Origin: a bacterium
Lineage (GTDB): Bacteria; Armatimonadota; Fimbriimonadia; Fimbriimonadales; Fimbriimonadaceae
Direction of reading: 5' to 3'
DNA: 64,000 nucleotides
Assembly: GCA_027485645.1 (NCBI GenBank)
Contig: JAIXQR010000003.1
Span: forward strand, 372,001-436,000
Numbering within the stretch: position 1 is the first letter of the stretch; every line of letters starts with the position of its first letter. Made by a program: the position numbers and the translations under genes. The notes under the pieces are model-generated. The model did no database searches. It saw only the letters and a list, made by a program, of their open reading frames with translations, and was not told where the DNA came from. Below, one piece after another: positions 1 to 64,000 of this stretch.

Positions 1-81
1 GGCGAGCCTCGTTGCGCGCCTTGGAGATGCCGCATTATACAAAGGAGTTGACAATTCCCCGCACAGTTTTGTCTTTCGGGC

Positions 82-2475
82 TCACAGTCTTCGAATTTTT
101 GTCTTCAACGATGCATATCCATCGATTTGAAAGTGTTCGATCCGGAGTTTTCGCTTTCCGCCAGAGAACACGGTTTTGTATTCGGTTGGGCCTTGGTACT
201 TCCAGCCGTCCTTAATCACCAGTTCGCCATCAACGTAGAGTCGAATGCCGTCGTCCGCCACGATTGAGAACTCATATCGGCCCGAGGGTAGTTCGATTTC
301 TGCATCGGCGGTGGTGGCGAAATGGGTAGCGGGGACGCCTTTGGCAAACCGACCGTAGCCGGCGAAATCGAGATTCTTGAACTTCTCGCCGGCGAGAACC
401 GGGTTCCGCCGAAACGCTTGATCATCTTTGCGAGGATCCTGCGTCGCGGGGTCCCACAGGTAGAAATTGACGTCCCAGTCTGCTTCGGCTCGGAATTCTC
501 GCCAAGTCACGTCAATATCGGTGTTCTTCGGTGATAGGATGCCACGGTAGTCCACCGTTTCGGCCCCGTTGTAGGTCACGGTGAGGTTTCGATCTGGGAT
601 TGCGGATTCGCGGACCAGCGTGATTTCCATCGGGCTGACCTTGGAGTTCAGGGTGGCCTTCACACCCTTGCTGCTTTTGATCTTCCAGGTTCCCTTTGGA
701 CCGAGCAACTGCAGCACCAAGCCGGTTGCCGTGTCGGACATCGGCTTCACACGAAGGATCGGGCGCTTGAAGTCATAAGGTCCCCACTCGTCCACGATCA
801 TGGTTCGCCAGCCACGCGGAGTTCCGGGCTTCAGGAATGGATCAATACCGTTCGGAAGCGGGCGAGGGGCGAGGTTGAGTGTTTCTGCCTGCACCTGAAG
901 AACATTGAGTCCTTCCAGTCGCTTGCCGAGGCTTAGATAGTCGCCCGCTTTATTCTTGAGCGGATGCCAGTTCGTAACGAACCGGTCAGCGTAGGCGTCG
1001 GCGGGGTCATCGGGCAGCTTGGCGGCCAGCAGGGGCGAGGCGGGGGCGAGTAACCCCTCGTGATTCCCGGCTACGTAGTAGTGCCCTTGGTATTCCTTTG
1101 CAAAGCCAGTGCCCAGAGCGGGAAGATTCACGGCGTTCACCGGACCCGTTCCGGCAAAAATGAAGTTCTTGAACGGCCCACGAAGGTCGAGCAAGGTCCC
1201 GCCAGGTTCAAATCGGTTCTTTCCGACTTCCAAATCAGAAGTCGCGGTGAGCTGTAGCGCGGCGCCGTAATCCACCAGCCCGTCGGGCGAATTTGTCATC
1301 CCAAGGGAGTGCTGCGAAAACGTGTTGTCGAGGATTCGGTACCCCTTGCTCATGGTGTCCCGGACTTTTGCATAGCCCCAAGTTGGGTCTTGCTTTTCGT
1401 TCATCCAGAGCTTGATCGCGGTGCCATCGCGGAAGAACGCATTGTCCTGAATCACGTTTTGTTGGCCGTGCTCGATCGCGATGCTTTCGACGTTATAGCC
1501 AAACAGGTTGCCGATTACGGACGAGCTGTAGCTGTAACCGCCCCAGAGTCCGTGCCAGCACTCTAAGATGAGGTTGTTCGCAAAGGTGTTCTTGCTGAAC
1601 GTTGCCTCGATGCCGTTGGTCGGAGCGTGGCTGAAGTCGTTGCCGTAAAGCAGGTTGTCGTTGCAACCGCCTTTGCCGGAGTCCATCGTCTCCTGCCCCG
1701 CCCAAAGGAAGAAGCCATCTCCGCCGTGGGTCACCGAGTTGTAGGCGAAGACGTTGTCGTTCGACTGTTCATAAATGAGGATGCCCGCGCTGTCTTGGCC
1801 GCGGTTGTAGACCCCGTAGCTGAATCCGCGAAGGCAGTAATCCAGCCGGTTGTGCATGATCCGGTTGTCGCTGGATCGGTACATGCCGATTCCGAGTGAG
1901 CTGAGATAGGAGAAGTTGTTGTTCCAAACGAGGCCGTCGTCGCAGGCGGTTAGCATCAGCCCGTTTTGTCCGCCCACGGCGCGGTTTCCTCGGACCTCGA
2001 ACCGGTCGCAGTTCTCCAAGTAGATTGCCGCACCGTAGCGCAGCCACTCGCCAGCTTCGTTGTTGTGATAGCTCAGCCAGTCGCTAAGGTCTTCCTTCTC
2101 TGGGGTCGATTTGAGCCGCTGCTTCCAGTTGTAGGAAAAGTCGGAATCCAGAATCTTGAGGCCCGGAGCATTTCGGGCGAAAACGGCGACCTTGTAGCCG
2201 TGGACGCGGGCGTTTTTGAGCGTGACATTCTTGCCGCGAATTTCGATGCCGATGCCGCTTCGCTCATCTGGCTCGGCCGTGGAGAGCCCTCCGCGGAGAA
2301 CAACACCTTTGAGGTCCACCGTCATATTGTCGCCAGAGATCACCACTGCGGCCGATGCGCCACGATCGTCGGTCGCGCTGGGAAGGATGTACTCCCCTTT
2401 TGGAATCTTGGTCTTTGATTCGATCTGGGCGGGAAAACCCGATTGCATCGCAGAGATTGCGGCGAGCAGGAACAT
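82..2475 (-). CDS. Secreted parallel beta-helix protein with C-terminal PA14-like domain
   Basis: About 797 residues. A short hydrophobic N-terminus (MFLLAAISAMQSGFPA) suggests export. The body carries many N-rich turns such as NNFSYLSS, NRLDYCLRG and NLFGYNVES, typical of right-handed parallel beta-helix (pectate-lyase-like, periplasmic copper-binding-like) repeats. The last ~130 residues contain DGIRLYVDGELVIKDGW, the core of a PA14 carbohydrate-binding sandwich. The likely role is binding or cleaving an extracellular polysaccharide; no catalytic residue can be assigned. An upstream in-frame extension to 2661 exists but would run into the divergent GH44 gene. The start at 2475 has a CATACT box six bases upstream. 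It diverges from the GH44 gene across about 85 bp. Confidence 0.8.
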   Translation of the reverse strand: MFLLAAISAMQSGFPAQIESKTKIPKGEYILPSATDDRGASAAVVISGDNMTVDLKGVVLRGGLSTAEPDERSGIGIEIRGKNVTLKNARVHGYKVAVFARNAPGLKILDSDFSYNWKQRLKSTPEKEDLSDWLSYHNNEAGEWLRYGAAIYLENCDRFEVRGNRAVGGQNGLMLTACDDGLVWNNNFSYLSSLGIGMYRSSDNRIMHNRLDYCLRGFSYGVYNRGQDSAGILIYEQSNDNVFAYNSVTHGGDGFFLWAGQETMDSGKGGCNDNLLYGNDFSHAPTNGIEATFSKNTFANNLILECWHGLWGGYSYSSSVIGNLFGYNVESIAIEHGQQNVIQDNAFFRDGTAIKLWMNEKQDPTWGYAKVRDTMSKGYRILDNTFSQHSLGMTNSPDGLVDYGAALQLTATSDLEVGKNRFEPGGTLLDLRGPFKNFIFAGTGPVNAVNLPALGTGFAKEYQGHYYVAGNHEGLLAPASPLLAAKLPDDPADAYADRFVTNWHPLKNKAGDYLSLGKRLEGLNVLQVQAETLNLAPRPLPNGIDPFLKPGTPRGWRTMIVDEWGPYDFKRPILRVKPMSDTATGLVLQLLGPKGTWKIKSSKGVKATLNSKVSPMEITLVRESAIPDRNLTVTYNGAETVDYRGILSPKNTDIDVTWREFRAEADWDVNFYLWDPATQDPRKDDQAFRRNPVLAGEKFKNLDFAGYGRFAKGVPATHFATTADAEIELPSGRYEFSIVADDGIRLYVDGELVIKDGWKYQGPTEYKTVFSGGKRKLRIEHFQIDGYASLKTKIRRL

Positions 2476-2487
2476 ATCCTTAGTATG
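2476..2487 (-). promoter_or_regulatory. Leaderless-type -10 box for the beta-helix gene
   Basis: On the minus strand CATACT (2487-2482) is followed by exactly six bases and then ATG. A TTGGCG hexamer lies about 18 bases further upstream. This is the same geometry as the other N6 boxes in the window. Confidence 0.45.
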
Positions 2488-2560
2488 CGACCCATTGTCT
2501 TGCTTCGCCAATGGTTTTTGAACTCCGGAATCTTCGGGGGTATGGTGACGGAAGATGTCG

Positions 2561-3724
2561 ATGTTGAGTCTAGTTTCGGCCCTTGTTGTGTTGCCCACCG
2601 CGCAAAATTCGGCGGTCATCAGCGTGGATGCAACGGTGAAGAAGCCGATTTCGCCGTACATCTATGGCCTTAACTTTCCCGAGTGGTCAAAGATGGGCGG
2701 AGGATTCACCCTAGCGCGGCAAGGTGGAAACCGAATGTCGGCTTACAACTGGGAAACCAACGCAAGCAACGCGGGCAACGACTATCAGCACCAAAACGAC
2801 GGCTACATGGGCACCAGCAATGAGCCCGGCTGGACGGTCAGCAACTTTATGCGACCGGCCCAAGCGAACGGCGCAACGGTTTTGCTCACCGTGCCGGCCA
2901 TGGGCTACGTTTCGGCCGATAAGAACGAGGACGGCGATGTCGCGAAAACCCCTGACTACTTGAACACCCGATTCTTCAAGTCGTTCGCGCGGAAGCCCGG
3001 CAAGTTTGCGTTCCCGCCCGACTTAAACGACCGATTGGTCTTTCAGGATGAGTTTGTTGCGTGGGTGGAAAAGACCCGCAAGCGAAACACTCCAGCTTGG
3101 TATAGCCTCGACAACGAGCCTGATCTTTGGGGCAGCACCCACGAACGCGTTTGGCAGAAGAACCCAACTTACGCGCAGATCATATCGATCAACCAAGAGT
3201 ACGCCGGGGCCATCAAGGCGGTCGCGCCAAGGGCGCTTGTTTTTGGACCTGCGAACTACGGCTGGCAGGGATTCCGCACATTCCAGGGCGCTCCGGACGG
3301 CAATGGCCGTGACTTCTTGGACGTGTATCTGCAGGAAATGCGCCGCGCGGAGCTTAAAGCAGGACGGCGACTGCTGGACGTACTAGACATCCACTGGTAT
3401 CCCGAGGCGCGTGGCGACGATGTTCGCATCGCTTGGGGAGAGGACAAGCCCGGAACGCCGGCAGCACGGATACAAGCGCCACGATCTCTTTGGGATGCCT
3501 CCTACGTGGAAACCAGCTGGATTGCCGATGTACTTGGCAAAAAGCCGATCGTGCTTCTTCCTCGGATCCAGGCACAGATTGCAAAGCACTATCCAGGCAC
3601 CAAGCTTGGAATCACGGAATACAACTATGGCGGTGGCAAGGTGGCGAGCGGACTCCTAGCGCAGGCGGACGTGCTGGGGCTGTTTGGCCGGTACGGCGTT
3701 TTTGCTGCTTGTAACTGGGAATGA
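2561..3724 (+). CDS. Glycoside hydrolase family 44 protein, catalytic part, truncated by a frameshift
   Basis: A signal peptide (MLSLVSALVVLPTAQNSA) is followed by a TIM-barrel region with GH44 landmarks: SPYIYGLNFPEW near the start, SLDNEPDLW (the probable acid/base Glu) and LGITEYNYGG (the probable nucleophile Glu). The frame ends at TGA right after FAACNWE, where GH44 enzymes normally continue into a beta-sandwich. That missing part is encoded in the -1 frame from 3721. The start at 2561 has GGAAG six bases upstream; ATG 2555 is the alternative and adds MS. GH44 enzymes cleave beta-1,4-glucans such as xyloglucan or CMC. The enzyme may still fold as a barrel, but loss of the sandwich usually harms stability. 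Confidence 0.75.
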   Translation: MLSLVSALVVLPTAQNSAVISVDATVKKPISPYIYGLNFPEWSKMGGGFTLARQGGNRMSAYNWETNASNAGNDYQHQNDGYMGTSNEPGWTVSNFMRPAQANGATVLLTVPAMGYVSADKNEDGDVAKTPDYLNTRFFKSFARKPGKFAFPPDLNDRLVFQDEFVAWVEKTRKRNTPAWYSLDNEPDLWGSTHERVWQKNPTYAQIISINQEYAGAIKAVAPRALVFGPANYGWQGFRTFQGAPDGNGRDFLDVYLQEMRRAELKAGRRLLDVLDIHWYPEARGDDVRIAWGEDKPGTPAARIQAPRSLWDASYVETSWIADVLGKKPIVLLPRIQAQIAKHYPGTKLGITEYNYGGGKVASGLLAQADVLGLFGRYGVFAACNWE

Positions 3725-4083
3725 GCGCGACGGACACGGCGCAGCTCGGCGGTTTCCGGGCCTACATCAACTTCGATGGCAAAGGGGCCAAGTTTGGCGA
3801 CACTGCCCTTGCCGTCACCGGACAGCGGCCGGAGCAGAACTCGGTTTATGCCGCGGTTGACAAGCGAAACTCTCGGCGCCTGACCCTCGTCGCGGTCAAC
3901 AAGACGAAGGAGCCGATGAGCTTTACGATTTCGACTAAGGGTTTCAAAGGCCGACGCGCGCGCGGATTCAGCTTCGGCGCGCCGACCTTTGAAACGTCGC
4001 GATCCGTGCCAGTGAAGCTCGGTGCAACGATCAACTTCACCGCCGCGCCGGAGAGCGTGGTGTCGGTTGAAATTTTGCGATAG
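3721..4083 (+). CDS. Detached C-terminal beta-sandwich of the GH44 enzyme
   Basis: 120 codons that continue the GH44 protein in the -1 frame: MSATDTAQLGGFRAY, then NFDGKGAKFGDTAL, matching the FxxYxNYDGxGxxFGDT region that follows the barrel in this family. ATG 3721 overlaps the upstream TGA as ATGA, so translational coupling could in principle make a separate polypeptide. One extra A in the GGGAATG stretch would join both halves as NWEMSATD with the family's expected spacing. This looks like one broken gene (or a sequencing indel) rather than two genes. No clear terminator follows before 4117. Confidence 0.6.
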   Translation: MSATDTAQLGGFRAYINFDGKGAKFGDTALAVTGQRPEQNSVYAAVDKRNSRRLTLVAVNKTKEPMSFTISTKGFKGRRARGFSFGAPTFETSRSVPVKLGATINFTAAPESVVSVEILR

Positions 4084-4116
4084 TACTAATTTGGTTCCGC
4101 GAATTTCGGGACTCGT

Positions 4117-5469
4117 TTAGCGAATCTCGCGTAATACGAGCCCGATGTCCGTCGGGTTGTTACTGATCGAGCCCACATCGGCCCCGCCATTATCCTCGTT
4201 GTCGGGGCCGATGCTGTAGACCACGAGCCTGTCACCGATTTGCTTATAGATCAACTTCTCTCCGGAGAACGGGTCGATGGCTTCAAGTCCCGACAGCGGT
4301 AGCTCGTTGGGCAAACTTCCGGTCTTGGTTCGGGCTTGTAGCGCAAGCACAAGTGCCTTCAAACTACGTCGATTAACCAGATCGCGGAGATCGCCATCAA
4401 CATTCGCGTAGGATTCACGTATCTCGAAAGACACATGGTAGTCCAGCGGCTCCGTTCGTTTTGCGTTTAGGGCAGCATGCTTTTTGGCTGCTTGTAGTCG
4501 CCCATAGCCGTCGTTCGGGTCCTCTGGGAGATCTTGGTAGAGGAGTCGCGCAGCGCGGAAGTATCGCTCGAACATGGAATCCCGTTTGGCCGGGTCTTTC
4601 AACTCGGTTCGAAGTTGCTCAACAATTGGATCTAGCTTCCCTTCTGAACTTTCGTCGAGGGTCTCTTCGACTCGCAAGAACACGTCGATTTCGGCTTTGC
4701 CTTTCGTGTTGAGACGGTTCTCGTCTAACAGGACACTGGCAAATTTGGCCTGCATGGTGCGTCTAACGTCCGGTGGCCGTCCGAGTGCTTCTAGGAACTT
4801 AAGCGATCCAGTTTGTACCTTCGGATTGGACCCATGTTGGTTGAGGATTTGAATTGCCGCTCCGATCAGGAGTCGCTCATTCACCTTCGCTACCAGTTCG
4901 GAGTCCATTAAGCTCACCTCTGGACGAAGTACTCGAACGAGTTTGGTTGCGGCAGTGAGTACTTCGAGCGCCTCCACAGGTTGGCCTCGAAGGCATAGAA
5001 CCCGCGCTCGGGCTGCGAGGTAATCCGCTGGTGCACAGGTCTGCCAAACGAAGTCGGTAGTACCGTCGAAGCTTTGTTCCGGGTTAGCAAAGACAGTGAG
5101 TTCCGTGCTTTGAAGGATTTTCTCGGTCAGTGTTCTTAGGTTATAGCCGGGCTCACCAGTACGGACAGGAGACTGGTCACCATAGCCTGCTCCTGCCGTA
5201 GGAGACATGCGCCCTGCTTTCGCCCATTCAGGTTTCCACACACTCGCAAACTCGGCCAACGGTTCACGCATGTCCTGTTCTCTGTTGTAGGGTTGGCGTA
5301 GGTCTTCCCACGATTTCGGTAACCCGGCCGCCGTTGCGAGCTTGAACTCCTCGTTGCGGGAGGATGACTTTGATCCGGAAGCACAGCCTGCCGCAAAGAC
5401 GAATGTGACAAGAAGGCCGGAAAGACAGAGGTGACCCGGGGTTTTCGGGCGCTTCTTGAACTGATCCAT
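4117..5469 (-). CDS. Putative lipoprotein, paralogue 1 of a tandem trio
   Basis: 450 residues with a lipoprotein signal ending in the lipobox FAAGC, then a largely alpha-helical body. The C-terminus reads IDPFSGEKLIYKQIGD followed by VVYSIGPDNEDNGGAD. This short tail resembles the C-terminal pseudopilin-like motif seen in many uncharacterised planctomycete and armatimonad proteins. It shares GLPKSWEDLR near the N-terminus with the paralogue at 6954-8315 (NEEFKLATAAGLPKSW versus DEEFRLAVAAGLPKSW). It is the last of three same-strand paralogues. It has its own promoter box (TATAAT six bases before ATG). Function unknown. Confidence 0.75.
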   Translation of the reverse strand: MDQFKKRPKTPGHLCLSGLLVTFVFAAGCASGSKSSSRNEEFKLATAAGLPKSWEDLRQPYNREQDMREPLAEFASVWKPEWAKAGRMSPTAGAGYGDQSPVRTGEPGYNLRTLTEKILQSTELTVFANPEQSFDGTTDFVWQTCAPADYLAARARVLCLRGQPVEALEVLTAATKLVRVLRPEVSLMDSELVAKVNERLLIGAAIQILNQHGSNPKVQTGSLKFLEALGRPPDVRRTMQAKFASVLLDENRLNTKGKAEIDVFLRVEETLDESSEGKLDPIVEQLRTELKDPAKRDSMFERYFRAARLLYQDLPEDPNDGYGRLQAAKKHAALNAKRTEPLDYHVSFEIRESYANVDGDLRDLVNRRSLKALVLALQARTKTGSLPNELPLSGLEAIDPFSGEKLIYKQIGDRLVVYSIGPDNEDNGGADVGSISNNPTDIGLVLREIR

Positions 5470-5481
5470 CTAGAAATTATA
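5470..5481 (-). promoter_or_regulatory. Leaderless-type -10 box for lipoprotein paralogue 1
   Basis: A perfect TATAAT on the minus strand (5481-5476) is followed by six bases and the ATG at 5469. No convincing -35 is visible. Transcription would start at or next to the A of the start codon. Confidence 0.55.
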
Positions 5482-5541
5482 AGGCAATGATTGAAGATTC
5501 ACCGCAGGGAAATTGGAGAATCTGTAGCCCGAGGCTCAAGG

Positions 5542-6945
5542 CTACTTGATAGCCTGAACTTGCGGCGAAAAGGCGGCTTGATCGTTTGCACGTCGAGGGG
5601 GCCAGCGCTGAATGGGGAGACCATAGCCGATGTCTCGTCTGTTCCGATCAGTCGCGGTGAAGTTGCCGCCGTTGTCGACTAGGTCCCTGCCGATGCTGTA
5701 GATCTTTACGGATGTTGGGGTCGCAATGTACTTTAATGGCTTCTCAGAAAAGGGGTCCAGAGCCGTTTCACTGGCGACCGGTAGTTGCTTTGGGTATGAA
5801 CCGAATCTCTCTTTATGCGCCAGACACGCGACAATCGCTTCAAACGCACGGCGTTCTGCAATTTGGTTAGCCGCAATCTCGTACGGTCCGCTGCGGACGG
5901 GGCTCAAGAGGTCACTCAGGACGGTGTATCTCGAGAGAAGATTCAACTGACTGACCTCAAGTTTCTTGGCCAGCTGGATGCGCTCCTTTGCCTGGTTTGG
6001 GTCAGTTGGCAAAGTTTCAAACGCTTGCCGAAGTTGGCTCAATGGAAAAGCCAAGATGTCCTCTTGAAGCCCGGGAGTCGAGAGTAGGAGCTTCACGTAA
6101 ACCAGTTGTGGATTGTTGGGACTTTCTCGCATGCGGAAAAACTGATCGATGGCTTCGTTTGGATTCGCTTTCAACATGCTCTCAAAAGCCAAGAGAGTGG
6201 CGTACTCGTACCGAATCGAAGCGCGATAATCGGCTGGCTCGTGAAATTCCTTTAGTAGATGTAGGGCCTGGTCACGAACCGATGGTGATGCCCCATGTTC
6301 CTCTAGGATGGTCATCGCGGCTTGCAGGATCGCCCGCTCAAAGCTGATAGACATCGTATTTCCCAGATAAGTGGGATCTTGTCTGACGAGTCCGGCAATC
6401 GGTGCTGCTTCACATAGCACCCGCATGGCGGCATTCGGTTGCCCCTGATTGCGGAGAACCGTTGCTCGCTGCACGGAAAAGCGAATCAGGTTCCAAGTAG
6501 GCCGAAAATTGAAAAGCTTCGGTTGGGAGCCAGGTTGGGGCAGGGTGTACGTTACGAGCTCTGACTTAGTTCGGAAACGATCGGATAACTGTGTAAGCCT
6601 CGTATTCGATGCAACAAACTTGGAGAGCAACTCAGAGTAGCGTTGACGCGTGATTGGTAAGTTGCGTCTTGCTTCTGCCAATTCTTGCCCCAGGAGAGTG
6701 TTCCTTGCTTTCTGGTACTCCGCTTCGAATTGATCAAGTAACGGTCTGGCACTCTTTTCAGCACTCACTTCTCGGCGCAGCTCTTTGTGGGTGCGAGGTA
6801 GCCCGAATTGCGGACCTTTCGCCATTTCGTTACGCTTAAAAGTGCGAGCATGGTCAATAAAGGCCCACGCGGAAATGCCTGACAGCACGGCGAGGAGGCC
6901 AGATAATGCCAACGCAATTTGCTTAGAGGCTTTACGCTGTGACAT
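5542..6945 (-). CDS. Membrane-anchored paralogue 2 of the tandem trio
   Basis: About 467 residues from MSQRKASKQIALALSG. An N-terminal hydrophobic segment (~8-30) acts as an anchor, but there is no lipobox, unlike paralogue 1. The C-terminus keeps the family tail LDPFSEKPLKYIATP and VKIYSIGRDLVDNGGNF. The middle is helical and diverged. An upstream in-frame ATG at 6996 would overlap the preceding gene, so 6945 is preferred; it lies 8 bp after the stop of paralogue 3, which suggests co-transcription. Function unknown. The anchor plus large outside domain suggests an envelope role. Confidence 0.7.
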   Translation of the reverse strand: MSQRKASKQIALALSGLLAVLSGISAWAFIDHARTFKRNEMAKGPQFGLPRTHKELRREVSAEKSARPLLDQFEAEYQKARNTLLGQELAEARRNLPITRQRYSELLSKFVASNTRLTQLSDRFRTKSELVTYTLPQPGSQPKLFNFRPTWNLIRFSVQRATVLRNQGQPNAAMRVLCEAAPIAGLVRQDPTYLGNTMSISFERAILQAAMTILEEHGASPSVRDQALHLLKEFHEPADYRASIRYEYATLLAFESMLKANPNEAIDQFFRMRESPNNPQLVYVKLLLSTPGLQEDILAFPLSQLRQAFETLPTDPNQAKERIQLAKKLEVSQLNLLSRYTVLSDLLSPVRSGPYEIAANQIAERRAFEAIVACLAHKERFGSYPKQLPVASETALDPFSEKPLKYIATPTSVKIYSIGRDLVDNGGNFTATDRNRRDIGYGLPIQRWPPRRANDQAAFSPQVQAIK

Positions 6946-6953
6946 TGGGAGGT

Positions 6954-8315
6954 CTACCGAATTCCGAAGCCAATATCTTTTGCGAACATCTTCCAACTAA
7001 TCGCATCCATACCTCCGTTATCCACACCGTCTTCTCCAACGCTATAGGCGACGAGATGACCATCAATCTGCTTAAACTTCAACTTCTCTCCGGAGAACGG
7101 GTCAATCGCCTCTTGTCCTGTTAGTGGCAGTTCAATCGGAAAGCTACCGGTCTTCGTGCGAATCTGCTGGGCGAGGATGAGCGCCTTGAGGGTGCGTCGA
7201 TAAACGAGTCCACGCAGGTCTGAATTTATGGCACTGGTTGCGCTTCCGATTGTCATCGGAACGAGAAATTCCAGTTCTCCGGATTTTGAGTTGGCAAGCT
7301 TTGAATGCTTCTTTGCTACTTGAAGCCGTGCAAATCCGTCGGACGGATCATTTGGAATATCCTCGTAGAGCTCGCGAAATGCGCGGTACAGATTCTTGAA
7401 GATTACGTCACGCGTTCCAGGAATATGCAATCGTAATCGAAGATTCTCGGCGCGAGGGTCTCGGGCTTCCTCTTCTTCATCCTCGAACGGCATCGGTTCT
7501 AGCCCCAAGAACTTGTCGTAGTACGCCTCGCCTTTAGTTTTGAGCGTTTGTTCTTCAACCAGTTGCCCGGCAAACTCGCCGACGAGCGCGCGCTTCACGT
7601 CTCCGGGGCGACCTAGGTTGTCTAGAAACCGGAGCGCTTCGCTTTGAACCGCTGGTTGCCGACCGTGCTTCTGGATGATCCGCTGCACCGATGTCACCAG
7701 AATGGCTTCGTTGATCGAACCAACCAACTCTGCAATCAGGGTGCTTGAGTCTTGTCTGATTAGCTTGAGGAGCTTGCTCGATTCCTGTAATGTCTTCAGC
7801 GCCGCGATCGGATCGCCGTCTTTCGAGAGGACTGCCGCTTTGGCGCGGGTGTAGTTCATCACCGACTTTGTTTGGGTGAGGCGACCAAAGTCGACCTGAA
7901 ATCCCAATTCCGGCTCATCGAACATGTTGAGTTCAGATCGAGATAGAACCTCGGCCACCATGGTTGCGAGTTCCGGCTGAGCGCGAACAATATCCGCTTC
8001 CCAGGAGTTGTCGTTTCTCCGTCCAGCCTCTAACGCGATTGCTTCTGATCGCTTGTCCGCCGCCGCCCATGCTTCTGAGAAAGCCTTCAGCGGTTCGCGG
8101 GCGTCGCGGTCCGGGCTGTAAGTCTTGCGGAGATCTTCCCAAGACTTAGGCAATCCAGCCGCTACGGCCAGCCTAAATTCTTCGTCACGCTCTGACATTG
8201 CAAATCTTGAATAGGTGAAGACTCCGACGCCGATCAAGGCGACAAATCCGTTAAAGAAGATAAGGCCGACGCGAAGGCATCCTTTTCTCCGCGCCCGTTT
8301 GTCCGCCGCACTCAC
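6954..8315 (-). CDS. Membrane-anchored paralogue 3 of the tandem trio
   Basis: About 453 residues. A basic N-terminus (KRARRKG) and one membrane segment (LIFFNGFVALIGVGVFTY) are followed by a region closely related to paralogue 1, including AVAAGLPKSWEDLRK, LGRPGDVKRA, RRTLKALILAQQIRTKTGS and the tail IDPFSGEKLKFKQIDG / YSVGEDGVDNGGMD. The second of two consecutive GTG codons (8315) is chosen because TATACT lies exactly six bases before it; GTG 8318 is the alternative. It is first of the trio and is probably transcribed with paralogue 2. Function unknown. Confidence 0.72.
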   Translation of the reverse strand: MSAADKRARRKGCLRVGLIFFNGFVALIGVGVFTYSRFAMSERDEEFRLAVAAGLPKSWEDLRKTYSPDRDAREPLKAFSEAWAAADKRSEAIALEAGRRNDNSWEADIVRAQPELATMVAEVLSRSELNMFDEPELGFQVDFGRLTQTKSVMNYTRAKAAVLSKDGDPIAALKTLQESSKLLKLIRQDSSTLIAELVGSINEAILVTSVQRIIQKHGRQPAVQSEALRFLDNLGRPGDVKRALVGEFAGQLVEEQTLKTKGEAYYDKFLGLEPMPFEDEEEEARDPRAENLRLRLHIPGTRDVIFKNLYRAFRELYEDIPNDPSDGFARLQVAKKHSKLANSKSGELEFLVPMTIGSATSAINSDLRGLVYRRTLKALILAQQIRTKTGSFPIELPLTGQEAIDPFSGEKLKFKQIDGHLVAYSVGEDGVDNGGMDAISWKMFAKDIGFGIR

Positions 8316-8327
8316 CACAAAAGTATA
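8316..8327 (-). promoter_or_regulatory. Leaderless-type -10 box for paralogue 3
   Basis: TATACT (8327-8322, minus strand), then TTTGTG, then GTG. This spacing decides between the two adjacent GTG codons in favour of 8315. Confidence 0.5.
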
Positions 8328-8344
8328 AGCCAGCTCTGGTGAAA

Positions 8345-9418
8345 TCAGCGGCTGGATCGAACTGGCGCTTTGCGATGGATTCGGTTCGCCATTTCCAAAA
8401 TCATCATCTCTAAAGTCTCGATTCGGGAGAAGGCAGGCAAGGCGCCTTTGAGCTTCGCATCCGTGTCCGCAAGGATCTGAAAACAGATTTCAATGCGCCC
8501 GAGTGACACGTTTTGCGCGGCGGACATGTAGGTGCGCTGGGTGTACGGTTTTTCGCGGCAGATGTTTGGCTTACTTGGGAACTGCGCGGCTAGGCTCTCC
8601 GAGGCGTTTGAGGGTTGAACCTGAGCTTCATGGCACACCCGGGCTTGGTAGAGCAGACGGACGGCGCGCAAGGTCTGCGGGAGGATGTTTCCAAAGATGG
8701 CCGCGTCCGCCTTGTCGGAGTTGGTCACCAGAATGCGCAATTGGCGTAACGCACTCGCGACATCGTTTTTCAGGATGCCATCCATCATGGAGAACACGTT
8801 CCATTCTCGTGCGGGGACGACGATTGCTCGGACATCGGACTCCTTAATTTGGGCTTCGTCGTTTGCGTAGAGGCACAACTTGTCGAGCTCTTCGGCCGCA
8901 CGGCTGAACCCGCCGCCGCACATTTCTAGCAACGTGTCCAGCGCGGGGCCACTGATCTGCTTGCCTTGTTTTGCTGCGAGCGCCTTTAGCTCGTCAACGG
9001 CTTTTTCTCCGCTCGCATTCGGGGCAAGCACGGCTCCGCCGGCGGCGACAACGAGCTTTTCCCAGTTCTTCCGCCGGGTCGCAAGGCGAGATTCGTCCCC
9101 GCTCGCATCATCGGCGACAAGAATGATCAGGGCGGTTGGAGGCAGGCCGTGGAGGGCGGTCGATTTCAGATCAGCGTCTCGGCGCAAAAGGTGGCGAACA
9201 ATCACCGTTCGCCGAACGGCCATGAAGGGCGCGGTTCCCGCGCTGGCGGCCCAAGTCGCTGGATCGGAGGTGTCGCCGTCCATCATCTCCGTTTCGAAGT
9301 CGTCCTTCGTAACTTCAGCGGCCATCAGCAAATCGGTGAGGGCATGGTCACGCAGCGTCGGCTCGTCGCCCGAAATCAGGACGAGGCTTTTAGCGGCGGC
9401 TTTTTTGACATCACTCAC
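8345..9418 (-). CDS. holA: DNA polymerase III delta subunit
   Basis: 357 residues with the HolA layout: an N-terminal AAA+-like domain beginning SLVLISGDEPTLRDHAL, with the degenerate nucleotide site typical of delta; a middle lid region (PALDTLLEMCGGGFSRAAEELDKLCLYAN); and a helical collar domain with NVFSMMDGILKNDVASALRQL. Delta opens the beta clamp within the clamp-loader complex at the replication fork. The start overlaps the stop of the transglutaminase gene by 4 bp (9415-9418), so it is translationally coupled at the end of the moxR-DUF58-TgpA operon. dnaX lies about 4.5 kb away on the other strand. Confidence 0.88.
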   Translation of the reverse strand: MSDVKKAAAKSLVLISGDEPTLRDHALTDLLMAAEVTKDDFETEMMDGDTSDPATWAASAGTAPFMAVRRTVIVRHLLRRDADLKSTALHGLPPTALIILVADDASGDESRLATRRKNWEKLVVAAGGAVLAPNASGEKAVDELKALAAKQGKQISGPALDTLLEMCGGGFSRAAEELDKLCLYANDEAQIKESDVRAIVVPAREWNVFSMMDGILKNDVASALRQLRILVTNSDKADAAIFGNILPQTLRAVRLLYQARVCHEAQVQPSNASESLAAQFPSKPNICREKPYTQRTYMSAAQNVSLGRIEICFQILADTDAKLKGALPAFSRIETLEMMILEMANRIHRKAPVRSSR

Positions 9419-11475
9419 GATTTTTGGTTGCGAAGGCTCGCCTTGAGCGTGGCGATTTGCTTGCGGAGCGTCTTTACCGTTTCGTCCGAGGGGTTCTCGG
9501 GGGCATACATTCCGATCGAAATCACCTCGGCCAGTCGACTGGCCTCTTCGGGGTTCGTCAGTTTATCTCCAAGTGATCGGACGTACTCGCCGAGGGTTTG
9601 GCTAACTCTGCGCCGCTGCTTGGTGCGTCGCTCAAGCATCTTTACAAACTCAACTGCCACGCGATCGATCTCTCGCCGTCGCACAACGACGCCCGAAGGT
9701 CGCAGCCGCACGTAGGCAACGGCGGCAACAACGATGACCCCTAGGAAGATCACCCCGCCATCAATCCAACGACGGAACTCGTCGGTTTGATAAAACGGAA
9801 CCGTCGAAGTTGCGGTGCCGCGCTCGCCGCCGGGAACCGCTTGGGCATCGCCGGTTGCATCGTAAACCACCCAGCCGTAGTCCTCAAACAGGATCTCGCA
9901 CCAGGCGTGGTAGTCCTTTTCCAGAACAAGTTGGCGGCTGGCGCCATCTTTGTTAAATGGATCGGGCAGGAAACCTTGAACGTATCGCGCCGGCAGGCCA
10001 GCTTCCCGGGCGAGCACGGTCATCGTAGTCGCGAAGAGGTCGCAGTACCCTTCTCGGCTTTCGAAAAGGAAGTGATCGACGGGGTCTGCGCCGGCTGGCA
10101 CGGCGGCGGCTTTAAGGTTATAGAAGCATTGCCCGCCAATCGCGATCCGTAGGCGATCGGCTTTCTCCCGGTCGTTCCTTGCACCCTTGATCGTTTTCGC
10201 CACGAAGTCTTTCACGCGCTTCGGAACGCGCGGTTTGCGGACTAGGGTGGTATCAGCGAACTCGGAGGCGAGGGAGACTTCGTAGCCAGCGTTTTCCGCT
10301 GGTTCGATAGCGCTGCCGGTGAAACTCGTTCGATTCGACTGAAGGTCCGCGTTGTAGGTGCCGTAGTTCGAAGGGCGCACTTCGTCGGTGTCTTTCCAAA
10401 CCACGACCTCGGCAGGCGTTGGAAGCGAGGTTGACGGGGTCAGTCGCGTGATGGTGAACGTGTAGCTCGATGGCTCCGCAATCCACTGCTGGGCTTGGTT
10501 ATAGGCACCGTTGTAGTCGCGGCCCCATCCTGAGCCGGTGTAGCCGTCGTAGATCGAAGATCGGAGATAGCCGTTGCCGCCGGTCGCGGAGTACTCAAAC
10601 AGTGGTCGGGCGGTCAGGCTCTCGTTCGGTCCGTTGCCGACTCGCAACTCGGCCACTTCCCGAATCGTGTTCCCCCGGCTGTTCTGCGGTACGGCAGCGG
10701 CCGGGACGTTCACTTTCACGTTCGAGGCGACCGTTTGGACGGTGGCTTGAATCACCGGTGCTCCGAGCAAGCTGAGGGCAACGATCACCAGAGCAGACAG
10801 CAAGGCCCATTCCGGACCGGCCATCCACTGCCAAGGACCCATACGCATCCGTTCATACAAGGCTTGGTCTTGTCGCACCGCCGATTGAACACGGCTCTTT
10901 TGTTCAGCACGGCCCGCGAAGCCCGACTCAATGACCAATCGCAGCATGTCTCGACCATGGGCGCGGGAGAACAGCGTTGCGAGGCAGAGCAGGAATCCGA
11001 AGAAGTTGAACGTGACGTCGCGGTAGGTGTCGTAAACCCCGACCAAGCCAAACAAGGCGATAGCCGGAATAGCCTGGAAAAGGAGCGTGCCATCGCGCCA
11101 GGTGACGAAACTGCCCAGGGTCAACATCCAGCCGAGCCAGCTCGCGGCGAGCAATGCGCGGGGGAATGGCTCGCCGGGGAGGAGGCTGTTCAGACTCTGC
11201 GACTGGGTGACCGCAACGAGGCCGAGGACGGCATACAGAAAACCGTCGGCCTTGATGAGCCAAGAATCACCCAACAATCGCCGAACGAAGAAGCTGAAAA
11301 CGGTCCCAACGGCGATGAGCCGCACGAAGAACATGCCGACCTCAGGCTGGTTGATGCCCATGCCGGCGGAGTAGGCGGCGAGCATGCTGCCGACCGTCAT
11401 CAGCAGGTAGTCCAGCGTGTTGATCTTGCTTCGATCGCGTGGTTCGGTCGAGGCACGCAGGTTCAAATTAAGCAT
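9415..11475 (-). CDS. TgpA-like transmembrane transglutaminase-like protein
   Basis: 686 residues. Several membrane helices fill the first ~240 residues. A transglutaminase-like core follows with Cys in SREGYCDLFATTM (about residue 470), His in KDYHAWCEI (about 515) and Asp in VVYDATGD (about 530), an apparently intact papain-like triad. One more membrane segment near 567-588 leads to a cytoplasmic DUF4129-like tail. The DUF3488-transglutaminase-DUF4129 architecture with MoxR and DUF58 neighbours is conserved in many phyla. The probable role is envelope peptide or protein processing, with the substrate unknown. It overlaps DUF58 by 8 bp and holA by 4 bp. Confidence 0.82.
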   Translation of the reverse strand: MLNLNLRASTEPRDRSKINTLDYLLMTVGSMLAAYSAGMGINQPEVGMFFVRLIAVGTVFSFFVRRLLGDSWLIKADGFLYAVLGLVAVTQSQSLNSLLPGEPFPRALLAASWLGWMLTLGSFVTWRDGTLLFQAIPAIALFGLVGVYDTYRDVTFNFFGFLLCLATLFSRAHGRDMLRLVIESGFAGRAEQKSRVQSAVRQDQALYERMRMGPWQWMAGPEWALLSALVIVALSLLGAPVIQATVQTVASNVKVNVPAAAVPQNSRGNTIREVAELRVGNGPNESLTARPLFEYSATGGNGYLRSSIYDGYTGSGWGRDYNGAYNQAQQWIAEPSSYTFTITRLTPSTSLPTPAEVVVWKDTDEVRPSNYGTYNADLQSNRTSFTGSAIEPAENAGYEVSLASEFADTTLVRKPRVPKRVKDFVAKTIKGARNDREKADRLRIAIGGQCFYNLKAAAVPAGADPVDHFLFESREGYCDLFATTMTVLAREAGLPARYVQGFLPDPFNKDGASRQLVLEKDYHAWCEILFEDYGWVVYDATGDAQAVPGGERGTATSTVPFYQTDEFRRWIDGGVIFLGVIVVAAVAYVRLRPSGVVVRRREIDRVAVEFVKMLERRTKQRRRVSQTLGEYVRSLGDKLTNPEEASRLAEVISIGMYAPENPSDETVKTLRKQIATLKASLRNQKS

Positions 11476-12664
11476 AGTCGCCTCCGTCGGTTGGCATCAC
11501 AAATGGGCTTGCTCCACCGGCTCGGAGTCCCGCGATAAAGTCTGGGTCCGTCGCGCTGACGCCGGTGAACTTCGGATCAAAGAACTTCGCGTCGTAAAGG
11601 AGAGGAACGATAGTCGTTCCGCGCACCGCAAGTCGCGGCAAGAGTCCCGCAAGGTTCGGGTCTGCCACCGAGAGCAGCACAAAGACCACCGAGCCAGGCG
11701 GCAACTGCCCTTCGGTTCGGGCTAGTTCCTCGGTAACGGTCGCTCCCGAGTCGTCGGCAATCACGGCGAGAACTTCGCTGATCTCACGAATCCGTTCGGT
11801 GGGCAGCAGGTGACTTGCGGCGTTGTCGAGACCGGGCAGTTCAACTCGAGCGCCTTGTTGGATGAACATATCCGCAAGGAAAAGGACATGCCCGCACATC
11901 ATGTCAAGCGAGCCGATCGAATCGCTTGCGAGATCGGTGCCCCTTGTTCTTTGGAATAGGAAGGCGGCGGCGGCGTGAGTACCGGCTTCAAATTCTTTCA
12001 CCAGCAGGCGACCGGTTCGGGCGGTGGAACGCCAGTGCACGTGCCGAAGCGAGTCGCCGTGGGAGTATTCGCGGATGCCACGAGGTTCAATTCCCGCGCC
12101 CCGGGTTTGGCCGCTTTCGGCTTCGCTGATGCCCCATCCGGCCGCGACGGGCAATTCGATTGAGACCGGAATCGGTCGCGGGACGATCGTGATCTCCGTC
12201 GTCTCGGTGTCGTAATCCTTCTTTTTGGTGACGAGGCCCAGGGCGTCCGTTCCGGACACGGTCAGCCCGCTCCAGCGGTACCGACCGCGTCGTAAAGCAC
12301 GGAATTGGTACTGGGTGACGATTGGTGTGTCGAAGGCCGGAGCCACCGGGAGGCTCGGGGTTAATGCCTGGACCCGCAAGCGACCAGGCAATTTGTCCAG
12401 AACGGAGATGAGCGGACGCCGAATTCTGCGTTCGCTCCAGATAGCAATTTCAATCGTGACCAGGTCGCCGATGCGAACCGAGCTCGGCGCGATTCGCTCA
12501 AACCGAAGTCCTCGCACCGCCAGCCAAGCCTGCAAGTTACTGCCGCCGATGGTTGCAAACAACGCCGTTCCCATGTAGAAGAGCGACGGCGCTTGAATAA
12601 GCACCGCCACGACCGCAAGGAAAATGGAAGCCAGCGTGAGCGAGAATCCGGCGACGTTTCGCAT
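11468..12664 (-). CDS. DUF58 domain protein of the MoxR operon
   Basis: 398 residues. Two N-terminal membrane segments (about 5-45) precede a beta-rich region, then the DUF58 signature IEPRGIREYSHGDSLRHVHW with RTGRLLVKEFE. The C-terminal part is vWA-like. DUF58 proteins always travel with MoxR ATPases and are thought to help assemble or activate membrane-associated complexes; their direct activity is not known. It sits 4 bp after moxR and overlaps the transglutaminase gene, so it is a middle gene in a tight operon. Confidence 0.85.
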   Translation of the reverse strand: MRNVAGFSLTLASIFLAVVAVLIQAPSLFYMGTALFATIGGSNLQAWLAVRGLRFERIAPSSVRIGDLVTIEIAIWSERRIRRPLISVLDKLPGRLRVQALTPSLPVAPAFDTPIVTQYQFRALRRGRYRWSGLTVSGTDALGLVTKKKDYDTETTEITIVPRPIPVSIELPVAAGWGISEAESGQTRGAGIEPRGIREYSHGDSLRHVHWRSTARTGRLLVKEFEAGTHAAAAFLFQRTRGTDLASDSIGSLDMMCGHVLFLADMFIQQGARVELPGLDNAASHLLPTERIREISEVLAVIADDSGATVTEELARTEGQLPPGSVVFVLLSVADPNLAGLLPRLAVRGTTIVPLLYDAKFFDPKFTGVSATDPDFIAGLRAGGASPFVMPTDGGDYA

Positions 12665-12668
12665 TGTT

Positions 12669-13619
12669 CTAGTTCACAGGAACCGGGGCAGGAACGCTGT
12701 CGAGCATCTTGATGATCGCCATTTCTGGAGTAATGCCCTGACTTCTGAGCTCGGCTCGAGCAATGACTCGGTGCGCCAGAACGGCAGGAGCAAGGGACTT
12801 CACGTGCTCGGGGCGGACCTGGGTTTCGCCGGCCATCGCGGCGGCGGCCTGAGCTGCTCGCATGAGGTGCAACGATCCGCGAGGGGAAGCTCCCATCAGG
12901 AGCTGGGTGCTTTCTCGGGTAGCTCGGACAACGTCCACGACGTACTCCTTCAGCTTTTCGTGCACGAAGACGGTTCGCACCGCCTCTTGCATCGCGATCA
13001 TCTCCTCTAGGCTGACCACGGGCACGATGTCGTCGACCGGGTGGTGTTTTTGCTGCGAGGACAGAACGGCGATTTCGCCGGCCTTATCGGGGTAGCCAAG
13101 CGAGAGTCGCGCGAAGAATCGGTCAAGCTGCGCTTCTGGAAGCGGATAGGTTCCGGTCATTTCCAGGTTGTTCTGCGTGGCAAGAACAAAGAACGGATTC
13201 GGCAACATTCGAGGCTCGCCATCAAGCGAAACCTGCCGCTCTTCCATCGCTTCGAGGAGCGAGCTTTGGGTCTTCGGGGTTGCGCGGTTGATTTCGTCGG
13301 CCAAGACGACGTTGCCAAAAATCGGGCCGGGGCGAAACTCGAACTCTGAAGTCTTTTGGTTGAAAATTGAGCTGCCCGTGACGTCGCTCGGCAGAAGGTC
13401 GGGCGTGAACTGCACACGCCGGAACTCGCCGCCGATGGCGCGCGAGAGTGCCTTTGCAAGGGTGGTCTTGCCGACGCCAGGAATGTCTTCGAGCAGCAAG
13501 TGCCCGCCGCACAACATGGTTAGAACCGAGCGCTCAACCGTTTCTCGTTTTCCGACAATTGCCGTCTCTACGGCCGCGACGATTTTGCTCGCTAAACGCG
13601 AAACTTCTGTGATCTCCAA
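12669..13619 (-). CDS. MoxR-family AAA+ ATPase
   Basis: 316 residues. Walker A GVGKTT at about 48-53, Walker B VVLADEINRA, then SSLLEAMEERQVSLDG, the characteristic MoxR segment, and an arginine-rich C-terminal lid (LMGASPRGSLHLMRAAQ). MoxR ATPases act as chaperones for metal insertion or complex assembly with DUF58/vWA partners. It begins with TTG at 13619, preceded by GGGAG at a usable distance. It is the first gene of the moxR-DUF58-TgpA-holA operon, divergent from the SRP RNA/dnaX operon across about 165 bp. Confidence 0.88.
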   Translation of the reverse strand: MEITEVSRLASKIVAAVETAIVGKRETVERSVLTMLCGGHLLLEDIPGVGKTTLAKALSRAIGGEFRRVQFTPDLLPSDVTGSSIFNQKTSEFEFRPGPIFGNVVLADEINRATPKTQSSLLEAMEERQVSLDGEPRMLPNPFFVLATQNNLEMTGTYPLPEAQLDRFFARLSLGYPDKAGEIAVLSSQQKHHPVDDIVPVVSLEEMIAMQEAVRTVFVHEKLKEYVVDVVRATRESTQLLMGASPRGSLHLMRAAQAAAAMAGETQVRPEHVKSLAPAVLAHRVIARAELRSQGITPEMAIIKMLDSVPAPVPVN

Positions 13620-13785
13620 ATTCTCGTTCTCCCTATCCCCGAGGTTCTACGACAAACCCGTGAGCATTATGCGGGAGGAAATTAAAATCTGGGCCAAGTA
13701 GTCGCATTCATGTTTCACTAGCGCTGCAAGGTGCAGAAGATAGGTATGAGTTCCCGGCAAAATGGCGGTTCGGGGTACCTTCTTT

Positions 13786-13885
13786 GAGCCGGGAACTGCG
13801 CGGCGGCAGGTTGGTGAACTCCGCCAGGATCGGAAGGTAGCAACGGTAAGTCGATTCTCCGTGCGACGCATTCTTCCCGGTACTC
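13786..13885 (+). ncRNA. ffs: Signal recognition particle RNA (small bacterial type)
   Basis: The core GCCAGGATCGGAAGGTAGCA followed by ACGGTAAG is the conserved domain IV of SRP RNA: symmetric loop, GGAA-type tetraloop and AGCA asymmetric loop. Flanking arms pair as a long hairpin: CCGGGAA (near 13790) with TTCCCGG (near 13873), and TGCG with CGCA further in. The total is about 100 nt, the small type without an Alu domain. It binds Ffh and targets membrane proteins. Ends are estimated from pairing; an upstream GTTCCCGGC (about 13750) could pair alternatively. It lies 30 bp upstream of dnaX, a recurrent bacterial arrangement. Confidence 0.88.
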
Positions 13886-13915
13886 TCGCGTTAGCCCTTC
13901 GGTCAGGTTCTTCCA

Positions 13916-15523
13916 TTGAGCACGGTTTCCCTCTACCGCAAATACCGCAGCCAGACCTTCAATGATCTGATTGGGCAAGATCACGTGATCCGCACGCTCC
14001 AGAACGGAATTACCTCGGGCCGAATCTCACACGCTTACCTTTTCACGGGCCCACGTGGGACCGGAAAGACATCTACTGCGCGATTGCTGGCGAAAGCCCT
14101 TTGTGCGACCGACGGGCCGACTCCAAATCCAAGCGACGACGATCCGATTTGCAAGAGCATCGCCGAAGGATCTTGCGTTGACGTTGTTGAGCTAGACGCG
14201 GCATCGGAATCCGGCGTAGATTCGGTTCGCGAGAAGATCGTCGAGGTCGCGGAGTACCGACCAATGATCGCGCGGTACCGCATCTTCATCATTGACGAAG
14301 TCCACGACCTCAGTCGGTCGGCGTTTGATGCGCTGCTTAAGACCATCGAAGAGCCGCCGGCGCACCTCGTCTTCATCCTTGCCACCACCGAGTTCAACAA
14401 GGTGCCGCCGACGATTCGGTCGCGGTGCCAGAAATACGAGTTCCATCGCGCTTCGATGGCCGACCTCGTGTCGCGGCTTACGTACGTTTCGGAGCAAGAA
14501 GGAATCTCTATTGAGCCGGGTGCGGTCACCGCGATTGCGCGCATGGCCGACGGTGGTTACCGGGACGCCTTAACGCTGCTCGAGCAGGCGATTGTCGCTA
14601 CCAACGGGAAAATCACCCTGCAGGCGGTTTACGACCAGCTGGGATTGGTACCAGAGGAAAGTACAGACCGACTTCTGCTTTCCATCAAGGCGAATGATGT
14701 GGTCGGGGTGATCAAGCTCGTGGAAGAGATGACCCGCGCCGGGCGCGATCCTCGGGCGATTCTGGAGTCTGCCCTGTACCGGCTCTCCGATCTCACACGT
14801 GCGAGCTACCAAATCGACCGAGATCCGGACGCCACCCGGGAAGCGTCGATGCACGACGTGAGCGTACAGCTTGGGCGCGATTCGCTACTTTGGCTTCGGT
14901 CCTCGTTCGCCGAGGCGCATAAAGTAATCCGGGACATTTCTTTGCCGAGGTTGTGGCTGGAATCGGAATTGGTACGGCTTGCGCAGCATGCGGGCCAGGC
15001 ACCGGCGGCCGTAGCCGCGGCACCTGCGGTTGCTCCTGCACCGGCGCCTTCGGTTGCCAAACCGGCACCGAAGCCGGTTGAAACGGCTGCACCAGCCGCC
15101 GTGGCTCCTAGCCCCGAGCCGACGCCGGTTGTCGAACCGGAAGCCGCGCCCGCCGCTTCGGCTGATCTCAATTCTGCCGAGGGATTGCTTGCGGAGCTAT
15201 TACGGGTTCTCCCAGAAGTTGCTCACAAAAAGAAACTGAACGGCGTTTCGGCTATTGCGCTCGAAGATGGAAACCTCGTCCTGGAGCACCCGCGCAAGTT
15301 CGACGTGGACTGGTTTAAGGAGAATGCCAAGCGCGAAGGCTACATCAACGACCAGCTCACGAAGCTCGTTGGGACGCCGATGCGCGTGGAGTTTCGGGTT
15401 GGCAAGCGGAATCATAGCAGCCAAGATGTGAACTCAACGGTAGAATTGCCATACGAAGGGGACAAGTTGGCGCAACTCGTTCGCGAGACGTTCCAAACGG
15501 ACACCCCGGAGGCAAAACCGTAA
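13916..15523 (+). CDS. dnaX: DNA polymerase III gamma/tau subunit
   Basis: 535 residues, TTG start. Walker A GPRGTGKT (45-52), Walker B FIIDEVHDLS, sensor-1 region ATTEFNKVPPTIRSRCQ with the SRC arginine finger, then the collar domain, an Ala/Pro-rich linker (about 360-410) and a tau-like C-terminal domain. It is the ATPase motor of the clamp loader. The zinc module between Walker A and B is degenerate: the usual four-Cys pattern is reduced to C63, then a PSDDDPIC stretch. It is the first protein gene after the SRP RNA, and its stop TAA shares a base with the ybaB ATG. Confidence 0.92.
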   Translation: MSTVSLYRKYRSQTFNDLIGQDHVIRTLQNGITSGRISHAYLFTGPRGTGKTSTARLLAKALCATDGPTPNPSDDDPICKSIAEGSCVDVVELDAASESGVDSVREKIVEVAEYRPMIARYRIFIIDEVHDLSRSAFDALLKTIEEPPAHLVFILATTEFNKVPPTIRSRCQKYEFHRASMADLVSRLTYVSEQEGISIEPGAVTAIARMADGGYRDALTLLEQAIVATNGKITLQAVYDQLGLVPEESTDRLLLSIKANDVVGVIKLVEEMTRAGRDPRAILESALYRLSDLTRASYQIDRDPDATREASMHDVSVQLGRDSLLWLRSSFAEAHKVIRDISLPRLWLESELVRLAQHAGQAPAAVAAAPAVAPAPAPSVAKPAPKPVETAAPAAVAPSPEPTPVVEPEAAPAASADLNSAEGLLAELLRVLPEVAHKKKLNGVSAIALEDGNLVLEHPRKFDVDWFKENAKREGYINDQLTKLVGTPMRVEFRVGKRNHSSQDVNSTVELPYEGDKLAQLVRETFQTDTPEAKP

Positions 15524-15858
15524 TGAAACTGCCCAAGAATTTTGGCCCGCAGGGCTTTGGCGGCGTGATGAAGCAGATGCAAGACGCCATGGCTAAGGCT
15601 CAGACCCTTGAAGCCGAACTTGCCAACGAGCGAATCCCCGTCGATCGCGGCCCGGTCAAGGCGCTGTTTGATGGCACCGGCCAGCTGCTCACCATCAAGC
15701 TCGACCCCGCCGTCGTTGATCCAGAAGACGTTGAGGCGTTGGAAGACCTGATCGTTGGTGCGGTCCGAACCGGATTCGACATCGCCACGGAGCTTCGCAA
15801 CAACCGCGTTCAAGGCATCCTTCCAAACGTGCCTGATATTCCGGGACTTTCCGGCTAA
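15523..15858 (+). CDS. ybaB: YbaB/EbfC family nucleoid-associated protein
   Basis: 111 residues, the usual family length. It has the N-terminal coiled-coil helix (MKQMQDAMAKAQTLEAELAN) and the central strand pattern GPVKALFDGTGQLLTIKLDP. Dimeric YbaB/EbfC binds DNA as a tweezer. The start codon overlaps the dnaX stop (TAATG), and recR begins directly after its own stop. The dnaX-ybaB-recR order is one of the most conserved bacterial operons and links replication with recombination repair. Confidence 0.9.
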   Translation: MKLPKNFGPQGFGGVMKQMQDAMAKAQTLEAELANERIPVDRGPVKALFDGTGQLLTIKLDPAVVDPEDVEALEDLIVGAVRTGFDIATELRNNRVQGILPNVPDIPGLSG

Positions 15859-16455
15859 GTGCTGTTCCCTCGGCCCCTGGGCGATCTCATCGCAGAACTG
15901 GAGAAGCTTCCAGGGGTCGGACCTAAGTCCGCACAACGCCTTGCCTTTCATCTTCTGAAAGGTTCTGATGCCGACGCGCAGCGGCTCGCCGATTCTATTC
16001 GCGACGCCAAAGTCAAATTGCGCTTCTGCTTGAAGTGTCAAAACATTTCGGAGCAACCCGAGTGCGACATTTGCCGGGACGCCCGGCGAGATGGCTCCAT
16101 CATTTGCGTGGTTGCGGAAGCGCGCGACATCGCCGCCATTGAACGCATTAACGAGTTCAAAGGGCTCTATCACGTGCTCCATGGCCTCATGAACCCGATG
16201 GACGGCATTGGCCCGGAGCAGCTTCGCATTCGCGAACTCATCCAGCGTCTCCAAGACTCGGCCGTGCACGAATTGATCTTGGCGACGAATCCGACTATCG
16301 AAGGTGATGCGACCGCGCTTTATCTGGCGAGATTGCTTAAGCCCTCAGGTATCCGAGTGACCCGCCTTGCTCAAGGCATGGCAGTTGGTGGCGAGCTCGA
16401 CTACGCCGACGCCGCAACCTTGCTAAGTGCGCTCGAATATCGCCGCGAGATGTAG
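15859..16455 (+). CDS. recR: Recombination mediator RecR
   Basis: 198 residues, full length. N-terminal helix-hairpin-helix (LEKLPGVGPKSAQRLAFHLL), a four-cysteine zinc finger (CLKCQN...CDIC), then a Toprim domain (ICVVAEARDIAAIE) and the C-terminal Walker-B-like region. RecR with RecO/RecF loads RecA at gaps. GTG 15859 immediately follows the ybaB stop, so it is translationally coupled. It ends 3 bp from the convergent MFS gene with no visible terminator between them. Confidence 0.92.
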   Translation: MLFPRPLGDLIAELEKLPGVGPKSAQRLAFHLLKGSDADAQRLADSIRDAKVKLRFCLKCQNISEQPECDICRDARRDGSIICVVAEARDIAAIERINEFKGLYHVLHGLMNPMDGIGPEQLRIRELIQRLQDSAVHELILATNPTIEGDATALYLARLLKPSGIRVTRLAQGMAVGGELDYADAATLLSALEYRREM

Positions 16456-16458
16456 GCG

Positions 16459-18015
16459 TTAGTCCAGCTCAACCGGGGCGACTTTCAGATCGTCCTTGTC
16501 CATCGGGATGAAGAACAGCGTCAGCATGCCGGGGATCGTGAACAGGCAGACCGCTACAAAGAACCAGGCATAGCCCATCTTCGGGTCCTGCGCCGCAAGT
16601 GAGGTCTGGAGATAGCCGCTAATGATTCCAGCGAGCATTGCCCCAAGCGCCATCAATCCGGTTGAGATCGCGTAATGCGACGTCTTGAAGTTCGATCCCT
16701 GGGAGATGAACATCAGATAAACCATGTAGGCACTAAAGCCAAATCCGTAGCCAAACTGGTCAAAGGCGATGACGGCGCCGACGCCTTCGACTCCGGGCTT
16801 TGTGAATGCGGCCCAAACGTACAGCATGTTAGGCAAATTGAGGGAAAGCACCATCGGCCAGATGCTCTTTTTGATGCCGAACTTTGCGATCACCGTTCCG
16901 CCGAGAATGCCCCCGGCCGTAAGGGCAATCACGCCGATGGTTCCCGTTAGCCACCCGACGATGTCAACGCTAACGCCGAGTCCGCCTTTCTCGACGGGGT
17001 CGAGCAAGAACGGAACGCTCATTTTCCCAATCATGCTTTCGCCAAAGCGATAGAACAAGATAAAGGCAAGCACGGCGAGGATTCGGTTTTGATTGAAGTA
17101 CTCCTTTGCCGCCGGCCCCATACCGATGTTCGCGAACATATGTTTGGTCGAGAGTCCGCCAATGAGCACCAAGATCAAACCGAGCGGAATCTGCCAAAAG
17201 TTCTGCGAGTTATCCGCCCCGGTAGCCATCCAAAAGACCGAGTCGATCGCGCGGCCCAGCGCAAAGTTGAATCCCATCACCAAAAACTGGATTGCGATGA
17301 GCACGGCGACCAGCATTAAAAGCACTTGCGCAAACCGGAGTAGAACGGTGCCGAGTTTGAACCGCTCGATGGCGACGTCTTCCTTCGGGCGCGGCAGAGC
17401 CTTCATGTTCCAAAGCCAGCTGATTGCGTAAACGGCCGTGCCAATGAGCAGAACGGTCTGCCAAGCGGCGGCTACTTGCGCCTGAGTTGAAGTTTTGGGG
17501 TCGGCAAGTTTGCCCGCTTGTGAAACCAAATAACCGGAGCCAAAGATCATGGCGAGCCGAAAGAACGCCGAGCGAACCCCAACAAAGAACGCCTGCAAGT
17601 TCTCCGGTAGCGCTAACAGATAGAAACCATCTGCCGCGATATCATGCGTGGCACTTAGGAAGGCGATCAGGAAAAACCCGGCCAGGGTTAGCGGCACGAA
17701 GGCCGGGGTCGGTATCGCAAAGGAAACTAAACCTAAGGCGGCGATGATGATCGCCTGCATCGCGACGATCCAACCGCGCTTAGTCGCTGTGTTGTCCACC
17801 AATGGCCCCCACAGCATCTTCACCGTCCATGGCCAAGCAATCAAACTCGTCCACAGGCCAATCTGGTCGTTTGGCACTCCCATCGATTTGTAGAGAGTCA
17901 CGCTCAGGGTTTGCACTATGACCACCGGTATTCCCTGAACAAAGTACAGGCTCGGGACAAACCCCCACGGATTTGGGGCGTTAGTCGTTGGTGCGCCAGA
18001 TTCGATTTCGGCCAT
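16459..18015 (-). CDS. MFS transporter, AmpG/SLC33-like
   Basis: About 518 residues with roughly twelve hydrophobic segments. The start GFVPSLYFVQGIPVVIVQTL resembles AmpG-type and acetyl-CoA-transporter-like MFS permeases; KSMGVPNDQIGLWTS and ATHDIAADGFYLLAL also fit that subgroup. AmpG imports muropeptides, but the substrate cannot be read from sequence here. ATG 18015 is chosen; ATG 18030 is 5 codons upstream and longer extensions collide with the divergent lipoprotein gene. It is convergent with recR. Confidence 0.75.
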   Translation of the reverse strand: MAEIESGAPTTNAPNPWGFVPSLYFVQGIPVVIVQTLSVTLYKSMGVPNDQIGLWTSLIAWPWTVKMLWGPLVDNTATKRGWIVAMQAIIIAALGLVSFAIPTPAFVPLTLAGFFLIAFLSATHDIAADGFYLLALPENLQAFFVGVRSAFFRLAMIFGSGYLVSQAGKLADPKTSTQAQVAAAWQTVLLIGTAVYAISWLWNMKALPRPKEDVAIERFKLGTVLLRFAQVLLMLVAVLIAIQFLVMGFNFALGRAIDSVFWMATGADNSQNFWQIPLGLILVLIGGLSTKHMFANIGMGPAAKEYFNQNRILAVLAFILFYRFGESMIGKMSVPFLLDPVEKGGLGVSVDIVGWLTGTIGVIALTAGGILGGTVIAKFGIKKSIWPMVLSLNLPNMLYVWAAFTKPGVEGVGAVIAFDQFGYGFGFSAYMVYLMFISQGSNFKTSHYAISTGLMALGAMLAGIISGYLQTSLAAQDPKMGYAWFFVAVCLFTIPGMLTLFFIPMDKDDLKVAPVELD

Positions 18016-18040
18016 CGGCAGGGCTATCATACAGGTTGCG

Positions 18041-19954
18041 ATGCGAAAGCGGTATCTCGGCCTTGCCTTACTTGTGGCTGCAATAGGTTGTGGCGGTCCG
18101 AAATCGGAGCCTTCCTCGACAGAGGCAACCACCTCGGTGCAGCGTCCGACCGACCCGAGCGCGACCGCAGGTTGGATTGCCAATGCCTTTGTCGGCACCC
18201 GAGTTGGCCCTTTGGGCATCGTGACCGACCAGCCGTTTTTCCACTTCCAAGGCTATCAACCGGGCGGGGAAGAGAAGATTCTTGCCCTTCCGAATCCGCT
18301 CACCCAAACCTTGAAGCTGGGCGACACCGTGGTCGAGGCTTCGAAAGTCACCGATCTCAATCAGGCGTTCGATCCACGGACCTGGACTCTTACAACGACG
18401 TTTAAGCTCGGCAACGCCGCGGTAAAGATCGCCCAGATTTCGGAACCCGATGCGCTGAAAGAGTTCGTTGAGGTTTCGAACGAATCGGATACCGAACTCA
18501 TCGTGGTTTCCCGAACCGAGGGAATTGGCATTGAGGGCGTGGGGTCTGATGGCAGCGCCTACGCGGTACTGCTTTCGCCCAGCGATCCCAAAGTCTACGT
18601 TCAAATGGAAGAGCTGATTGTCGGGGCCGAGAGCACCGGGGTCTCCCGGCGAGTGACCGGGGCGGTTGAACGGACGGCGATTGCGAAGAAGGGCGCACCG
18701 GCAAAATTTGCGCGGACGGTGAGGGTCGAAGCGAAGGCAAAAGGCTTCGCAAAACCGAAATTCAGCATCGAGATCGATGGCCCGAAGGAGGATCAGGAGA
18801 AGGTCGATCGGTTGGTTGCCTATCTCAACATGGGCATTCCGCGCTTCGGGCACACCGGCCCGATGGGCCTGAGTTCAACAACGTACAACGGCCACGTATT
18901 TTGGGATTCGGACATCTGGATGCTTCCAGCCGTTGCTCTCATGGACCCGGCCCGAGCACGGGCGCTTGCCGAATATCGCCTCGGAACGTCGGGCCAAGCG
19001 GCAAAGAATTATCAAGCCTGGGTGAAATCGCAGAAGCCAACGGCGAAGGGCAAAGTTGGGCAGCCAAAGTCGCCTGCGAACGGCATGAAGTTCGCTTGGG
19101 AATCCAGTGTGTCTGGAAAGGAGACCGTTCCAGGTCCCAGTCAATTTCAGGATCACATCACTGGAAGCGTCGCCTTCGGCCTTGAGCTTGCGAATCGGCT
19201 CGGCGTGATCACATCGAATGAATTTTCGCCGGTCGCGGCGGGGGCGAAGGCGTTCTTCCAAGCTCGTTCTGAGCCAGGGCCAGACGGATTGGAGATCAAG
19301 CAGACGATGTCTCCCGATGAGTTTCACACCGGGGACAACGATCTGTACACAAACGTCCTTGCTCAACGCTTTACTGGCGATGCGTACAAGCTGCCAAAGG
19401 ACGCGACCTCGCTCCTCACCTATGACGGCGACCCGTTGCGTGGGTACAAGCAGGCGGCTGCGGTTCTCACGATCTATCCGTTGCAACTTGAAGCCGCGGA
19501 ACGGCAGGCAAGCGTGATGCTGGAACGGTTTGCCAGCAAGGTGACGGAGAATGGTCCGGCGATGACGGACTCGGTGCATGCGACGATTGCCGCGAGGCTT
19601 GGAGAACCGGATCAGGCGTACGAATTTTGGAAGAAAGGAGTGGAGCCTTTTACGGACAACCCGCTCGGGCTGTTTAGCGAAAAGCGAGCGAGCGAAAAGA
19701 ACTACTTCCTCACCGGCGCGGGCGGCTCGCTCCAGACGGTGCTTTACGGCTTTTCAGGAATTCGAGTGGACACAAAGCCAACCTCCGGGTTCGGCCGAAA
19801 GCCAGGCTACGTTACGAAGCTAAACTCTGGCGCGACGCTTACGATTACGCCAAGCCTGCCGAAAGGCTGGAAGTCGATCAAGCTGCGGAATGTGTTTTGG
19901 GATGGCAAGCCTCACGAAGTTTTGGTGACGCCAACAACGGTGACGGTGAACTAA
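18041..19954 (+). CDS. Lipoprotein with GH65-like (alpha/alpha)6 domain
   Basis: 637 residues. Lipobox LVAAIGCGG, so an outer-facing lipoprotein. The N-terminal beta-sandwich includes GIVTDQPFFHFQGY. The helical barrel contains YNGHVFWDSDIWMLPAVALM, very like the GH65/ATHL1 motif GHxFWDxExxMLP. GH65 enzymes hydrolyse or phosphorolyse alpha-glucosidic links; the eukaryotic ATHL1 relative removes glucose from hydroxylysine glycans. Here the residue after WD is S-D rather than T-E, so the specificity is uncertain. It is followed with a 1-base overlap by a methyltransferase-like gene and a glycosyltransferase. Confidence 0.7.
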   Translation: MRKRYLGLALLVAAIGCGGPKSEPSSTEATTSVQRPTDPSATAGWIANAFVGTRVGPLGIVTDQPFFHFQGYQPGGEEKILALPNPLTQTLKLGDTVVEASKVTDLNQAFDPRTWTLTTTFKLGNAAVKIAQISEPDALKEFVEVSNESDTELIVVSRTEGIGIEGVGSDGSAYAVLLSPSDPKVYVQMEELIVGAESTGVSRRVTGAVERTAIAKKGAPAKFARTVRVEAKAKGFAKPKFSIEIDGPKEDQEKVDRLVAYLNMGIPRFGHTGPMGLSSTTYNGHVFWDSDIWMLPAVALMDPARARALAEYRLGTSGQAAKNYQAWVKSQKPTAKGKVGQPKSPANGMKFAWESSVSGKETVPGPSQFQDHITGSVAFGLELANRLGVITSNEFSPVAAGAKAFFQARSEPGPDGLEIKQTMSPDEFHTGDNDLYTNVLAQRFTGDAYKLPKDATSLLTYDGDPLRGYKQAAAVLTIYPLQLEAAERQASVMLERFASKVTENGPAMTDSVHATIAARLGEPDQAYEFWKKGVEPFTDNPLGLFSEKRASEKNYFLTGAGGSLQTVLYGFSGIRVDTKPTSGFGRKPGYVTKLNSGATLTITPSLPKGWKSIKLRNVFWDGKPHEVLVTPTTVTVN

Positions 19955-20871
19955 TGCGGAACTTACTTAGACAGGCGCGGACCTTTTTCAGTCGGGAAAT
20001 CAAGAACGAAATTGCCATGGCGAGAGAGGAGGCAAGGTTTCTAGCCGGCGTGCAGATGTCTAGGCAAGCCTATCCGGCTGACACTCCGCTCAAGGAAGTC
20101 GCGTTCCGAGCGTTTTCACAAGCCGGGGAAGATGGCGTTATCCAGCACTTGATTCGTCATGTGCCGATTGAGAATGACCTTTTTGTCGAGTTTGGGACCG
20201 ACAACTACGACGAAAGCAACACGCGATTCCTGCTTCAGAAGGATAACTGGCGCGGCTACATCCTAGACATGGATCCGTCTCCGGCTCAGTTCTTTGCGGA
20301 GCGACTCCTTCATATCCGGCACACCATCGACTTCAAACAGGCCATGATCACGCGCGAGAACATCAATGAGCTGCTCAAACCGGTTGCGGGAGATATCGGC
20401 CTGATGTCGGTCGATATCGACGGGATGGACTACTGGGTGTGGGAAGCGATTGACGTGGTTTCGCCCCGAATTGTGATCGCGGAATACCAGAGCCACTTCG
20501 GACCGGACTTGCCGTTGACCCCCGCGTATTCGTCGAGCTTTTCTAGGTTTAAGAACCATTTCACTGGGCTCTGTTTCGGCGGCTCGCTCGCGGCGATGGA
20601 ATACCTCGGCAAGAAGAAGGGCTACGACCTGGTCGGCACCGCGGGCTGGCACAATGCATTCTTCGTTCGCCAAGACGTGCGTGGCAACTTGCCGATCCGA
20701 ACGGCAAAGGAAAGTTGGGTCGAGGTGCGCTACCGCGACAGTCGGGACAAGGATTTCAATTTCACGGCACTTTCCACCCTCAAAGAGCGCCAGCACGCAA
20801 TGCGCGATGCGCGGCTTGTGAACGTGGAGACGATGGAAGAAAAGACGGTTGCCGAGTGGTTCGGCGTATGA
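19954..20871 (+). CDS. FkbM-like SAM-dependent methyltransferase family protein
   Basis: About 305 residues from ATG 19954, which overlaps the preceding stop by one base. FSQAGEDGVIQHL, then LFVEFGTDNYDESNT (glycine-rich motif I position), WRGYILDMDP and LMSVDIDGMDYWVWEAI resemble FkbM-type methyltransferase-like proteins of glycan loci. The acceptor is unknown. It overlaps the next gene, a GT4 glycosyltransferase, as ATGA, so the three genes form a coupled unit that may act on surface sugars. It could also be a non-catalytic Rossmann relative. Confidence 0.55.
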   Translation: MRNLLRQARTFFSREIKNEIAMAREEARFLAGVQMSRQAYPADTPLKEVAFRAFSQAGEDGVIQHLIRHVPIENDLFVEFGTDNYDESNTRFLLQKDNWRGYILDMDPSPAQFFAERLLHIRHTIDFKQAMITRENINELLKPVAGDIGLMSVDIDGMDYWVWEAIDVVSPRIVIAEYQSHFGPDLPLTPAYSSSFSRFKNHFTGLCFGGSLAAMEYLGKKKGYDLVGTAGWHNAFFVRQDVRGNLPIRTAKESWVEVRYRDSRDKDFNFTALSTLKERQHAMRDARLVNVETMEEKTVAEWFGV

Positions 20872-22082
20872 AGATCGCGGTCTGGCATTACTTACCGTTC
20901 GGCGGCGCGAAGCGTGCATTGTTTGACCACCTGAAGGGTTTGGTCGAGTTGGGGCACGAGGTTGAGATTTGGCAACCGCCGTTGCCCAAGGACGACCTAG
21001 ACCTAGGTCAGTTTGGGCCGGTCCACGTGGTGCCACAGGGATTTGAGGAACGTCCGGACCTGAAGAGTGCGCTGACGCGTTTTCCGCGAATGATGAAAGA
21101 GTTCAAGGTCCACGCCGCCAAGGTTGGCCCGATGATCGATGCGTCTGGCTGTGACCTGCTTTTTGCCAATAACTCGCTTCACTTCAACACGCCGTTCATT
21201 GGTCGGTACGTCCACCGAATGCCGAAAGTGGTCTACCTTCAAGACCCATTTCGTGCGCTGTATGAACCAATGCCAAAGTTGCCGCTATTGCCGCCAGGGC
21301 CAGGGGCGAGTTTGAAAGCGAAGGTTAAAGATGCAGTCTATTGGCCGCAGTACCGGAAGTTAGCGTGGGAGGAGCTCGAGAGCGTGCGATCTTACGACCT
21401 CGTGCTATGCAATTCGTATTTCAGTCGAGAAGCAATCCTCCGGGCCTTCGGTGTTTCGGCCAGTGTTTGCTACCTGGGGATCGACGTCGATCACTTCCGA
21501 TACGCGCCAAAACCACGCGAGCGGTATGTGTTTGGACTCGGCACCTGTGGGCCGATGAAGGGCGTTCGCGAAGCGATCTTGGCGATTGGAGCGATGAAGG
21601 AACCCCGCCCAAAGTTGGTGTGGAGCGCCAATATGGTCGACGAGATCTACCTGGCCGATCTCATTCCTTTGGCCAAATCGTTAAACGTCGAATTTCAGCT
21701 GGAGCGGATGCTGCCGGACTCCGAAGTCGAGCGGCACTTGCAGACGGCAGGTGCGTTGATTTACACCAGTCGGCTGGAGCCGTTCGGGCTTGTGCCGCTT
21801 GAAGCGAACGCTTGCGGGCTTCCTGTTGTGGCAGTTGCGGAAGGGGGCGTTCGAGAAACGGTGAAGGACGGAATCAACGGGATTCTCGCTGATCCAAATC
21901 CGGCGGCGCTTGCTCGTGCCCTTGAGGAACTTTTGGGTAACCCGGAAAAGAGGGACCGGCTTGGCGAGTCTGCGCGACGCTACGTAGAAGACAATTGGGG
22001 GACGGGCAAAGCCGCTCGGACGCTCGAAGCCTTCCTACTAGGTGCTGCCAACAATTGCTCTCGTGGCAGCAATAAGCCCTAG
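20868..22082 (+). CDS. GT4-family glycosyltransferase
   Basis: About 404 residues. MKIAVWHYLPFGGAKRALFDHL is the N-terminal Rossmann domain with the GG loop. The C-terminal domain has LIYTSRLEPFGLVPLEANACG, the EPFGxxxxEA nucleotide-sugar motif of GT4 retaining transferases. It transfers a sugar from a nucleotide donor, probably to a surface glycan or lipid; donor and acceptor are unknown. ATG 20868 overlaps the previous stop (ATGA), ruling out the longer upstream frame. Confidence 0.82.
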   Translation: MKIAVWHYLPFGGAKRALFDHLKGLVELGHEVEIWQPPLPKDDLDLGQFGPVHVVPQGFEERPDLKSALTRFPRMMKEFKVHAAKVGPMIDASGCDLLFANNSLHFNTPFIGRYVHRMPKVVYLQDPFRALYEPMPKLPLLPPGPGASLKAKVKDAVYWPQYRKLAWEELESVRSYDLVLCNSYFSREAILRAFGVSASVCYLGIDVDHFRYAPKPRERYVFGLGTCGPMKGVREAILAIGAMKEPRPKLVWSANMVDEIYLADLIPLAKSLNVEFQLERMLPDSEVERHLQTAGALIYTSRLEPFGLVPLEANACGLPVVAVAEGGVRETVKDGINGILADPNPAALARALEELLGNPEKRDRLGESARRYVEDNWGTGKAARTLEAFLLGAANNCSRGSNKP

Positions 22083-22107
22083 TTGAGGGGCGTAATAACA
22101 AATCAAC

Positions 22108-22278
22108 ATGATTTACAATGCGGTGATTTTCCTCATCTTGGCGTTGGTCGCTGGCGCGTTTGGCTTCCTCGGCATTGCCGGTGATGCCACTTCAATCGTT
22201 CAGGGTCTTTTTGTGCTCTTCGTTCTCCTGGCCATCGGGTCTTTGCTGATCAAAGGCCGCGGACCACTGCGACGCTAG
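22108..22278 (+). CDS. DUF1328 small membrane protein, copy 1
   Basis: 56 residues starting MIYNAVIFLILALVAG, two hydrophobic helices separated by GIAGDATS, ending with a basic tail KGRGPLRR. This is the YtjA/DUF1328 pattern of tiny inner-membrane proteins of unknown function. It sits between the glycosyltransferase and a second copy at 22331. Confidence 0.72.
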   Translation: MIYNAVIFLILALVAGAFGFLGIAGDATSIVQGLFVLFVLLAIGSLLIKGRGPLRR

Positions 22279-22330
22279 GTATTTCGCCATATTGCGCTGA
22301 ACATCGCAAGAACAATGTAGTCTGCAAGGA

Positions 22331-22492
22331 GTGCTGTACTACGCTGTAGTTTTCTTCGTGATCGCTCTCATTGCGGGCGTGCTCGGGTTTGGTGGGCTGG
22401 CCGCGGGTGCATCAGGCATCGCGCAGATCCTGTTCTTCATCTTCCTTATCCTCTTTGTGGTTTCCCTTCTAACTGGCCGCCGGCGTGTCTGA
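22331..22492 (+). CDS. DUF1328 small membrane protein, copy 2
   Basis: 53 residues, GTG start: (M)[29 protein letters not shown], then a second helix and RRRV. It matches the DUF1328 consensus better than copy 1. AAGGAG directly abuts the GTG, an unusually short ribosome-site spacing, but the LYYA context fixes the start by family likeness. It ends 29 bp before tyrS. Confidence 0.75.
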
Positions 22493-22521
22493 GTGAGCTT
22501 GCCAAGTAAACTCCTCGGCTC

Positions 22522-23715
22522 ATGACGGTGGACGAGCAACTGGCAATTTTGCGGCGCGGTACGAGCGCGATTGTGAGCGAAGAAGACCTTCGCAAGAAAC
22601 TCTCGCTCGGCCGCCCGCTTCGCGTAAAGTTGGGCTTAGACCCGACGGCGAAGGACATTACGCTCGGTTGGGCGGTTGTCTTGCGCAAGATTCGCGACTT
22701 CCAGCGCCTTGGCCACACCGGCTGCATTATCGTCGGCAATTTCACCGCGCAAATTGGCGACCCGACGGGCAAGAGTAAAACTCGACGACAACTCACCCGC
22801 GAGGAGGTGATGGAGTACTTCGAGGCGATTCAGGAAAAGCTCTACAAGATTCTGATCCCCGAGAAAACTCAACTGTTCTTCAACGAAGACTGGCTGGGCA
22901 AGATGACTTTTGCGGACGTCATCCGGCTTTCTTCGAAGTACACGGTTGCTCGAATCTTGGAACGGGATGATTTCACCAAGCGATTAGCCGAGCAGCGACC
23001 GATTTCGATGCACGAGATTCTGTACCCGCTGTGTCAGGGCATGGATTCGGTCGAGATTGACGCCGATATCGAGCTTGGCGGCAACGATCAGCTTTTCAAC
23101 AATCTCGTCGGTCGCAACCTGATGGAGCAGTATGGAAAAGCTCCCCAGGTCGTCATGACCTGCCCGCTGCTGGTTGGTACTGACGGAAAAGAGAAGATGT
23201 CTCAGTCGATCGGAAACTACGTTTCGATCTCGGACACGCCAAACGACATGTTCGGAAAGACGATGTCGATTCCTGATGAACTGATCGGCAATTGGTTTGA
23301 GCTTTGCACCGACGTTCCCATGGAGGAGGTCGAGGCACTCACGGCCGAGGGCCAAAATCCTCGAAACGCCAAAGTCCGCTTGGCGCGTGAGATCGTCGCG
23401 CTCTACCATGGAGTGGAAGCAGGTGCGGAAGCCGAGCAGTACTTCATCGATACCTTCAGCAAGCGGCAGCAGCCGGTCGAGGCGGAGGAAGTAACACTGC
23501 CAGAAGCAGCGGTCGTTGACGGATTTGTGTCGATCCCGGCGCTGATTGTGGAACTCGGACTTGCGAAGAGCAATGGAGCCGTGAAGGACCTTGTGAAGGC
23601 CGGTGCGATTGCGCTTGACGGCGAGAAAGTGACCGATTTGCGGCTGGAACGCGACCAAATTCTAGGTCGTGTGCTGAAAGTTGGCAAGCATGCCTTTCGA
23701 AAAATCGTGGGCTGA
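22522..23715 (+). CDS. tyrS: Tyrosyl-tRNA synthetase (type 2) with altered HIGH motif
   Basis: 397 residues, full length: Rossmann catalytic domain, anticodon domain, and C-terminal S4 domain (about 335-397). It charges tRNA-Tyr, whose gene starts 21 bp downstream. The family position LHLGH (HIGH) reads DITLGW, so both histidines are missing. KMSKS reads KMSQS, GDFTA reads GNFTA and QGYD reads QGMD. The GDPTGKS and LSSKYTVARILERDDF segments are otherwise canonical. It may be a diverged but working TyrRS or a paralogue with changed chemistry. It follows two DUF1328 genes. Confidence 0.85.
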   Translation: MTVDEQLAILRRGTSAIVSEEDLRKKLSLGRPLRVKLGLDPTAKDITLGWAVVLRKIRDFQRLGHTGCIIVGNFTAQIGDPTGKSKTRRQLTREEVMEYFEAIQEKLYKILIPEKTQLFFNEDWLGKMTFADVIRLSSKYTVARILERDDFTKRLAEQRPISMHEILYPLCQGMDSVEIDADIELGGNDQLFNNLVGRNLMEQYGKAPQVVMTCPLLVGTDGKEKMSQSIGNYVSISDTPNDMFGKTMSIPDELIGNWFELCTDVPMEEVEALTAEGQNPRNAKVRLAREIVALYHGVEAGAEAEQYFIDTFSKRQQPVEAEEVTLPEAAVVDGFVSIPALIVELGLAKSNGAVKDLVKAGAIALDGEKVTDLRLERDQILGRVLKVGKHAFRKIVG

Positions 23716-23736
23716 TGGTATCATCTCGATTCCCGT

Positions 23737-23822
23737 GGGTAGATGCCCGAGTGGCCAATGGGAACAGACTGTAAATCTGTCGGCGAGAGCCTACGTAGGT
23801 TCGAATCCTACTCTACCCACCA
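23737..23822 (+). tRNA. tRNA-Tyr (anticodon GTA), CCA encoded
   Basis: Acceptor GGGTAGA pairs with TCTACCC; anticodon loop CTGTAAA gives GTA; a long class II variable arm (CGGCGAGAGCCTACG region) is as expected for bacterial tRNA-Tyr; T arm GTAGG-TTCGAAT-CCTAC. Discriminator A and a genomic CCA. It is directly downstream of tyrS. Confidence 0.95.
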
Positions 23823-23828
23823 ATATCC

Positions 23829-23903
23829 GCCTCCGTAGCTCAGCGGCAGAGCACTTCTTTGGTAAAGAAGAGGTCACGGGTTCGATTCTCGTCGGAGGCT
23901 CCA
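23829..23903 (+). tRNA. tRNA-Thr (anticodon GGT), CCA encoded
   Basis: Acceptor GCCTCCG pairs with CGGAGGC; D arm AGCTCAGCGGCAGAGC; anticodon stem CTTCT/AGAAG with loop TTGGTAA giving GGT; T arm CGGG-TTCGATT-CTCG. Discriminator T, then CCA. It lies 6 bp after tRNA-Tyr and is probably co-transcribed. Confidence 0.95.
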
Positions 23904-23918
23904 GCAACCAATCCAAGC

Positions 23919-23938
23919 AATCCTGTAAAGGATTTTTG
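23919..23938 (+). terminator. Short intrinsic terminator after the tRNA pair
   Basis: AATCCT, loop GTAA, AGGATT, then a TTT run. The stem is only 6 bp, so it is weak, but it sits right after tRNA-Thr and before the convergent SPFH gene. Confidence 0.45.
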
Positions 23939-23943
23939 CCACA

Positions 23944-24879
23944 CTAACTTATTCGGGGCGGAATGTTCGGGTGCTCCGGACCGTTCGATAGCAGTTGCAT
24001 TTGCGCCAAGACTCGTTGCATTGAATCCGGGCTTCCGTCGAGGAAGATCACATTGCCTTTGCCGTACTCCGCGAAGTTCTTGATCGCCTCGGTCCACATG
24101 GTGAAGAGGATCACGTTGGTATCCAGGTTCACCGTTCGGAGCTGCTCGGCGGCTTCGGTCATACCTTTGGCCACTTCTTCTCGGAACAAGGCGACGCCTT
24201 GACCGCGCAGGCGGGCAGCTTCCCGTTCGGCTTCCGCGGCAATCTTGATGGCGTTTCCTTCCGCCTCGGCACCCTTCGTCTTGGTGATCAAAAGCGCCTG
24301 GCCTTCATTCTCGGCGGCGGCTTTCAGGTTGTTGCTCGCAACGACCTTGCTCATCGAATCCATGATCGCTTGGTCGAAGGTGATGTCGTTGATCTGAAGA
24401 TCCATGAGGTGATAGCCCCATTCACTCAGCAGTTGGTCGATCTGGTCCTTGACGTAATCAACAATTTCCTTTCGTTGACCAAGGATCTCGGCCTGCTTTT
24501 TGGTGGCGACGAAGGAGCGGATCGTGCCTTCGATCGTGCGGGTGAGCGCCTGCATGAAGTCCCGCTCGCCGATGAACTTGAACGCGACCTTCTTAATCGT
24601 CTCTTCATCATCGTTCTCGACGGAGTACAGCAACATGCTGCGGAAGTACACGTTGGCCTGGTCTAGGGTTACGGCCTGAAACTCCATTTCAACCGAGCGG
24701 TTCTGAATGCTCACTCGACTTTGCAGCTGTTCGATAAACGGAATGACCAAGCTTAGGCCGGGGCGTAGGATGCGGCGGTACTTGCCAAACACGGTGATCA
24801 CCCCGATGGTGCCTTGGTTGATAGTTCGGACTCCCAGAAAGACAACGATGATGAGAAATGCAATCAGGGCGTACTGCAT
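23944..24879 (-). CDS. SPFH/band 7 membrane protein (stomatin/HflC-like)
   Basis: 311 residues. One N-terminal membrane helix (YALIAFLIIVVFLGV) is followed by the band-7 core GTIGVITVFGKYRRILRPGL and QAVTLDQANVYFRSMLLYSV. A long helical, charged stretch ends with EAEREAARLRGQGVALFREEVAKG, typical of SPFH oligomerising coils. Such proteins form membrane microdomain scaffolds and often modulate proteases. No NfeD partner is next to it; neighbours are tRNAs and a secreted propeller protein. Confidence 0.85.
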   Translation of the reverse strand: MQYALIAFLIIVVFLGVRTINQGTIGVITVFGKYRRILRPGLSLVIPFIEQLQSRVSIQNRSVEMEFQAVTLDQANVYFRSMLLYSVENDDEETIKKVAFKFIGERDFMQALTRTIEGTIRSFVATKKQAEILGQRKEIVDYVKDQIDQLLSEWGYHLMDLQINDITFDQAIMDSMSKVVASNNLKAAAENEGQALLITKTKGAEAEGNAIKIAAEAEREAARLRGQGVALFREEVAKGMTEAAEQLRTVNLDTNVILFTMWTEAIKNFAEYGKGNVIFLDGSPDSMQRVLAQMQLLSNGPEHPNIPPRIS

Positions 24880-25032
24880 GGCGGCTCAGTGTAAAGACAC
24901 CGGTCGTTGCGTTTTCGGTGCGGAGGAATTCAGGAAGCGATGTCTTAGAATCGTAAAGTTTCAACGCACAAATCCGGTGCAACGGAAAAAAGGCGAATCC
25001 TTTGCAGACATTACATCCAATATATGGAGTGT

Positions 25033-27918
25033 ATGTCACGCGTCAATGTTTTCTTGCGCGCTTTACCGCTGTTGCTCGTCTCAGCGGCTTCGGCGCAGGC
25101 TGATTTTGGTCCGAACCAAAACGGGGGACTGAACGATGCGATTGCACGCTCAGTCCGCGCGTTTGAGTTGCAGGGGTCTGGATCAGTTGTCTCTCGTCAA
25201 CCTGGACTTGGCTACTCAAGCGAACTCTCGCCTCAGGGTGCCCTCACGCTTCGATCGGGTACCGATGAAATCGGCGTGCGAATCTCCGCCTTCGGTCGCG
25301 GAACAACCCGCGCAACTCTTGGTTCGGCATCTGCCTCGCTAGGAAAAGACACGGCTGGCTGGCCAATGGCTTCGTTCTCCCGAACAGGACTCTCGGAGTG
25401 GTTCGTGAACGGCGGAGATGGACTTCATCACTGGATGAAAATTTCCAATCGACCAGGCGCGGCAATCGCTAGCGGCTCTCTGTGGGTTCGGCTTGCCGTC
25501 TCTGGTGCCACGAAGCTAAAGTCGATTTCGGACGATGCGGTAGAGGTTCGAGGCACGCGTTCGAGCCTGACTTATGCGGGACTGAAAGTTTGGGACGCCC
25601 GAGGGGTCCAACTTCCAGCCCGGCTAGAGGTTTCTGGCCAAAACATCGCGGTTGCGGTTGACGACAGTGCGGCGGTTTATCCGGTAACGATTGACCCGAC
25701 TTGGTTCCAACAACAAAAGTTGACCGCGAATGACGGGGACAGCGGCGACGCGATGGGCGTGAGCGTAGATCTGGACGGAGATGTCGCCGTTGTAGGCGCA
25801 TACCAAAACGATTCTGCTCGCGGCGCGGCATACATTTTCCGACGAACGGGTAGCACCTGGACGCAGACTCAGAAGCTCGTCGCCGCCGATGGCGTTGCCG
25901 ACGATAACTTCGGAATCGCGGTTGCCATTGATGGTCCAACGATCATCGTTGGGGCTCCGCTGGATGACAGTTCGCAGGGCGCTGCCTACGTGTTCCGCGA
26001 ATCGGCTGGCACCTTCTCGCAGTCGCAAAAGATCTTGGCTAGTGACGGTATTTCCGGCGATGAGTTTGGAAACGCGGTTGACCTTGATGGAACGACCGCC
26101 ATCATCGGCGCATCGGTCGAAAACGCAATCCAGGGTTCGGCATATGTATTCGTTGACGGTGGCGCATCTTTCACCGAACAACAGAAGCTTGTGGCTGCCG
26201 ACGGAGCGGCCGGAGACAACTTTGGTGTCCGAGTTGCGGTGAGCGGTGACTCAGCGATTGTCGGTGCTTTTGGCGACGCCGACAACCAGGGTTCTGCTTA
26301 CGTCTTTACGCGATCTTCCGCGGTGTGGACTCAGCAACAAAAGTTGACGGCAAGCGATGGCGAAACCCAGGACAACTTTGGTTGGTCCGTCGACATTGAA
26401 GGCGACACCGCCTTGGTTGGCGCGTACGGCGATGACTCGAACTTCGGAGCGGCCTACGTCTTTACGCGTTCGGGTAGCTCGTGGACTCAGAGTCAGAAGT
26501 TGATTCCGAGTGACGCGCCTGCGCTCATCTGTTTCGGCTTCAGCGTTGCCCTCGACGGCACGAAAGCGCTCATCGGTGCGATCGCGGATTTGAGCTTCCG
26601 CGGTGCTTCTTACGTGTTCAATTCTAGTGCCGGCGTTTACTCGCAGGCTCAAAAGATCACCCCGGTCGACGCTGCAGCGAGTAAGCGGTTCGGTGGTTTC
26701 GTTTCCCTTTCCGGCGACTACGCTTTGGTCGGCGCCACCGGTGACACAAGCTTCACCGGCGCGGCCTACGCCTTCAAGTTTGGCGATGCGATTAACCTGA
26801 CCTTGCCATCTACGGTGAAGGGCGGAGCTAAGGCAACCTTGAGCGTGACCCTCACTTCGGCTGCACCAGTTGGCGGTACGACGGTATCTCTGGCCACGAA
26901 CAATGCGGCTTTCCCGGTTCCAGCTTCGATTGTTGTTCCGGAGGGTGCGACCTCGGCGAGCGTTCAGGTCACTTCGCTAAACGTAGCGGCCGATACTCTG
27001 ACTACGGTCACGGCGACCTCTGCTGGATTCGATACCGATACTGCCCAGATTCTGGTCAAGACCGCTCGAATGAACTCGGTCACGTTTGCTAGCCCGACGG
27101 TTAACGCGGGCGGCACTGTGGTTGGAACCATTACGCTCAACACCTTCGCTCCTGCGGGTGGCGCGACGGTTTCGCTCTCGAGCAGTAACCCTGCTATCAC
27201 GGTCCCAAGCACGGTGCTCGTCCCTGGTGGCCAGAACCGGGCTACGTTTAATGCAACGGCCGGCTCGGTGAGTTCTTCGACCTCCGTCAACATCATCGCG
27301 GTTCTGATCGATACGTTCAAGACCGGAACGGTTACGGTTGTCCCGGCCGTTGACGTCTCGAGCGTCTCGGTTGCCGCTAGCCCGATTCGAGCTGGTGGAA
27401 ACACTACGGGAACGGTTACTTTGGTTGGCCCAGCGGGTACCGGTGGACAGATCGTTCAGTTGACCTCTAGCAGTTCACAAGTAACGGTTCCAGCTACGGT
27501 CACCGTTCCACAGGGAGTCTCGACAATGATCTTCCCGGTGACCTCCGTTGGCACGTCTAACCTGACGGCGACGATTACGGCTCGAGTCACAACGAGCAAG
27601 ACGACCACGGTATCGGTGAACCGACCGGTTCTGGTGAGCGTGGCCCTCAGCCCAACTTCGGTTCAAGGCGGAACAAGTTCCACTTTGACCGTTACCCTGG
27701 CCGCCCCGGCACCAGCCGGTGGTGTGGTGATTAACCTCACTAGCCAGAAGACGGGCGTTGCAACCGTGCCTGTGTCGGTGACGATCCCTGCCGGATCGAC
27801 TTCGACCACGGCGACCGTGACGACGTTCACTCGAACGACGACCGCGACGAGTTGGATCTACGCAAACATTCCGGGAGATGGCACTCGTGGTGCGCTTCTA
27901 ACCGTCACCGCTTCATAA
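25033..27918 (+). CDS. Secreted seven-FG-GAP propeller protein with four Ig-like domains
   Basis: About 961 residues. Signal peptide MSRVNVFLRALPLLLVSAASAQA. An N-terminal ~200-residue region is followed by seven FG-GAP repeats of ~52 residues (pattern QKL.A.DG...DNFG..V...G..A.VGA...G.AYVF), enough for one seven-bladed propeller. Four bacterial Ig-like domains of ~85 residues follow (each with GG.....T...PAP.GG..V.L.S and VTVP). It is probably a cell-surface adhesin or ligand-binding protein; no sorting tail is seen. ATG 25033 has GGAG 3 bases upstream; ATG 25024 is the alternative. A strong terminator follows. Confidence 0.78.
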   Translation: MSRVNVFLRALPLLLVSAASAQADFGPNQNGGLNDAIARSVRAFELQGSGSVVSRQPGLGYSSELSPQGALTLRSGTDEIGVRISAFGRGTTRATLGSASASLGKDTAGWPMASFSRTGLSEWFVNGGDGLHHWMKISNRPGAAIASGSLWVRLAVSGATKLKSISDDAVEVRGTRSSLTYAGLKVWDARGVQLPARLEVSGQNIAVAVDDSAAVYPVTIDPTWFQQQKLTANDGDSGDAMGVSVDLDGDVAVVGAYQNDSARGAAYIFRRTGSTWTQTQKLVAADGVADDNFGIAVAIDGPTIIVGAPLDDSSQGAAYVFRESAGTFSQSQKILASDGISGDEFGNAVDLDGTTAIIGASVENAIQGSAYVFVDGGASFTEQQKLVAADGAAGDNFGVRVAVSGDSAIVGAFGDADNQGSAYVFTRSSAVWTQQQKLTASDGETQDNFGWSVDIEGDTALVGAYGDDSNFGAAYVFTRSGSSWTQSQKLIPSDAPALICFGFSVALDGTKALIGAIADLSFRGASYVFNSSAGVYSQAQKITPVDAAASKRFGGFVSLSGDYALVGATGDTSFTGAAYAFKFGDAINLTLPSTVKGGAKATLSVTLTSAAPVGGTTVSLATNNAAFPVPASIVVPEGATSASVQVTSLNVAADTLTTVTATSAGFDTDTAQILVKTARMNSVTFASPTVNAGGTVVGTITLNTFAPAGGATVSLSSSNPAITVPSTVLVPGGQNRATFNATAGSVSSSTSVNIIAVLIDTFKTGTVTVVPAVDVSSVSVAASPIRAGGNTTGTVTLVGPAGTGGQIVQLTSSSSQVTVPATVTVPQGVSTMIFPVTSVGTSNLTATITARVTTSKTTTVSVNRPVLVSVALSPTSVQGGTSSTLTVTLAAPAPAGGVVINLTSQKTGVATVPVSVTIPAGSTSTTATVTTFTRTTTATSWIYANIPGDGTRGALLTVTAS

Positions 27919-27935
27919 GCGGAAACGTAATCAAT

Positions 27936-27972
27936 GTGGGGTCTTCGCCATTGGGCGAGGACCCCACTTTTT
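27936..27972 (+). terminator. Strong intrinsic terminator after the FG-GAP gene
   Basis: GTGGGGTCTTCGCC pairs with GGGCGAGGACCCCAC around an ATT-centred loop, immediately followed by TTTTTG. A long GC-rich stem plus U-tract 17 bp after the stop codon. Confidence 0.85.
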
Positions 27973-28051
27973 GTTCGTTGGGGTCAATAATCGATGGAGC
28001 AGGTTGGATTCCTCACCGGCGGGTAAAGTCCGCCACGTGGGGTACCCCTCG

Positions 28052-29503
28052 ATGAAGAGACTATTGATGGCAATTACGATGAGCATGGCAGCGGTTGGCG
28101 TTTCGGCAGACCTTCCTAGAAGCACGCCCGAGGCACAGGGGATCTCCTCCGCCGGGCTACTGAAGCTAGTCAACACCCTCGAGCAGAAGGTGGATCATCT
28201 CCACAGCATCATGATCGTTCGGCACGGCAAGGTTGTCGCCGAGGGATGGTGGACTCCATACGGCGCAAACAAGCCGCACGAGCTGTACTCGCTGAGCAAG
28301 AGCTTTGCTTCCTCCGCAATCGGCATGTTGATTGCCGAAGGCAAAATCAGCCTCGATGATCCGGTCATCAAGCACTTCCCCGAAGAAGCACCGGCGAATC
28401 CTTCCAACAACCTGAAGGAGATGCGGATTCGCGACTTGCTCTGCATGTCCACCGGACAGCACGGCGACGAAGTTGATAAGGTGAAGTTCCTAAATTCGGG
28501 CTCCATTGCGAAGCAGTTCCTCGCGCTTCCGGTTGCCCATAAGCCAGGAACACTTTTTTATTACAACACGGCCGCGACCTACATGCTCAGCGCGATTGCG
28601 CAGAAGGTGACCGGCTTAACACTCACGCAGTACTTGACGCCTCGATTGTTCGAGCCGCTTGGCATCAAGAATCCGAAATGGAATCAGGATGAGCAAGGCG
28701 TGGACCTTGGCGGCTTTGGTCTGAACATCACAACTGAAGACATCGCGAAGTTCGGGCAACTCTATCTCCAGCGCGGCGAGTGGAACGGACAGCGTTTGCT
28801 GCCTGCCGCTTGGGTAGACCTCGCCACGTCGAAGCAAGCAAGTAACGGAAGCAACCCGAACAGCGATTGGGACCAAGGGTACGGCTATCAGTTCTGGCGC
28901 TGTCGGGGCGGTTTCTATCGTGGCGACGGCGCGTTCGGTCAGTACTGCATCGTGATGCCGGAGCAAGATACGGTTGTGGCGATCACGTCTGGCACCAACG
29001 ACATGGGTGCTGTCATGAGCATCCTATGGGACCAGTTTGTTCCGGAGCTTCGCGCCGGAAAGCTTCCGACCTCGGAAGCAGATCATCAGGCGCTGGTTCA
29101 GAAGCTAGGCTCGCTTGTTTTGCCGTTGGCAAAGGGCTCGGCCAAGCCTGCCGCAGGGGTAACTGGCAAGAAGTTCAGCTTCGAAAGCAATCCGCTGAAC
29201 TACGCGGATCTTACGGTGAGCGAAGGTTCGGTGAAGCTAACAATCGGCGGCAAGGTGCGGGAAGTGTCCTTCAACGGTACGAAATGGACCGACATCGGGG
29301 AGATCATCGATAACGTCAAGGCCTCTGCGTCCGGGGGCTGGGTGGCTGCGGACACGCTGGTGATTAAGCTCGCCAACCACGAAACGCCGTACGTTCAGAC
29401 CCTGACGTTCAAGTTCTCGGGCAATCAGGTGACGGTCGACAGCCAGTTCAACGTTAGCTTCGGCGGGAATCCAAAGGCAACCTTCACCGGCGTCGCGAAG
29501 TGA
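28052..29503 (+). CDS. Secreted class C beta-lactamase-family serine hydrolase
   Basis: About 483 residues. Signal-like N-terminus MKRLLMAITMSMAAVGVSA. The catalytic S-x-x-K is S80-L-S-K83 (in ELYSLSKSFAS), and YYNTAATYML supplies the Y-x-N. The KTG box is replaced by a diverged C-terminal strand. A final ~100-residue beta domain (LTVSEGSVKLTIGGKV) resembles DUF3471-like tails. It is likely an esterase or D-amino-peptide hydrolase rather than a resistance enzyme. An in-frame extension to 27971 starts next to the terminator and is not used. Confidence 0.82.
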   Translation: MKRLLMAITMSMAAVGVSADLPRSTPEAQGISSAGLLKLVNTLEQKVDHLHSIMIVRHGKVVAEGWWTPYGANKPHELYSLSKSFASSAIGMLIAEGKISLDDPVIKHFPEEAPANPSNNLKEMRIRDLLCMSTGQHGDEVDKVKFLNSGSIAKQFLALPVAHKPGTLFYYNTAATYMLSAIAQKVTGLTLTQYLTPRLFEPLGIKNPKWNQDEQGVDLGGFGLNITTEDIAKFGQLYLQRGEWNGQRLLPAAWVDLATSKQASNGSNPNSDWDQGYGYQFWRCRGGFYRGDGAFGQYCIVMPEQDTVVAITSGTNDMGAVMSILWDQFVPELRAGKLPTSEADHQALVQKLGSLVLPLAKGSAKPAAGVTGKKFSFESNPLNYADLTVSEGSVKLTIGGKVREVSFNGTKWTDIGEIIDNVKASASGGWVAADTLVIKLANHETPYVQTLTFKFSGNQVTVDSQFNVSFGGNPKATFTGVAK

Positions 29504-29576
29504 ACATTTTTGAGGTCGCAGTTTGCGGCCTCAAGACCATCCGCAGGGAGAATTTGCGGCAGGAATGAGAAGGTAG

Positions 29577-29664
<88 letters not shown>

Positions 29665-29696
29665 ACTTACGATTATGACATAGCCGAGACTGCCGG

Positions 29697-29708
29697 TAAG
29701 CTAGCTGG
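29697..29708 (+). promoter_or_regulatory. Leaderless-type -10 box for the MFS gene
   Basis: TAAGCT (29697-29702), six bases, then GTG 29709. ATGACA lies 16 bases upstream as a possible -35. Confidence 0.45.
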
Positions 29709-30899
29709 GTGTCTGGAACTGCCGAATTGAACCTAGAAGCCGAAGCAGCCTCTCTCCGACAGGACTGGAAACGCTTTGTCGCCGGCGTATTTCTGTTCGG
29801 TTTTGGGTTCGCGATGTACAACGGCGTGTTCCAAAACTTCTTCAAGGAAGCGGTCGGAGCCAAGGAGTTTGACCTCGGCTTGCTCGAAAGTCTTCGAGAG
29901 GTGCCCGGTTTGCTCACCGCGCTGACGGCGGGTCTCTTGGCGGCGATTGCGGAAGCCCGAGTTGCGGCCATCGGGCTGGCGATTACGGCGTTTGGTATCG
30001 CGGCAACTGGCTCTTTTCCGGTGATGGGTTTCATCATCGGAATTTCCATTTTCTGGTCAATCGGGTTCCACCTTTACGCGACGATGCAAAGCCCGATCAC
30101 GCTGGCCCTTGCGAAGGGGAAAGAAGGCGGGCGACACCTGGGCAACATGTCTTCGGTCGGAGCGGTGGCAACCATCGGCGGGCTTGGCACGGCCTACATC
30201 CTCTCGCAACTTTTGCCAAAGGGCACCTACCAGCCCTATTTCTGGATCGCGGGCGTATCGATCCTCGGCGCGGCATGGTGCATCGGGACGCTTTCGCACC
30301 ACTCGGCCGGCGGTAAGCGACAACCGATTGTCTTCCGAAAAGAGTACGGACTCTTCTATCTGCTGAGCTTTTTAGAAGGCTCGCGAAGGCAGATTTTCTC
30401 AATCTTCGCCAGCTTCACGCTGATTCTGATTTACAAGGTGCCGGTCCAAAACATGCTGGCGCTTCAGTTCTTGAATGCGATTCTCATCGCCATTACGGCG
30501 CCAAAGATGGGGCGGATTATTGACAAGCACGGTGAGCGTGGGCCGTTGCTGTATTACGGGCTCGGCTTGGTGTTCGTGTTTGTGGGTTACGCGACGATCA
30601 AGCGGATCGAGGTTTTGTACTTCCTGTTCATTCTCGACAACGTGCTGTTTACTTTTGGAAACGGATTCACGACCTATCTCCACCGCATTGCTCGGCCCGG
30701 TGAGTTGACGCCGTGCGTGAGCATGGGAATCACGATGAACCACGTGGCCGCCGTTACGGTCCCGGTTGGTGGGGCGTACCTTTGGAAAATGGCGGGCAAT
30801 TATCAGGCGCCGTTTTGGGTTGGCGTTGTGATTGCCTGCGGATCGCTGATCGCGACTCGCTTCATTCCCGACCGTCCGGCCGCTCCCGTTGAGGCGTGA
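29709..30899 (+). CDS. MFS transporter
   Basis: 396 residues with about eleven to twelve hydrophobic segments (for example FVAGVFLFGFGFAMYNGVF and FWVGVVIACGSLIATRFI). The loop KFREKYG-like region reads VFRKEYGLFYLLSFLEGSRRQIFSIF. The substrate cannot be inferred. The GTG start has a TAAGCT box six bases upstream. The stop overlaps the next gene's ATG (TGATG), so the YdeI-like gene is probably in the same transcript. Confidence 0.75.
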   Translation: MSGTAELNLEAEAASLRQDWKRFVAGVFLFGFGFAMYNGVFQNFFKEAVGAKEFDLGLLESLREVPGLLTALTAGLLAAIAEARVAAIGLAITAFGIAATGSFPVMGFIIGISIFWSIGFHLYATMQSPITLALAKGKEGGRHLGNMSSVGAVATIGGLGTAYILSQLLPKGTYQPYFWIAGVSILGAAWCIGTLSHHSAGGKRQPIVFRKEYGLFYLLSFLEGSRRQIFSIFASFTLILIYKVPVQNMLALQFLNAILIAITAPKMGRIIDKHGERGPLLYYGLGLVFVFVGYATIKRIEVLYFLFILDNVLFTFGNGFTTYLHRIARPGELTPCVSMGITMNHVAAVTVPVGGAYLWKMAGNYQAPFWVGVVIACGSLIATRFIPDRPAAPVEA

Positions 30900-31504
30900 T
30901 GCAGGACCGATTTGAGCAGGTTGAGGTCAGTTCGCGCACAGAATTGCGCAACTGGCTAGCCGAAAACTACCAACGCAAGGAGAGCGTTTGGCTGGTGACG
31001 TTCAAGAAATCGGTGCCAGAAAAGTACGTCTCTTACGACGAGATCGTGGAAGAGGTGATCTGCTTCGGCTGGATCGATAGTCGCATTTCGAAGTTGGATG
31101 CGGAGCGATCGATGCTCCTCATTTCCCCCCGAAAGCGATCCAGCAAGTGGTCGAAGGTGAACAAGGACCGGGTCGAGAAGCTTGAAAAGCTTGGTTTACT
31201 TCTGCCGCCGGGCATTGCGAAAATAGAGCAAGCGAAGATTGACGGGACTTGGAACGCACTGGACGAGGTGGAGTCGCTGAGTTTGCCGGATGACCTTGTC
31301 GAAGCCCTAGCTGCCGAACCGGATGCTCGAAAGAACTTCGATGCCTTCCCGCGCTCGGCCAAACGCGGAATCTTGGAGTGGATCCTCAACGCAAAAGGGG
31401 CCGAAACCCGGGAGAAGCGGGTCAAGCTGACCGCTATCATGGCGGCGGAAAACCTTCGCGCTAACTTCCCCGGCGAGAAAGAAAAGCTAAAGCGTCGTCT
31501 CTAA
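30899..31504 (+). CDS. YdeI/OmpD-associated family protein
   Basis: About 201 residues. RTELRNWLAENYQRKESVWL, then YDEIVEEVICFGWIDSRISK, SPRKRSSKWSKVNKDRVEKL and the tail FDAFPRSAKRGILEWILNAKGAETREKRV match the YdeI (bacteriocin-protection) family. The molecular function is poorly known; members are linked to resistance to cationic peptides. Translationally coupled to the MFS gene. Its last 18 bp overlap the 3' end of the opposite-strand Pol X-like gene. Confidence 0.78.
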   Translation: MQDRFEQVEVSSRTELRNWLAENYQRKESVWLVTFKKSVPEKYVSYDEIVEEVICFGWIDSRISKLDAERSMLLISPRKRSSKWSKVNKDRVEKLEKLGLLLPPGIAKIEQAKIDGTWNALDEVESLSLPDDLVEALAAEPDARKNFDAFPRSAKRGILEWILNAKGAETREKRVKLTAIMAAENLRANFPGEKEKLKRRL

Positions 31505-31921
31505 AATGGCCTGCTTCATCTTTGGACCGATCCCCGGCAGGTCTTGCTCCTGAACCGTTTTCTGAAGCTGTGCAAGAGTAGAGATCTGGTGTTCTTGCCA
31601 AAGCCGGCGGGCGGTCTTCGCGCCGAGGCCGGGAACGCGAACGAGTTCTAGCACCGAGATTGGGGCTTCCCTTTCCCACTCAAGTTGCTTGCTGCTGACC
31701 CCGTCGCGGATGATCTCTTTCATGTATTGGGCGATCAACTTTCCGACCTGGGGAATCTCGGTGAGGCGATGCTCAACATGGAGCTCCATGATGGGCTCCG
31801 GCATTTTTTCGATGGTCCGCGCGATTTGGGTGTAGCGAGTGGCGTGGCTTTCCTCGTAGCCCGCGATGATGAGGAAATCTCGCAGGTCGCGGAGTCGGTT
31901 CGCCATTTCGAGATTGGTCAT
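31487..31921 (-). CDS. Stand-alone Pol X N-terminal / helix-hairpin-helix protein
   Basis: 144 residues matching only the 8-kDa and HhH part of family X DNA polymerases: NRLRDLRDFLIIAGYEESHATRYTQIARTIE at the N-terminus, then two helix-hairpin-helix motifs, LTEIPQVGKLIAQYM and VRVPGLGAKTARRLW, and a third LPGIGPKMKQAIL. There is no nucleotidyltransferase palm or PHP domain. It probably binds DNA ends or gaps. The start has CATATT six bases upstream. It could be a remnant of a longer polX, but the reading frame is clean and has its own promoter. Confidence 0.72.
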   Translation of the reverse strand: MTNLEMANRLRDLRDFLIIAGYEESHATRYTQIARTIEKMPEPIMELHVEHRLTEIPQVGKLIAQYMKEIIRDGVSSKQLEWEREAPISVLELVRVPGLGAKTARRLWQEHQISTLAQLQKTVQEQDLPGIGPKMKQAILETTL

Positions 31922-31933
31922 GCACCTAATATG
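31922..31933 (-). promoter_or_regulatory. Leaderless-type -10 box for the Pol X-like gene
   Basis: CATATT (31933-31928, minus strand), then AGGTGC, then ATG. This is a one-base variant of TATATT with the common N6 spacing. Confidence 0.4.
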
Positions 31934-31971
31934 CGGGAAATCGGCGGTTTTGTGCCGAAGGTCATTGGAGT

Positions 31972-32006
31972 TTGGAGGTTGTTATAACGGGTGTTATAAT
32001 CAGGGT
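31972..32006 (+). promoter_or_regulatory. Promoter and double-palindrome operator of the toxin-antitoxin operon
   Basis: TTGGAG (31972-31977), 17-base spacer, TATAAT (31995-32000), six bases, ATG 32007. Two copies of an 8-base palindrome overlap it: GTTATAAC (31981-31988, perfect) and GTTATAAT (31993-32000, one mismatch), 12 bases apart. One covers the spacer and the other the -10, as expected for an AbrB/MazE-type autoregulator. Confidence 0.65.
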
Positions 32007-32231
32007 ATGGTCAAGCTTACAGTTCGCAAAATTGGTAACTCGCTCGGCGTGATTCTGCCGCAGGAAACCCTGTTAGATTTGAACGTGAAAGAAGGAGATA
32101 CGTTGAGTGCAACCGCCACGCCTGAAGGCGTACGCTTGACTGCATTTGATCCCGAGTTCGCCGCACAACTTGAAGTAGCCAAGACTGTAATGCGAGAGAA
32201 TCGGGACGTTCTGCGCGAGCTCGCGAAATGA
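32007..32231 (+). CDS. AbrB/MazE-family antitoxin
   Basis: 74 residues. MVKLTVRKIGNSLGVILPQE is the swapped-hairpin AbrB/MazE DNA-binding domain; the C-terminal helix (EVAKTVMRENRDVLRELAK) probably wraps the toxin. It is the antitoxin and autorepressor of the following Doc toxin. The A of ATG lies six bases after a TATAAT, so the mRNA may be leaderless. A longer upstream frame exists but would cross the promoter. The stop overlaps the toxin ATG by 4 bp. Confidence 0.88.
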   Translation: MVKLTVRKIGNSLGVILPQETLLDLNVKEGDTLSATATPEGVRLTAFDPEFAAQLEVAKTVMRENRDVLRELAK

Positions 32232-32614
32232 GAGAGCCGATCTGGTTGCGCACGGATGTTGTACTTGCCTTTCACGAGGCGCAACTCAGGGAGCACGGTG
32301 GAGCGGAAGGAATACGTGATCGTGGCATGCTCGAATCAGCCTTAGACAGGCCCAAGAACAAGCATACTTACGAAGAATCGGATGTGCTCGCGTGCGCAGC
32401 GGCTTACGCTTACGGACTCGCAATGAACCACCCGTTTATTGACGGAAACAAGCGTACTGCGCTGGTCGCTTGCCTCACTTTCCTTCACCTCAATGGATTT
32501 GTGGCCACGGCAACGCAGGCCGAAACTCTTGTAGCAATGCTACAGCTTGCTTCTGGCGAGTGGGGCGAGGCGGAGTTTGAGGCGTGGTTGCGTGGTCATG
32601 TCGTCCCTCGCTGA
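32228..32614 (+). CDS. doc: Death-on-curing (Doc) family Fic toxin
   Basis: 128 residues. The Fic motif HPFIDGNKRT spans 68-77 with the catalytic His and the phosphate-binding GNKR. The N-terminus (LAFHEAQLREHGG) is Doc-like. Doc kinases phosphorylate EF-Tu and stop translation; Doc proteins lack the AMP-transferring layout of large Fic enzymes. It starts inside the antitoxin stop (ATGA), the normal coupling for a toxin-antitoxin pair. All motif residues are intact. Confidence 0.9.
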   Translation: MREPIWLRTDVVLAFHEAQLREHGGAEGIRDRGMLESALDRPKNKHTYEESDVLACAAAYAYGLAMNHPFIDGNKRTALVACLTFLHLNGFVATATQAETLVAMLQLASGEWGEAEFEAWLRGHVVPR

Positions 32615-32616
32615 CT

Positions 32617-32628
32617 CATACTTATTGA
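32617..32628 (+). promoter_or_regulatory. Leaderless-type -10 box for the GH1 gene
   Basis: CATACT (32617-32622), six bases, ATG 32629, right after the doc stop. No clear -35. Confidence 0.35.
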
Positions 32629-33978
32629 ATGAGTTTTCCGGCAGATTTTGCTTGGGGCGTTGCGACGGCTTCTTACCAAATTGAGGGTGCGCCGTATTTG
32701 GCGGGCGGTGGGTATTCGGTTTGGGACATGTTCTGCCGACGACCGGGGAAGATCAACGACGCTTCCAATGGCGATGTCGCTTGCGACCACTTCAATCGGT
32801 TCCGCGAAGATGTTGCGATGATGGCCGAACTTGGCGTCAAGCACTATCGCCTGAGCCTTTCTTGGCCACGGATTCAGCCGGGCGGGCACGGTGCGCCGAG
32901 CGAGGCGGGGTTGGCGTTTTATGATCAGCTGATCGACGAGCTCCTGGCCAACGGCATCACGCCATGGGTGACGTTGTTCCACTGGGACGCGCCTTATGAG
33001 CTTTATCTCCAGGGCGGCTGGCTGAACCGGGACCATGCGGATTGGTTTGCGGATTACACCCAGATCGTCGTGGATCGGCTCTCGGACCGAGTTCAGAACT
33101 GGATGACCCTAAACGAGCCGCAATGCTTTATCGGGCTTGGGCTGCAGAGCGGGATTCATGCACCGGGCGACCAGCTTGGGATGGCAGAGGTTCTCCTCGC
33201 CGGGCACCATGCGCTGTTGGCGCACGGAAAGGCTTGCCAAGTCATCCGGGCGCACGCTAAGACTGCGCCGAAGATCGGCTGGGCACCGGTTGGGGCGGCG
33301 AAGATTCCGGCCTCAAACTCGCCGGAGGACATCGAAGCGGCGCGAGAATCGATGTTCGCCACCCACAAGGATTCGGTTTGGAGCAACTCCTGGTGGAACG
33401 ATCCGATCTTCTTTGGCGAGTATCCGGCCGAGGGGCTGGAAGCTTATGGCGCGCTTGCGCCGAAGGCGAAGGCGGGCGACATGGAGACGATTGCCCAGCC
33501 GATGGACTTCTTTGGTGCGAACATTTACAACGGCCAGACCATCAAGGCGACCGAGAATGGACCGGAGGAGATTCCGAATCCGCTCGGCATCGGCCGCACC
33601 ATTTACCACTGGCCGGTGACGCCGGAGTGCCTGTACTGGGGGCCGCGGTTCTTGTATGAGCGGTACAAGAAGCCGATCATCATCACCGAAAACGGGCTTG
33701 GGCTATCGGACTGGGTGGCTCTAGACGGAAAGGTTCACGATCCGCAGCGAATCGACTTCCTGCATCGCCACCTACAGGCCTTTGCTCGGGCCGGGGAAGA
33801 TGGCGTGGAGATTGCGGGGTACTTCCAGTGGTCGCTCATGGACAACTTTGAGTGGTACGAAGGGTATCGGCACCGGTTTGGGTTGGTCCACGTGGACTAC
33901 CAGACGCAGGTTCGGACGCCGAAGGACAGCGCGTATTGGTACCGCGATGTCATGGCGTCCAACGGCGCCGGTTTATAA
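32629..33978 (+). CDS. GH1 beta-glucosidase
   Basis: 449 residues, usual GH1 length. N-terminal signature FAWGVATASYQIEGA; acid/base E163 in MTLNEPQ; nucleophile E354 in ITENGLG; the aglycone/glycone region FQWSLMDNFEWYEGYRHRFG. Hydrolyses beta-1,4-linked glucosides such as cellobiose. There is no signal peptide, so it is cytoplasmic. Its last 6 bp overlap the opposite-strand cyclic-nucleotide-binding gene. It would complement the secreted GH44 enzyme in glucan use, although that gene is broken here. Confidence 0.93.
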   Translation: MSFPADFAWGVATASYQIEGAPYLAGGGYSVWDMFCRRPGKINDASNGDVACDHFNRFREDVAMMAELGVKHYRLSLSWPRIQPGGHGAPSEAGLAFYDQLIDELLANGITPWVTLFHWDAPYELYLQGGWLNRDHADWFADYTQIVVDRLSDRVQNWMTLNEPQCFIGLGLQSGIHAPGDQLGMAEVLLAGHHALLAHGKACQVIRAHAKTAPKIGWAPVGAAKIPASNSPEDIEAARESMFATHKDSVWSNSWWNDPIFFGEYPAEGLEAYGALAPKAKAGDMETIAQPMDFFGANIYNGQTIKATENGPEEIPNPLGIGRTIYHWPVTPECLYWGPRFLYERYKKPIIITENGLGLSDWVALDGKVHDPQRIDFLHRHLQAFARAGEDGVEIAGYFQWSLMDNFEWYEGYRHRFGLVHVDYQTQVRTPKDSAYWYRDVMASNGAGL

Positions 33979-34440
33979 CGCGTTATCCCAGGTATCGGTG
34001 GTTTTGTCGTAAAGCTCGTCGATCTTGTCGTTCGCCACGCGAAGGCGGCCCGCGAGGACTCGGGAGAGGTTGGCGAGGACGACAAAACCCCATTCTCGGT
34101 TGGCGTTCATTTTTGCCCGCAGTTCCTTCGCGGGGATGACGGCGGCGTCGACGAGGCCGGTGCAGACGACGTTGGCGGTTCGGGGGCGGGCGTCGATTAG
34201 GGCGATTTCGCCGAGGATGCTGCCGGGGCCGACTTCGCTGAGCTTTTGACCGTCGGAGGTGAGGACGTTGAGGCGTCCTTCTAGGATCAGATAGAGGTCG
34301 CTGCTTTGCTCACCGCTGCGGATGAGGGTTTCCTGCGGCAGGAATCGCCGCATGGTGGCGAGAGATGCGATCTCCTCAATTTGAGCGTCGCTGAGTCCAA
34401 CGACCAGATAAGTTTTTTTGAGCGCAGCGAGGTCCAACAT
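33973..34440 (-). CDS. Stand-alone cyclic-nucleotide-binding domain protein
   Basis: 155 residues. After a short helix, the cNMP-binding barrel shows LSDAQIEEIASLATMRRFLPQETLIRSGE, LYLILEGRLNVL and the phosphate-binding cassette GSILGEIALIDARPRTANV with the conserved E and R. No C-terminal HTH follows, only a short helix, so this is a sensor rather than a CRP-type regulator. A class III nucleotidyl cyclase lies about 450 bp away, diverging. The ligand could be cAMP, cGMP or a pyrimidine cNMP. Confidence 0.82.
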   Translation of the reverse strand: MLDLAALKKTYLVVGLSDAQIEEIASLATMRRFLPQETLIRSGEQSSDLYLILEGRLNVLTSDGQKLSEVGPGSILGEIALIDARPRTANVVCTGLVDAAVIPAKELRAKMNANREWGFVVLANLSRVLAGRLRVANDKIDELYDKTTDTWDNAL

Positions 34441-34463
34441 TAGTCGGAATCATAGCCGAAAAC

Positions 34464-34694
34464 TCAAGCCTTTCGGTTTCGGGCGACCACAACAAAATCG
34501 TTATTCATCGCCGGAGCGCGGCTGACGAAGAAGGTTGGCTCGTAGCCCTGGCTTTTGTGGTCGGCAATGTAGCGGACATCGGCGATGTCGATGTGGACGG
34601 TGCCGAGGCCCTCGACCTTGTAGCGGCCATATTCGTCCGGGCTGCCCAACTCGGTGTGGGAGATTTCGAAAATGTTGTCCCGGATCTGCTTCAT
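34464..34694 (-). CDS. Small conserved-looking protein of unknown function
   Basis: About 76 residues beginning MKQIRDNIFEISHTELGSPDEYGRYKVEG when split at sensible points, beta-rich, no membrane segment or signal. ATG 34694 is chosen because TAAAAT lies eight bases upstream and the N-terminal extension (to 34772) is low-complexity intergenic-looking sequence. It lies between the cNMP-binding gene (same strand, 23 bp apart) and the divergent cyclase. I do not recognise the family. Confidence 0.55.
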   Translation of the reverse strand: MKQIRDNIFEISHTELGSPDEYGRYKVEGLGTVHIDIADVRYIADHKSQGYEPTFFVSRAPAMNNDFVVVARNRKA

Positions 34695-34833
34695 CGCTGT
34701 CAATTTTACTTCGGGGGAACCCGCGAACGCTTTGCCTGGCCTTGGGTGGCTTTGTGTTGCCTTTTGTGGCAATTGCGGAAACGAAAGTTGCGCTAGTTCT
34801 AAGTGATTTGGCGGGGCGGCTCTCCCTCCCCAA

Positions 34834-34865
34834 CCCCTCCCTCTCGCCGGAGCGAAAGGGAGGGG
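34834..34865. repeat. REP-like palindromic intergenic element
   Basis: CCCCTCCCT-C-TCGC, loop CGGA, GCGA-A-AGGGAGGGG: a 32-nt near-perfect hairpin preceded by further CCCTCCCC runs. It lies between two divergent genes and has no T-tract, so it is not a terminator. The shape and pyrimidine-rich flank resemble dispersed REP-type repeats; no second copy occurs in this window. Confidence 0.5.
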
Positions 34866-34872
34866 CTCGAAG

Positions 34873-34884
34873 TAAAGTGAACAG
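34873..34884 (+). promoter_or_regulatory. Leaderless-type -10 box for the cyclase gene
   Basis: TAAAGT (34873-34878), six bases, GTG 34885. It begins 7 bp after the REP-like hairpin. No clear -35. Confidence 0.45.
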
Positions 34885-35937
34885 GTGAATCACGGGAGCC
34901 AGCGGGGGGCGAAGGATTTGGTCCGGGTCTTTGCGCTGTCCTATGGACTGTCGCTTATCACTTCCCTATTCCTGCGCAATGTGATTGGGGCGCCGATTTG
35001 GTTGGCGGTGATCATGTACGGAACGCCGTTTGGCATCTGTTTTGGAACCGTTTCGATGCTGCGGCTCGATGAGCTGCGGCTGAAGAGTTATCTCGCGACG
35101 GTTCTCGTGCGGGTTTTCACCTACATGGCGGCGGTTTTCGTCGCGTTCTTCATTGCGCTGCTTTGCAACATCTCGTTGCGAACCCAGAAGATGCCTTGGG
35201 AGGCGGACGTGATGTCGATCATCCAGAGCATCGTCACGCAGTCTTACTTCCAAGTCTCGGGTGCGGCGGCGATTGCTATTGCCTTTCTGACCTCCAGCAT
35301 TCAGGCGATCTCTCGGAAGCTCGGGCCGGGGGTTTTGACCAACTGGCTACGCGGCTACTATCACGAGCCGCGGGAGGAGACTCGAATTTTCATGTTTCTG
35401 GACATGAAGGACTCGACGACATTGGCAGAGGCGCTGGGGCACATGAAGTTCAGCGCGCTGGTGCGAGACTTTATGGCCGACCTGACGGGGCCGGTGCTGG
35501 CGACGAAGGCGGAAGTGAGCCACTACATCGGCGACGAAGCGGTGATCACCTGGCAAATGGAGCGTGGGCTTGCGAATGCGAATTGCCTTCGGCTGTTCTT
35601 CTTGTTCCAATCCCGGCTGGAATCGCGAAGGGCGTATTACGAACGGAACTACGGCCTCCTACCCGGCTTCAAAGCGGGTGCCCACTACGGACAAGTGGTG
35701 ACCACGGAGGTCGGGGAGATCAAGAGTGAGATCGTTTACCACGGCGACGTGCTCAACACCGCCGCCCGAATCCAAGGCATGTGCGCCGGGCTGGGCGAGG
35801 AGTTCCTGATTTCTGGAGAGCTGGCGGCGAAGCTGGGGTCGCGGGAGGGGTTGCGGTCGCTCGGGAGCTTTGGGTTGAAGGGTCGGGAGAAGGAGGTGGA
35901 GTTGGTGGCGGTGGATCGCGAAGGCTCGGTGCCTTAA
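34885..35937 (+). CDS. Membrane class III nucleotidyl cyclase
   Basis: 350 residues. About four membrane helices (15-140), then the cyclase domain from TRIFMFLDMKDST. Metal-binding D173 (FLDMKD) and D217 (YIGDEA), and D288, N291 and R295 in YHGDVLNTAARI are present. The base-selecting Lys three residues before the second GD is replaced by His213 (SHYIGDE), so the substrate may not be ATP. It makes a cyclic nucleotide at the inner membrane face. Diverges from a cNMP-binding protein gene; its last 4 bp overlap the 3' end of the TIR-WD40 gene. The GTG start is supported by TAAAGT at N6. Confidence 0.8.
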   Translation: MNHGSQRGAKDLVRVFALSYGLSLITSLFLRNVIGAPIWLAVIMYGTPFGICFGTVSMLRLDELRLKSYLATVLVRVFTYMAAVFVAFFIALLCNISLRTQKMPWEADVMSIIQSIVTQSYFQVSGAAAIAIAFLTSSIQAISRKLGPGVLTNWLRGYYHEPREETRIFMFLDMKDSTTLAEALGHMKFSALVRDFMADLTGPVLATKAEVSHYIGDEAVITWQMERGLANANCLRLFFLFQSRLESRRAYYERNYGLLPGFKAGAHYGQVVTTEVGEIKSEIVYHGDVLNTAARIQGMCAGLGEEFLISGELAAKLGSREGLRSLGSFGLKGREKEVELVAVDREGSVP

Positions 35938-38900
35938 CCGGGCAAGCGGAGATACTTAGCCCTCAACTTCAAAATGCTGAGCTCGGTGAAGGGCTCGCCT
36001 CGGAATTCGATTTGGGTTGGGGAGTCGTTGCCGCGAGCGGCTTCGTGCCGCAGGTATTCCGAGACGTCCATCCATCGCATCTCTTTGTCCGACGTTCGAA
36101 TCACGAGCAGCACGGGGTACGCCTGCTCCTGCCAATATGACACCCAGTTTGGATTTGTGATTTGGAAGACTTCGGTGTTGTCGTGTTTGCGCAGTCGAAG
36201 GTAAGAATCGCCTGACTTAAGCTGCAAGTAGAGCTTTTTGCCGCTGGCTCTGCCATTGACCTTCTTGAATTCGATCTCAGCGTCGATACCGTGATCACTA
36301 TTGGCATAGAGGCGCATGATTTGTCCGGCGTTGCTAATAACGAGGCCAGCGTGGTGGACGGCCTGCAATTCGCGGCTTTCGTTGTCGATGGAAAGTTTGG
36401 CAAGCTCTTGTTCGTCGACGGCTTTCTTGTTTATATCCTCGGACTGTAATTTCTGTTCAATGATGTCATTGAGAAGTATCCGCGAGCGGCAGTTCCAGCA
36501 ACTGACCGTCTTTGCATTTCGTTTATGGGCTTCATCGATGATCTCCAGGTGGATTCTCCGGCCATATTGGTGGCACTTAGCGTTTCTACAAGCGTAGTGC
36601 CGGATTCGGACGACATTACTTGCGTTCGCTTTGAGATGGTTTTCCACGTACCTGAGGAAAAGTGCACGGGTTTCATCCGCGATTTCTGGATCAAAGTGAA
36701 CCTCGATGCGCGCTCTTCCGTTGAGTTCGCGAGTAACGCAAATGCCGAGCTTTTGGTTAACAAGGGTTCTGAAGTCAGCGGCATTTTTCCAGAGGCTTTC
36801 TGTCTCAAATGCCGTGGTGTGGTGCAGGAGCACGACTAGAGTCGCATAGACCTCATCGACGTGTCCGTCAAACTCGAAAGTGACAAACATCGAAGGGTGG
36901 CTGGGGTTGTCCTCTCGCTCACGTTTGAAGTAGCTGGGGAAGGACAGGATGACATCGCCTTCGATCGGTTGGCGTAGGCACCACGCCTTTTCGACAAAGA
37001 GCTCGTTTAGGGCTAGAAGGAGGACTTTTTCGTCCGTGCGATTCACGCGGACAAAGTCCTGATAGTCGAGTTCACCGCTCAACAACTTGCTCTCTGAAAT
37101 ACAACCTAGCTCCTGAGGGTGAGAGCGGACGGTTCGGACGACGGCGGCGGTATAGCGGCTGAGCACTTCGGGCTGGAGGAGAATGACGTCGCCGGACAGG
37201 CGCATGATGTGGCCGGGTCGGCAAAGGCTATCCACGACGGTGCGTAATTCGTCAGGCGTTGCGATTTCCTCGAGGTAATCCAAGTGTTGCTTCAGCGCGG
37301 CAATGGTCACAAGTAGCTTGCCTTGGTCACGGAGGTTGAGAACGTGGGATTTGAGGCGCTCGAAGATGGTGGGGGAACTGGTGGTTGGGATGGATTGCCA
37401 ATCGATTGACTTCAACAGGGCATCCTTCAGCTCGGGGATTTCCGCGCCAGTTGCCGCACTGGTTCGGTAAAGATGCTCGTTAAAGCCACGCTTTGCTATG
37501 AAATCGTCGTACTGACTCTGACTGTGAGTCAGTCCGCCACAGTCCACGCGGCCAGCGACGAGGAACTTTTTGTACCCTTGTGGCGCGGCTTTTTCTAGGT
37601 CGCGGTCCCATTGGCCAAGGCCTTCAAATGGGTTCTGATGCTGCGGATTGAAGACAAAAACCGCCGCTTGCGCATCGCGGATGAAAAGTTGATGTACCAG
37701 TCGATAGTCGATTTGGCCGGCGAAGTCCCATAGCCAAATTTCTTGTTTTGTGCCATCGATAGATTCGGCAGGCAATTCCCAATGGGTGGCCCAAACGCCG
37801 TCAGTGGATGATGTTTCTTGAAACTCGTTGAAACGGAGGCGACGCGCCAGACCGGATTTTCCAACCCCAGAATCACCCACAAATAAAACTTTTGCATTTT
37901 TATACAAATAGTGAGCAGGTTTAGGGCCAGATGAATCAGTGATGGCCCACATACGAATTACTCCTTCTCGCGAAGTAGATAGTGCGAATTGTAAGTCTTG
38001 GCTGAAAGCGACAGCCGAGATGATATCCGCTTGGCCGACTACTACCTGGAGACATTGTCCAGTTGCCATATCCCATAACCGAAACGTGTTGTCTCTCGAT
38101 CCTGACATTGCATACTTACCGTCCTGGCTCAGTGCCACGGAAAGTATGGTGTCAGTGTGTCCTTCTAAAATCTGGAGGCAACGACCTGTGTCTAAGTCCC
38201 ACTTTCGGAGAGCGTTGTCGCCCGACGCAGTCAGGTAATATGTGTCGTCTCGACTGACTAAGACGAATCTGACGGAACTGGAATGTTCGCGTCGCACTTG
38301 AAGACAGCGCCCATTTGTGAGGTCCCACTTTCGAACGGAGCGGTCGTTCGATCCCGAAAAGGCGAACTTGCCGTCATGGCTAATGGAGAGGGCCCAAACT
38401 CCACTTAGGTTTCCCTCTAGGACTTGTACACAATTTCCCGTTTTGAGATCCCATTTTCGGATGGTTTTGTCATCTGACCCGGAGAGCGCAAACTTTGCAT
38501 TTTGGCTAATTGCTATAGTTCGAACGGTCTGCTGATGTCCTTTTAGGATCATGAGACATTTACCGTTTGCTAAGTCCCAAACTCGGAGTGTGTTGTCGTC
38601 TGATCCGGAAATGGCAAGGGTGTTATCGTGACTGATTGTTATCGTGTAAACAATGCCTTGATGTCCGTCCAGCGTTTGAATACATTTTCCCGTTTCTAGG
38701 TCCCACTTTCGGATCGTTTTGTCTGATCCCGAGAGTGCGAGCCGCCCGCCGTCATAGATGGCTACTGACGACGACTCCGCCGTGTTTCTCCCAAGCACAT
38801 AGACACATTTTCTAGTAACGAGGTCCCACTTTCTAATGGTATTGTCTGCTGATCCTGAGACGACGAAATCTCCATAACTGCTGATAGCGACGGATTGAAC

Positions 38901-40124
38901 TCCCTTACTGTGCCCCTCTAGAATTTCCAAACAGCGCCCGGTTTCTAGGTCCCACTTTCGAATGGTTTTGTCGGATGATCCTGAGATTGCGAATTTCCCG
39001 TTTTGGCTGATGGCAACGGACCACACGTTTTGCGTGTGCCCCTCTAAAACGTTGATACATGTTCCGGCTTCTAGATCCCATCGTCGGATCGTATTGTCCA
39101 CTGATCCTGAGATTGCGAATTTCCCGTCTTGGCTGATGGCGACGGAATAAACAAAGTTGGTATGTCCCACTAGAACATCGAGACATCGCCCGGTTGCGAG
39201 GTCCCAGACCCTGAGAGTATTGTCGCTGGATCCCGAAACTGCAAACATACCGTTCGGACTGATTGCTACGGTGTGAACGACGTTCAAATGTCCAGTTAAC
39301 ACATGTGAACATTCTCCGGTAGCAAGGTCCCATTTTCGGAGCGTGTTGTCGACCGATCCCGACACAGCAAACTTTCCATCATGGCTAATTGCTACAGTTC
39401 GGACTGCGCTTGCGTGTCCGTCGAGTATTTGGACACTTTCGCCAGTTGCTAAGTCCCACTTGCGGATATGAGCTGTTGATCCTGAAAGGGCAAACTTTTC
39501 GTCTGGGCTGATGGCAATGCACCAAACGCTTTGAGCGTGAGCTTCCATTGTTTTAAGGCACTGTCCGGATTCAACGTCCCACATTCGGAGGCTGTGGTCA
39601 ATCGAACCGGAAATCAAAAACGTGTTTGAGCGACTAATGGCGACTGCCCGGACAATGTTCTCATGACCGGTAGCGATGAGTTCTTGAAGAATGACCGATC
39701 CAGACGGGGGGAGACCAGGTTCAGCTATACAAGTTTTGAGAAGCCATCCATACGCCGAATCGGCAGGATCCTGCCAATCGACGCACAAATACTGAGTCAT
39801 GGATGCCGGTGTTTCAGTGTGGTCTAAGCGAATCGGGAAAAATCGGCGCTCCCTGTTCAACGGATCTCGAAAGAGGAAGCTACCGTGCTCCATTTGCACC
39901 CAGTCCGAACCAGTGGCGTTCCGGGATAGGAATAAGAATAGAACCCTCGATTGGGTGAGACCCTCGTTCATCTTGGCCGGGATGCTGTCGCCCGGCTGGA
40001 TCTCCCACTCATCGAACCAGACCTTTACCCCGTCTGCTCGGAGCCGCTCGGCCAAGTCGCGCACCACGTCTTTGTCCTTTGAGCTATGGCTCAGGAAGAC
40101 ATCGAAGGCAAAGGTTTCGGCCAT
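35934..40124 (-). CDS. TIR-WD40(x14)-GTPase-zinc ribbon-DUF4365 protein, putative NLR-like immune sensor
   Basis: 1396 residues. TIR domain (about 5-145) with DVFLSHSSKDKD and VWFDEWEIQPGDS; E41 is the likely NADase glutamate. Fourteen WD40 repeats (about 153-731) end in RKWDL or RVWDL. A Ras/Roc-like GTPase follows: P-loop GDSGVGKS (about 749-756), switch II DFAGQ (about 799), NKxD degenerate as GRVD. Then a COR-like or helical region, a zinc ribbon (C1179, C1184, C1209, C1212), and a DUF4365 nuclease-like end with D1281 in HGIDAEIEF and Q1301-L-K1303. The layout suggests a sensor, a switch and one or two effectors in one chain. The leader is longer than usual (TAGAAT 12 bases before ATG). 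Base composition is lower: 29 of 60 G+C at 38581-38640 versus 33 of 60 at 33841-33900. Convergent with the cyclase. Confidence 0.85.
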   Translation of the reverse strand: MAETFAFDVFLSHSSKDKDVVRDLAERLRADGVKVWFDEWEIQPGDSIPAKMNEGLTQSRVLFLFLSRNATGSDWVQMEHGSFLFRDPLNRERRFFPIRLDHTETPASMTQYLCVDWQDPADSAYGWLLKTCIAEPGLPPSGSVILQELIATGHENIVRAVAISRSNTFLISGSIDHSLRMWDVESGQCLKTMEAHAQSVWCIAISPDEKFALSGSTAHIRKWDLATGESVQILDGHASAVRTVAISHDGKFAVSGSVDNTLRKWDLATGECSHVLTGHLNVVHTVAISPNGMFAVSGSSDNTLRVWDLATGRCLDVLVGHTNFVYSVAISQDGKFAISGSVDNTIRRWDLEAGTCINVLEGHTQNVWSVAISQNGKFAISGSSDKTIRKWDLETGRCLEILEGHSKGVQSVAISSYGDFVVSGSADNTIRKWDLVTRKCVYVLGRNTAESSSVAIYDGGRLALSGSDKTIRKWDLETGKCIQTLDGHQGIVYTITISHDNTLAISGSDDNTLRVWDLANGKCLMILKGHQQTVRTIAISQNAKFALSGSDDKTIRKWDLKTGNCVQVLEGNLSGVWALSISHDGKFAFSGSNDRSVRKWDLTNGRCLQVRREHSSSVRFVLVSRDDTYYLTASGDNALRKWDLDTGRCLQILEGHTDTILSVALSQDGKYAMSGSRDNTFRLWDMATGQCLQVVVGQADIISAVAFSQDLQFALSTSREGVIRMWAITDSSGPKPAHYLYKNAKVLFVGDSGVGKSGLARRLRFNEFQETSSTDGVWATHWELPAESIDGTKQEIWLWDFAGQIDYRLVHQLFIRDAQAAVFVFNPQHQNPFEGLGQWDRDLEKAAPQGYKKFLVAGRVDCGGLTHSQSQYDDFIAKRGFNEHLYRTSAATGAEIPELKDALLKSIDWQSIPTTSSPTIFERLKSHVLNLRDQGKLLVTIAALKQHLDYLEEIATPDELRTVVDSLCRPGHIMRLSGDVILLQPEVLSRYTAAVVRTVRSHPQELGCISESKLLSGELDYQDFVRVNRTDEKVLLLALNELFVEKAWCLRQPIEGDVILSFPSYFKREREDNPSHPSMFVTFEFDGHVDEVYATLVVLLHHTTAFETESLWKNAADFRTLVNQKLGICVTRELNGRARIEVHFDPEIADETRALFLRYVENHLKANASNVVRIRHYACRNAKCHQYGRRIHLEIIDEAHKRNAKTVSCWNCRSRILLNDIIEQKLQSEDINKKAVDEQELAKLSIDNESRELQAVHHAGLVISNAGQIMRLYANSDHGIDAEIEFKKVNGRASGKKLYLQLKSGDSYLRLRKHDNTEVFQITNPNWVSYWQEQAYPVLLVIRTSDKEMRWMDVSEYLRHEAARGNDSPTQIEFRGEPFTELSILKLRAKYLRLPG
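37932..39668 (-). repeat. Tandem array of 14 WD40-coding units (~126 bp each)
   Basis: Units of 41-43 codons repeat with strong conservation of H..xV..VAIS..GKFA.SGS.DNT.RKWDL.TG.C..VL.G. Adjacent units such as 5 and 6 or 9 and 10 share long stretches, and the DNA keeps GTCCCACTTTCG-type blocks. Fourteen units fit two seven-bladed propellers. Units 2 and 8 are one residue shorter; unit 8 has lost the usual first strand. Confidence 0.85.
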
Positions 40125-40147
40125 AGCGCAGCGGTTATTCTACGGCA

Positions 40148-41278
40148 TTAGCCGTTATAGATCACTCTCTTTACCAAGTTGATGGTCCGCGCGGCGTTGC
40201 CCGTTGCCTGCGCAGCCTGAAGCTCCGGCTTTTGAGCATAAATCATCAGCGCCTTCTTCATGCAGTTGGCAAAGAATTCGCGGGAAAGGGCCATGGATTC
40301 GACTTGTTCGGTGCGGTAGGTGAACTGGTCTTCGCCGTACCAGCCGGAGTAGCCGGTGTCGATGGCGGCGTAGCAGAACTCGACGAGGCGCCAGATGTCG
40401 TCGGTGCCGGCGATACGGTCTTCGTCGTTCGAGTTGTACTTCGCGCCGTTGATGTGGAAGTTGGCGATGGGCAGGCCGAAGGTTTTTAGGGTGTAGAGCG
40501 AATCGGCGGGGGTGTTGCCGACCATTTGCTCGTGGCCGTAGTCGATGGCGACGCCCATGACGGTTTTGCCGAGGGTTCGGTTGACCTCTAGGCACACGAG
40601 GGCAGCTTTGGCCACGGTGTTGGTGATCATGTTCATCTCCCGTGGTTCTTTCTGCTTGGGCTCGGTGCCGAACTGGAGGCCAAGGCTATCGCACTTCGCG
40701 GCGATTTCGGTGCAGGCATCGATGAACCAGCGCAGCCGCTGGCCGTAATCGACTTCGAAATGGTAGTCCCAGCCATCGGAGCCAGGCCAGTAGCCGCAGC
40801 TCACGCAGCCGATTTCTTTCGCGATTTCGACGCCGAGGAGGATCTGTTCGAGGGCGACTTTTCGAATGGCAGGGTCGGGGTGGGTGACGGCGCCGAACTT
40901 GAACTTGGGATGGGTCCAAGTGTTGAAGTTCATGTTGGTCGGGGCGACCTTGTGCTCGGCGAGGGCAGCGGTGATGGCAGCAATTTTGGCGGAATCCCGC
41001 GCTCCGTGGTCATCGAGGAAAACGACTTCGTGGAATTCGACGCCGTCGATTCCAGCCTGGCGGACACGGGCGATTTGGGCGACTACGGAGTCATCGAAGG
41101 TCGGATCGTCGGCGTTGTATCCGGCCGGGGCGAAGCGGTCGGCGAACATTCCGGCGCACCAGTGCCCGGCGGCAAAGCGGATGCCGTAGGTGTTCAGGAA
41201 GTCCGACACGCGGTCTCCTTCGAGGTAGCCCGAAAAATCTGATTCCAGTTTGTTGAGGAGTTCTGGCGTGTATTCCAT
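40148..41278 (-). CDS. Xylose isomerase-like TIM-barrel sugar isomerase
   Basis: 376 residues. Metal-site carboxylates and histidines fit the xylose/rhamnose isomerase fold: GVEFHEVVFLDDHG, LGLQFGTEPKQKEPREM, VMGVAIDYGHEQM, IANFHINGAKYNSNDEDR. It interconverts aldoses and ketoses in the cytoplasm; xylose or L-rhamnose are the nearest family substrates, and the exact sugar cannot be assigned. It lies 23 bp upstream of the TIR gene on the same strand, possibly by chance. The longer downstream neighbour has its own promoter-like box. Confidence 0.75.
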   Translation of the reverse strand: MEYTPELLNKLESDFSGYLEGDRVSDFLNTYGIRFAAGHWCAGMFADRFAPAGYNADDPTFDDSVVAQIARVRQAGIDGVEFHEVVFLDDHGARDSAKIAAITAALAEHKVAPTNMNFNTWTHPKFKFGAVTHPDPAIRKVALEQILLGVEIAKEIGCVSCGYWPGSDGWDYHFEVDYGQRLRWFIDACTEIAAKCDSLGLQFGTEPKQKEPREMNMITNTVAKAALVCLEVNRTLGKTVMGVAIDYGHEQMVGNTPADSLYTLKTFGLPIANFHINGAKYNSNDEDRIAGTDDIWRLVEFCYAAIDTGYSGWYGEDQFTYRTEQVESMALSREFFANCMKKALMIYAQKPELQAAQATGNAARTINLVKRVIYNG

Positions 41279-41394
41279 GGTCTTCTTTGACGGCTCCGTT
41301 GCAATGTTATGGTTGTAACTTGCAGGCGGGTTGTTTTTTTGGATGTTACCGAAGAACCTTAGGCGATAATGCCAACGGCGCTTGCCATCCTCTC

Positions 41395-41877
41395 ATGAAT
41401 CCGCGCACGTTTTTTGTGATCCATACCGACGGCACCAAGTTCGGCCCGGCGGACGTTCTGACGCTGAAGGCCTGGATTGCGGAAAATCGGGTCGGGCCGA
41501 ACACCATGCTGGAGGATGCGCAGACCCACATTCGGGTTCCGGCGTTTCAAGTGCCAGAGCTCGGTTTTCCTCCGGCACCGGTCTACAACGCGGCTGCTCC
41601 TTCCGCCACTCCTTGGCCAACCGGAACGCCATCAACGGTTTACGTTCCGGACACTTCGGGGAATCCGAACCTTTGGTGGTGGAGCATTCTTTGTGGACTT
41701 GGCGGCTGCGTGATGGTGCTCATTCTCGGACCTTTCGCGATCTTCCTAGGATTAACTGCGCTGCAGCAGGGCTGGGGAGCTTGGCAACAAGGCGATAAGG
41801 TCAAAGCGGTCCCGGGCATGGTGCTCGGGGCGGTTGCCATTGTCTGGCGGATCTACGCTTGGATTCCTGTGGGTTAG
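41395..41877 (+). CDS. GYF_2-domain membrane protein, copy 1
   Basis: 160 residues from MNPRTFFVIHTDGTKFGPAD. The first ~55 residues are a GYF_2 domain (GPADVLTLKAWIAENRVGPNTML), a proline-rich-peptide binder in bacteria. A Pro-rich linker and two membrane segments follow (WWWSILCGLGGCVMVLILG, then AVPGMVLGAVAIVWRIY). A second gene of the same plan is at 62171-62689. ATG 41395 is used; the upstream extension is Cys-rich and unlike the paralogue. It overlaps the convergent MATE gene by 4 bp. Confidence 0.75.
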   Translation: MNPRTFFVIHTDGTKFGPADVLTLKAWIAENRVGPNTMLEDAQTHIRVPAFQVPELGFPPAPVYNAAAPSATPWPTGTPSTVYVPDTSGNPNLWWWSILCGLGGCVMVLILGPFAIFLGLTALQQGWGAWQQGDKVKAVPGMVLGAVAIVWRIYAWIPVG

Positions 41878-43313
41878 ACCTTCATGGTCTTCCATTTGCC
41901 AAACTGCCATGCGATGGCGGCGAGGACGCCTTGAACAAGCTGGGTCGAAGACATTGCGATCCATGCACCAGACGCCCCCATTCCGGCGCCGAACGGCGAA
42001 ACCATCGGGCCGAGGATAACGAAGCCCACCGGTAAAGCTAGGAAGAACGCCAGCGGTACCCGCAAGAACCAGAGGGCAAACACGGTGATCCACAGCGGGC
42101 GCACGGTGTCTCCCGCGCCTTGCATCGCGCCGAGCAGCACCATCGCGTAGGCGAAGAAGACCTCCGTCAGGCAGAGCCAGCGCAACAGCGCCGCGGCTTC
42201 GGTGATGATTCCTATCTTGCCATCCACGAGGATGTCGGCGATTTGGAATGAGAAGAAGTAGATCGGTCCACAGAGGGCAAGGGTCACGGCTCCCGCCCAG
42301 TGGGCGGCGGTCCAGCCGATCTTCTCTGCCCGAATCGGGTCTTTCATGCCGAGGCTTTGGCCGACGAGCGCACCGGCGGCGACGGAGAGGCCGAAGCTGG
42401 GCATGAACATCACGCTCTCGATAGCAAAGCCAATGCTCATGGCGGCAATGGCGGTCGATCCATCTGGCACTTGCTTAAGCGCAAGGGTGAAGGCGGTCAA
42501 GGAAAGTACGCGCAGCACCGACATCACGCAGGCGGGTAAGGCGACCTTCAGAATTCGGATGACCCAATCTTTATCGGGCAGTTTGAAATTCGAAACCGGA
42601 CCGAGCGGGGTTTTCCCGACAAAAGGGGTGTAGACCAGAGCCGCAACCCACGCGCTTAGCGACAGTGCAAGTCCGGCACCCGCCAGACCCATGTTTGCCC
42701 CGGGCAACGTGAACGCACCCATTTGGCGCGGCGGAAAGATGAGCAGATAGTTGAAGGCGAGGTGCAGGCCAATTTGCACCGAGGTGATCACCATCGGGCT
42801 CTTGGTATCGCTAACGCCGCGAAGCGAACCAGCGAGGCACTGAATCACGAAGATCGCAGGCAGGCCGATGGAGTAGGCCTCGATGAACCGGACCATCTGC
42901 ATTTGCGCGGCGATGTCCGTCGAAGGCAGAACGGCCCTCGCGACAGGCAGCGCACAAACCCAAGTTAGGGCGGCAAACAGGAATCCGCTGACGACGGAGA
43001 GGCGGAAGCCTTGTCGATTGGCGCGCCGATATTCCGTTCGTGTCTTCGCGCCGAAGGCTCGACTGACAATCGCAGTCGTTCCGGTACCGAGGGCAACCGC
43101 CAGCGAGAACATGAGGAACATGATCGTGGTCGCTCCTCCGTGCCCGGTGAGAGCCGAGGCGGGAAGAGACCCGATGAACAGCCGGTCGAAGAGGATATTG
43201 ACGACCTGGAGGCTGTTTACGGCCACAACGGGCCATGCGAGAGTCCACACAATTTTTGTGTAGGTTTCCGTTTTGACCGAAGAGTTTTCAGCGTTTTCGG
43301 TCATTGCGCTCAC
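41874..43313 (-). CDS. MATE family efflux transporter
   Basis: 479 residues, about twelve membrane helices. N-half VAVNSLQVVNILFDRLFIGSL and LGTGTTAIVSRAFGAKTRTE, and the repeat in the second half (ASGAWIAMSSTQLVQGVLAA), fit the MATE fold, which exports cationic drugs by sodium or proton exchange. The GTG at 43313 is preceded by TACCCT at N6; an internal ATG (MTENAEN) 4 codons later is an alternative start. Confidence 0.85.
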   Translation of the reverse strand: MSAMTENAENSSVKTETYTKIVWTLAWPVVAVNSLQVVNILFDRLFIGSLPASALTGHGGATTIMFLMFSLAVALGTGTTAIVSRAFGAKTRTEYRRANRQGFRLSVVSGFLFAALTWVCALPVARAVLPSTDIAAQMQMVRFIEAYSIGLPAIFVIQCLAGSLRGVSDTKSPMVITSVQIGLHLAFNYLLIFPPRQMGAFTLPGANMGLAGAGLALSLSAWVAALVYTPFVGKTPLGPVSNFKLPDKDWVIRILKVALPACVMSVLRVLSLTAFTLALKQVPDGSTAIAAMSIGFAIESVMFMPSFGLSVAAGALVGQSLGMKDPIRAEKIGWTAAHWAGAVTLALCGPIYFFSFQIADILVDGKIGIITEAAALLRWLCLTEVFFAYAMVLLGAMQGAGDTVRPLWITVFALWFLRVPLAFFLALPVGFVILGPMVSPFGAGMGASGAWIAMSSTQLVQGVLAAIAWQFGKWKTMKV

Positions 43314-43325
43314 TTTCTGAGGGTA
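43314..43325 (-). promoter_or_regulatory. Leaderless-type -10 box for the MATE gene
   Basis: TACCCT (43325-43320, minus strand), CAGAAA, then GTG 43313. TTAGGC lies 17 bases upstream as a possible -35. Confidence 0.45.
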
Positions 43326-43379
43326 CCTGCCAGAACGGGTCTGCCTAATAAGGATTCATTAGGTGATAATAGGCCGTCG

Positions 43380-45380
43380 ATGGCAGACAACGATGTCCAA
43401 TTGCCGCCGGATGAGGCTTCTGAGGCTACGGTCGAGGAGACCACCAAGGCAGAGCCTCAGTTCGAAGAAGGCTTCACGCTCAAGACCCTTCTTGGCGCGA
43501 TTTTTATCGCGTTGTTCATGTTGCCCGGTGGGATGTACCTCGGCCTGGTTGCGGGTCAGGGCATTGGAGATGCGGCGGAATGGGTAACGATTGTTCTGTT
43601 TGCCGAAGTCGCGCGGCGATCTTATTCGCCCCTTCGAAAGCAGGAGATTTATATCCTGTATTACATTGCGGCGGCCTTAACGGCGGTCGTGAGCGTGGAA
43701 CGCGGGCTTGCGGGCGGACCCTTTTCCCAGCTGATTTGGAACGCGTACTTTAGCAGTAGCCCGGCAGCGGCCCCAATTCAGGGACAAATTCCAGATTGGG
43801 CAACTCCGGCAATCACGAGCCCGGCGGTGGTGCGGCGCGAGCTTTGGCACCCAGATTGGCTCCGTCCAATCGCGTTGCTTGTAGTGAGTGAGCTTTGCGG
43901 ACGACTGAGCTGGATGGGCATGGGCTACGCCCTGTTCCGGCTGACCAGCGACGTGGAGAAACTGCCATTCCCTTATGCGCCGGTTGCGGCAAGCGGTGCG
44001 ACGGCGCTTTCCGAGGCCGGTACCGAAAGCTGGCGCTGGGGAATTTTCAGTACTGGCACGGTCGTTGGCTTGCTTTTTGGCGTGCTTTACATCGGCATTC
44101 CGGTTCTGAGCGGCACGTTGCTGGGAGAGAGCATTACGCTGTTTCCGATCCCCTTCGCTGACTTTACGACGAGCGTTGAGAACTTCGCTCCGGCGGCGAT
44201 TGTCGGCATTAGCTTCAGCCTCGGCAACCTGCTCGTTGGATTCGTTTTGCCGTTCGAGATTGTTGCGGGTGCGGCCGTGGCGAGCGTCGTTGGGATGATT
44301 CTGGCGAACCCGATTTTGCACCGAATGGGGATGCTGCCGAGTTATCGACGCGGGTCCGACGCCTTGACCACCAAGCTCTCGGTGGACATGGACTTTTGGC
44401 TTTCGGTAGGAATCGGGATCAACTTCGCGATCGCACTCATCGGAATCTATTTGGTGGTCGGCGCGGTGCGCACGGCTCGAAAACACCGTGCGGAAGCTCG
44501 TTTTAGCTTGGCCCCACCCGCGGGTCGAGGCGACGTGCCGGTCTGGACGGCACTGGCCGCTTGGGCGGTTTCAACGATCGTCCAGATCGTGCTTTGTAAG
44601 GTTCTTGTTCCGAACTTCCCGATTTGGATTCTCGTGTTCTTCGGGTTGGTTTGGAGTCCGTTTAACTCCTATATTTCCGCCCGAATGATCGGGATTACGG
44701 GCCGTGGTGTGTCGTTCCCGTACCTAAAGGAGGGCAGCATTGTGGCTTCAGGCTATCAGCAGGTGGACATTTGGTACGCGCCGGTTCCTCTGGTGGATCA
44801 CGGCTGGGTGGCGCAGCGATTCCGCGAAGTCGAGCTGACCGGCACAAAGATGATCAGCATTCTGAAGGCCGAAGCTGTCATGTTCCCGCTCTTCATGGTG
44901 AGCAGCTTCGTCTTCTGGGGCTTCTTTTGGAATAGCAATGCGCTACCGAACGCGGCTTTCCCCTATGCCCAGCAGTTCTGGCCGATCCAAGCGCAGTTGG
45001 CGGCGGTGATTCAGCAAACCAACGTGCCTCGGGGCGACGGTACGGGCAACCACTTTATGAACGCTATCAAGCCGATGTATATCGCGGGCGGAACCATGTT
45101 TGGCGTGGCGGCATTCTTTGCTTGCCAGTTCCTTAAGATTCCGCTGTTGGCGTTCTACGGCTTCGCAGGCGGGCTCGGGTTGTATCCCGCGAACACTTTG
45201 CCGCAGCTGTTAGGTGCTTGGTACGGAAAGAAGTTTCTGGCGAAGCGGTTTGGCGCGGAGACCTGGTCGCGTTATGCGCCGGTGCTTTTGGCTGGATTCT
45301 TCTGCGGGACGGGTTTGGTGGCCCTGCTGTCAATCTCGATTGCATTGATCGGCAAGGCCGTAGCGAAACTTCCTTACTGA
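43380..45380 (+). CDS. OPT-like oligopeptide transporter family protein
   Basis: 666 residues from ATG 43380, with some fourteen hydrophobic segments. FTLKTLLGAIFIALFMLPGG, PFPYAPVAASGATALSEAG, TGRGVSFPYLKEGSIVASGY and YAPVPLVDHGWVAQRFREVE are OPT-family-like stretches, with large periplasmic loops. OPT proteins import peptides or metal chelates. Some relatives in this phylum are only labelled peptide transporters, so the substrate is unclear. GATAAT lies 9 bases upstream of the start. It diverges from the MATE gene; their starts are 66 bp apart. Confidence 0.65.
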   Translation: MADNDVQLPPDEASEATVEETTKAEPQFEEGFTLKTLLGAIFIALFMLPGGMYLGLVAGQGIGDAAEWVTIVLFAEVARRSYSPLRKQEIYILYYIAAALTAVVSVERGLAGGPFSQLIWNAYFSSSPAAAPIQGQIPDWATPAITSPAVVRRELWHPDWLRPIALLVVSELCGRLSWMGMGYALFRLTSDVEKLPFPYAPVAASGATALSEAGTESWRWGIFSTGTVVGLLFGVLYIGIPVLSGTLLGESITLFPIPFADFTTSVENFAPAAIVGISFSLGNLLVGFVLPFEIVAGAAVASVVGMILANPILHRMGMLPSYRRGSDALTTKLSVDMDFWLSVGIGINFAIALIGIYLVVGAVRTARKHRAEARFSLAPPAGRGDVPVWTALAAWAVSTIVQIVLCKVLVPNFPIWILVFFGLVWSPFNSYISARMIGITGRGVSFPYLKEGSIVASGYQQVDIWYAPVPLVDHGWVAQRFREVELTGTKMISILKAEAVMFPLFMVSSFVFWGFFWNSNALPNAAFPYAQQFWPIQAQLAAVIQQTNVPRGDGTGNHFMNAIKPMYIAGGTMFGVAAFFACQFLKIPLLAFYGFAGGLGLYPANTLPQLLGAWYGKKFLAKRFGAETWSRYAPVLLAGFFCGTGLVALLSISIALIGKAVAKLPY

Positions 45381-45385
45381 GCGGC

Positions 45386-46201
45386 TCAGTCGAAGTCGGT
45401 GGACTCGGCGAGGGCGCGGATTTGCTCGATATCGGCGCGGACTCGATCGAGCTTGTCAAGGATTCCGGCGACGGAGTCTTTTCCGAGCGGGAAGAACTGC
45501 GGAGGGTTCTCCATTTCGGCCATCTGAATCATGATCTTGGCGGCCTTGACCGGGTCGCCGTCCATAATCGGGGCATTGGTCTTAATCCATTCCAATGTGC
45601 CCTCGGCGGTGGACTCGTATCCCGGAATGACCTTCGCGACTCGCTTGAAGGAACGTCCACCAAAGTCGGTGCGGAACGCGCCCGGGGCGACGGCGATGAC
45701 GTTGATCCCAAACGGTTTCAGTTCTGAGCGGAGGGATTCGGTGATGCCTTCGAACGCGTACTTGCTGCTGGCGTAGAGACCGAGACCTGCCGGGGATCGG
45801 TGTCCGACGACGCTGGTGATGTTGAGAATCGTGCCGGAGCTTTGGGCGCGCATCACGGGGACGACGTGGCGAAGGACCCGGATCTGGCCGAGGACGTTGG
45901 TTTCGTACTGCTCTCGAAACTCTTCGTCAGCGATTTCTTCAATGGCACCGCCCATGCCAAAGCCCGCGTTGTTCACGAGGACATCGATGCCGCCGAATTC
46001 TTGTACCGCCGCCTGGACCGCGCTGGAGACATCGCCCTCTTGGGTGACGTCGAGCGGGAGGATGAGGGCCTTGCCTTTGAGGTCATCGAGAACTTCCGGC
46101 TTCCGCGCGGTGGCAACGACTTTCGCGCCAGATTCGATGAGTTGTTCGGCGAGGACTCGTCCGAAGCCCGTAGATGCTCCGGTGATGAACCATGTCTTCA
46201 T
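45386..46201 (-). CDS. Short-chain dehydrogenase/reductase
   Basis: 271 residues. NAD(P) motif TGASTGFGR, then NNAGFG and the catalytic YASSKYA (Tyr-x3-Lys) with upstream Ser (ITSVVGHRSPAG). Classical SDR, substrate unknown; the longer C-terminus (GYESTAEGTLEWIKTNAP) is seen in retinol-dehydrogenase-like SDRs. It starts at ATG 46201 with TAGACT at N6. It ends 6 bp from the OPT-like gene on the other strand. Confidence 0.88.
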   Translation of the reverse strand: MKTWFITGASTGFGRVLAEQLIESGAKVVATARKPEVLDDLKGKALILPLDVTQEGDVSSAVQAAVQEFGGIDVLVNNAGFGMGGAIEEIADEEFREQYETNVLGQIRVLRHVVPVMRAQSSGTILNITSVVGHRSPAGLGLYASSKYAFEGITESLRSELKPFGINVIAVAPGAFRTDFGGRSFKRVAKVIPGYESTAEGTLEWIKTNAPIMDGDPVKAAKIMIQMAEMENPPQFFPLGKDSVAGILDKLDRVRADIEQIRALAESTDFD

Positions 46202-46213
46202 GGCTGGAGTCTA
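46202..46213 (-). promoter_or_regulatory. Leaderless-type -10 box for the SDR gene
   Basis: TAGACT (46213-46208, minus strand), CCAGCC, then ATG 46201. No clear -35. Confidence 0.45.
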
Positions 46214-46298
46214 CGCTCTGCCGTTAGGGCTAGTCTGCCATGGGCCGAAAATACGTGGTTGTGGAAGAGAATGATCGTAAAATACTGTCTAACAGGCG

Positions 46299-46529
46299 AT
46301 GGTTACGGTCGAGCAGGTGAAGGAACGAATTGCGAGCGTCTATCCGGGCGTCGTCATTGATATTTCGGATAAGGGCGATCGAATTGGCGGGGTGATCCGT
46401 TGGAGCGGATTTGCGAACATGCCAGTTTCAGATCGGCAACGAGACTTCCGGGACAAGGTCAGAAACGCAATGGGCTACGAAGCGAACAACGTCGGCATTA
46501 TTATTGCGCTGGCTCCAAATGAAAAGTGA
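46299..46529 (+). CDS. Small protein preceding the DUF2971 gene
   Basis: 76 residues: MVTVEQVKERIASVYPGVVI, then SGFANMPVSDRQRDFRDKVRNAMG. Mixed alpha/beta with no signal or membrane segment. Its last 11 bp overlap the DUF2971 start, so the two are translated together. AATACT 12 bases upstream of ATG is a possible -10. I do not recognise the family; it could be a small regulator or partner of the DUF2971 protein. Confidence 0.6.
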   Translation: MVTVEQVKERIASVYPGVVIDISDKGDRIGGVIRWSGFANMPVSDRQRDFRDKVRNAMGYEANNVGIIIALAPNEK

Positions 46530-47370
46530 TTCGTTTGATCGGAGTCTAATTGAGAACAATCTCGCTTCTCGACCGCCCTCTCTGGTCGCGCATTACACCA
46601 GCATCAACACGCTCATACACTTTCTAAAGCCGGTGCACTCAGGAGTTGATGGCCGCGGTGGATGGACATCGGCCTTTGCTTCACCCATTCAGTTCTTGAA
46701 CGACCGGCAGGAATTGCGTTTGGGCTTATCGACACTCTCGAGGTCCACAAGTGCGGTAAAGGTGTCGTCCGCGGTCGCAGGAATCTTGCAAGAATTGATT
46801 CTGTCTAACGGAGATCTACGATCAGACCCGTTTCAGATGAGCTTCAGTGGAAGCCCTGACGAACTTGGCCAGTGGCGAGGGTACGGCAAGAACGGCTATG
46901 GATGCTCGATTCAAACCGATATTGCCAGTCTCAATAGACTCAGCGCGGTTTCTGGATGGGTGATTTACGATCCGAATGCACAGGAAAACTTTGCTCGGAC
47001 AATTCTTGAGAGCATCGCAGATTTAGAGGATCCATTGCTCATTCAGCAGTACCTTTCCGCTGCCGCAAGTTTCATCAAGCATCCGGGTTTCGCACAGGAA
47101 AACGAGTACCGAGTCATCGTGTTTCCTGACCCTGAACAGGTGAAGTACCGACCGATCGGCGACCGAATATCTCAGTACGTCGACCTGCTAGAGAACACTT
47201 CTCTGTCGGTAAATCAAATTCTGATTGGGCCAGCTTGGCAGCTATCTGGGCTTACGGCGACCGAGTTTGAGAATCATCATGTGGTTCAGCCGATTCGAAG
47301 GCTGCTTAACGCAGCAAAACAGGAGTCGGCATTACTGATGCCTAGTTCAATTCCTTACGATCCAGAATAA
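46519..47370 (+). CDS. DUF2971 domain protein
   Basis: About 283 residues. The family marks are clear: LVAHYTSINTLIHFLKP at the N-terminus, PIQFLNDRQELRLGL, MSFSGSPDELGQWRGYGKNGYGCSI, and near the C-terminus FAQENEYRVIVF. DUF2971 proteins have no known biochemistry; they are common in accessory regions and near defence genes, and the HYT...FxxD...R pattern hints at an ADP-ribosyltransferase-like fold (inference). A strong hairpin follows the stop. The base composition looks lower than that of neighbouring core genes. Confidence 0.75.
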   Translation: MKSDSFDRSLIENNLASRPPSLVAHYTSINTLIHFLKPVHSGVDGRGGWTSAFASPIQFLNDRQELRLGLSTLSRSTSAVKVSSAVAGILQELILSNGDLRSDPFQMSFSGSPDELGQWRGYGKNGYGCSIQTDIASLNRLSAVSGWVIYDPNAQENFARTILESIADLEDPLLIQQYLSAAASFIKHPGFAQENEYRVIVFPDPEQVKYRPIGDRISQYVDLLENTSLSVNQILIGPAWQLSGLTATEFENHHVVQPIRRLLNAAKQESALLMPSSIPYDPE

Positions 47371-47373
47371 GGT

Positions 47374-47400
47374 GGTCGGCTGGGACATGCCCAGCCGACC
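47374..47400. terminator. Bidirectional terminator-like hairpin
   Basis: GGTCGGCTGGG, loop ACATG, CCCAGCCGACC: a perfect 11-bp stem in the 39-bp gap between the convergent DUF2971 and ene-reductase genes. It lacks a T-tract on either side, so it is not a classic intrinsic terminator. Confidence 0.6.
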
Positions 47401-47409
47401 GTTGGATGA

Positions 47410-48486
47410 TCAGGCAGAAGCTAGTTCTGGGTAGTCGATGTAGCCTTTTTCTCCGCCCACGTAGAACGTGGCAAAGTCTGGTGCGTTTAGCTCGGCGCCT
47501 TTCTCGATTCGGTTAACGAGATCGGGGTTTGCGAGGAACGGGACTCCGAAGGCGACGGCGGCGATTCCTTTCTCAATCGCGGCGGTGGCGGCTGCTGCGT
47601 CGTAACCAGCATTGATGATCAGCGGTGCGCCGGCGATTTCGGCGAGTTCGAGCGCGAATGCTTCGGCCGATGGGCGGTTGTCGTTGCCACCGTTCAGGAT
47701 ATGTAGGTAGGCGAGGCCACGTCCGGAGAGTGCTTTAGCGGCGTTGCGGAAGGTGGTTTCTAGGTCCGAATCGCTCATCGAGTTGAATGGGGTCCAAGGT
47801 GAGAGTCGGACGCCCACGCGGTCGGATCCAACCGCTTCAATCACAGCGTCCAGCACCTGCTTGAGAAACTTGGTGCGGTCTTCGCCGTAGGCATCAGTTC
47901 GCTTGTTCGAACCATCGCGAAGGAACTGGTCGATGAGGTAGCCGTTTGCGCCGTGAATCTCGACGCCGTCAAATCCTGCCGCGATGGCATTCTTTGCGGC
48001 GGTGCCGAAGGCGGCCGCGATGGCAGGAATCTCTTCGGTCGAGAGCGCGCGAGGAAGTTCATAGCCTTCGCTGGCAAACGCGGCCGTCATGGTTTCACCG
48101 TTCGGTGCGACTGCGCTTGGAGCGACCGGAGTCTCGCCAACGAGGCTGCTGTGAGCAATTCGGCCGGTGTGGAAAATCTGGAGGTAGGCAAGGCCGCCCT
48201 TTTCGTGGATCGCGTCGGCAACGGGCTTCCAAGCTTCGACTTGAGCATCGTTCCAGATGCCCGGAATGACGGGATAGCCAGAGCCTTGCTTGGTCACGGC
48301 GGTGGCCTCGGTGATGATCAGTCCGGCCGTGGCGCGCTGTGCGTAGTAGGTCGCAGCAAGCGGGGTCTGAATCCCCTCGGCATCGGCGCGGCTTCGAGTC
48401 ATCGGCGCCATGACAAACCGGTTCTTGAGCTCGGCAGAGCCAAGCTTAACGGATGAGAAGAGCGGAGAAGTTTCAGAAAGTTCCAT
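47410..48486 (-). CDS. Old yellow enzyme-family alkene reductase
   Basis: 358 residues. FMN-barrel landmarks: NRFVMAPMTRSRAD at the N-terminus, GLIITEATAV, FHTGRIAH, GVEIHGANGYLIDQFLRDGSN with the His-Asn substrate pair (HGAN), and VGVRLSP. NADPH-dependent reduction of activated C=C bonds or nitro groups (NemA-like). Cytoplasmic. GATACT abuts the start codon. A hairpin terminator of the YceI operon lies just upstream. Confidence 0.9.
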   Translation of the reverse strand: MELSETSPLFSSVKLGSAELKNRFVMAPMTRSRADAEGIQTPLAATYYAQRATAGLIITEATAVTKQGSGYPVIPGIWNDAQVEAWKPVADAIHEKGGLAYLQIFHTGRIAHSSLVGETPVAPSAVAPNGETMTAAFASEGYELPRALSTEEIPAIAAAFGTAAKNAIAAGFDGVEIHGANGYLIDQFLRDGSNKRTDAYGEDRTKFLKQVLDAVIEAVGSDRVGVRLSPWTPFNSMSDSDLETTFRNAAKALSGRGLAYLHILNGGNDNRPSAEAFALELAEIAGAPLIINAGYDAAAATAAIEKGIAAVAFGVPFLANPDLVNRIEKGAELNAPDFATFYVGGEKGYIDYPELASA

Positions 48487-48543
48487 AGTATCTTTTTGAA
48501 ACTATGGCCGTCTTTTCGCACTCACGTCAAGGGTCCTAGTGAA

Positions 48544-48577
48544 AATCGCGAACAATCTTTTCAGATTGTTCGCGATT
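48544..48577 (-). terminator. Intrinsic terminator of the YceI operon
   Basis: AATCGCGAACAATC pairs perfectly with GATTGTTCGCGATT across a six-base loop. On the minus strand the stem is followed by TTCAC. It lies 8 bp after the stop of the gene at 48585. Confidence 0.75.
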
Positions 48578-48584
48578 GTTTTCT

Positions 48585-49001
48585 TCAGGCAGCTTTTTCG
48601 GCTTTGCCAGACCATTTTGCGGCCAAGACAAAGGTGACGAGTCCCAAAAGGAGCGCGATTCCGAAGCCGATCCGAGCGTAGTTTACGACCGCTCGAATAG
48701 ACCGAAGCTGGGTGGGATAGATCCCATTTTCCTTTAAGTAGTCCTCACTAATACGCTTAGTTCCGTCTTCCGCAGGCTCAACGAATGCCTTCTGATCTTC
48801 GATGACGTATTCCTGCGGTTCCCCGATGTTTCGGTACGCTTCGCCAAAGAGGTCCCCCGCGGTGTCTTTTTCAACTCGCTGGGCCAGCACGGCTTTACCT
48901 TCGTAGCTACCCATCACCGGGAAGCTTGCGCCGAGGCCAAGGGCCCCGACGACAAGCAGGAAGATGGCAACCGGACGCAGGAACTTACTTGGCCGTTGCA
49001 T
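48585..49001 (-). CDS. Small two-helix membrane protein
   Basis: 138 residues. A membrane segment at each end (FLRPVAIFLLVVGALGLGASF and ARIGFGIALLLGLVTFVLA) encloses a charged extracytoplasmic region containing KAVLAQRVEKDTAGDLFGEAYRN and YLKENGIYP. Its start overlaps the yceI gene by 17 bp, so it is expressed with YceI. No family recognised. It is probably exposed to the periplasm between the helices. Confidence 0.68.
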   Translation of the reverse strand: MQRPSKFLRPVAIFLLVVGALGLGASFPVMGSYEGKAVLAQRVEKDTAGDLFGEAYRNIGEPQEYVIEDQKAFVEPAEDGTKRISEDYLKENGIYPTQLRSIRAVVNYARIGFGIALLLGLVTFVLAAKWSGKAEKAA

Positions 49002-49587
49002 AAGCGCTGATACCCAGCGTGACTTCGTTGGAAACCTTGCCCTGAGCCGGAGCTGGGATGGTCACACCGTAGTCGCTGAGCTTGATGTCGAACTTCGTGG
49101 CGATCTGAACGACATCGCCGTCGAATCCAGCAGCCTTTACGGCGTCGCTGGCGGCTCGGTACTTCACGGTTGCGTTGACGGTGATGGTCTTCGTAACGCC
49201 GTGAAGGGTCAAGTTTCCGGTCACGCGGTACTTGTCTCCGCCCGCCGACTTGACCGACTTGGTTTCGAACTTGATGGTTGGGAACTTCTGAGCGTCTAGC
49301 CACTGCGCGCTTCGCATGTGCTCGTCTCGAGTTGGGATGCCGGTCTGGATGCTGGCGACATCGACGAGGATCACACCCGATCCGGTCTTCTTCGCGGGGT
49401 CAAAAGTCAAGTTGCCGGATACCTTGGTGGTCTTACCGGTGAACGCTTCAAACTCGGATTCGCTGACGACGGTAGCGAGGTTTCGGTACTCAAGTCGATC
49501 ACCGACAACGGTGAACGTCTTTTCGGCGGCGAAGCCGATGGCAGAGACGGCGAGCAAGGATGCGGCGATGGCTAGCTTCGTGTTCAT
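48985..49587 (-). CDS. YceI family periplasmic lipid-binding protein
   Basis: 200 residues. Signal peptide MNTKLAIAASLLAVSAIGFA. Lipocalin-like YceI barrel with VSGNLTFDPAKKTGSGVILVDVASI, DEHMRSAQWLDAQKFPTIKFET and VTGNLTLHGVTKTITV. YceI proteins bind polyprenoid lipids in the periplasm. GAGGAAAGAGAG gives a normal ribosome site, so this gene is leadered. First of two genes; the partner at 48585 overlaps it. Confidence 0.88.
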   Translation of the reverse strand: MNTKLAIAASLLAVSAIGFAAEKTFTVVGDRLEYRNLATVVSESEFEAFTGKTTKVSGNLTFDPAKKTGSGVILVDVASIQTGIPTRDEHMRSAQWLDAQKFPTIKFETKSVKSAGGDKYRVTGNLTLHGVTKTITVNATVKYRAASDAVKAAGFDGDVVQIATKFDIKLSDYGVTIPAPAQGKVSNEVTLGISAYATAK

Positions 49588-49726
49588 GTTTCTCTCTTTC
49601 CTCAGAGCCAGGCCCTAGAAGACCTGCCTGAGATAGTTGACATAACAACTATACACGAGTGAAGGACTTTGCGTTCCGATTTTTTCGTGATCTCTCGATA
49701 ATTGCTGGCCGGTTGGGTTCACTAGA

Positions 49727-50551
49727 GTGGTGACTCACTTTACGATGCCGATTCGCGGTGACAAGTTGTCGATGAATGTTCGGGTGAACGAGCATCTGCA
49801 TCACTCGGTAACCGAGTTCCAAACGATCGACATTTACGACACGGAAGTCTTCGGCCGAGCCTTGTTGCTGGATGGACATATCCAGCTGACCGAAATGGAC
49901 GAACGGGCCTATCACGAGTCGCTGGTCCACGTTTGTGGACTCTCCGTTCCATCGCTGAAGCGTGCACTCGTTATTGGCGGCGGCGACGGAGGAGTCATCC
50001 GAGAACTTTGCCGGTATCCGGGAATCGAGCGGATCGACATGGTTGAGATCGACGCGGGCGTTGTTACGGCTTGCCGCGAACATCTACCAACCGTAAGCGC
50101 TGGAGCATTCGATGACCCGCGAGTTCATCTTCACGTTGGGGATGCATTCGAGTTTGTGAAGCAAGAACTCGAGCCGTACCAACTGATCGTCTCGGATTCG
50201 ACCGATGTGTATGAGGGTGAAGAAGGCAACCTCAGCGAAATGCTGTTCACCTCCACCTTCTATGCCGATGTGAAGCGACTCCTCTCCCCCGAGGGCTTTG
50301 TGGTCACTCAGGCAGACAACCTCGTCTTCTGTCCTTACTCGCTCGAAGAGATTCGGGGCCAGTTTGATGCCGTATTCCCGCTCACCGGCTGGTACCAGGC
50401 GGTTGTGCCGTCATTTGGCGGATTCAGCGGTTACTGCTGGGCGAGCCTCGGGGCGAAAGTACTGCCCGAATTGCCAAGTGCGCCGTTTGAACTTGCTTCG
50501 CTGAATGAAGTCACCTGGCGCTGGGGGCAGACCGCTCTCGCGTTCTCCTAA
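49727..50551 (+). CDS. speE: Spermidine synthase (polyamine aminopropyltransferase)
   Basis: 274 residues. N-terminal beta-hairpin domain (EFQTIDIYDTEVFGRALLLDGHIQLTEMDE) and SAM/dcSAM-binding Rossmann core GGGDGGVIRELCRY, DMVEIDAGV, and the catalytic Asp segment SDSTDVYEGEEG, where many SpeE proteins have DSTDP. Transfers aminopropyl from decarboxylated SAM to putrescine. Start choices are GTG 49727, GTG 49730 and ATG 49745; the family N-terminus does not decide. No speD is in the window. Confidence 0.85.
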   Translation: MVTHFTMPIRGDKLSMNVRVNEHLHHSVTEFQTIDIYDTEVFGRALLLDGHIQLTEMDERAYHESLVHVCGLSVPSLKRALVIGGGDGGVIRELCRYPGIERIDMVEIDAGVVTACREHLPTVSAGAFDDPRVHLHVGDAFEFVKQELEPYQLIVSDSTDVYEGEEGNLSEMLFTSTFYADVKRLLSPEGFVVTQADNLVFCPYSLEEIRGQFDAVFPLTGWYQAVVPSFGGFSGYCWASLGAKVLPELPSAPFELASLNEVTWRWGQTALAFS

Positions 50552-50566
50552 GTCTTTGTTGGTCGC

Positions 50567-50601
50567 TTGCGAGACGCTAGCGACCTTGGCATACTAGGGA
50601 T
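50567..50601 (+). promoter_or_regulatory. Leaderless-type promoter for the phytanoyl-CoA dioxygenase-like gene
   Basis: TTGCGA (50567-50572), 17-base spacer, CATACT (50590-50595), six bases, ATG 50602. This is the most complete -35/-10/N6 example in the window. Confidence 0.55.
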
Positions 50602-51333
50602 ATGGCAATGAGGCTAAGTAGCGAAGCAGCGGCGCAGTATGCGGAACAGGGCTATTACTTGTTCAAGCAACCAGTTTTTTCGGAAGAGAAGTTTCAACAG
50701 CTGAAGGACATCTTCGAAGAAGACCTCGTTCGGTTCACCGAGGGGCAGCTCGACATGATCCATACCCGCGATGAGCGGCTTCTGGAATTCCTGATGGCGG
50801 ACGAAGTGCTGGATCTCGTGGAAAGCTTGATCGGGCCAAACATCGGGCTGTGGGCTTCGCATCTCATCTCGAAGGCGCCACTGGTAGGAAAAGCCACGCC
50901 GTGGCACGAGGATAGTAGCTACTGGGAAGGCCGAGTTTCCACCATGGCGGGCATCTGCACGGTCTGGCTAGCGATTGATCGCGCGACGCCGGAGAACGGC
51001 AGCATGGCCGTGATCCCCGGTTCGCACCATAACGGATTCAGCGAGTACAAGCCGGTCGACGCCTCTACGAACATCTTTGATACCGAAATCGTGAGCGTTG
51101 ATGAGGACAAGGCGGTGTACTTCAGCCTTGAACCTAACGAATGTAGCCTGCATGAAGGGCGGATTATCCACGGCGCAAAGGCGAACACATCGCCGAACCG
51201 ACGAGCGGGTTACACCATGCGCTACTTCCCGCTGACTTCGCAGGTGTATCACGATTCTCCACGCAACGCCGGGCACAAGATCTGGCTGGCGCGTGGAAAG
51301 GATCAGGCAGACAACCGCTTCGAAAACGCCTAA
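50602..51333 (+). CDS. Phytanoyl-CoA dioxygenase (PhyH) family protein
   Basis: 243 residues. The Fe(II)/2-oxoglutarate facial triad is visible: H and D in TPWHEDSSYW, distal His in IIHGAKANTS, and the 2OG Arg in RRAGYTMRYF. PhyH proteins hydroxylate varied small molecules; the substrate here is unknown. The last 4 bp overlap the opposite-strand APH-like gene. ATG 50602 is backed by a full promoter at the N6 distance. Confidence 0.85.
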   Translation: MAMRLSSEAAAQYAEQGYYLFKQPVFSEEKFQQLKDIFEEDLVRFTEGQLDMIHTRDERLLEFLMADEVLDLVESLIGPNIGLWASHLISKAPLVGKATPWHEDSSYWEGRVSTMAGICTVWLAIDRATPENGSMAVIPGSHHNGFSEYKPVDASTNIFDTEIVSVDEDKAVYFSLEPNECSLHEGRIIHGAKANTSPNRRAGYTMRYFPLTSQVYHDSPRNAGHKIWLARGKDQADNRFENA

Positions 51334-52229
51334 AGGCGATTGAAGAACTCAAGGGCGGACCGTAAGTAGCGGTCCGCCGTTTTGGAGATGGCTTCGTCGG
51401 AAGCTTCCCGGCCAAAACTTCGAAGCACGATTCCATAGTGCAGGGCTCGGAATGCGGCGCGAATCTGGAAATCTGAATCGGGCGGTTGGTACGCACTCCA
51501 AAATGCTTCCTGATTCACTGCTGACCCCAGAGTGAAGGCAATTGAAGCGTCTATCGCGGGGTCACCAACGTGCATATCGCCCCAGTCGATGATTCCGGAG
51601 ACCTGATCATTCTCGATAATCACGTGCCGCGGGTAGAGATCGCCGTGCACCCACGAATGTGTGTCAGAAGATCTGGCTGCTCTTGCGATTTCGAACGCCC
51701 GTCGCATGGCAGATCGTTCGCTGTGGTTGAAAACGTCTGCCAGCAAGCGCTTCTGGAGGAGCTCAATTCGGTAAAAAATGTCGGCGCGCCTAAGTTCATC
51801 ATGCGGAGCGGCTTCGGTAATGGGCAGGTTATGAAGCTCCCGTAGGAATGTTCCCAACTGGTGGGCAAGCCGCCGTTCATCGGCAACTGATATCCGGTCG
51901 AGCGATTCGCCGGGAATAAACGCGGAGCCGGCAAAAGGATAGGGAAATCGAGCCGATGGTTCGCCGATCCAAACGGCTGCGCTAGTTTGCAGCGGAAGCC
52001 GTTTCGCCAACTCCGGTAACCATCTTGTTTCCCTGGCGATGAGTTCAACCGCCAGTTGGCGATGCGGGAAACGAAACACCCAGCGCGCGTCGACAAGAAA
52101 TGCCTGATTGTCCCAACCTGAGCCAAGGAACCGGATCGATTCTTGGCCGAGATGCGGAAACTGGTCCTGGATCAGCTCCTTAGCCGTGTCAACGTTTACG
52201 GGAAAATCACCGTGCCACGGCTGGTTCAA
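51330..52229 (-). CDS. Aminoglycoside phosphotransferase (APH)-like kinase
   Basis: 299 residues. Kinase-like fold: ATP lobe with WVFRFPHRQLAVELIARE, catalytic loop WVHGDLYPRHVII, and metal-binding IIDWGDMHVGDPAIDAS (the DFG equivalent). In the catalytic loop the usual metal-binding Asn is His (HGDxxxxH), a variant of an APH subgroup. Phosphorylates a small alcohol or sugar; resistance cannot be inferred. TTG start at 52229 with GGAG upstream. It ends in a 4-bp tail overlap with the PhyH gene. Confidence 0.8.
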   Translation of the reverse strand: MNQPWHGDFPVNVDTAKELIQDQFPHLGQESIRFLGSGWDNQAFLVDARWVFRFPHRQLAVELIARETRWLPELAKRLPLQTSAAVWIGEPSARFPYPFAGSAFIPGESLDRISVADERRLAHQLGTFLRELHNLPITEAAPHDELRRADIFYRIELLQKRLLADVFNHSERSAMRRAFEIARAARSSDTHSWVHGDLYPRHVIIENDQVSGIIDWGDMHVGDPAIDASIAFTLGSAVNQEAFWSAYQPPDSDFQIRAAFRALHYGIVLRSFGREASDEAISKTADRYLRSALEFFNRL

Positions 52230-52231
52230 AG

Positions 52232-54115
52232 TTATCTCCCGGTTCGGCGCCGCCGCACGCGCCCAAGTTTGAACGACTCAATCAGCGCGCGGGCTTGGCC
52301 ACGGGTTTGCACCGTGCCGATCATTTCAGGATCAGCTCCGAGGCGGCGTAGCGTTTCGCGTTGGCTGGCCGTTGGTGGCTCATCTCGCCAAGCGGCATTG
52401 GCTTTCACAATCTCTCCGCAATCCGGGAAGGTCATATGAATAAGCCGGTCGGCTTCGTCAAATGCTGCCTGTAGATCGTCTCCGAGTGGCATTTGGCCGT
52501 AGCCCATTTGGTCAGATTCAAGGCTCAGGTTGTAGCGGCCGAGTTCATCGATTAAGATCCTCGCACGGCGATCTCCGTCGAGCCGACTCGGGCCACAAGG
52601 CAGGAAGTACTCGTTCTCACCCGTCTTCATCCACGCAAGGCGGCTGACGCCAAGAATCTCCTCGGGGATGCTGAGCTCTCGCAGAAGATCAACTTCGCTG
52701 AGTACGGTGCTCAGGTCGTCAAAGGACATGGGCCGGCGGAACATCTCGGCTCGCTGTCTCGGTTCGAGCTCATCAACCCACTCTGCCGCCTCGAATAGGC
52801 TGTGCCCTTGCAAGTCGAAATCGGGAGGAAGGCCAACAAGTCCGGCTGCACTGGCGGGCGCAGGGGCTTTCTTGGGCATGTCCTCGTCTTCGGGCGGGCC
52901 GGTAAGGCTGAATTGCGTACTGACATCAACGACATCGATGACGTAGCAATCCGGTTTCCCAGATTGTCGAATGGCTTCGAGCCGTTCATGGGGAGTGGCT
53001 AAGCCGTCGACGGTTCGGGCCAGAGTTCGGACTCCGCGACCTGCCATCTGGGTGTATAGTGCCCAGCTTTGGGTTGGACGCAGCATCAATACGCAGCTTG
53101 CCTCCGGCGCGTCGTAGCCCTCCGTGGCGACTTCAACGTTCACAAGAACTTGCGTCTTTCCGGTTTGGAAGCGATGCATGATCGCTTCGCGATGCTCTGG
53201 CTTCATCGTGCCATCGACGCTCTCCGCGGCAAATCCTTGGCTGCGGAAGAGCTCTGCGACATCAGTTGCGTGAGCTACGTCTACGCAAAACACGATGGTG
53301 CGGCGATCACTTGCAATCTCGGCCCAATGTTGAAATGCGATCCAGTTGCGCTTTTCAACGTTAACTGCCCGCGCGAGCTGGGCGGTGTTGTAGTCGCCAA
53401 GCTGGGTCTTGACCCCGCTGAGGTCGACGCCGGTTGCAACACGAAAGCCGCGAAGGTCGACCAGCCAGCCGTCCGCGACGGCTTGTCGAAGCGGATACCG
53501 AAAAACGACGTCTTCGAAGATGGCCGACTCGCTGCCATGCAGCGGCCGATTGTCCATTCGGTGATCCGTCGCGGTGACCGCAAGGGTAAAGCAGTCGCCC
53601 GAATAGGAACCAAATCGGCGCATGACGTTCTGCCATGTGTCCGCTGGTGCATGGTGCCCTTCGTCCATGATCAACAGTCCAGGCTTGAACCAGTTGAGAC
53701 GATCCGTTAGCGGACGCCCGACGGTCTGGACCCCAGCCACAACCACCCGGCTTTCAAAGGGAGCTTTCGAGTCTCCCCCTTCGATCCCGACGGGCAATCT
53801 CGGGGCCATCGCGATGATTCGCTTCGCTGCCTGTTGCAAGAGTTCCTGCCGGTGCGCCACCACGAGAGAGGTCTGTTTGTACGTCCGGTCGAACTCGTCG
53901 ATCAACGACGCAAAGAGAGTTGTCTTGCCGGTGCCCGTCGGCATGACAACCATGATTCGGTGGAGACCACGGTCGCGGGCCGCAAGCACGGCCGCCCGGG
54001 CTTTTTCTTGATAGTCCCGTAGCACGATGGGGGCGGCTTGACCCGGCACGACCATGTCGTCGCCGTCAAAAAGGTGGTAACCCATCGGAGCAGTGGAAGG
54101 TCTGTCGAGAACCAA
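52232..54115 (-). CDS. DEAD/DEAH-box superfamily 2 helicase
   Basis: 627 residues. Walker A VVMPTGTGKTTLF, motif II LIMDEGHHAPADTW, motif III TATDHRM, and C-terminal RecA lobe with VNVEVATEGYDAP and QMAGRGVR (motif VI). It is related to the SSL2/ComFA-like SF2 helicases often found in phages and defence loci. A ~170-residue C-terminal region after the helicase core (FDLQGHSLFEAAEWVDELE) is uncharacterised. TTG 54115 is used; ATG at 54085 is an alternative, so the start is weak. No nuclease partner is adjacent. Confidence 0.8.
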   Translation of the reverse strand: MVLDRPSTAPMGYHLFDGDDMVVPGQAAPIVLRDYQEKARAAVLAARDRGLHRIMVVMPTGTGKTTLFASLIDEFDRTYKQTSLVVAHRQELLQQAAKRIIAMAPRLPVGIEGGDSKAPFESRVVVAGVQTVGRPLTDRLNWFKPGLLIMDEGHHAPADTWQNVMRRFGSYSGDCFTLAVTATDHRMDNRPLHGSESAIFEDVVFRYPLRQAVADGWLVDLRGFRVATGVDLSGVKTQLGDYNTAQLARAVNVEKRNWIAFQHWAEIASDRRTIVFCVDVAHATDVAELFRSQGFAAESVDGTMKPEHREAIMHRFQTGKTQVLVNVEVATEGYDAPEASCVLMLRPTQSWALYTQMAGRGVRTLARTVDGLATPHERLEAIRQSGKPDCYVIDVVDVSTQFSLTGPPEDEDMPKKAPAPASAAGLVGLPPDFDLQGHSLFEAAEWVDELEPRQRAEMFRRPMSFDDLSTVLSEVDLLRELSIPEEILGVSRLAWMKTGENEYFLPCGPSRLDGDRRARILIDELGRYNLSLESDQMGYGQMPLGDDLQAAFDEADRLIHMTFPDCGEIVKANAAWRDEPPTASQRETLRRLGADPEMIGTVQTRGQARALIESFKLGRVRRRRTGR

Positions 54116-54165
54116 CAGACCCCTATAGTTTAGCGCGACGCGGCGCTTGTCCTAGAGGAGGAAAA

Positions 54166-55752
54166 CTACGGAGTGAGCTTTACCAGCTCGATGTAGTTGA
54201 CCCCTGGACGCAAGGTGCCGTAACTCACCTTATCGACGCATCGCTGGATGATGAACAGGCCCCAACCACCCTCGCGGTAGATGTTCATGGAAGGCTCGTC
54301 CACTTCTCCGGGGGCGAAGCCTTCGCCGGTGTAAACGATGCGCACCCGAATTCCATTGGTTAGCCGCTCCGCTTCAATGTCCACCACTTCTTGCCCAGAG
54401 TTTTCATGGGCATGCATGATGACGTTGGTCAGGGCTTCGTGGGTGGCCAGTTGAAGCTCATCAATCTCCTTGGCGTCGAGATTGCAATCGAGTCCGACGA
54501 AGCCAACGAACTGCCTCATCTCGGTGAGCGAGCTCAGGTGGCTGCGGAAGCCGCGCTGGGTTGATTCCCACGGCTCGGAGGGAGAACCCACCCGGACAAT
54601 GACGACGGTGAAATCATCGTCGAGGTCTAGATCTGATGTGTGGCTGCGAATGGCTTCGCGCAACCGGTACATCAGTTCACTCGGACTCTCGTGCGCATGC
54701 TTCCCGAGTAGATCCACCAAGCGGTCTGAGCCAAAGAAATCCCCGTCGCTGGCCCGAGCGTCGGTCACACCATCGGAATAGAAGCAAAAGACATCGCCGT
54801 CCTCGAAGGGAACCTCGAATTGCCCGTACGTCTCTTCGGGAACAAAACCGATGGGGAAGTTTCCACCGCTGAGTTCGTGGGTTCTTTGCTCTTTGGCAAC
54901 CCAGTGCAGAACCTTGGTGTGACCGCAGTCGACGAAGGTCGCAATTTTTCGCTCGCTATCCAGGCGGGCATATTCCAGCGTGACAAAGGCGTTCAGGCGA
55001 ATCAGTTCGCGCGCCAGCGTGCTGTGGGCGGTCTGAACAACGTCTCTCGGGGATGGCAGGTGCCCGTTGCTGGTATCCGAGAGGAGACGGCTGATACTTC
55101 GCAAAAGGGTGTTTTTGGTTCCCGCGCCAATAAGGGCGGCCGGAATGCCTTTCCCCATCGCGTCGCCAACAAAAACGTCGACAACTGTGGATCGATGAAC
55201 GAAGAAGTCGAAGAAGTCACCATCAATCGCGGTTGACGGCAAGTTCATCGCGGCGAATTCGAACGCGGTGGCCCCTTCTGGTGGCCTCGCCATCAAGAGG
55301 GAGCGCTGAATGTTTGCGCCAATCTCGATTTCTTGTCGGCGCTTTTCCTCGATCCGCTGTTTTGCGTCTCGAAGTTCGGTCTCCATCCGCAAAATTCGGC
55401 GAGCCACGCCAAGTCGTGCGCTCAACTCCGCGCGGTCAAAAGGCTTCGTAATAAAGTCGTCTGCCCCAGCGGTCAAGCCGGTGAGGCGATCGGTTTTTTC
55501 GAATTTCGAAGTGAGGAGGATGACGTAGGTGTACGCCTCAACATTCGCACGGCGGATGCGCTGGCAAAGCTCAATGCCATCAACTTCTGGCATGACCCAG
55601 TCGGCTATGACAATTGAGTAGTGCCGCGCTTCGAGCATCTCCCAGGCTTGCCGCCCGTCGACGGCAACATCGACGTCATAGTCCAGGGCGCGCAAAGTGC
55701 GGTCCAGGACCATGCGGGAGACTTGCTCATCATCCGCAATGAGAATCTTCAT
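54166..55752 (-). CDS. Response regulator-PP2C phosphatase-HATPase fusion (RsbU/RsbW-like)
   Basis: 528 residues in three parts. REC domain with phospho-acceptor D51 (IADWVMPEVDG) and K103 (ITKPF); a coiled linker; SpoIIE-type PP2C phosphatase with AIDGDFFDFFV and FVGDAMGKGIPAALIG and the metal Asp FCFYSDGVTDA; and a C-terminal GHKL ATPase with the N-box ATHEALTNVIMHAHEN and G-box REGGWGLFI. It would use phosphorelay input to set both phosphatase and kinase functions on the STAS partner. The neighbouring gene 7 bp upstream encodes that STAS protein. Combining both enzymes in one chain is unusual. Confidence 0.85.
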   Translation of the reverse strand: MKILIADDEQVSRMVLDRTLRALDYDVDVAVDGRQAWEMLEARHYSIVIADWVMPEVDGIELCQRIRRANVEAYTYVILLTSKFEKTDRLTGLTAGADDFITKPFDRAELSARLGVARRILRMETELRDAKQRIEEKRRQEIEIGANIQRSLLMARPPEGATAFEFAAMNLPSTAIDGDFFDFFVHRSTVVDVFVGDAMGKGIPAALIGAGTKNTLLRSISRLLSDTSNGHLPSPRDVVQTAHSTLARELIRLNAFVTLEYARLDSERKIATFVDCGHTKVLHWVAKEQRTHELSGGNFPIGFVPEETYGQFEVPFEDGDVFCFYSDGVTDARASDGDFFGSDRLVDLLGKHAHESPSELMYRLREAIRSHTSDLDLDDDFTVVIVRVGSPSEPWESTQRGFRSHLSSLTEMRQFVGFVGLDCNLDAKEIDELQLATHEALTNVIMHAHENSGQEVVDIEAERLTNGIRVRIVYTGEGFAPGEVDEPSMNIYREGGWGLFIIQRCVDKVSYGTLRPGVNYIELVKLTP

Positions 55753-55759
55753 GCGGGCG

Positions 55760-56107
55760 TTACGAACGGAAGGTTACGGCTGCGTCTTCTTTGGTGGCAA
55801 AGATTTCAAACAGTCGATCCATTCGAACGAGCTCAAACAGGCTTTTAACGTTGTCTGGCACTTCCGCAAGCTTGACGTCGCCGCCGTTTGCGTGGGCTTT
55901 TCGCAAGCAGGAAAGAAGCGCGCCGATACCGGACGAGTCAACAAACTTGAGGTCCTTCAACACGAAGACAAAGAACTTCTCGTTGTCGAACATCGTGGCC
56001 GTATCGTGTCGGAACCGCTGTACATTCGAAGCGTCGAGGGCTTGACCGCTGAGATAGACCGTGACAATTCCACCGTCCTTGTGGCTCGTAATTTGTACGC
56101 TATTCAT
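55760..56107 (-). CDS. STAS-domain anti-sigma factor antagonist
   Basis: 115 residues, a single STAS domain: GGIVTVYLSGQALDASNVQRF, then DLKFVDSSGIGALLSCL with the phosphorylatable S58 or S59. Acts as the RsbV-like switch controlled by the fusion protein downstream: phosphorylated by a GHKL kinase, reset by PP2C. TACAAT lies 10 bases before the ATG. It is the first gene of the two-gene partner-switching operon, diverging from a LuxR-type gene. No sigma factor is encoded nearby. Confidence 0.87.
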   Translation of the reverse strand: MNSVQITSHKDGGIVTVYLSGQALDASNVQRFRHDTATMFDNEKFFVFVLKDLKFVDSSGIGALLSCLRKAHANGGDVKLAEVPDNVKSLFELVRMDRLFEIFATKEDAAVTFRS

Positions 56108-56179
56108 CCTAGATTCAATTGTAGGGCACGGAAGGCCATAACTGTTGGGTGTTGATGGATTTTTGCCAAATTTGCTGGC

Positions 56180-56208
56180 TTAAAGAAAATTCCCATTAGG
56201 TCCATAAT
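56180..56208 (+). promoter_or_regulatory. Promoter of the LuxR-type regulator
   Basis: TTAAAG (56180-56185), 17-base spacer, CATAAT (56203-56208), then 11 bases to ATG. A short-leader promoter rather than leaderless. It sits in the divergent gap to the STAS gene. Confidence 0.4.
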
Positions 56209-56219
56209 GAGACTGCGCT

Positions 56220-56852
56220 ATGAACCCGGAATCAATTCAGGAACAAGGTAAGAGCCGACAAGACCAGATCTTGCTTCTGGCGGCCGAAGGCATGACCGAC
56301 AAGGAAATTGCTGCCAGATTGAATCTGAGCCCAGAAACCGTGGGCACGTACTGGCGCCGAATCCTGAGCAAGTACTCCGCCGCCAGCCGAACCGAAGTCG
56401 TTGCGAAGGTCGTTCGGTTGCAGGCAGAAGCTTCGATTGACGAAATTTCGGAGCTAAACGAGTGCCTTCGAGAAGTAACGGACCACCTTCTTCTTGAATT
56501 GAGCGGTCGTCAGCACCCGAGCGAATCCGAAACGCTCCGGTTTGCGCTCATCGCACTGCAGCATCTGCAAACTCGAGTTGTCGTTCTGGACGCAGAAGGT
56601 TTTCCACGCTATACAAACCGTGAGTCCGGCATCGTTTTCACCGATCCGTTTGAGTGGCAAGTTGCCGCAAGTGACCAAGAAGCATTGCGTGAGGCCATGT
56701 CTGGCGCTCTCAGCCAGAACCAGTCTTCGAGCATTTCCTTGAGATTCAGCGCTACGCCAGAAGAGGGATGGAACGTGTTTGTCCGGCCCATCGAAGTCGA
56801 GGAAGAGCAGTTCGTGATGCTGGAGCTTGTCCCGGAAACGAGTCGTACCTGA
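56220..56852 (+). CDS. LuxR-type HTH regulator with N-terminal HTH
   Basis: 210 residues. The LuxR/GerE helix-turn-helix comes first (about 12-68: QILLLAAEGMTDKEIAARLNL, then SPETVGTYWRRILSKYSAASR), followed by a coiled segment and a PAS-like domain from about residue 105 (TRVVVLDAEGFPRYTNRES). This reverses the usual order of sensor then HTH. It may be a DNA-binding output for the divergent partner-switching operon (inference from position). A small secreted PEP-CTERM gene follows 80 bp later. Confidence 0.78.
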   Translation: MNPESIQEQGKSRQDQILLLAAEGMTDKEIAARLNLSPETVGTYWRRILSKYSAASRTEVVAKVVRLQAEASIDEISELNECLREVTDHLLLELSGRQHPSESETLRFALIALQHLQTRVVVLDAEGFPRYTNRESGIVFTDPFEWQVAASDQEALREAMSGALSQNQSSSISLRFSATPEEGWNVFVRPIEVEEEQFVMLELVPETSRT

Positions 56853-56931
56853 AACGTGCGACCCGTGAAGGGTTGAGAACAGGTCTATAGTTTCCACAGC
56901 AGGCCGAAAGGCTTGTTTTGGGTGCTTTAGC

Positions 56932-57702
56932 TTGAAGACGGTTAACATTTTAATTGCTGGACTGCTCGTCGTGGGGACGACGATGACCGCGAACGCCCAG
57001 ACTATGGAAAAGGGGGCCTTCCTTAACAAGCCCGTCTTCTCCACCAAAGAACTTCTGAAGCAGGTTGACCAAGATCCTCAGGTCGCAAAGCGCTTCTCGA
57101 AGCACTTCATGATGGATAAGAACCAGTTGAAGCGAGTCTTCAGCGGTTTGACCCTCAAGCCACTTCCGGTGACCCGCCGCTACGAAGTCTATAACGTCGA
57201 CTCGAAGCTAAAGGTCGGTAAGAAGAAACTCCTCTTCAAGAAAGGCACGCTCGCTTTTGTCGACCGCACCGGTAAGCCGATCTTGAAGCGATCATGCGGC
57301 AACCCGATGGCGGTTGTGCCACCGGTTGGACTAACGGCTGGAATCACCACCGAAATTAAGCCGGTCGAACTTGCGACCGTAGCACCGGAAGAAGTTTACG
57401 CATCGGCAACCGAGCCGGAAATGAGCATCATCGACACGGCCATCACGCCAGATCTTCCGGCGGTCGAAACGGCCGAAGAAGTGACCAGCGTCACCGAATC
57501 GATGATCGAACCAGTTGCATCCCCAATCATTCCGGTTGCGGCAGCGGCAGGTCTTTCCCCATGGCTCGGCATCCTCGCGATTCCGCCACTGCTTATCCGG
57601 CCTGGTGGCGGCGGTGGAAACACCCCACCGGTTCCAGAACCTGCATCACTGCTGGTTCTGGCTGGAGCGGCTGCCTTCATCCGTAGACGGCAGAAAAGCT
57701 GA
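56932..57702 (+). CDS. PEP-CTERM sorting-domain secreted protein
   Basis: 256 residues, TTG start. Signal peptide (KTVNILIAGLLVVGTTMTANAQ). A charged ~90-residue mature region is followed by a low-complexity E/T/V-rich stretch. The end carries PEPASLLVLAGAAAFIRRRQ: the PEP motif, hydrophobic helix and Arg tail that exosortase recognises. It is anchored or released outside the outer membrane after cleavage. No exosortase is in the window, so one must be elsewhere. Its last 57 bp overlap the opposite-strand aldolase gene. Confidence 0.8.
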   Translation: MKTVNILIAGLLVVGTTMTANAQTMEKGAFLNKPVFSTKELLKQVDQDPQVAKRFSKHFMMDKNQLKRVFSGLTLKPLPVTRRYEVYNVDSKLKVGKKKLLFKKGTLAFVDRTGKPILKRSCGNPMAVVPPVGLTAGITTEIKPVELATVAPEEVYASATEPEMSIIDTAITPDLPAVETAEEVTSVTESMIEPVASPIIPVAAAAGLSPWLGILAIPPLLIRPGGGGGNTPPVPEPASLLVLAGAAAFIRRRQKS

Positions 57703-58443
57703 ATTCCCCCAAAGAATTCGTTGACGGTAATGCTCGTCTGGCCGAACGTGAATTCGGTCAATCTCCTGGCTCGTTAGCGGCTTTGTAATCCCAACTGTCT
57801 GGTGGCGCGCGCGGACCGCCTTTACCGCCATTCGCGTCGCTGCCATCGCCTGCGCCCCCGTAGTCCCCAGCGTGATCAGGCCATGGTTTTGCAGCGCTAT
57901 CACTTTTGGCACCTCGCCTTCTTCTGACATAAAGGCCGTCACGCACTCGGCGATTCGCTTCGCTAATACGAGACCTGGATCTTCGTACGGCACCCAGACC
58001 GTCTTTCGGCCGCAGCACACAATCTCGTCCGGAAAGATGCGCTCTTCAATCCAACATGGCGGGGTGGTTTGGCACAGGTCACCAAGGCAATCCGTGGGAT
58101 GTGTGTGAATGACCACGTTGACGTCGGTCAGCTGGAGCAACCAAGCGTGCATAAACGTTTCAACTGATGGTCTTGCCCCGTTCTTAACTAGGCTGGCAGA
58201 TTCCAGTAACGCCCTTACCTCCGCGTCCTGAAGGTCTTGCTGAAGCGCGGCTACGATAGGTTCAAAAGCGACTTGAACAAAGCCACGTTCGGTGATTTCG
58301 TGAAGCGATTGACCGCTCGCCTTCACCCAGAAACTTGCGGCGTCGGCACGCGTGCTTGTGTTGCCTTCCGCGAGAATGACAAGATCGGCATCCGGACTTC
58401 CGACTTGACGCGAGAGTGTGACGAAATCCTGGGTTGGCTGCAC
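57646..58443 (-). CDS. Class II aldolase/adducin family protein
   Basis: 265 residues, GTG start. Metal-binding His pair in VVIHTHPTD, and ALQNHGLITLG supplies the third His. Near the N-terminus, AEGNTSTRADAASFWVKASG. Such enzymes cleave or isomerise phosphorylated sugars (fuculose-1-phosphate or ribulose-5-phosphate type) or act in methylthioribulose metabolism; the substrate is not readable. The 3' end overlaps the PEP-CTERM gene by 57 bp tail to tail. It diverges from the amidase with a short gap. Confidence 0.82.
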   Translation of the reverse strand: MQPTQDFVTLSRQVGSPDADLVILAEGNTSTRADAASFWVKASGQSLHEITERGFVQVAFEPIVAALQQDLQDAEVRALLESASLVKNGARPSVETFMHAWLLQLTDVNVVIHTHPTDCLGDLCQTTPPCWIEERIFPDEIVCCGRKTVWVPYEDPGLVLAKRIAECVTAFMSEEGEVPKVIALQNHGLITLGTTGAQAMAATRMAVKAVRARHQTVGITKPLTSQEIDRIHVRPDEHYRQRILWGNSAFLPSTDEGSRSSQNQQ

Positions 58444-58489
58444 GTGATATTTTGCCTCTTAAATGATCACGCTTCGCGCAAAATGCTAC

Positions 58490-60130
58490 ATGCTATCGCG
58501 CAAAGATCTATTTCGCGCTTCTCTCTTCGCCTCGCTTGGCTCCGTCATTCCCGCCGCTGGAGCAAATCTTGGCGGTTTGGCCGGTGCTCAAGCCACGGAG
58601 ATCACGCTGGACGATCTCAAAGTAGCCGAGAAGCTTGCCGGTATTTCTTTCACCGACGAAGAGCGAAAAGCCCTGCTCAGTGATGTGAAGCAGCAGGTGA
58701 AGCTGTTTGAAGGAGTTCGCGGACAACTCGGAACGGCGCAAGTCACCCCCGGAATCCACTTCGAAACCCTCGCTGGTGGATCGATTCCAGGTAGCAAGTC
58801 GCGCGTACAGACATCGGCCACGAAGACGCCTTCACTCACGTCGTTGACCGAGGAGGATATCGCCTTCCTAAGCACCCGAGAGCAGGCCAAGCTGATTCGG
58901 GATCGCAAGATCACGTCGGTCGAACTCACCCGGATTTATCTCAACCGACTCAAGCTCTACGGACCAAAGCTGGAGTGCGTGGTTACCCTTACCGAGGATC
59001 TCGCGCTTGCCCAAGCCAAGCAAGCGGATGATGAAATTGCCAAGGGCAAATACCGCGGACCACTGCATGGAATTCCGTATGGAATCAAGGACCTGTTCGC
59101 CACAAAGGGCATCAAGACCAGCTGGGGCGCCGCGCCATACCAAAACCAGGTGCTCGACTACGACGCGGTCGTGGTGCAGAAACTTCGAGAAGCGGGCGCG
59201 GTCCTTTGTGCGAAGCTAACCCTCGGCGCACTTGCCCTCGGCGACGTTTGGTACGGCGGGGTCACGAAGAATCCTTGGAACCCGAAGCAAGGCTCAAGCG
59301 GTTCCAGCGCGGGAAGCTGTGCGGCAACGGCGGCAGGTCTTGTGAGCTTCGCGATCGGGACCGAAACGTTGGGCAGCATCTGTTCGCCGAGTTTGCGATG
59401 CCGAACAACCGGCTTGCGACCCACGTTTGGTCGAGTCAGCCGCACCGGCGCGATGGAACTGGCTTATACGATGGACAAAGTGGGCCCCATTTGCCGCGAG
59501 GTTGAGGACTGCGCAATCGTGTTCGCCGCAATCGTCGGCGCAGACTCGGGCGACCCGGCCAGCGTCGACCGGCCTTTCAACTACCGCCCAATCAGGGACC
59601 TCAAGGGCTTCAAGATCGGCTTCACAAGCGATGTGAAGGCGGATGACCCGTTCCTGAAGAACCTTGTCGAACTTGGAGCAACCGTTCAGCCGGTGAAGTT
59701 TGCCGCTTACGATCCAGGTCTGCTGACCATTCTGGACGTGGAGTGTGCGTCGGCGTTCGATGAGTTGACACGCAGTCCACGATTGAACGATCTGAAAAAC
59801 TCACCCTGGCCAGCAACGTTCCGCGCGGCTCGGTACGTACCGGCGGTGGAATACCTGCAGGCGCAGCGTATTCGGGCAAACCTCATGCGAACGTTCGAAT
59901 CGGAGTTTGGCGACCTAGACGCATTTGTTGGCAACGGCATCGGTCAAACCATCGTCCACGTGAATCTGACCGGTCACCCGCAAATCATGATCCCGCAAGG
60001 GGATGACGGTAAGGGCAATAGCCTCGGCAAGTGCCTCATCGGTCGGCTCTTCAAAGAAGATCGCCTCTTGCAGATAGCCAAGTTGGCGCAAGAGGCGACT
60101 GATTTTCACCGAAAGCGGCCGACCCTCTAA
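58490..60130 (+). CDS. Amidase-signature family enzyme
   Basis: About 546 residues. Catalytic Lys near residue 200 (GIPYGIKDLFATKG), cis-Ser in QGSSGSSAGSCAATA, and the nucleophile Ser near residue 296 (GTETLGSI). This is a Ser-cis-Ser-Lys amide or aryl-acyl hydrolase. The N-terminus (MLSRKDLFRASLFASLGS) is a possible export signal but without a twin-Arg. An upstream ATG at 58463 adds nine residues. Specificity is unknown. It is not GatA: no GatB or GatC is adjacent, and the protein is longer than GatA. Confidence 0.85.
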   Translation: MLSRKDLFRASLFASLGSVIPAAGANLGGLAGAQATEITLDDLKVAEKLAGISFTDEERKALLSDVKQQVKLFEGVRGQLGTAQVTPGIHFETLAGGSIPGSKSRVQTSATKTPSLTSLTEEDIAFLSTREQAKLIRDRKITSVELTRIYLNRLKLYGPKLECVVTLTEDLALAQAKQADDEIAKGKYRGPLHGIPYGIKDLFATKGIKTSWGAAPYQNQVLDYDAVVVQKLREAGAVLCAKLTLGALALGDVWYGGVTKNPWNPKQGSSGSSAGSCAATAAGLVSFAIGTETLGSICSPSLRCRTTGLRPTFGRVSRTGAMELAYTMDKVGPICREVEDCAIVFAAIVGADSGDPASVDRPFNYRPIRDLKGFKIGFTSDVKADDPFLKNLVELGATVQPVKFAAYDPGLLTILDVECASAFDELTRSPRLNDLKNSPWPATFRAARYVPAVEYLQAQRIRANLMRTFESEFGDLDAFVGNGIGQTIVHVNLTGHPQIMIPQGDDGKGNSLGKCLIGRLFKEDRLLQIAKLAQEATDFHRKRPTL

Positions 60131-60142
60131 GGGGTCGTTCGC

Positions 60143-61720
60143 TTAGCGGTGTGCGAGTCGGAGGACGGCACTTCCGGCTCGCTTCAAGCGATCCAGAATC
60201 TCGAGCACGTAGTCGTCCTCGTGATCATGGTCGTGGCCGTGATCTTCGTTCCAGAAGTGTGGGTCACCGTACATTCGGTCCGATCCCATTGCCAGCGCAT
60301 GGTTGAGGGCAACCGTGCCAGATCCAGGCTGTCGGACCGGGAAGCGAGCCAGCTTCTCGTCGATGCTCGCAAGGTGGAAGGCCACCACCGCGTGGTTCGT
60401 GGAGCTCTGAACCATGTACTCGGGAATCGCTTGCTCGTACCGGTCGTTTTGCGTGTGCCAAACGAAGCTGTAGTTCGCACGACCGGACTCCTTCGTAAAG
60501 TACGCAGGAACGCCGACCTGGGCGAAGGAAGCGTGGTCGCTGGAGCCACCACCTGATGGTGCAGCAACCGTATCAAAGGCCATCGGAAGATCTGGGAAGG
60601 CTGCGACGGTTGGCGCGAAGGCAGCTTCGAGAATCGACTTCTGCGAAGCAAGGCCAACGTAGCCGCCCTGGTAGTTGGTGCCGCCATCGTCGTTCAGAAC
60701 GGCAACGATGTTATCAATGCTTGCTTTGTTTCGATCTACATAGCTTCGCGAGCCGAGGAGACCCTGCTCTTCGCCGCTCCAAAGGATGAATCGAATCGTC
60801 CGTCGTGGCTTGACGCCGGAGGCAGCAAGAATTCGGGCTGCTTCGATCGTTGCGACCGAGCCGGTGCCGTTGTCGCAGGCGCCCTGCGAACCAGGAGTGT
60901 TCCAAGAGTCGAGGTGACCGCAAACGATAACGACCTCGTCTTTCAGGTCGGTCCCGGGCAGTTCGGCTACCACGTTGTACTGAGGGATCGGTCCCTTGAT
61001 CCACTTGTTTTCGATGTCGAACTCAAGAACGGGATCGCGGCCGAGGTCGATGTTTCGAAGAATGCGCTCGTGGTCGGACTTTCGGACGACAATCTCGGTT
61101 CGAGTCGGGCGCTTTTCGAAGGTCTTGTCGCGCCAGTTTCCGAACGAAGTGACCAACTCATTTCGTGAACCGCTGATGCGGCCCGCGATGCCGGCGTCGT
61201 CCAATGCCTTGCTCACGTCGGTTTCGGCAACCGGAGCGCCGCGCATTGCGACGGGCTCGGGCATGATGATGAAGGCACCTTTCAGCTTCGGCTTGAGGGC
61301 TTCAAACTCGGCCATCGTCTTTGGAAGTCGATAGGCGTTACCTCGGACCAGCCCCTTGGTTCCAGGGGTCCAGCAAGGCGTAGTGAAAACGAATTCCGAC
61401 TCAAATGGCGCGACCATCTTGCCGATCTGTCGCTCGCCGCGCTCAAAGCCAACGGGAACCTCGCCCCATTTGTCGAGACTGACGTTGCTGAGACCAAACT
61501 TCTTGAACTGGCCAACGGCCCAGGTCTGGGCTTTCGAGAGATTCGGAGATCCGGTCAATCGTGGTCCGATGTTGGTCAACTCTCGCAATCGCTTCATGAC
61601 TTGATTGCGCTCTTTGCCTTCTTTTACGATGGCTTGAACGTCGGCGGGAGAAGGGCCGTTGCCAGCCCAAACGGCGGCGGCTCCTCCCATGAGAAGGAGG
61701 GCGGATAAGGTTCGCTTCAT
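60143..61720 (-). CDS. Secreted M28 family metallopeptidase
   Basis: 525 residues. Signal peptide MKRTLSALLLMGGAAAVWAG. Zinc ligands of M28: H and D in CGHLDSWNTPGSQGACDNG, E in WSGEEQGLLGS, D in LNDDGGTNY and H in SDHASFAQVG, with a PA-like insert before the catalytic part. It acts as an aminopeptidase or carboxypeptidase on peptides outside the cytoplasm. GAGGTGG gives a normal ribosome site. It ends 13 bp from the convergent amidase gene. Confidence 0.88.
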   Translation of the reverse strand: MKRTLSALLLMGGAAAVWAGNGPSPADVQAIVKEGKERNQVMKRLRELTNIGPRLTGSPNLSKAQTWAVGQFKKFGLSNVSLDKWGEVPVGFERGERQIGKMVAPFESEFVFTTPCWTPGTKGLVRGNAYRLPKTMAEFEALKPKLKGAFIIMPEPVAMRGAPVAETDVSKALDDAGIAGRISGSRNELVTSFGNWRDKTFEKRPTRTEIVVRKSDHERILRNIDLGRDPVLEFDIENKWIKGPIPQYNVVAELPGTDLKDEVVIVCGHLDSWNTPGSQGACDNGTGSVATIEAARILAASGVKPRRTIRFILWSGEEQGLLGSRSYVDRNKASIDNIVAVLNDDGGTNYQGGYVGLASQKSILEAAFAPTVAAFPDLPMAFDTVAAPSGGGSSDHASFAQVGVPAYFTKESGRANYSFVWHTQNDRYEQAIPEYMVQSSTNHAVVAFHLASIDEKLARFPVRQPGSGTVALNHALAMGSDRMYGDPHFWNEDHGHDHDHEDDYVLEILDRLKRAGSAVLRLAHR

Positions 61721-61752
61721 AAGACCACCTCAGAGTACGATAAGGAATTCCT

Positions 61753-62163
61753 ATGGACAAGTATTTTTTGCGGTTACTGCCCACCTTCGCGGTGCTTTTT
61801 GCGCTCGCGGGCTGTTCAAGCACCACAGAATCTCCGCTCGCCGGAACTTGGAAAGTGGACAGCAAGCGGTCAAGACTCGTTTCCGAGCGACCGTTCCCGG
61901 GAGTTGAGGAGCGCGTTCAGAAAGCCGTTGGCGCTTATGGCCTTGAACTTTCGAAAGATACGACTTTCGTGTTGAAGCAGCCGGAGGGCCTTGGTCCTTC
62001 GACCGTCACTGGCAACTGGAGTGCGGATGCGGAGAAGATCACGCTCACTGTCGCAAACGGACCGTTGATCGAGCTCAAACTCGACCCCAAAGATAACTCC
62101 TGCACCTACCGCCAGCGTTTACCGTTTGGCGAGTTGGATGTTGTCTTGGTGAAGTCGCCGTAG
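61753..62163 (+). CDS. Small lipoprotein
   Basis: 136 residues. Lipobox LFALAGCSS, then a beta-rich domain (GTWKVDSKRSRL, STVTGNWSADAEKITLTVANG) of a lipocalin-like or DUF-type sandwich I cannot name. AAGGA lies in the upstream AATAAGGAATTCCT, so it is leadered. It diverges from the M28 gene over 32 bp and converges with the GYF gene, whose stop is 7 bp away. Confidence 0.72.
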   Translation: MDKYFLRLLPTFAVLFALAGCSSTTESPLAGTWKVDSKRSRLVSERPFPGVEERVQKAVGAYGLELSKDTTFVLKQPEGLGPSTVTGNWSADAEKITLTVANGPLIELKLDPKDNSCTYRQRLPFGELDVVLVKSP

Positions 62164-62170
62164 GTTAGCG

Positions 62171-62689
62171 TTAGAAACCTCGCAGTGTCGCCATGAGAAT
62201 GCCGCTACCAAGGGATAGGCACAGGATGATGATGTTGATAATCTTGGCCGTCTTGCCCTGGGGGTGACCAAGACTCTCTGCCTTTCCGGCGCTAATGATT
62301 CCGTAGATCGCGATGACCGGGCAGCAACAGAATCCGAGAAAAGCGCTGATCCAGGCCTTATTAAGTTCGCTCGAAGCTTCACCGCTGATACGGTCGCCAA
62401 GGCCCGTCATGCCGTAAGAACCCTGTTGGTACCCGCCATATGGACCGGGCTGGCCCATGGTCGGTCCAGGCTGTCCCATGGTTGGGTTGGCGTAAGTTCG
62501 CGCCGCTTGTTGTTGGACACCGGGGAAGTTGAGGCCCGGCACCGCAGAAGCAGGTCGTCGCTCCATGGTCTGAACTTCTTCCAGGATCGTGGTGGGCTGT
62601 AGTCGCCCTTCCGCAATCCACGAATTCAGCGTGGCGAGGTCCGCCGGACCATATTTATTGCCATCGTCTGCAATTACGAAGTAGCCCAT
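62171..62689 (-). CDS. GYF_2-domain membrane protein, copy 2
   Basis: 172 residues. N-terminal GYF_2 domain (GYFVIADDGNKYGPADLATL, then NSWIAEGRLQPTTILEE), a Gly/Pro/Gln-rich linker with GPTMGQPGPYGGYQQG, and two C-terminal membrane segments (ISAFLGFCCCPVIAIYGIIS and IINIIILCLSLGSGIL) of DUF4190 type. It is the same design as the gene at 41395. TAGAAT lies seven bases before the ATG. It is probably a membrane-bound adaptor for Pro-rich sequences. Confidence 0.75.
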   Translation of the reverse strand: MGYFVIADDGNKYGPADLATLNSWIAEGRLQPTTILEEVQTMERRPASAVPGLNFPGVQQQAARTYANPTMGQPGPTMGQPGPYGGYQQGSYGMTGLGDRISGEASSELNKAWISAFLGFCCCPVIAIYGIISAGKAESLGHPQGKTAKIINIIILCLSLGSGILMATLRGF

Positions 62690-62754
62690 CGCGCATATTC
62701 TACGGCATTCGCGCGGCGCGAATGGACATCGGACGCTGAAATCTGCGGGAGCTA

Positions 62755-64000
62755 TTAGGCGAACTTAGCCGTTTGTGCGTCAAATTTTTCCTTGAGCGCA
62801 TGAGCCGTTCGATCGTATTCGGCAGGATCGCTCCAAGTCCCGCGAGGCATCAGAAGCTCCGTTGGAACATCCGGGCACGAGGTCGGAACGGACAAGCCAA
62901 AGACCGGTTCGGTTTCGCAGGCAACCGCATCCAGATCGCCGTGGAAGGCGGCTCGCAGCATCGCACGGGTGTACTTGAGCTTGATTCGGCTACCGGTACC
63001 GTACTTCCCGCCCGTCCAGCCGGTGTTCACCAGCCACACTCTCGCGCCGTGTTTGCGGATTTTTTCTGCCAGAAGCGTTGCGTACCGGCTTGGGTGCAAC
63101 GGAAGGAACGGTTGGCCAAAGCAAGTTGAGAAGACCAACTCCGGTTCGGTCACGCCCACTTCGGTTCCGGCCAACTTTGAGGTGTAGCCGTTTAGGAAGT
63201 GCTGCATGGCCTGCTCGGCGGTGAGCCTGGAAATCGGCGGCAAAACGCCTTGCGCGTCGCAAGTGAGGAAGACGATGTTTTGTGGATGCCCACCCACGCT
63301 GGGCTGCAGGGCGTTTGGAATCGACTCCAGCGGGTACGCCGCGCGGGTGTTTTCTGTAATGCTGGCGTCGTCGTAGTTCGGCGTTCCGGCATCGTCAAGG
63401 ACGACATTCTCCAGGATTGCGCCGGTGCGGATTGCACCGTAAATTTCGGGCTCGCCCTCCGCAGAAAGTCGAATGCACTTCGCGTAGCAACCACCCTCGA
63501 CGTTAAAGACGCTGGTGTCGCTCCAGCCGTGCTCATCGTCGCCAATGAGGTTTCGCTCTGGGTCTGCCGAAAGCGTGGTTTTGCCAGTTCCGCTGAGGCC
63601 GAAGAAGAGAGCGGTATCGCCTTTCGGACCGACGTTTGCGGAGCAGTGCATGCTGAGGACGCCCGCCTCAGGCAACAGCAAGTTCATGATGCTGAAGACC
63701 GACTTCTTCATCTCGCCGGCGTATTGGGTGCCCGCAATGAGGATCTCTTTTCGCGTGAAGTCAATCGCAACCGCGGCATCGCCGCCGCTTCCATCTTCTG
63801 GGCTCAGCGCGTGCTTACCGACGTTAAGGGCGGTCCAATCGGGCACGAAGCTGGCGAGTTCCTCTGCCGTCGGGCGGATCAGGAGCTGCCGAATAAAGAG
63901 GGCGTGATAAGGGCGCTCGACGATAAATCGAACGGAGATTCGATAGGCCGGATCGGCACCGGCGTAAGTGTCGATGACGTAAAGCCGATGGCCCTTCGCG
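62755..64000 (-). CDS. pckA: Phosphoenolpyruvate carboxykinase (ATP), partial at the window edge
   Basis: The gene runs off the window: the reading frame stays open from a GTG at 63846 through 64000, and the residues there (DTYAGADPAYRISVRFI) are the family's conserved N-terminal half, so the true start lies beyond. The C-terminal part carries the P-loop GLSGTGKTTLS, the kinase-2 region GDDEHGWSD and the metal and substrate region TRAAYPLESIPNA. Makes PEP from oxaloacetate for gluconeogenesis. The visible part is about 415 codons of an expected ~530. Confidence 0.9.
   Translation of the reverse strand, partial: AKGHRLYVIDTYAGADPAYRISVRFIVERPYHALFIRQLLIRPTAEELASFVPDWTALNVGKHALSPEDGSGGDAAVAIDFTRKEILIAGTQYAGEMKKSVFSIMNLLLPEAGVLSMHCSANVGPKGDTALFFGLSGTGKTTLSADPERNLIGDDEHGWSDTSVFNVEGGCYAKCIRLSAEGEPEIYGAIRTGAILENVVLDDAGTPNYDDASITENTRAAYPLESIPNALQPSVGGHPQNIVFLTCDAQGVLPPISRLTAEQAMQHFLNGYTSKLAGTEVGVTEPELVFSTCFGQPFLPLHPSRYATLLAEKIRKHGARVWLVNTGWTGGKYGTGSRIKLKYTRAMLRAAFHGDLDAVACETEPVFGLSVPTSCPDVPTELLMPRGTWSDPAEYDRTAHALKEKFDAQTAKFA

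Follow-up and report, generated by a model that had tools for sequence, protein, structure and literature searches.

A single intact open reading frame with an ATG start (1396 aa; positions 35934-40124, minus strand) on an Armatimonadota chromosome encodes what is, on balance, probably a Roco-switched, single-protein abortive-infection receptor with two predicted effectors. Positions are those of the window, i.e. the whole 64,000-nucleotide stretch that was analyzed. On the plus strand, the frame that was read contained numerous stops. All Pfam matches to the protein exceeded the curated cut-offs. The initial annotation had described this one frame of 1396 residues as a TIR domain, 14 WD40 repeats, a P-loop GTPase with GDSGVGKS and DFAGQ, a four-Cys ribbon, and a DUF4365-like C-terminus with D1281 and Q1301-L-K1303, all arranged in a sensor-switch-effector logic. 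That description and its logic were upheld except in two respects: a COR domain had been missed, and the wrong glutamate had been chosen in the TIR. The features are as follows.

35934..40124, minus strand: whole gene, 1396 aa; TIR, 14 WD40 repeats, Roc, COR, zinc ribbon and DUF4365, in this order.
39765..40100, minus strand: TIR domain, residues 9-120 (Pfam TIR_2, 4.2e-28; PDB matches; invariant E79).
39888..39890, minus strand: codon of E79, the proposed catalytic Glu (conservation; alignment with AbTIR).
37947..39671, minus strand: 14 WD40 repeats, residues 152-726 (custom WD HMM; structure model m4142b7379d79).
37407..37892, minus strand: Roc (Ras-like) GTPase, residues 745-906 (Pfam Roc, 2e-19, and Ras, 5.2e-18; GDSGVGKS, DFAGQ and a G4-like GRVD).
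36609..37382, minus strand: COR domain, residues about 915-1172 (predicted structure; directly after Roc).
36489..36590, minus strand: four-Cys putative zinc ribbon, C1179, C1184, C1209 and C1212 (Cys conservation).
36003..36347, minus strand: predicted DUF4365/DREN-type nuclease domain, residues 1260-1374 (Pfam, 6.2e-18; D1281, Q1301 and K1303).
40148..41278, minus strand: upstream gene for a xylose-isomerase-like TIM barrel (Pfam AP_endonuc_2, 3.5e-21).
34885..35937, plus strand: convergent gene with a hydrophobic N-terminus (by eye) and a class III nucleotide cyclase domain (Pfam Guanylate_cyc, 1.7e-5; weak PycC match, 4e-5).

Residues about 915-1172 had no Pfam match at E-values up to 1; in the predicted structure, they are a COR domain. 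The Roc-COR model was confident (pLDDT 86.4, pTM 0.85), and its superposition on C. tepidum Roco (3dpu_A; Z 21.4, rmsd 4.4, 430 of 485 residues aligned) and on LRRK2 (8fo9_A; Z 23.0, rmsd 5.1, 472 residues aligned) supports, at the level of the model, membership in the Roco fold family. The motif GDSGVGKS starts at residue 750 and DFAGQ at 800. Among the matches listed, the P-loop lysine, K756, was kept in 78/78 aligned rows (three of the 81 were gapped), D800, G803 and Q804 were kept in all 81, and the G4 position read RxD instead of N/TKxD (R in 78/81, D in 80/81). The cysteines were also conserved wherever they could be aligned among the matches listed (C1179/C1184 in 79/79 with two gapped; C1209/C1212 in 72/72 with nine gapped), and it is inferred that the ribbon binds zinc.

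The best PDB matches of the TIR domain, by sequence, were 7uxr and 7uwg/8g83, the latter described as “NAD(+) hydrolase AbTIR”. E79 occupies a W-x3-E motif, a feature of TIR NAD+ hydrolases, and aligns with AbTIR; its position is presumably that of the catalytic Glu of TIR NADases (SARM1, plant TIRs, AbTIR). Among the matches listed, E79 was kept in 21/21 aligned N-terminal TIRs, compared to 7/21 for E41, the residue originally nominated as the NADase Glu. E41 was therefore rejected, and E79 is the likely catalytic residue, as judged from these alignments.

The DUF4365 stretch was matched by the PADLOC model Aga_REase (6e-10) and, by sequence, to PDB chains of DUF4365 (9qbq, 6.1e-13) and DREN-APAZ (9jsb, 0.0016). 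An LQLKSG motif is located at residue 1300, and the D...QxK triad, which is PD-(D/E)XK-like, aligns with the DUF4365 PDB chains. D1281 was kept in 42/42, K1303 in 41/42 and Q1301 in 35/42 of the aligned DUF4365 domains among the matches listed. These residues correspond to D41/Q60/K62 of NbaSPARDA (available text of PMC12205087), and a D/Q/K triad is reported in DUF4365/DREN nucleases (parts of PMC12205087 and PMC10810196). In the accessible part of the latter, TmuRE-Ago with its DUF4365-APAZ protein is reported to degrade DNA non-specifically upon activation. The predicted nuclease fold is argued from sequence because many VIA-align rows, at least a fifth, span only residues 1-498 of the model containing DUF4365.

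When the whole protein was searched, the Pfam WD40 match had an E-value of 1.8e-129. The WD40 model was superposed on 2ymu_A over 563 residues (Z 48.6), but with an rmsd of 10.3; the seven-bladed 7bie_A was matched over 285 residues (Z 48.6) with an rmsd of 0.9. The 14 repeats are read, on this model, as two seven-bladed propellers. There was no positional orthology of the blades (mean identity 0.52 at the same position, 0.51 for all pairs); the framework was more uniform, and the binding-face positions were variable. These variable positions coincided with sites under selection in Podospora NLRs, the same offset being top in 15/19 proteins of the DUF4365 clade (only proteins with at least five ungapped full blades were used, i.e. 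these 19 and three others). The match is confounded because the WDR5 control (five roughly framed blades) also ranked that offset first, albeit with a lower contrast (1.4 vs. 1.2-6.1). A uniform framework with variable binding-face positions is described for Podospora het-d/het-e (available portion of PMC12222747), and this likeness speaks for a self-recognition or inter-bacterial conflict protein with a bacterial ligand, comparable to the WD40 NLRs of fungal incompatibility. Such a role is considered very improbable: no secretion or contact systems were found among the six flanking ORFs and seven further scanned proteins, and a lone intracellular receptor fits phage sensing at least equally well.

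For the preferred abortive-infection receptor, the following sequence of events is proposed. The 14-blade WD40 part would bind a ligand, probably a phage protein, and binding would release the Roc-COR part, which may undergo nucleotide exchange and a change of oligomeric state. The fold is taken from the model and the cycle from homology to C. tepidum Roco, in which nucleotide exchange changes the oligomeric state (PMC11052575, in the part available). The rearrangement would cluster the TIR domains at one end and the DUF4365 domains at the other. The TIR would then break down NAD+, with the observed E79 as the catalytic residue, and DUF4365, with the observed D1281/Q1301/K1303 and Mg2+, would cut nucleic acid non-specifically, as does SPARDA DREN. 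The outcome would be growth arrest or death upon the sensing of an invader, and two independent effectors would hinder phage escape.

Counts of relatives refer to the 80 best of the 226 stretches that matched. After COR, these 80 carried DUF4365 (41), TIR (27), a class III cyclase (seven, one in both) or another C-terminus (six, including two with a metallophosphatase, one of which also had CHAT). Such exchange of the post-COR domain is also a trait of conflict proteins. Rows of the tree clustered by effector (10 changes vs. a shuffled mean of 33.8), with several phyla mixed inside the DUF4365 clade. Some relatives have one propeller, among them L064 from groundwater Verrucomicrobia and L074 from Nostoc. 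None of 50,697 phage records and five of 72,556 plasmid records were matched. When the query was restricted to the region from Roc to the end, 18 of 291 genomes of the phylum matched, many of them across the GTPase alone; the four strongest matches outside the genus had DUF4365 without a TIR (one) or other C-termini (three).

A contig end cuts the 5' end of the ORF in 9 of the 41 DUF4365 loci. Of the 32 “uncut” loci in the best 80 of 226, 19, from ten named phyla including archaea, had an in-frame N-terminal TIR and 13 lacked one; two of the 13 have a TIR ORF just upstream. Truncation is possible in two of the 32 as well (L063 and L068), which start less than 200 bp from the end of a contig. 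The pairing of an N-terminal TIR with DUF4365 is thus common, but, because of those 13 loci, not obligatory. The initial annotation knew of no named system with the exact domain order; the order (N-terminal TIR, WD40, Roc-COR, DUF4365) is not unique and recurs in 19 other loci. One of these (L057) is in the sister genome G014, and this orthologue, together with the 18 further loci running in frame from N-terminal TIR to DUF4365, ruled out a one-off fusion or misassembly.

The loci without an in-frame TIR also suggest that the nuclease may work without one, and the collateral activity of SPARDA DREN requires tetramerization (available sections of PMC12205087). Both points favor a division of labor in which the TIR is a signal maker or assembly platform, its clustering or cyclic ADP-ribose drives oligomerization, and DUF4365 is the sole killing domain. 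There is a minor but real chance that this is correct; the invariance of E79 in the 21 aligned N-terminal TIRs, as expected of an active enzyme, and the other clade of the tree, which has TIR alone as its effector (26/81 rows), argue instead for two effectors.

The gene is patchily distributed, being present in 2/20 genomes of the genus. The window protein and its orthologue were 62% identical, the third-lowest value of 191 reciprocal-best ORF pairs (at least 150 aa, more than 70% coverage), for which the median was 92.6% and three quarters exceeded 86%. The NG86 dS was ~2.3 for this gene vs. 0.22-0.50 in the GH1, cNMP and TIM-barrel genes. Despite this, divergence at 4-fold sites (0.63) was near that of MatE and OYE in the same block (0.58), which weakened the case for gene replacement by recombination between close flanks; because of this resemblance, the claim is kept to unusual divergence of the protein. 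When an empty site was sought in G011, only the TIM-barrel neighbor was matched (84%), and 0/25 other window ORFs matched the 20 kb examined.

The TIM-barrel gene sits 23 bp ahead of the start codon, the gene order is retained in G014, and the two genes are possibly co-transcribed. No promoter-like site was found on the minus strand in 34800-41500, and no convincing terminal repeats flanked the gene. The convergent cyclase gene shares 4 bp with its 3' end. The idea of the cyclase as a system partner gained no support: close copies were found in G000 and G014 only (20 genomes), the G014 copy is in two frames, and the PycC match is weak.

Co-occurrence with defense genes had been put forward as a check by the initial annotation; a PADLOC comparison of near and far genes gave no enrichment beside members of the DUF4365 clade. 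Seventeen models each matched one or two of the 134 neighbors within 3.5 kb, and 27 models (25 listed) each matched one of the 69 genes beyond 5.5 kb, the tallies being per model and not per distinct neighbor protein. The scans left out 19/153 near and 5/74 far ORFs, near-duplicates being among the reasons; the omissions concerned L057, L073 and L074 in both sets and L070 in the near set. The relative L077 has WD40-Roc-COR-DUF4365 preceded by an extended N-terminal region that looks by eye like vWA. Its gene adjoins an AAA gene (AAA_5, 21.1 bits, just below the cut-off) and another that is Mrr-like and carries VMAP-C (2.6e-29). This locus looks like a MoxR-vWA-VMAP conflict operon, in which VMAP-C is secure by Pfam but vWA and MoxR are not.

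The absence of enrichment, the overlap with the cyclase gene, the short distance (23 bp) from the sugar-isomerase-like gene ahead and the lack of a minus-strand promoter-like site in the interval scanned would suit a signaling or developmental Roco regulator that responds to an internal cue and tunes NAD or nucleic acid turnover, outside immunity. This role is judged unlikely in view of the absence of the gene from 18/20 genomes of the genus, the low identity among otherwise well-conserved ortholog pairs, the retention of the catalytic residues of two toxic enzymes, and the VMAP-C gene beside L077. From the L077 operon, the divergence and the patchy distribution, an anti-phage or immune function is inferred.

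Roc-COR proteins are known chiefly through LRRK2 (Parkinson's disease) and a few bacterial model structures. There is perhaps an even chance that the present protein represents an undescribed class of prokaryotic immune receptor, in which a fast-changing WD40 double propeller drives an LRRK2-like Roc-COR switch that sets off two independent predicted killing enzymes (a TIR NADase and a DREN-type collateral nuclease). Gene transfer would have carried this class through many bacterial phyla and into Methanothrix and Methanoperedens, its clades exchanging the effector and placing the TIR at the N- or C-terminus. NLRs would then have their equivalent among Roco proteins. A bacterial Roco with an identifiable output (NAD loss, nucleic acid cleavage) would give a direct readout of the switch in E. 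coli and would show whether Roco GTPases are prokaryotic immune switches, as has been predicted. The abortive-infection systems would also gain a design with two effectors in a single gene.

The Roc-COR fold is common to this protein, C. tepidum Roco and LRRK2 (3dpu, 6hlu, 8fo9). LRRK2 has a kinase, and C. tepidum Roco is LRR-Roc-COR without one (PMC11052575, as far as available); the 1396-aa protein has two predicted effector enzymes instead. With Thoeris it shares only TIR-level matches to ThsB, and no ThsA match was found by PADLOC in the six flanking ORFs. SPARDA (DREN/DUF4365-APAZ plus a short Argonaute) has the nuclease family and D/Q/K triad in common with it (parts of PMC12205087 and PMC10810196). 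The SPARDA trigger is guided target binding, whereas this protein would use a Roco receptor; APAZ was not matched in it, its PADLOC matches being confined to the TIR, WD40 and DUF4365 stretches, and no Argonaute was matched by PADLOC in the six flanking ORFs. Two-effector short Argonaute systems (REase and TIR in one APAZ protein) likewise combine a nuclease and a TIR, but with another sensor and no GTPase switch (PMC10810196, available text).

Repetitive WD40 propellers, a TIR and suspected immunity are also found in WRAP, the cyanobacterial STAND-WD40 and TIR-STAND pairs, which differ in having a STAND ATPase switch and two proteins where Roc-COR is here in a single protein (accessible part of PMC9218822). 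MoxR-vWA ternary systems include ones with AP-GTPase-COR and propellers as the effector component (Kaur 2020; available portion of PMC7159879). L077 resembles these systems in its neighboring AAA and VMAP-C genes, whereas the Pfam scan of the window's flanking genes found no MoxR, vWA or VMAP. The closest likeness is to the AP-GTPase(Roc)-COR proteins of Kaur 2021 (PMC8195603, of which part was available), which have Roc and COR, an N-terminal repeat sensor and a swappable effector, as here. At least 24 kinds of C-terminal effector, TIR among those named, and a predicted counter-invader role are given there. Section 15 of that paper, in its available text, does not name DUF4365. The TIR-WD40-Roc-COR-DUF4365 order may already be listed in its source data. 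Compared with the proteins described in section 15, the present one has WD40 in place of leucine-rich repeats and, in addition, a TIR at the N-terminus, a zinc ribbon and DUF4365. It is best read as a new variant of these predicted LRR-Roc-COR conflict proteins.

The 1396-residue frame of the initial annotation was recovered as a single intact ORF (ATG start, 1396 codons), which lies on the minus strand (40124 to 35934). The TIR, P-loop GTPase and DUF4365 domains named there were detected in Pfam, together with WD40, all over the cut-offs (TIR_2, 4.2e-28; Roc, 2e-19, or Ras, 5.2e-18; DUF4365, 6.2e-18), and a WD HMM made from the target protein itself returned the same 14 repeats. Between the GTPase and DUF4365, Pfam gave no match at E values up to 1. 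The host genome (3.19 Mb, 7 contigs) contains one full-length copy of the target, two more partial matches to its WD40 part, one additional TIR_2 place and one Roc-like place below the cut-off.

Residues 735–1396 were modeled with 37 family sequences (mean pLDDT 86.4, pTM 0.85). LRRK2, LRRK1 and C. tepidum Roco topped the Foldseek list for this model. In VIA-align, Z was 23.0 against LRRK2 (8fo9_A; rmsd 5.1, 472 aligned) and 21.4 against C. tepidum Roco (3dpu_A; rmsd 4.4, 430/485 aligned); single Rab GTPases had almost equal Z values, but they spanned only about 160–170 residues. Because the alignments of 3dpu, 6hlu and several LRRK2 rows with the model extended to residue 491 or beyond, the Pfam-blank region after Roc was assigned as a COR domain. 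The target is thus modeled with a Roc-COR fold, which would support a switch cycle, and its domain order is TIR, WD40, Roc, COR, zinc ribbon and DUF4365. Residues 1–730 were modeled with 13 sequences (pLDDT 85.1, pTM 0.51), and pLDDT was <50 in parts of the TIR and in the linker behind it; given this pTM, the mutual placement of TIR and propellers is not fixed by the model. The whole WD40 part aligned to 2ymu with Z = 48.6 (563 aligned, rmsd 10.3), and single 7-bladed propellers fitted it closely (e.g. 7bie, rmsd 0.9 over 285).

The catalytic residues were examined by conservation. E41, previously named as the likely NADase Glu of the TIR, immediately precedes the loop's GD and was kept in 7/21 N-terminal TIRs (those of the target, 19 DUF4365 loci and the relative L090), compared to 21/21 for E79, within S-D-W-V-Q-M-E; E41 was therefore ruled out. 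The equivalent of E79 was also kept in 25/27 C-terminal TIRs (26/28 rows counting the target). By sequence, the target TIR matched 7uxr and AbTIR (title: NAD(+) hydrolase) best among PDB entries, and E79 aligned with the Glu of the W-x3-E motif in both. This Glu is the catalytic residue in SARM1, plant TIRs and AbTIR, and the target TIR may likewise destroy NAD+. The DUF4365 residues singled out in the initial annotation fared better: D1281, Q1301 and K1303 were conserved in 42, 35 and 41 of 42 sequences, respectively, and E1283 and E1285 in 41 each. A 14-member DUF4365 profile matched “DUF4365 domain-containing protein” chains in the PDB (6.1e-13 and 3.5e-8) and a DREN-APAZ chain (0.0016). 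The D-Q and Q-K spacings of the target (19 and 1 residues) are close to those of DREN (18 and 1). The catalytic residues of NbaSPARDA are D41, Q60 and K62, with Mg2+ bound by D41 and Q60 (PMC12205087); inactive TmuRE was made by mutating Q62 and K64, and the active TmuRE complex, when triggered, degrades DNA non-specifically (PMC10810196). Destruction of nucleic acid by the target DUF4365 would be consistent with these likenesses.

A Roc-COR-zinc ribbon alignment was searched against 84,980 species genomes. There were 226 matching stretches, and the best 80 were analyzed using our own HMMs. COR was followed by DUF4365 in 41 loci, by TIR in 27 and by a class III cyclase in 7 (one also with TIR); 6 loci had other or cut C-termini, and two of these 6 carried a metallophosphatase, accompanied in one case by CHAT. 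A TIR at both ends was found in 0/80. An in-frame N-terminal TIR was present in 19 of the 32 DUF4365 loci whose ORF was uncut at the 5' end, spread over ten named phyla and one Aminicenantes genome, with Methanothrix and Methanoperedens among them. Two DUF4365 loci (L059:9367-11983 and L073:6231-9416) had a TIR ORF directly upstream instead of in frame, adjacent to or overlapping the WD40-Roc ORF; these may reflect gene disruption, gene splitting or faulty assembly. In a quick, arbitrarily rooted 81-row tree, a branch with SH-aLRT 99 set 41 DUF4365 rows, together with one row truncated ahead of its C-terminus, apart from the rest. The DUF4365 locus L099 (Calothrix) grouped in the other part of the tree and thus represents an effector swap. 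The N- and C-terminal TIRs have differing sequences, probably as a result of separate gains of the TIR. In the relative L107:9977-13852, Roc-COR is followed by a metallophosphatase and a CHAT (caspase-like) domain; a small adjoining protein, unmatched in Pfam, has the look of an effector adaptor by eye.

The target gene was present in 2/20 genomes of the genus (its own included), and a DUF4365 match occurred solely in these two. Most neighboring genes are in conserved order in the other carrier, the sister genome G014. Reciprocal-best matching of the proteins encoded in 320 and 360 kb of sequence surrounding the locus gave 191 pairs; the target and its orthologue had the third-lowest identity of these (62.0%; median, 92.6%). 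By domain, identity was 81% for DUF4365, 75% for TIR, 74% for Roc, 69% for COR, 51% for WD40 and 47% for the zinc ribbon. Mean blade identity was 0.52 at the same position (14 listed values) and 0.51 for all pairs, and the best partner was at the same position for 1/14 blades; the blades have lost positional correspondence. The more uniform blade framework suggests concerted evolution. Among the blade positions that vary most, several come after GH or immediately precede the N-T in the D-N-T stretch, and their spacing is that of the seven high-dN/dS positions reported for Podospora HNWD repeats (PMC12222747). When this pattern was slid over 42 offsets, the same offset ranked first in 15/19 DUF4365-clade proteins (contrast 1.2–6.1). 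Because it also ranked first in a WDR5 control (five blades, framed approximately; contrast 1.4), the variable positions were taken as those of WD40 faces in general. Such faces could sense a ligand.

The target start codon follows a same-strand TIM-barrel gene by 23 bp, and a search of 34800-41500 gave no promoter-like site on the minus strand. The target 3' end has a 4-bp overlap with a convergent cyclase gene. Features around the target were:

34885-35937, plus strand: class III cyclase gene, convergent with the target
33973-34440, minus strand: small cyclic-nucleotide-binding protein (4.9e-18; 99% identical in G014)
31866-32611, plus strand: toxin-antitoxin-like pair, a MazE-type antitoxin domain (8.6e-6), then a Fic/DOC protein (2.8e-17)
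46411-47370, plus strand: DUF2971 protein (4.2e-10; 75% identical in G014)

Among the 20 genus genomes, a close copy of the cyclase gene (95% over most) was found in G014 alone, in two frames. Its domain class is also the one fused behind COR in 7 of the best 80 relatives. The cyclic-nucleotide-binding gene lies about 450 bp from it. The MazE-type antitoxin persists in G014 (45% identity), where a search of 360 kb of contig C2 gave no match to Doc. The DUF2971 gene is among the more diverged of the block. PADLOC scans for defense genes around DUF4365 loci, a check proposed in the initial annotation, showed no enrichment in 134 neighbors within 3.5 kb versus 69 distant genes beyond 5.5 kb. The Roc-to-end part matched 0 phage records and 5 plasmid records, one over >80% of that part.

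Two relatives bear on a link to conflict systems. In L077 (1517 aa), WD40-Roc-COR-DUF4365 is preceded by about 590 residues that lack a Pfam match and look, by eye, like a vWA protein. Upstream are an AAA gene (AAA_5, 21.1 bits vs. a cut-off of 22) and a gene with a secure VMAP-C match (2.6e-29) and an Mrr_cat_2 match below the cut-off. With the vWA assigned by eye and AAA_5 under the cut-off, this locus fits the MoxR-vWA ternary systems predicted in Kaur 2020 (PMC7159879). In L111:6956-12001 (Lentzea), NNH7 (3.3e-30) and a NACHT/AAA-like stretch are fused before WD40-Roc-COR-TIR; this chain has two NTPase switches in one polypeptide.

Among the literature matches listed, in which subscription journals are thinly covered, none described a Roco protein combining TIR with DUF4365 or a tested Roco anti-phage system. 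An anti-phage role is proposed for the target. The closest work among those matches, Kaur 2021, predicts LRR-AP-GTPase-COR conflict proteins with variable C-termini. The features tested set the target apart from SPARDA, Thoeris and ternary systems, and it was classed as a Roco protein that adds a further variant to the predicted AP-GTPase-COR conflict proteins.
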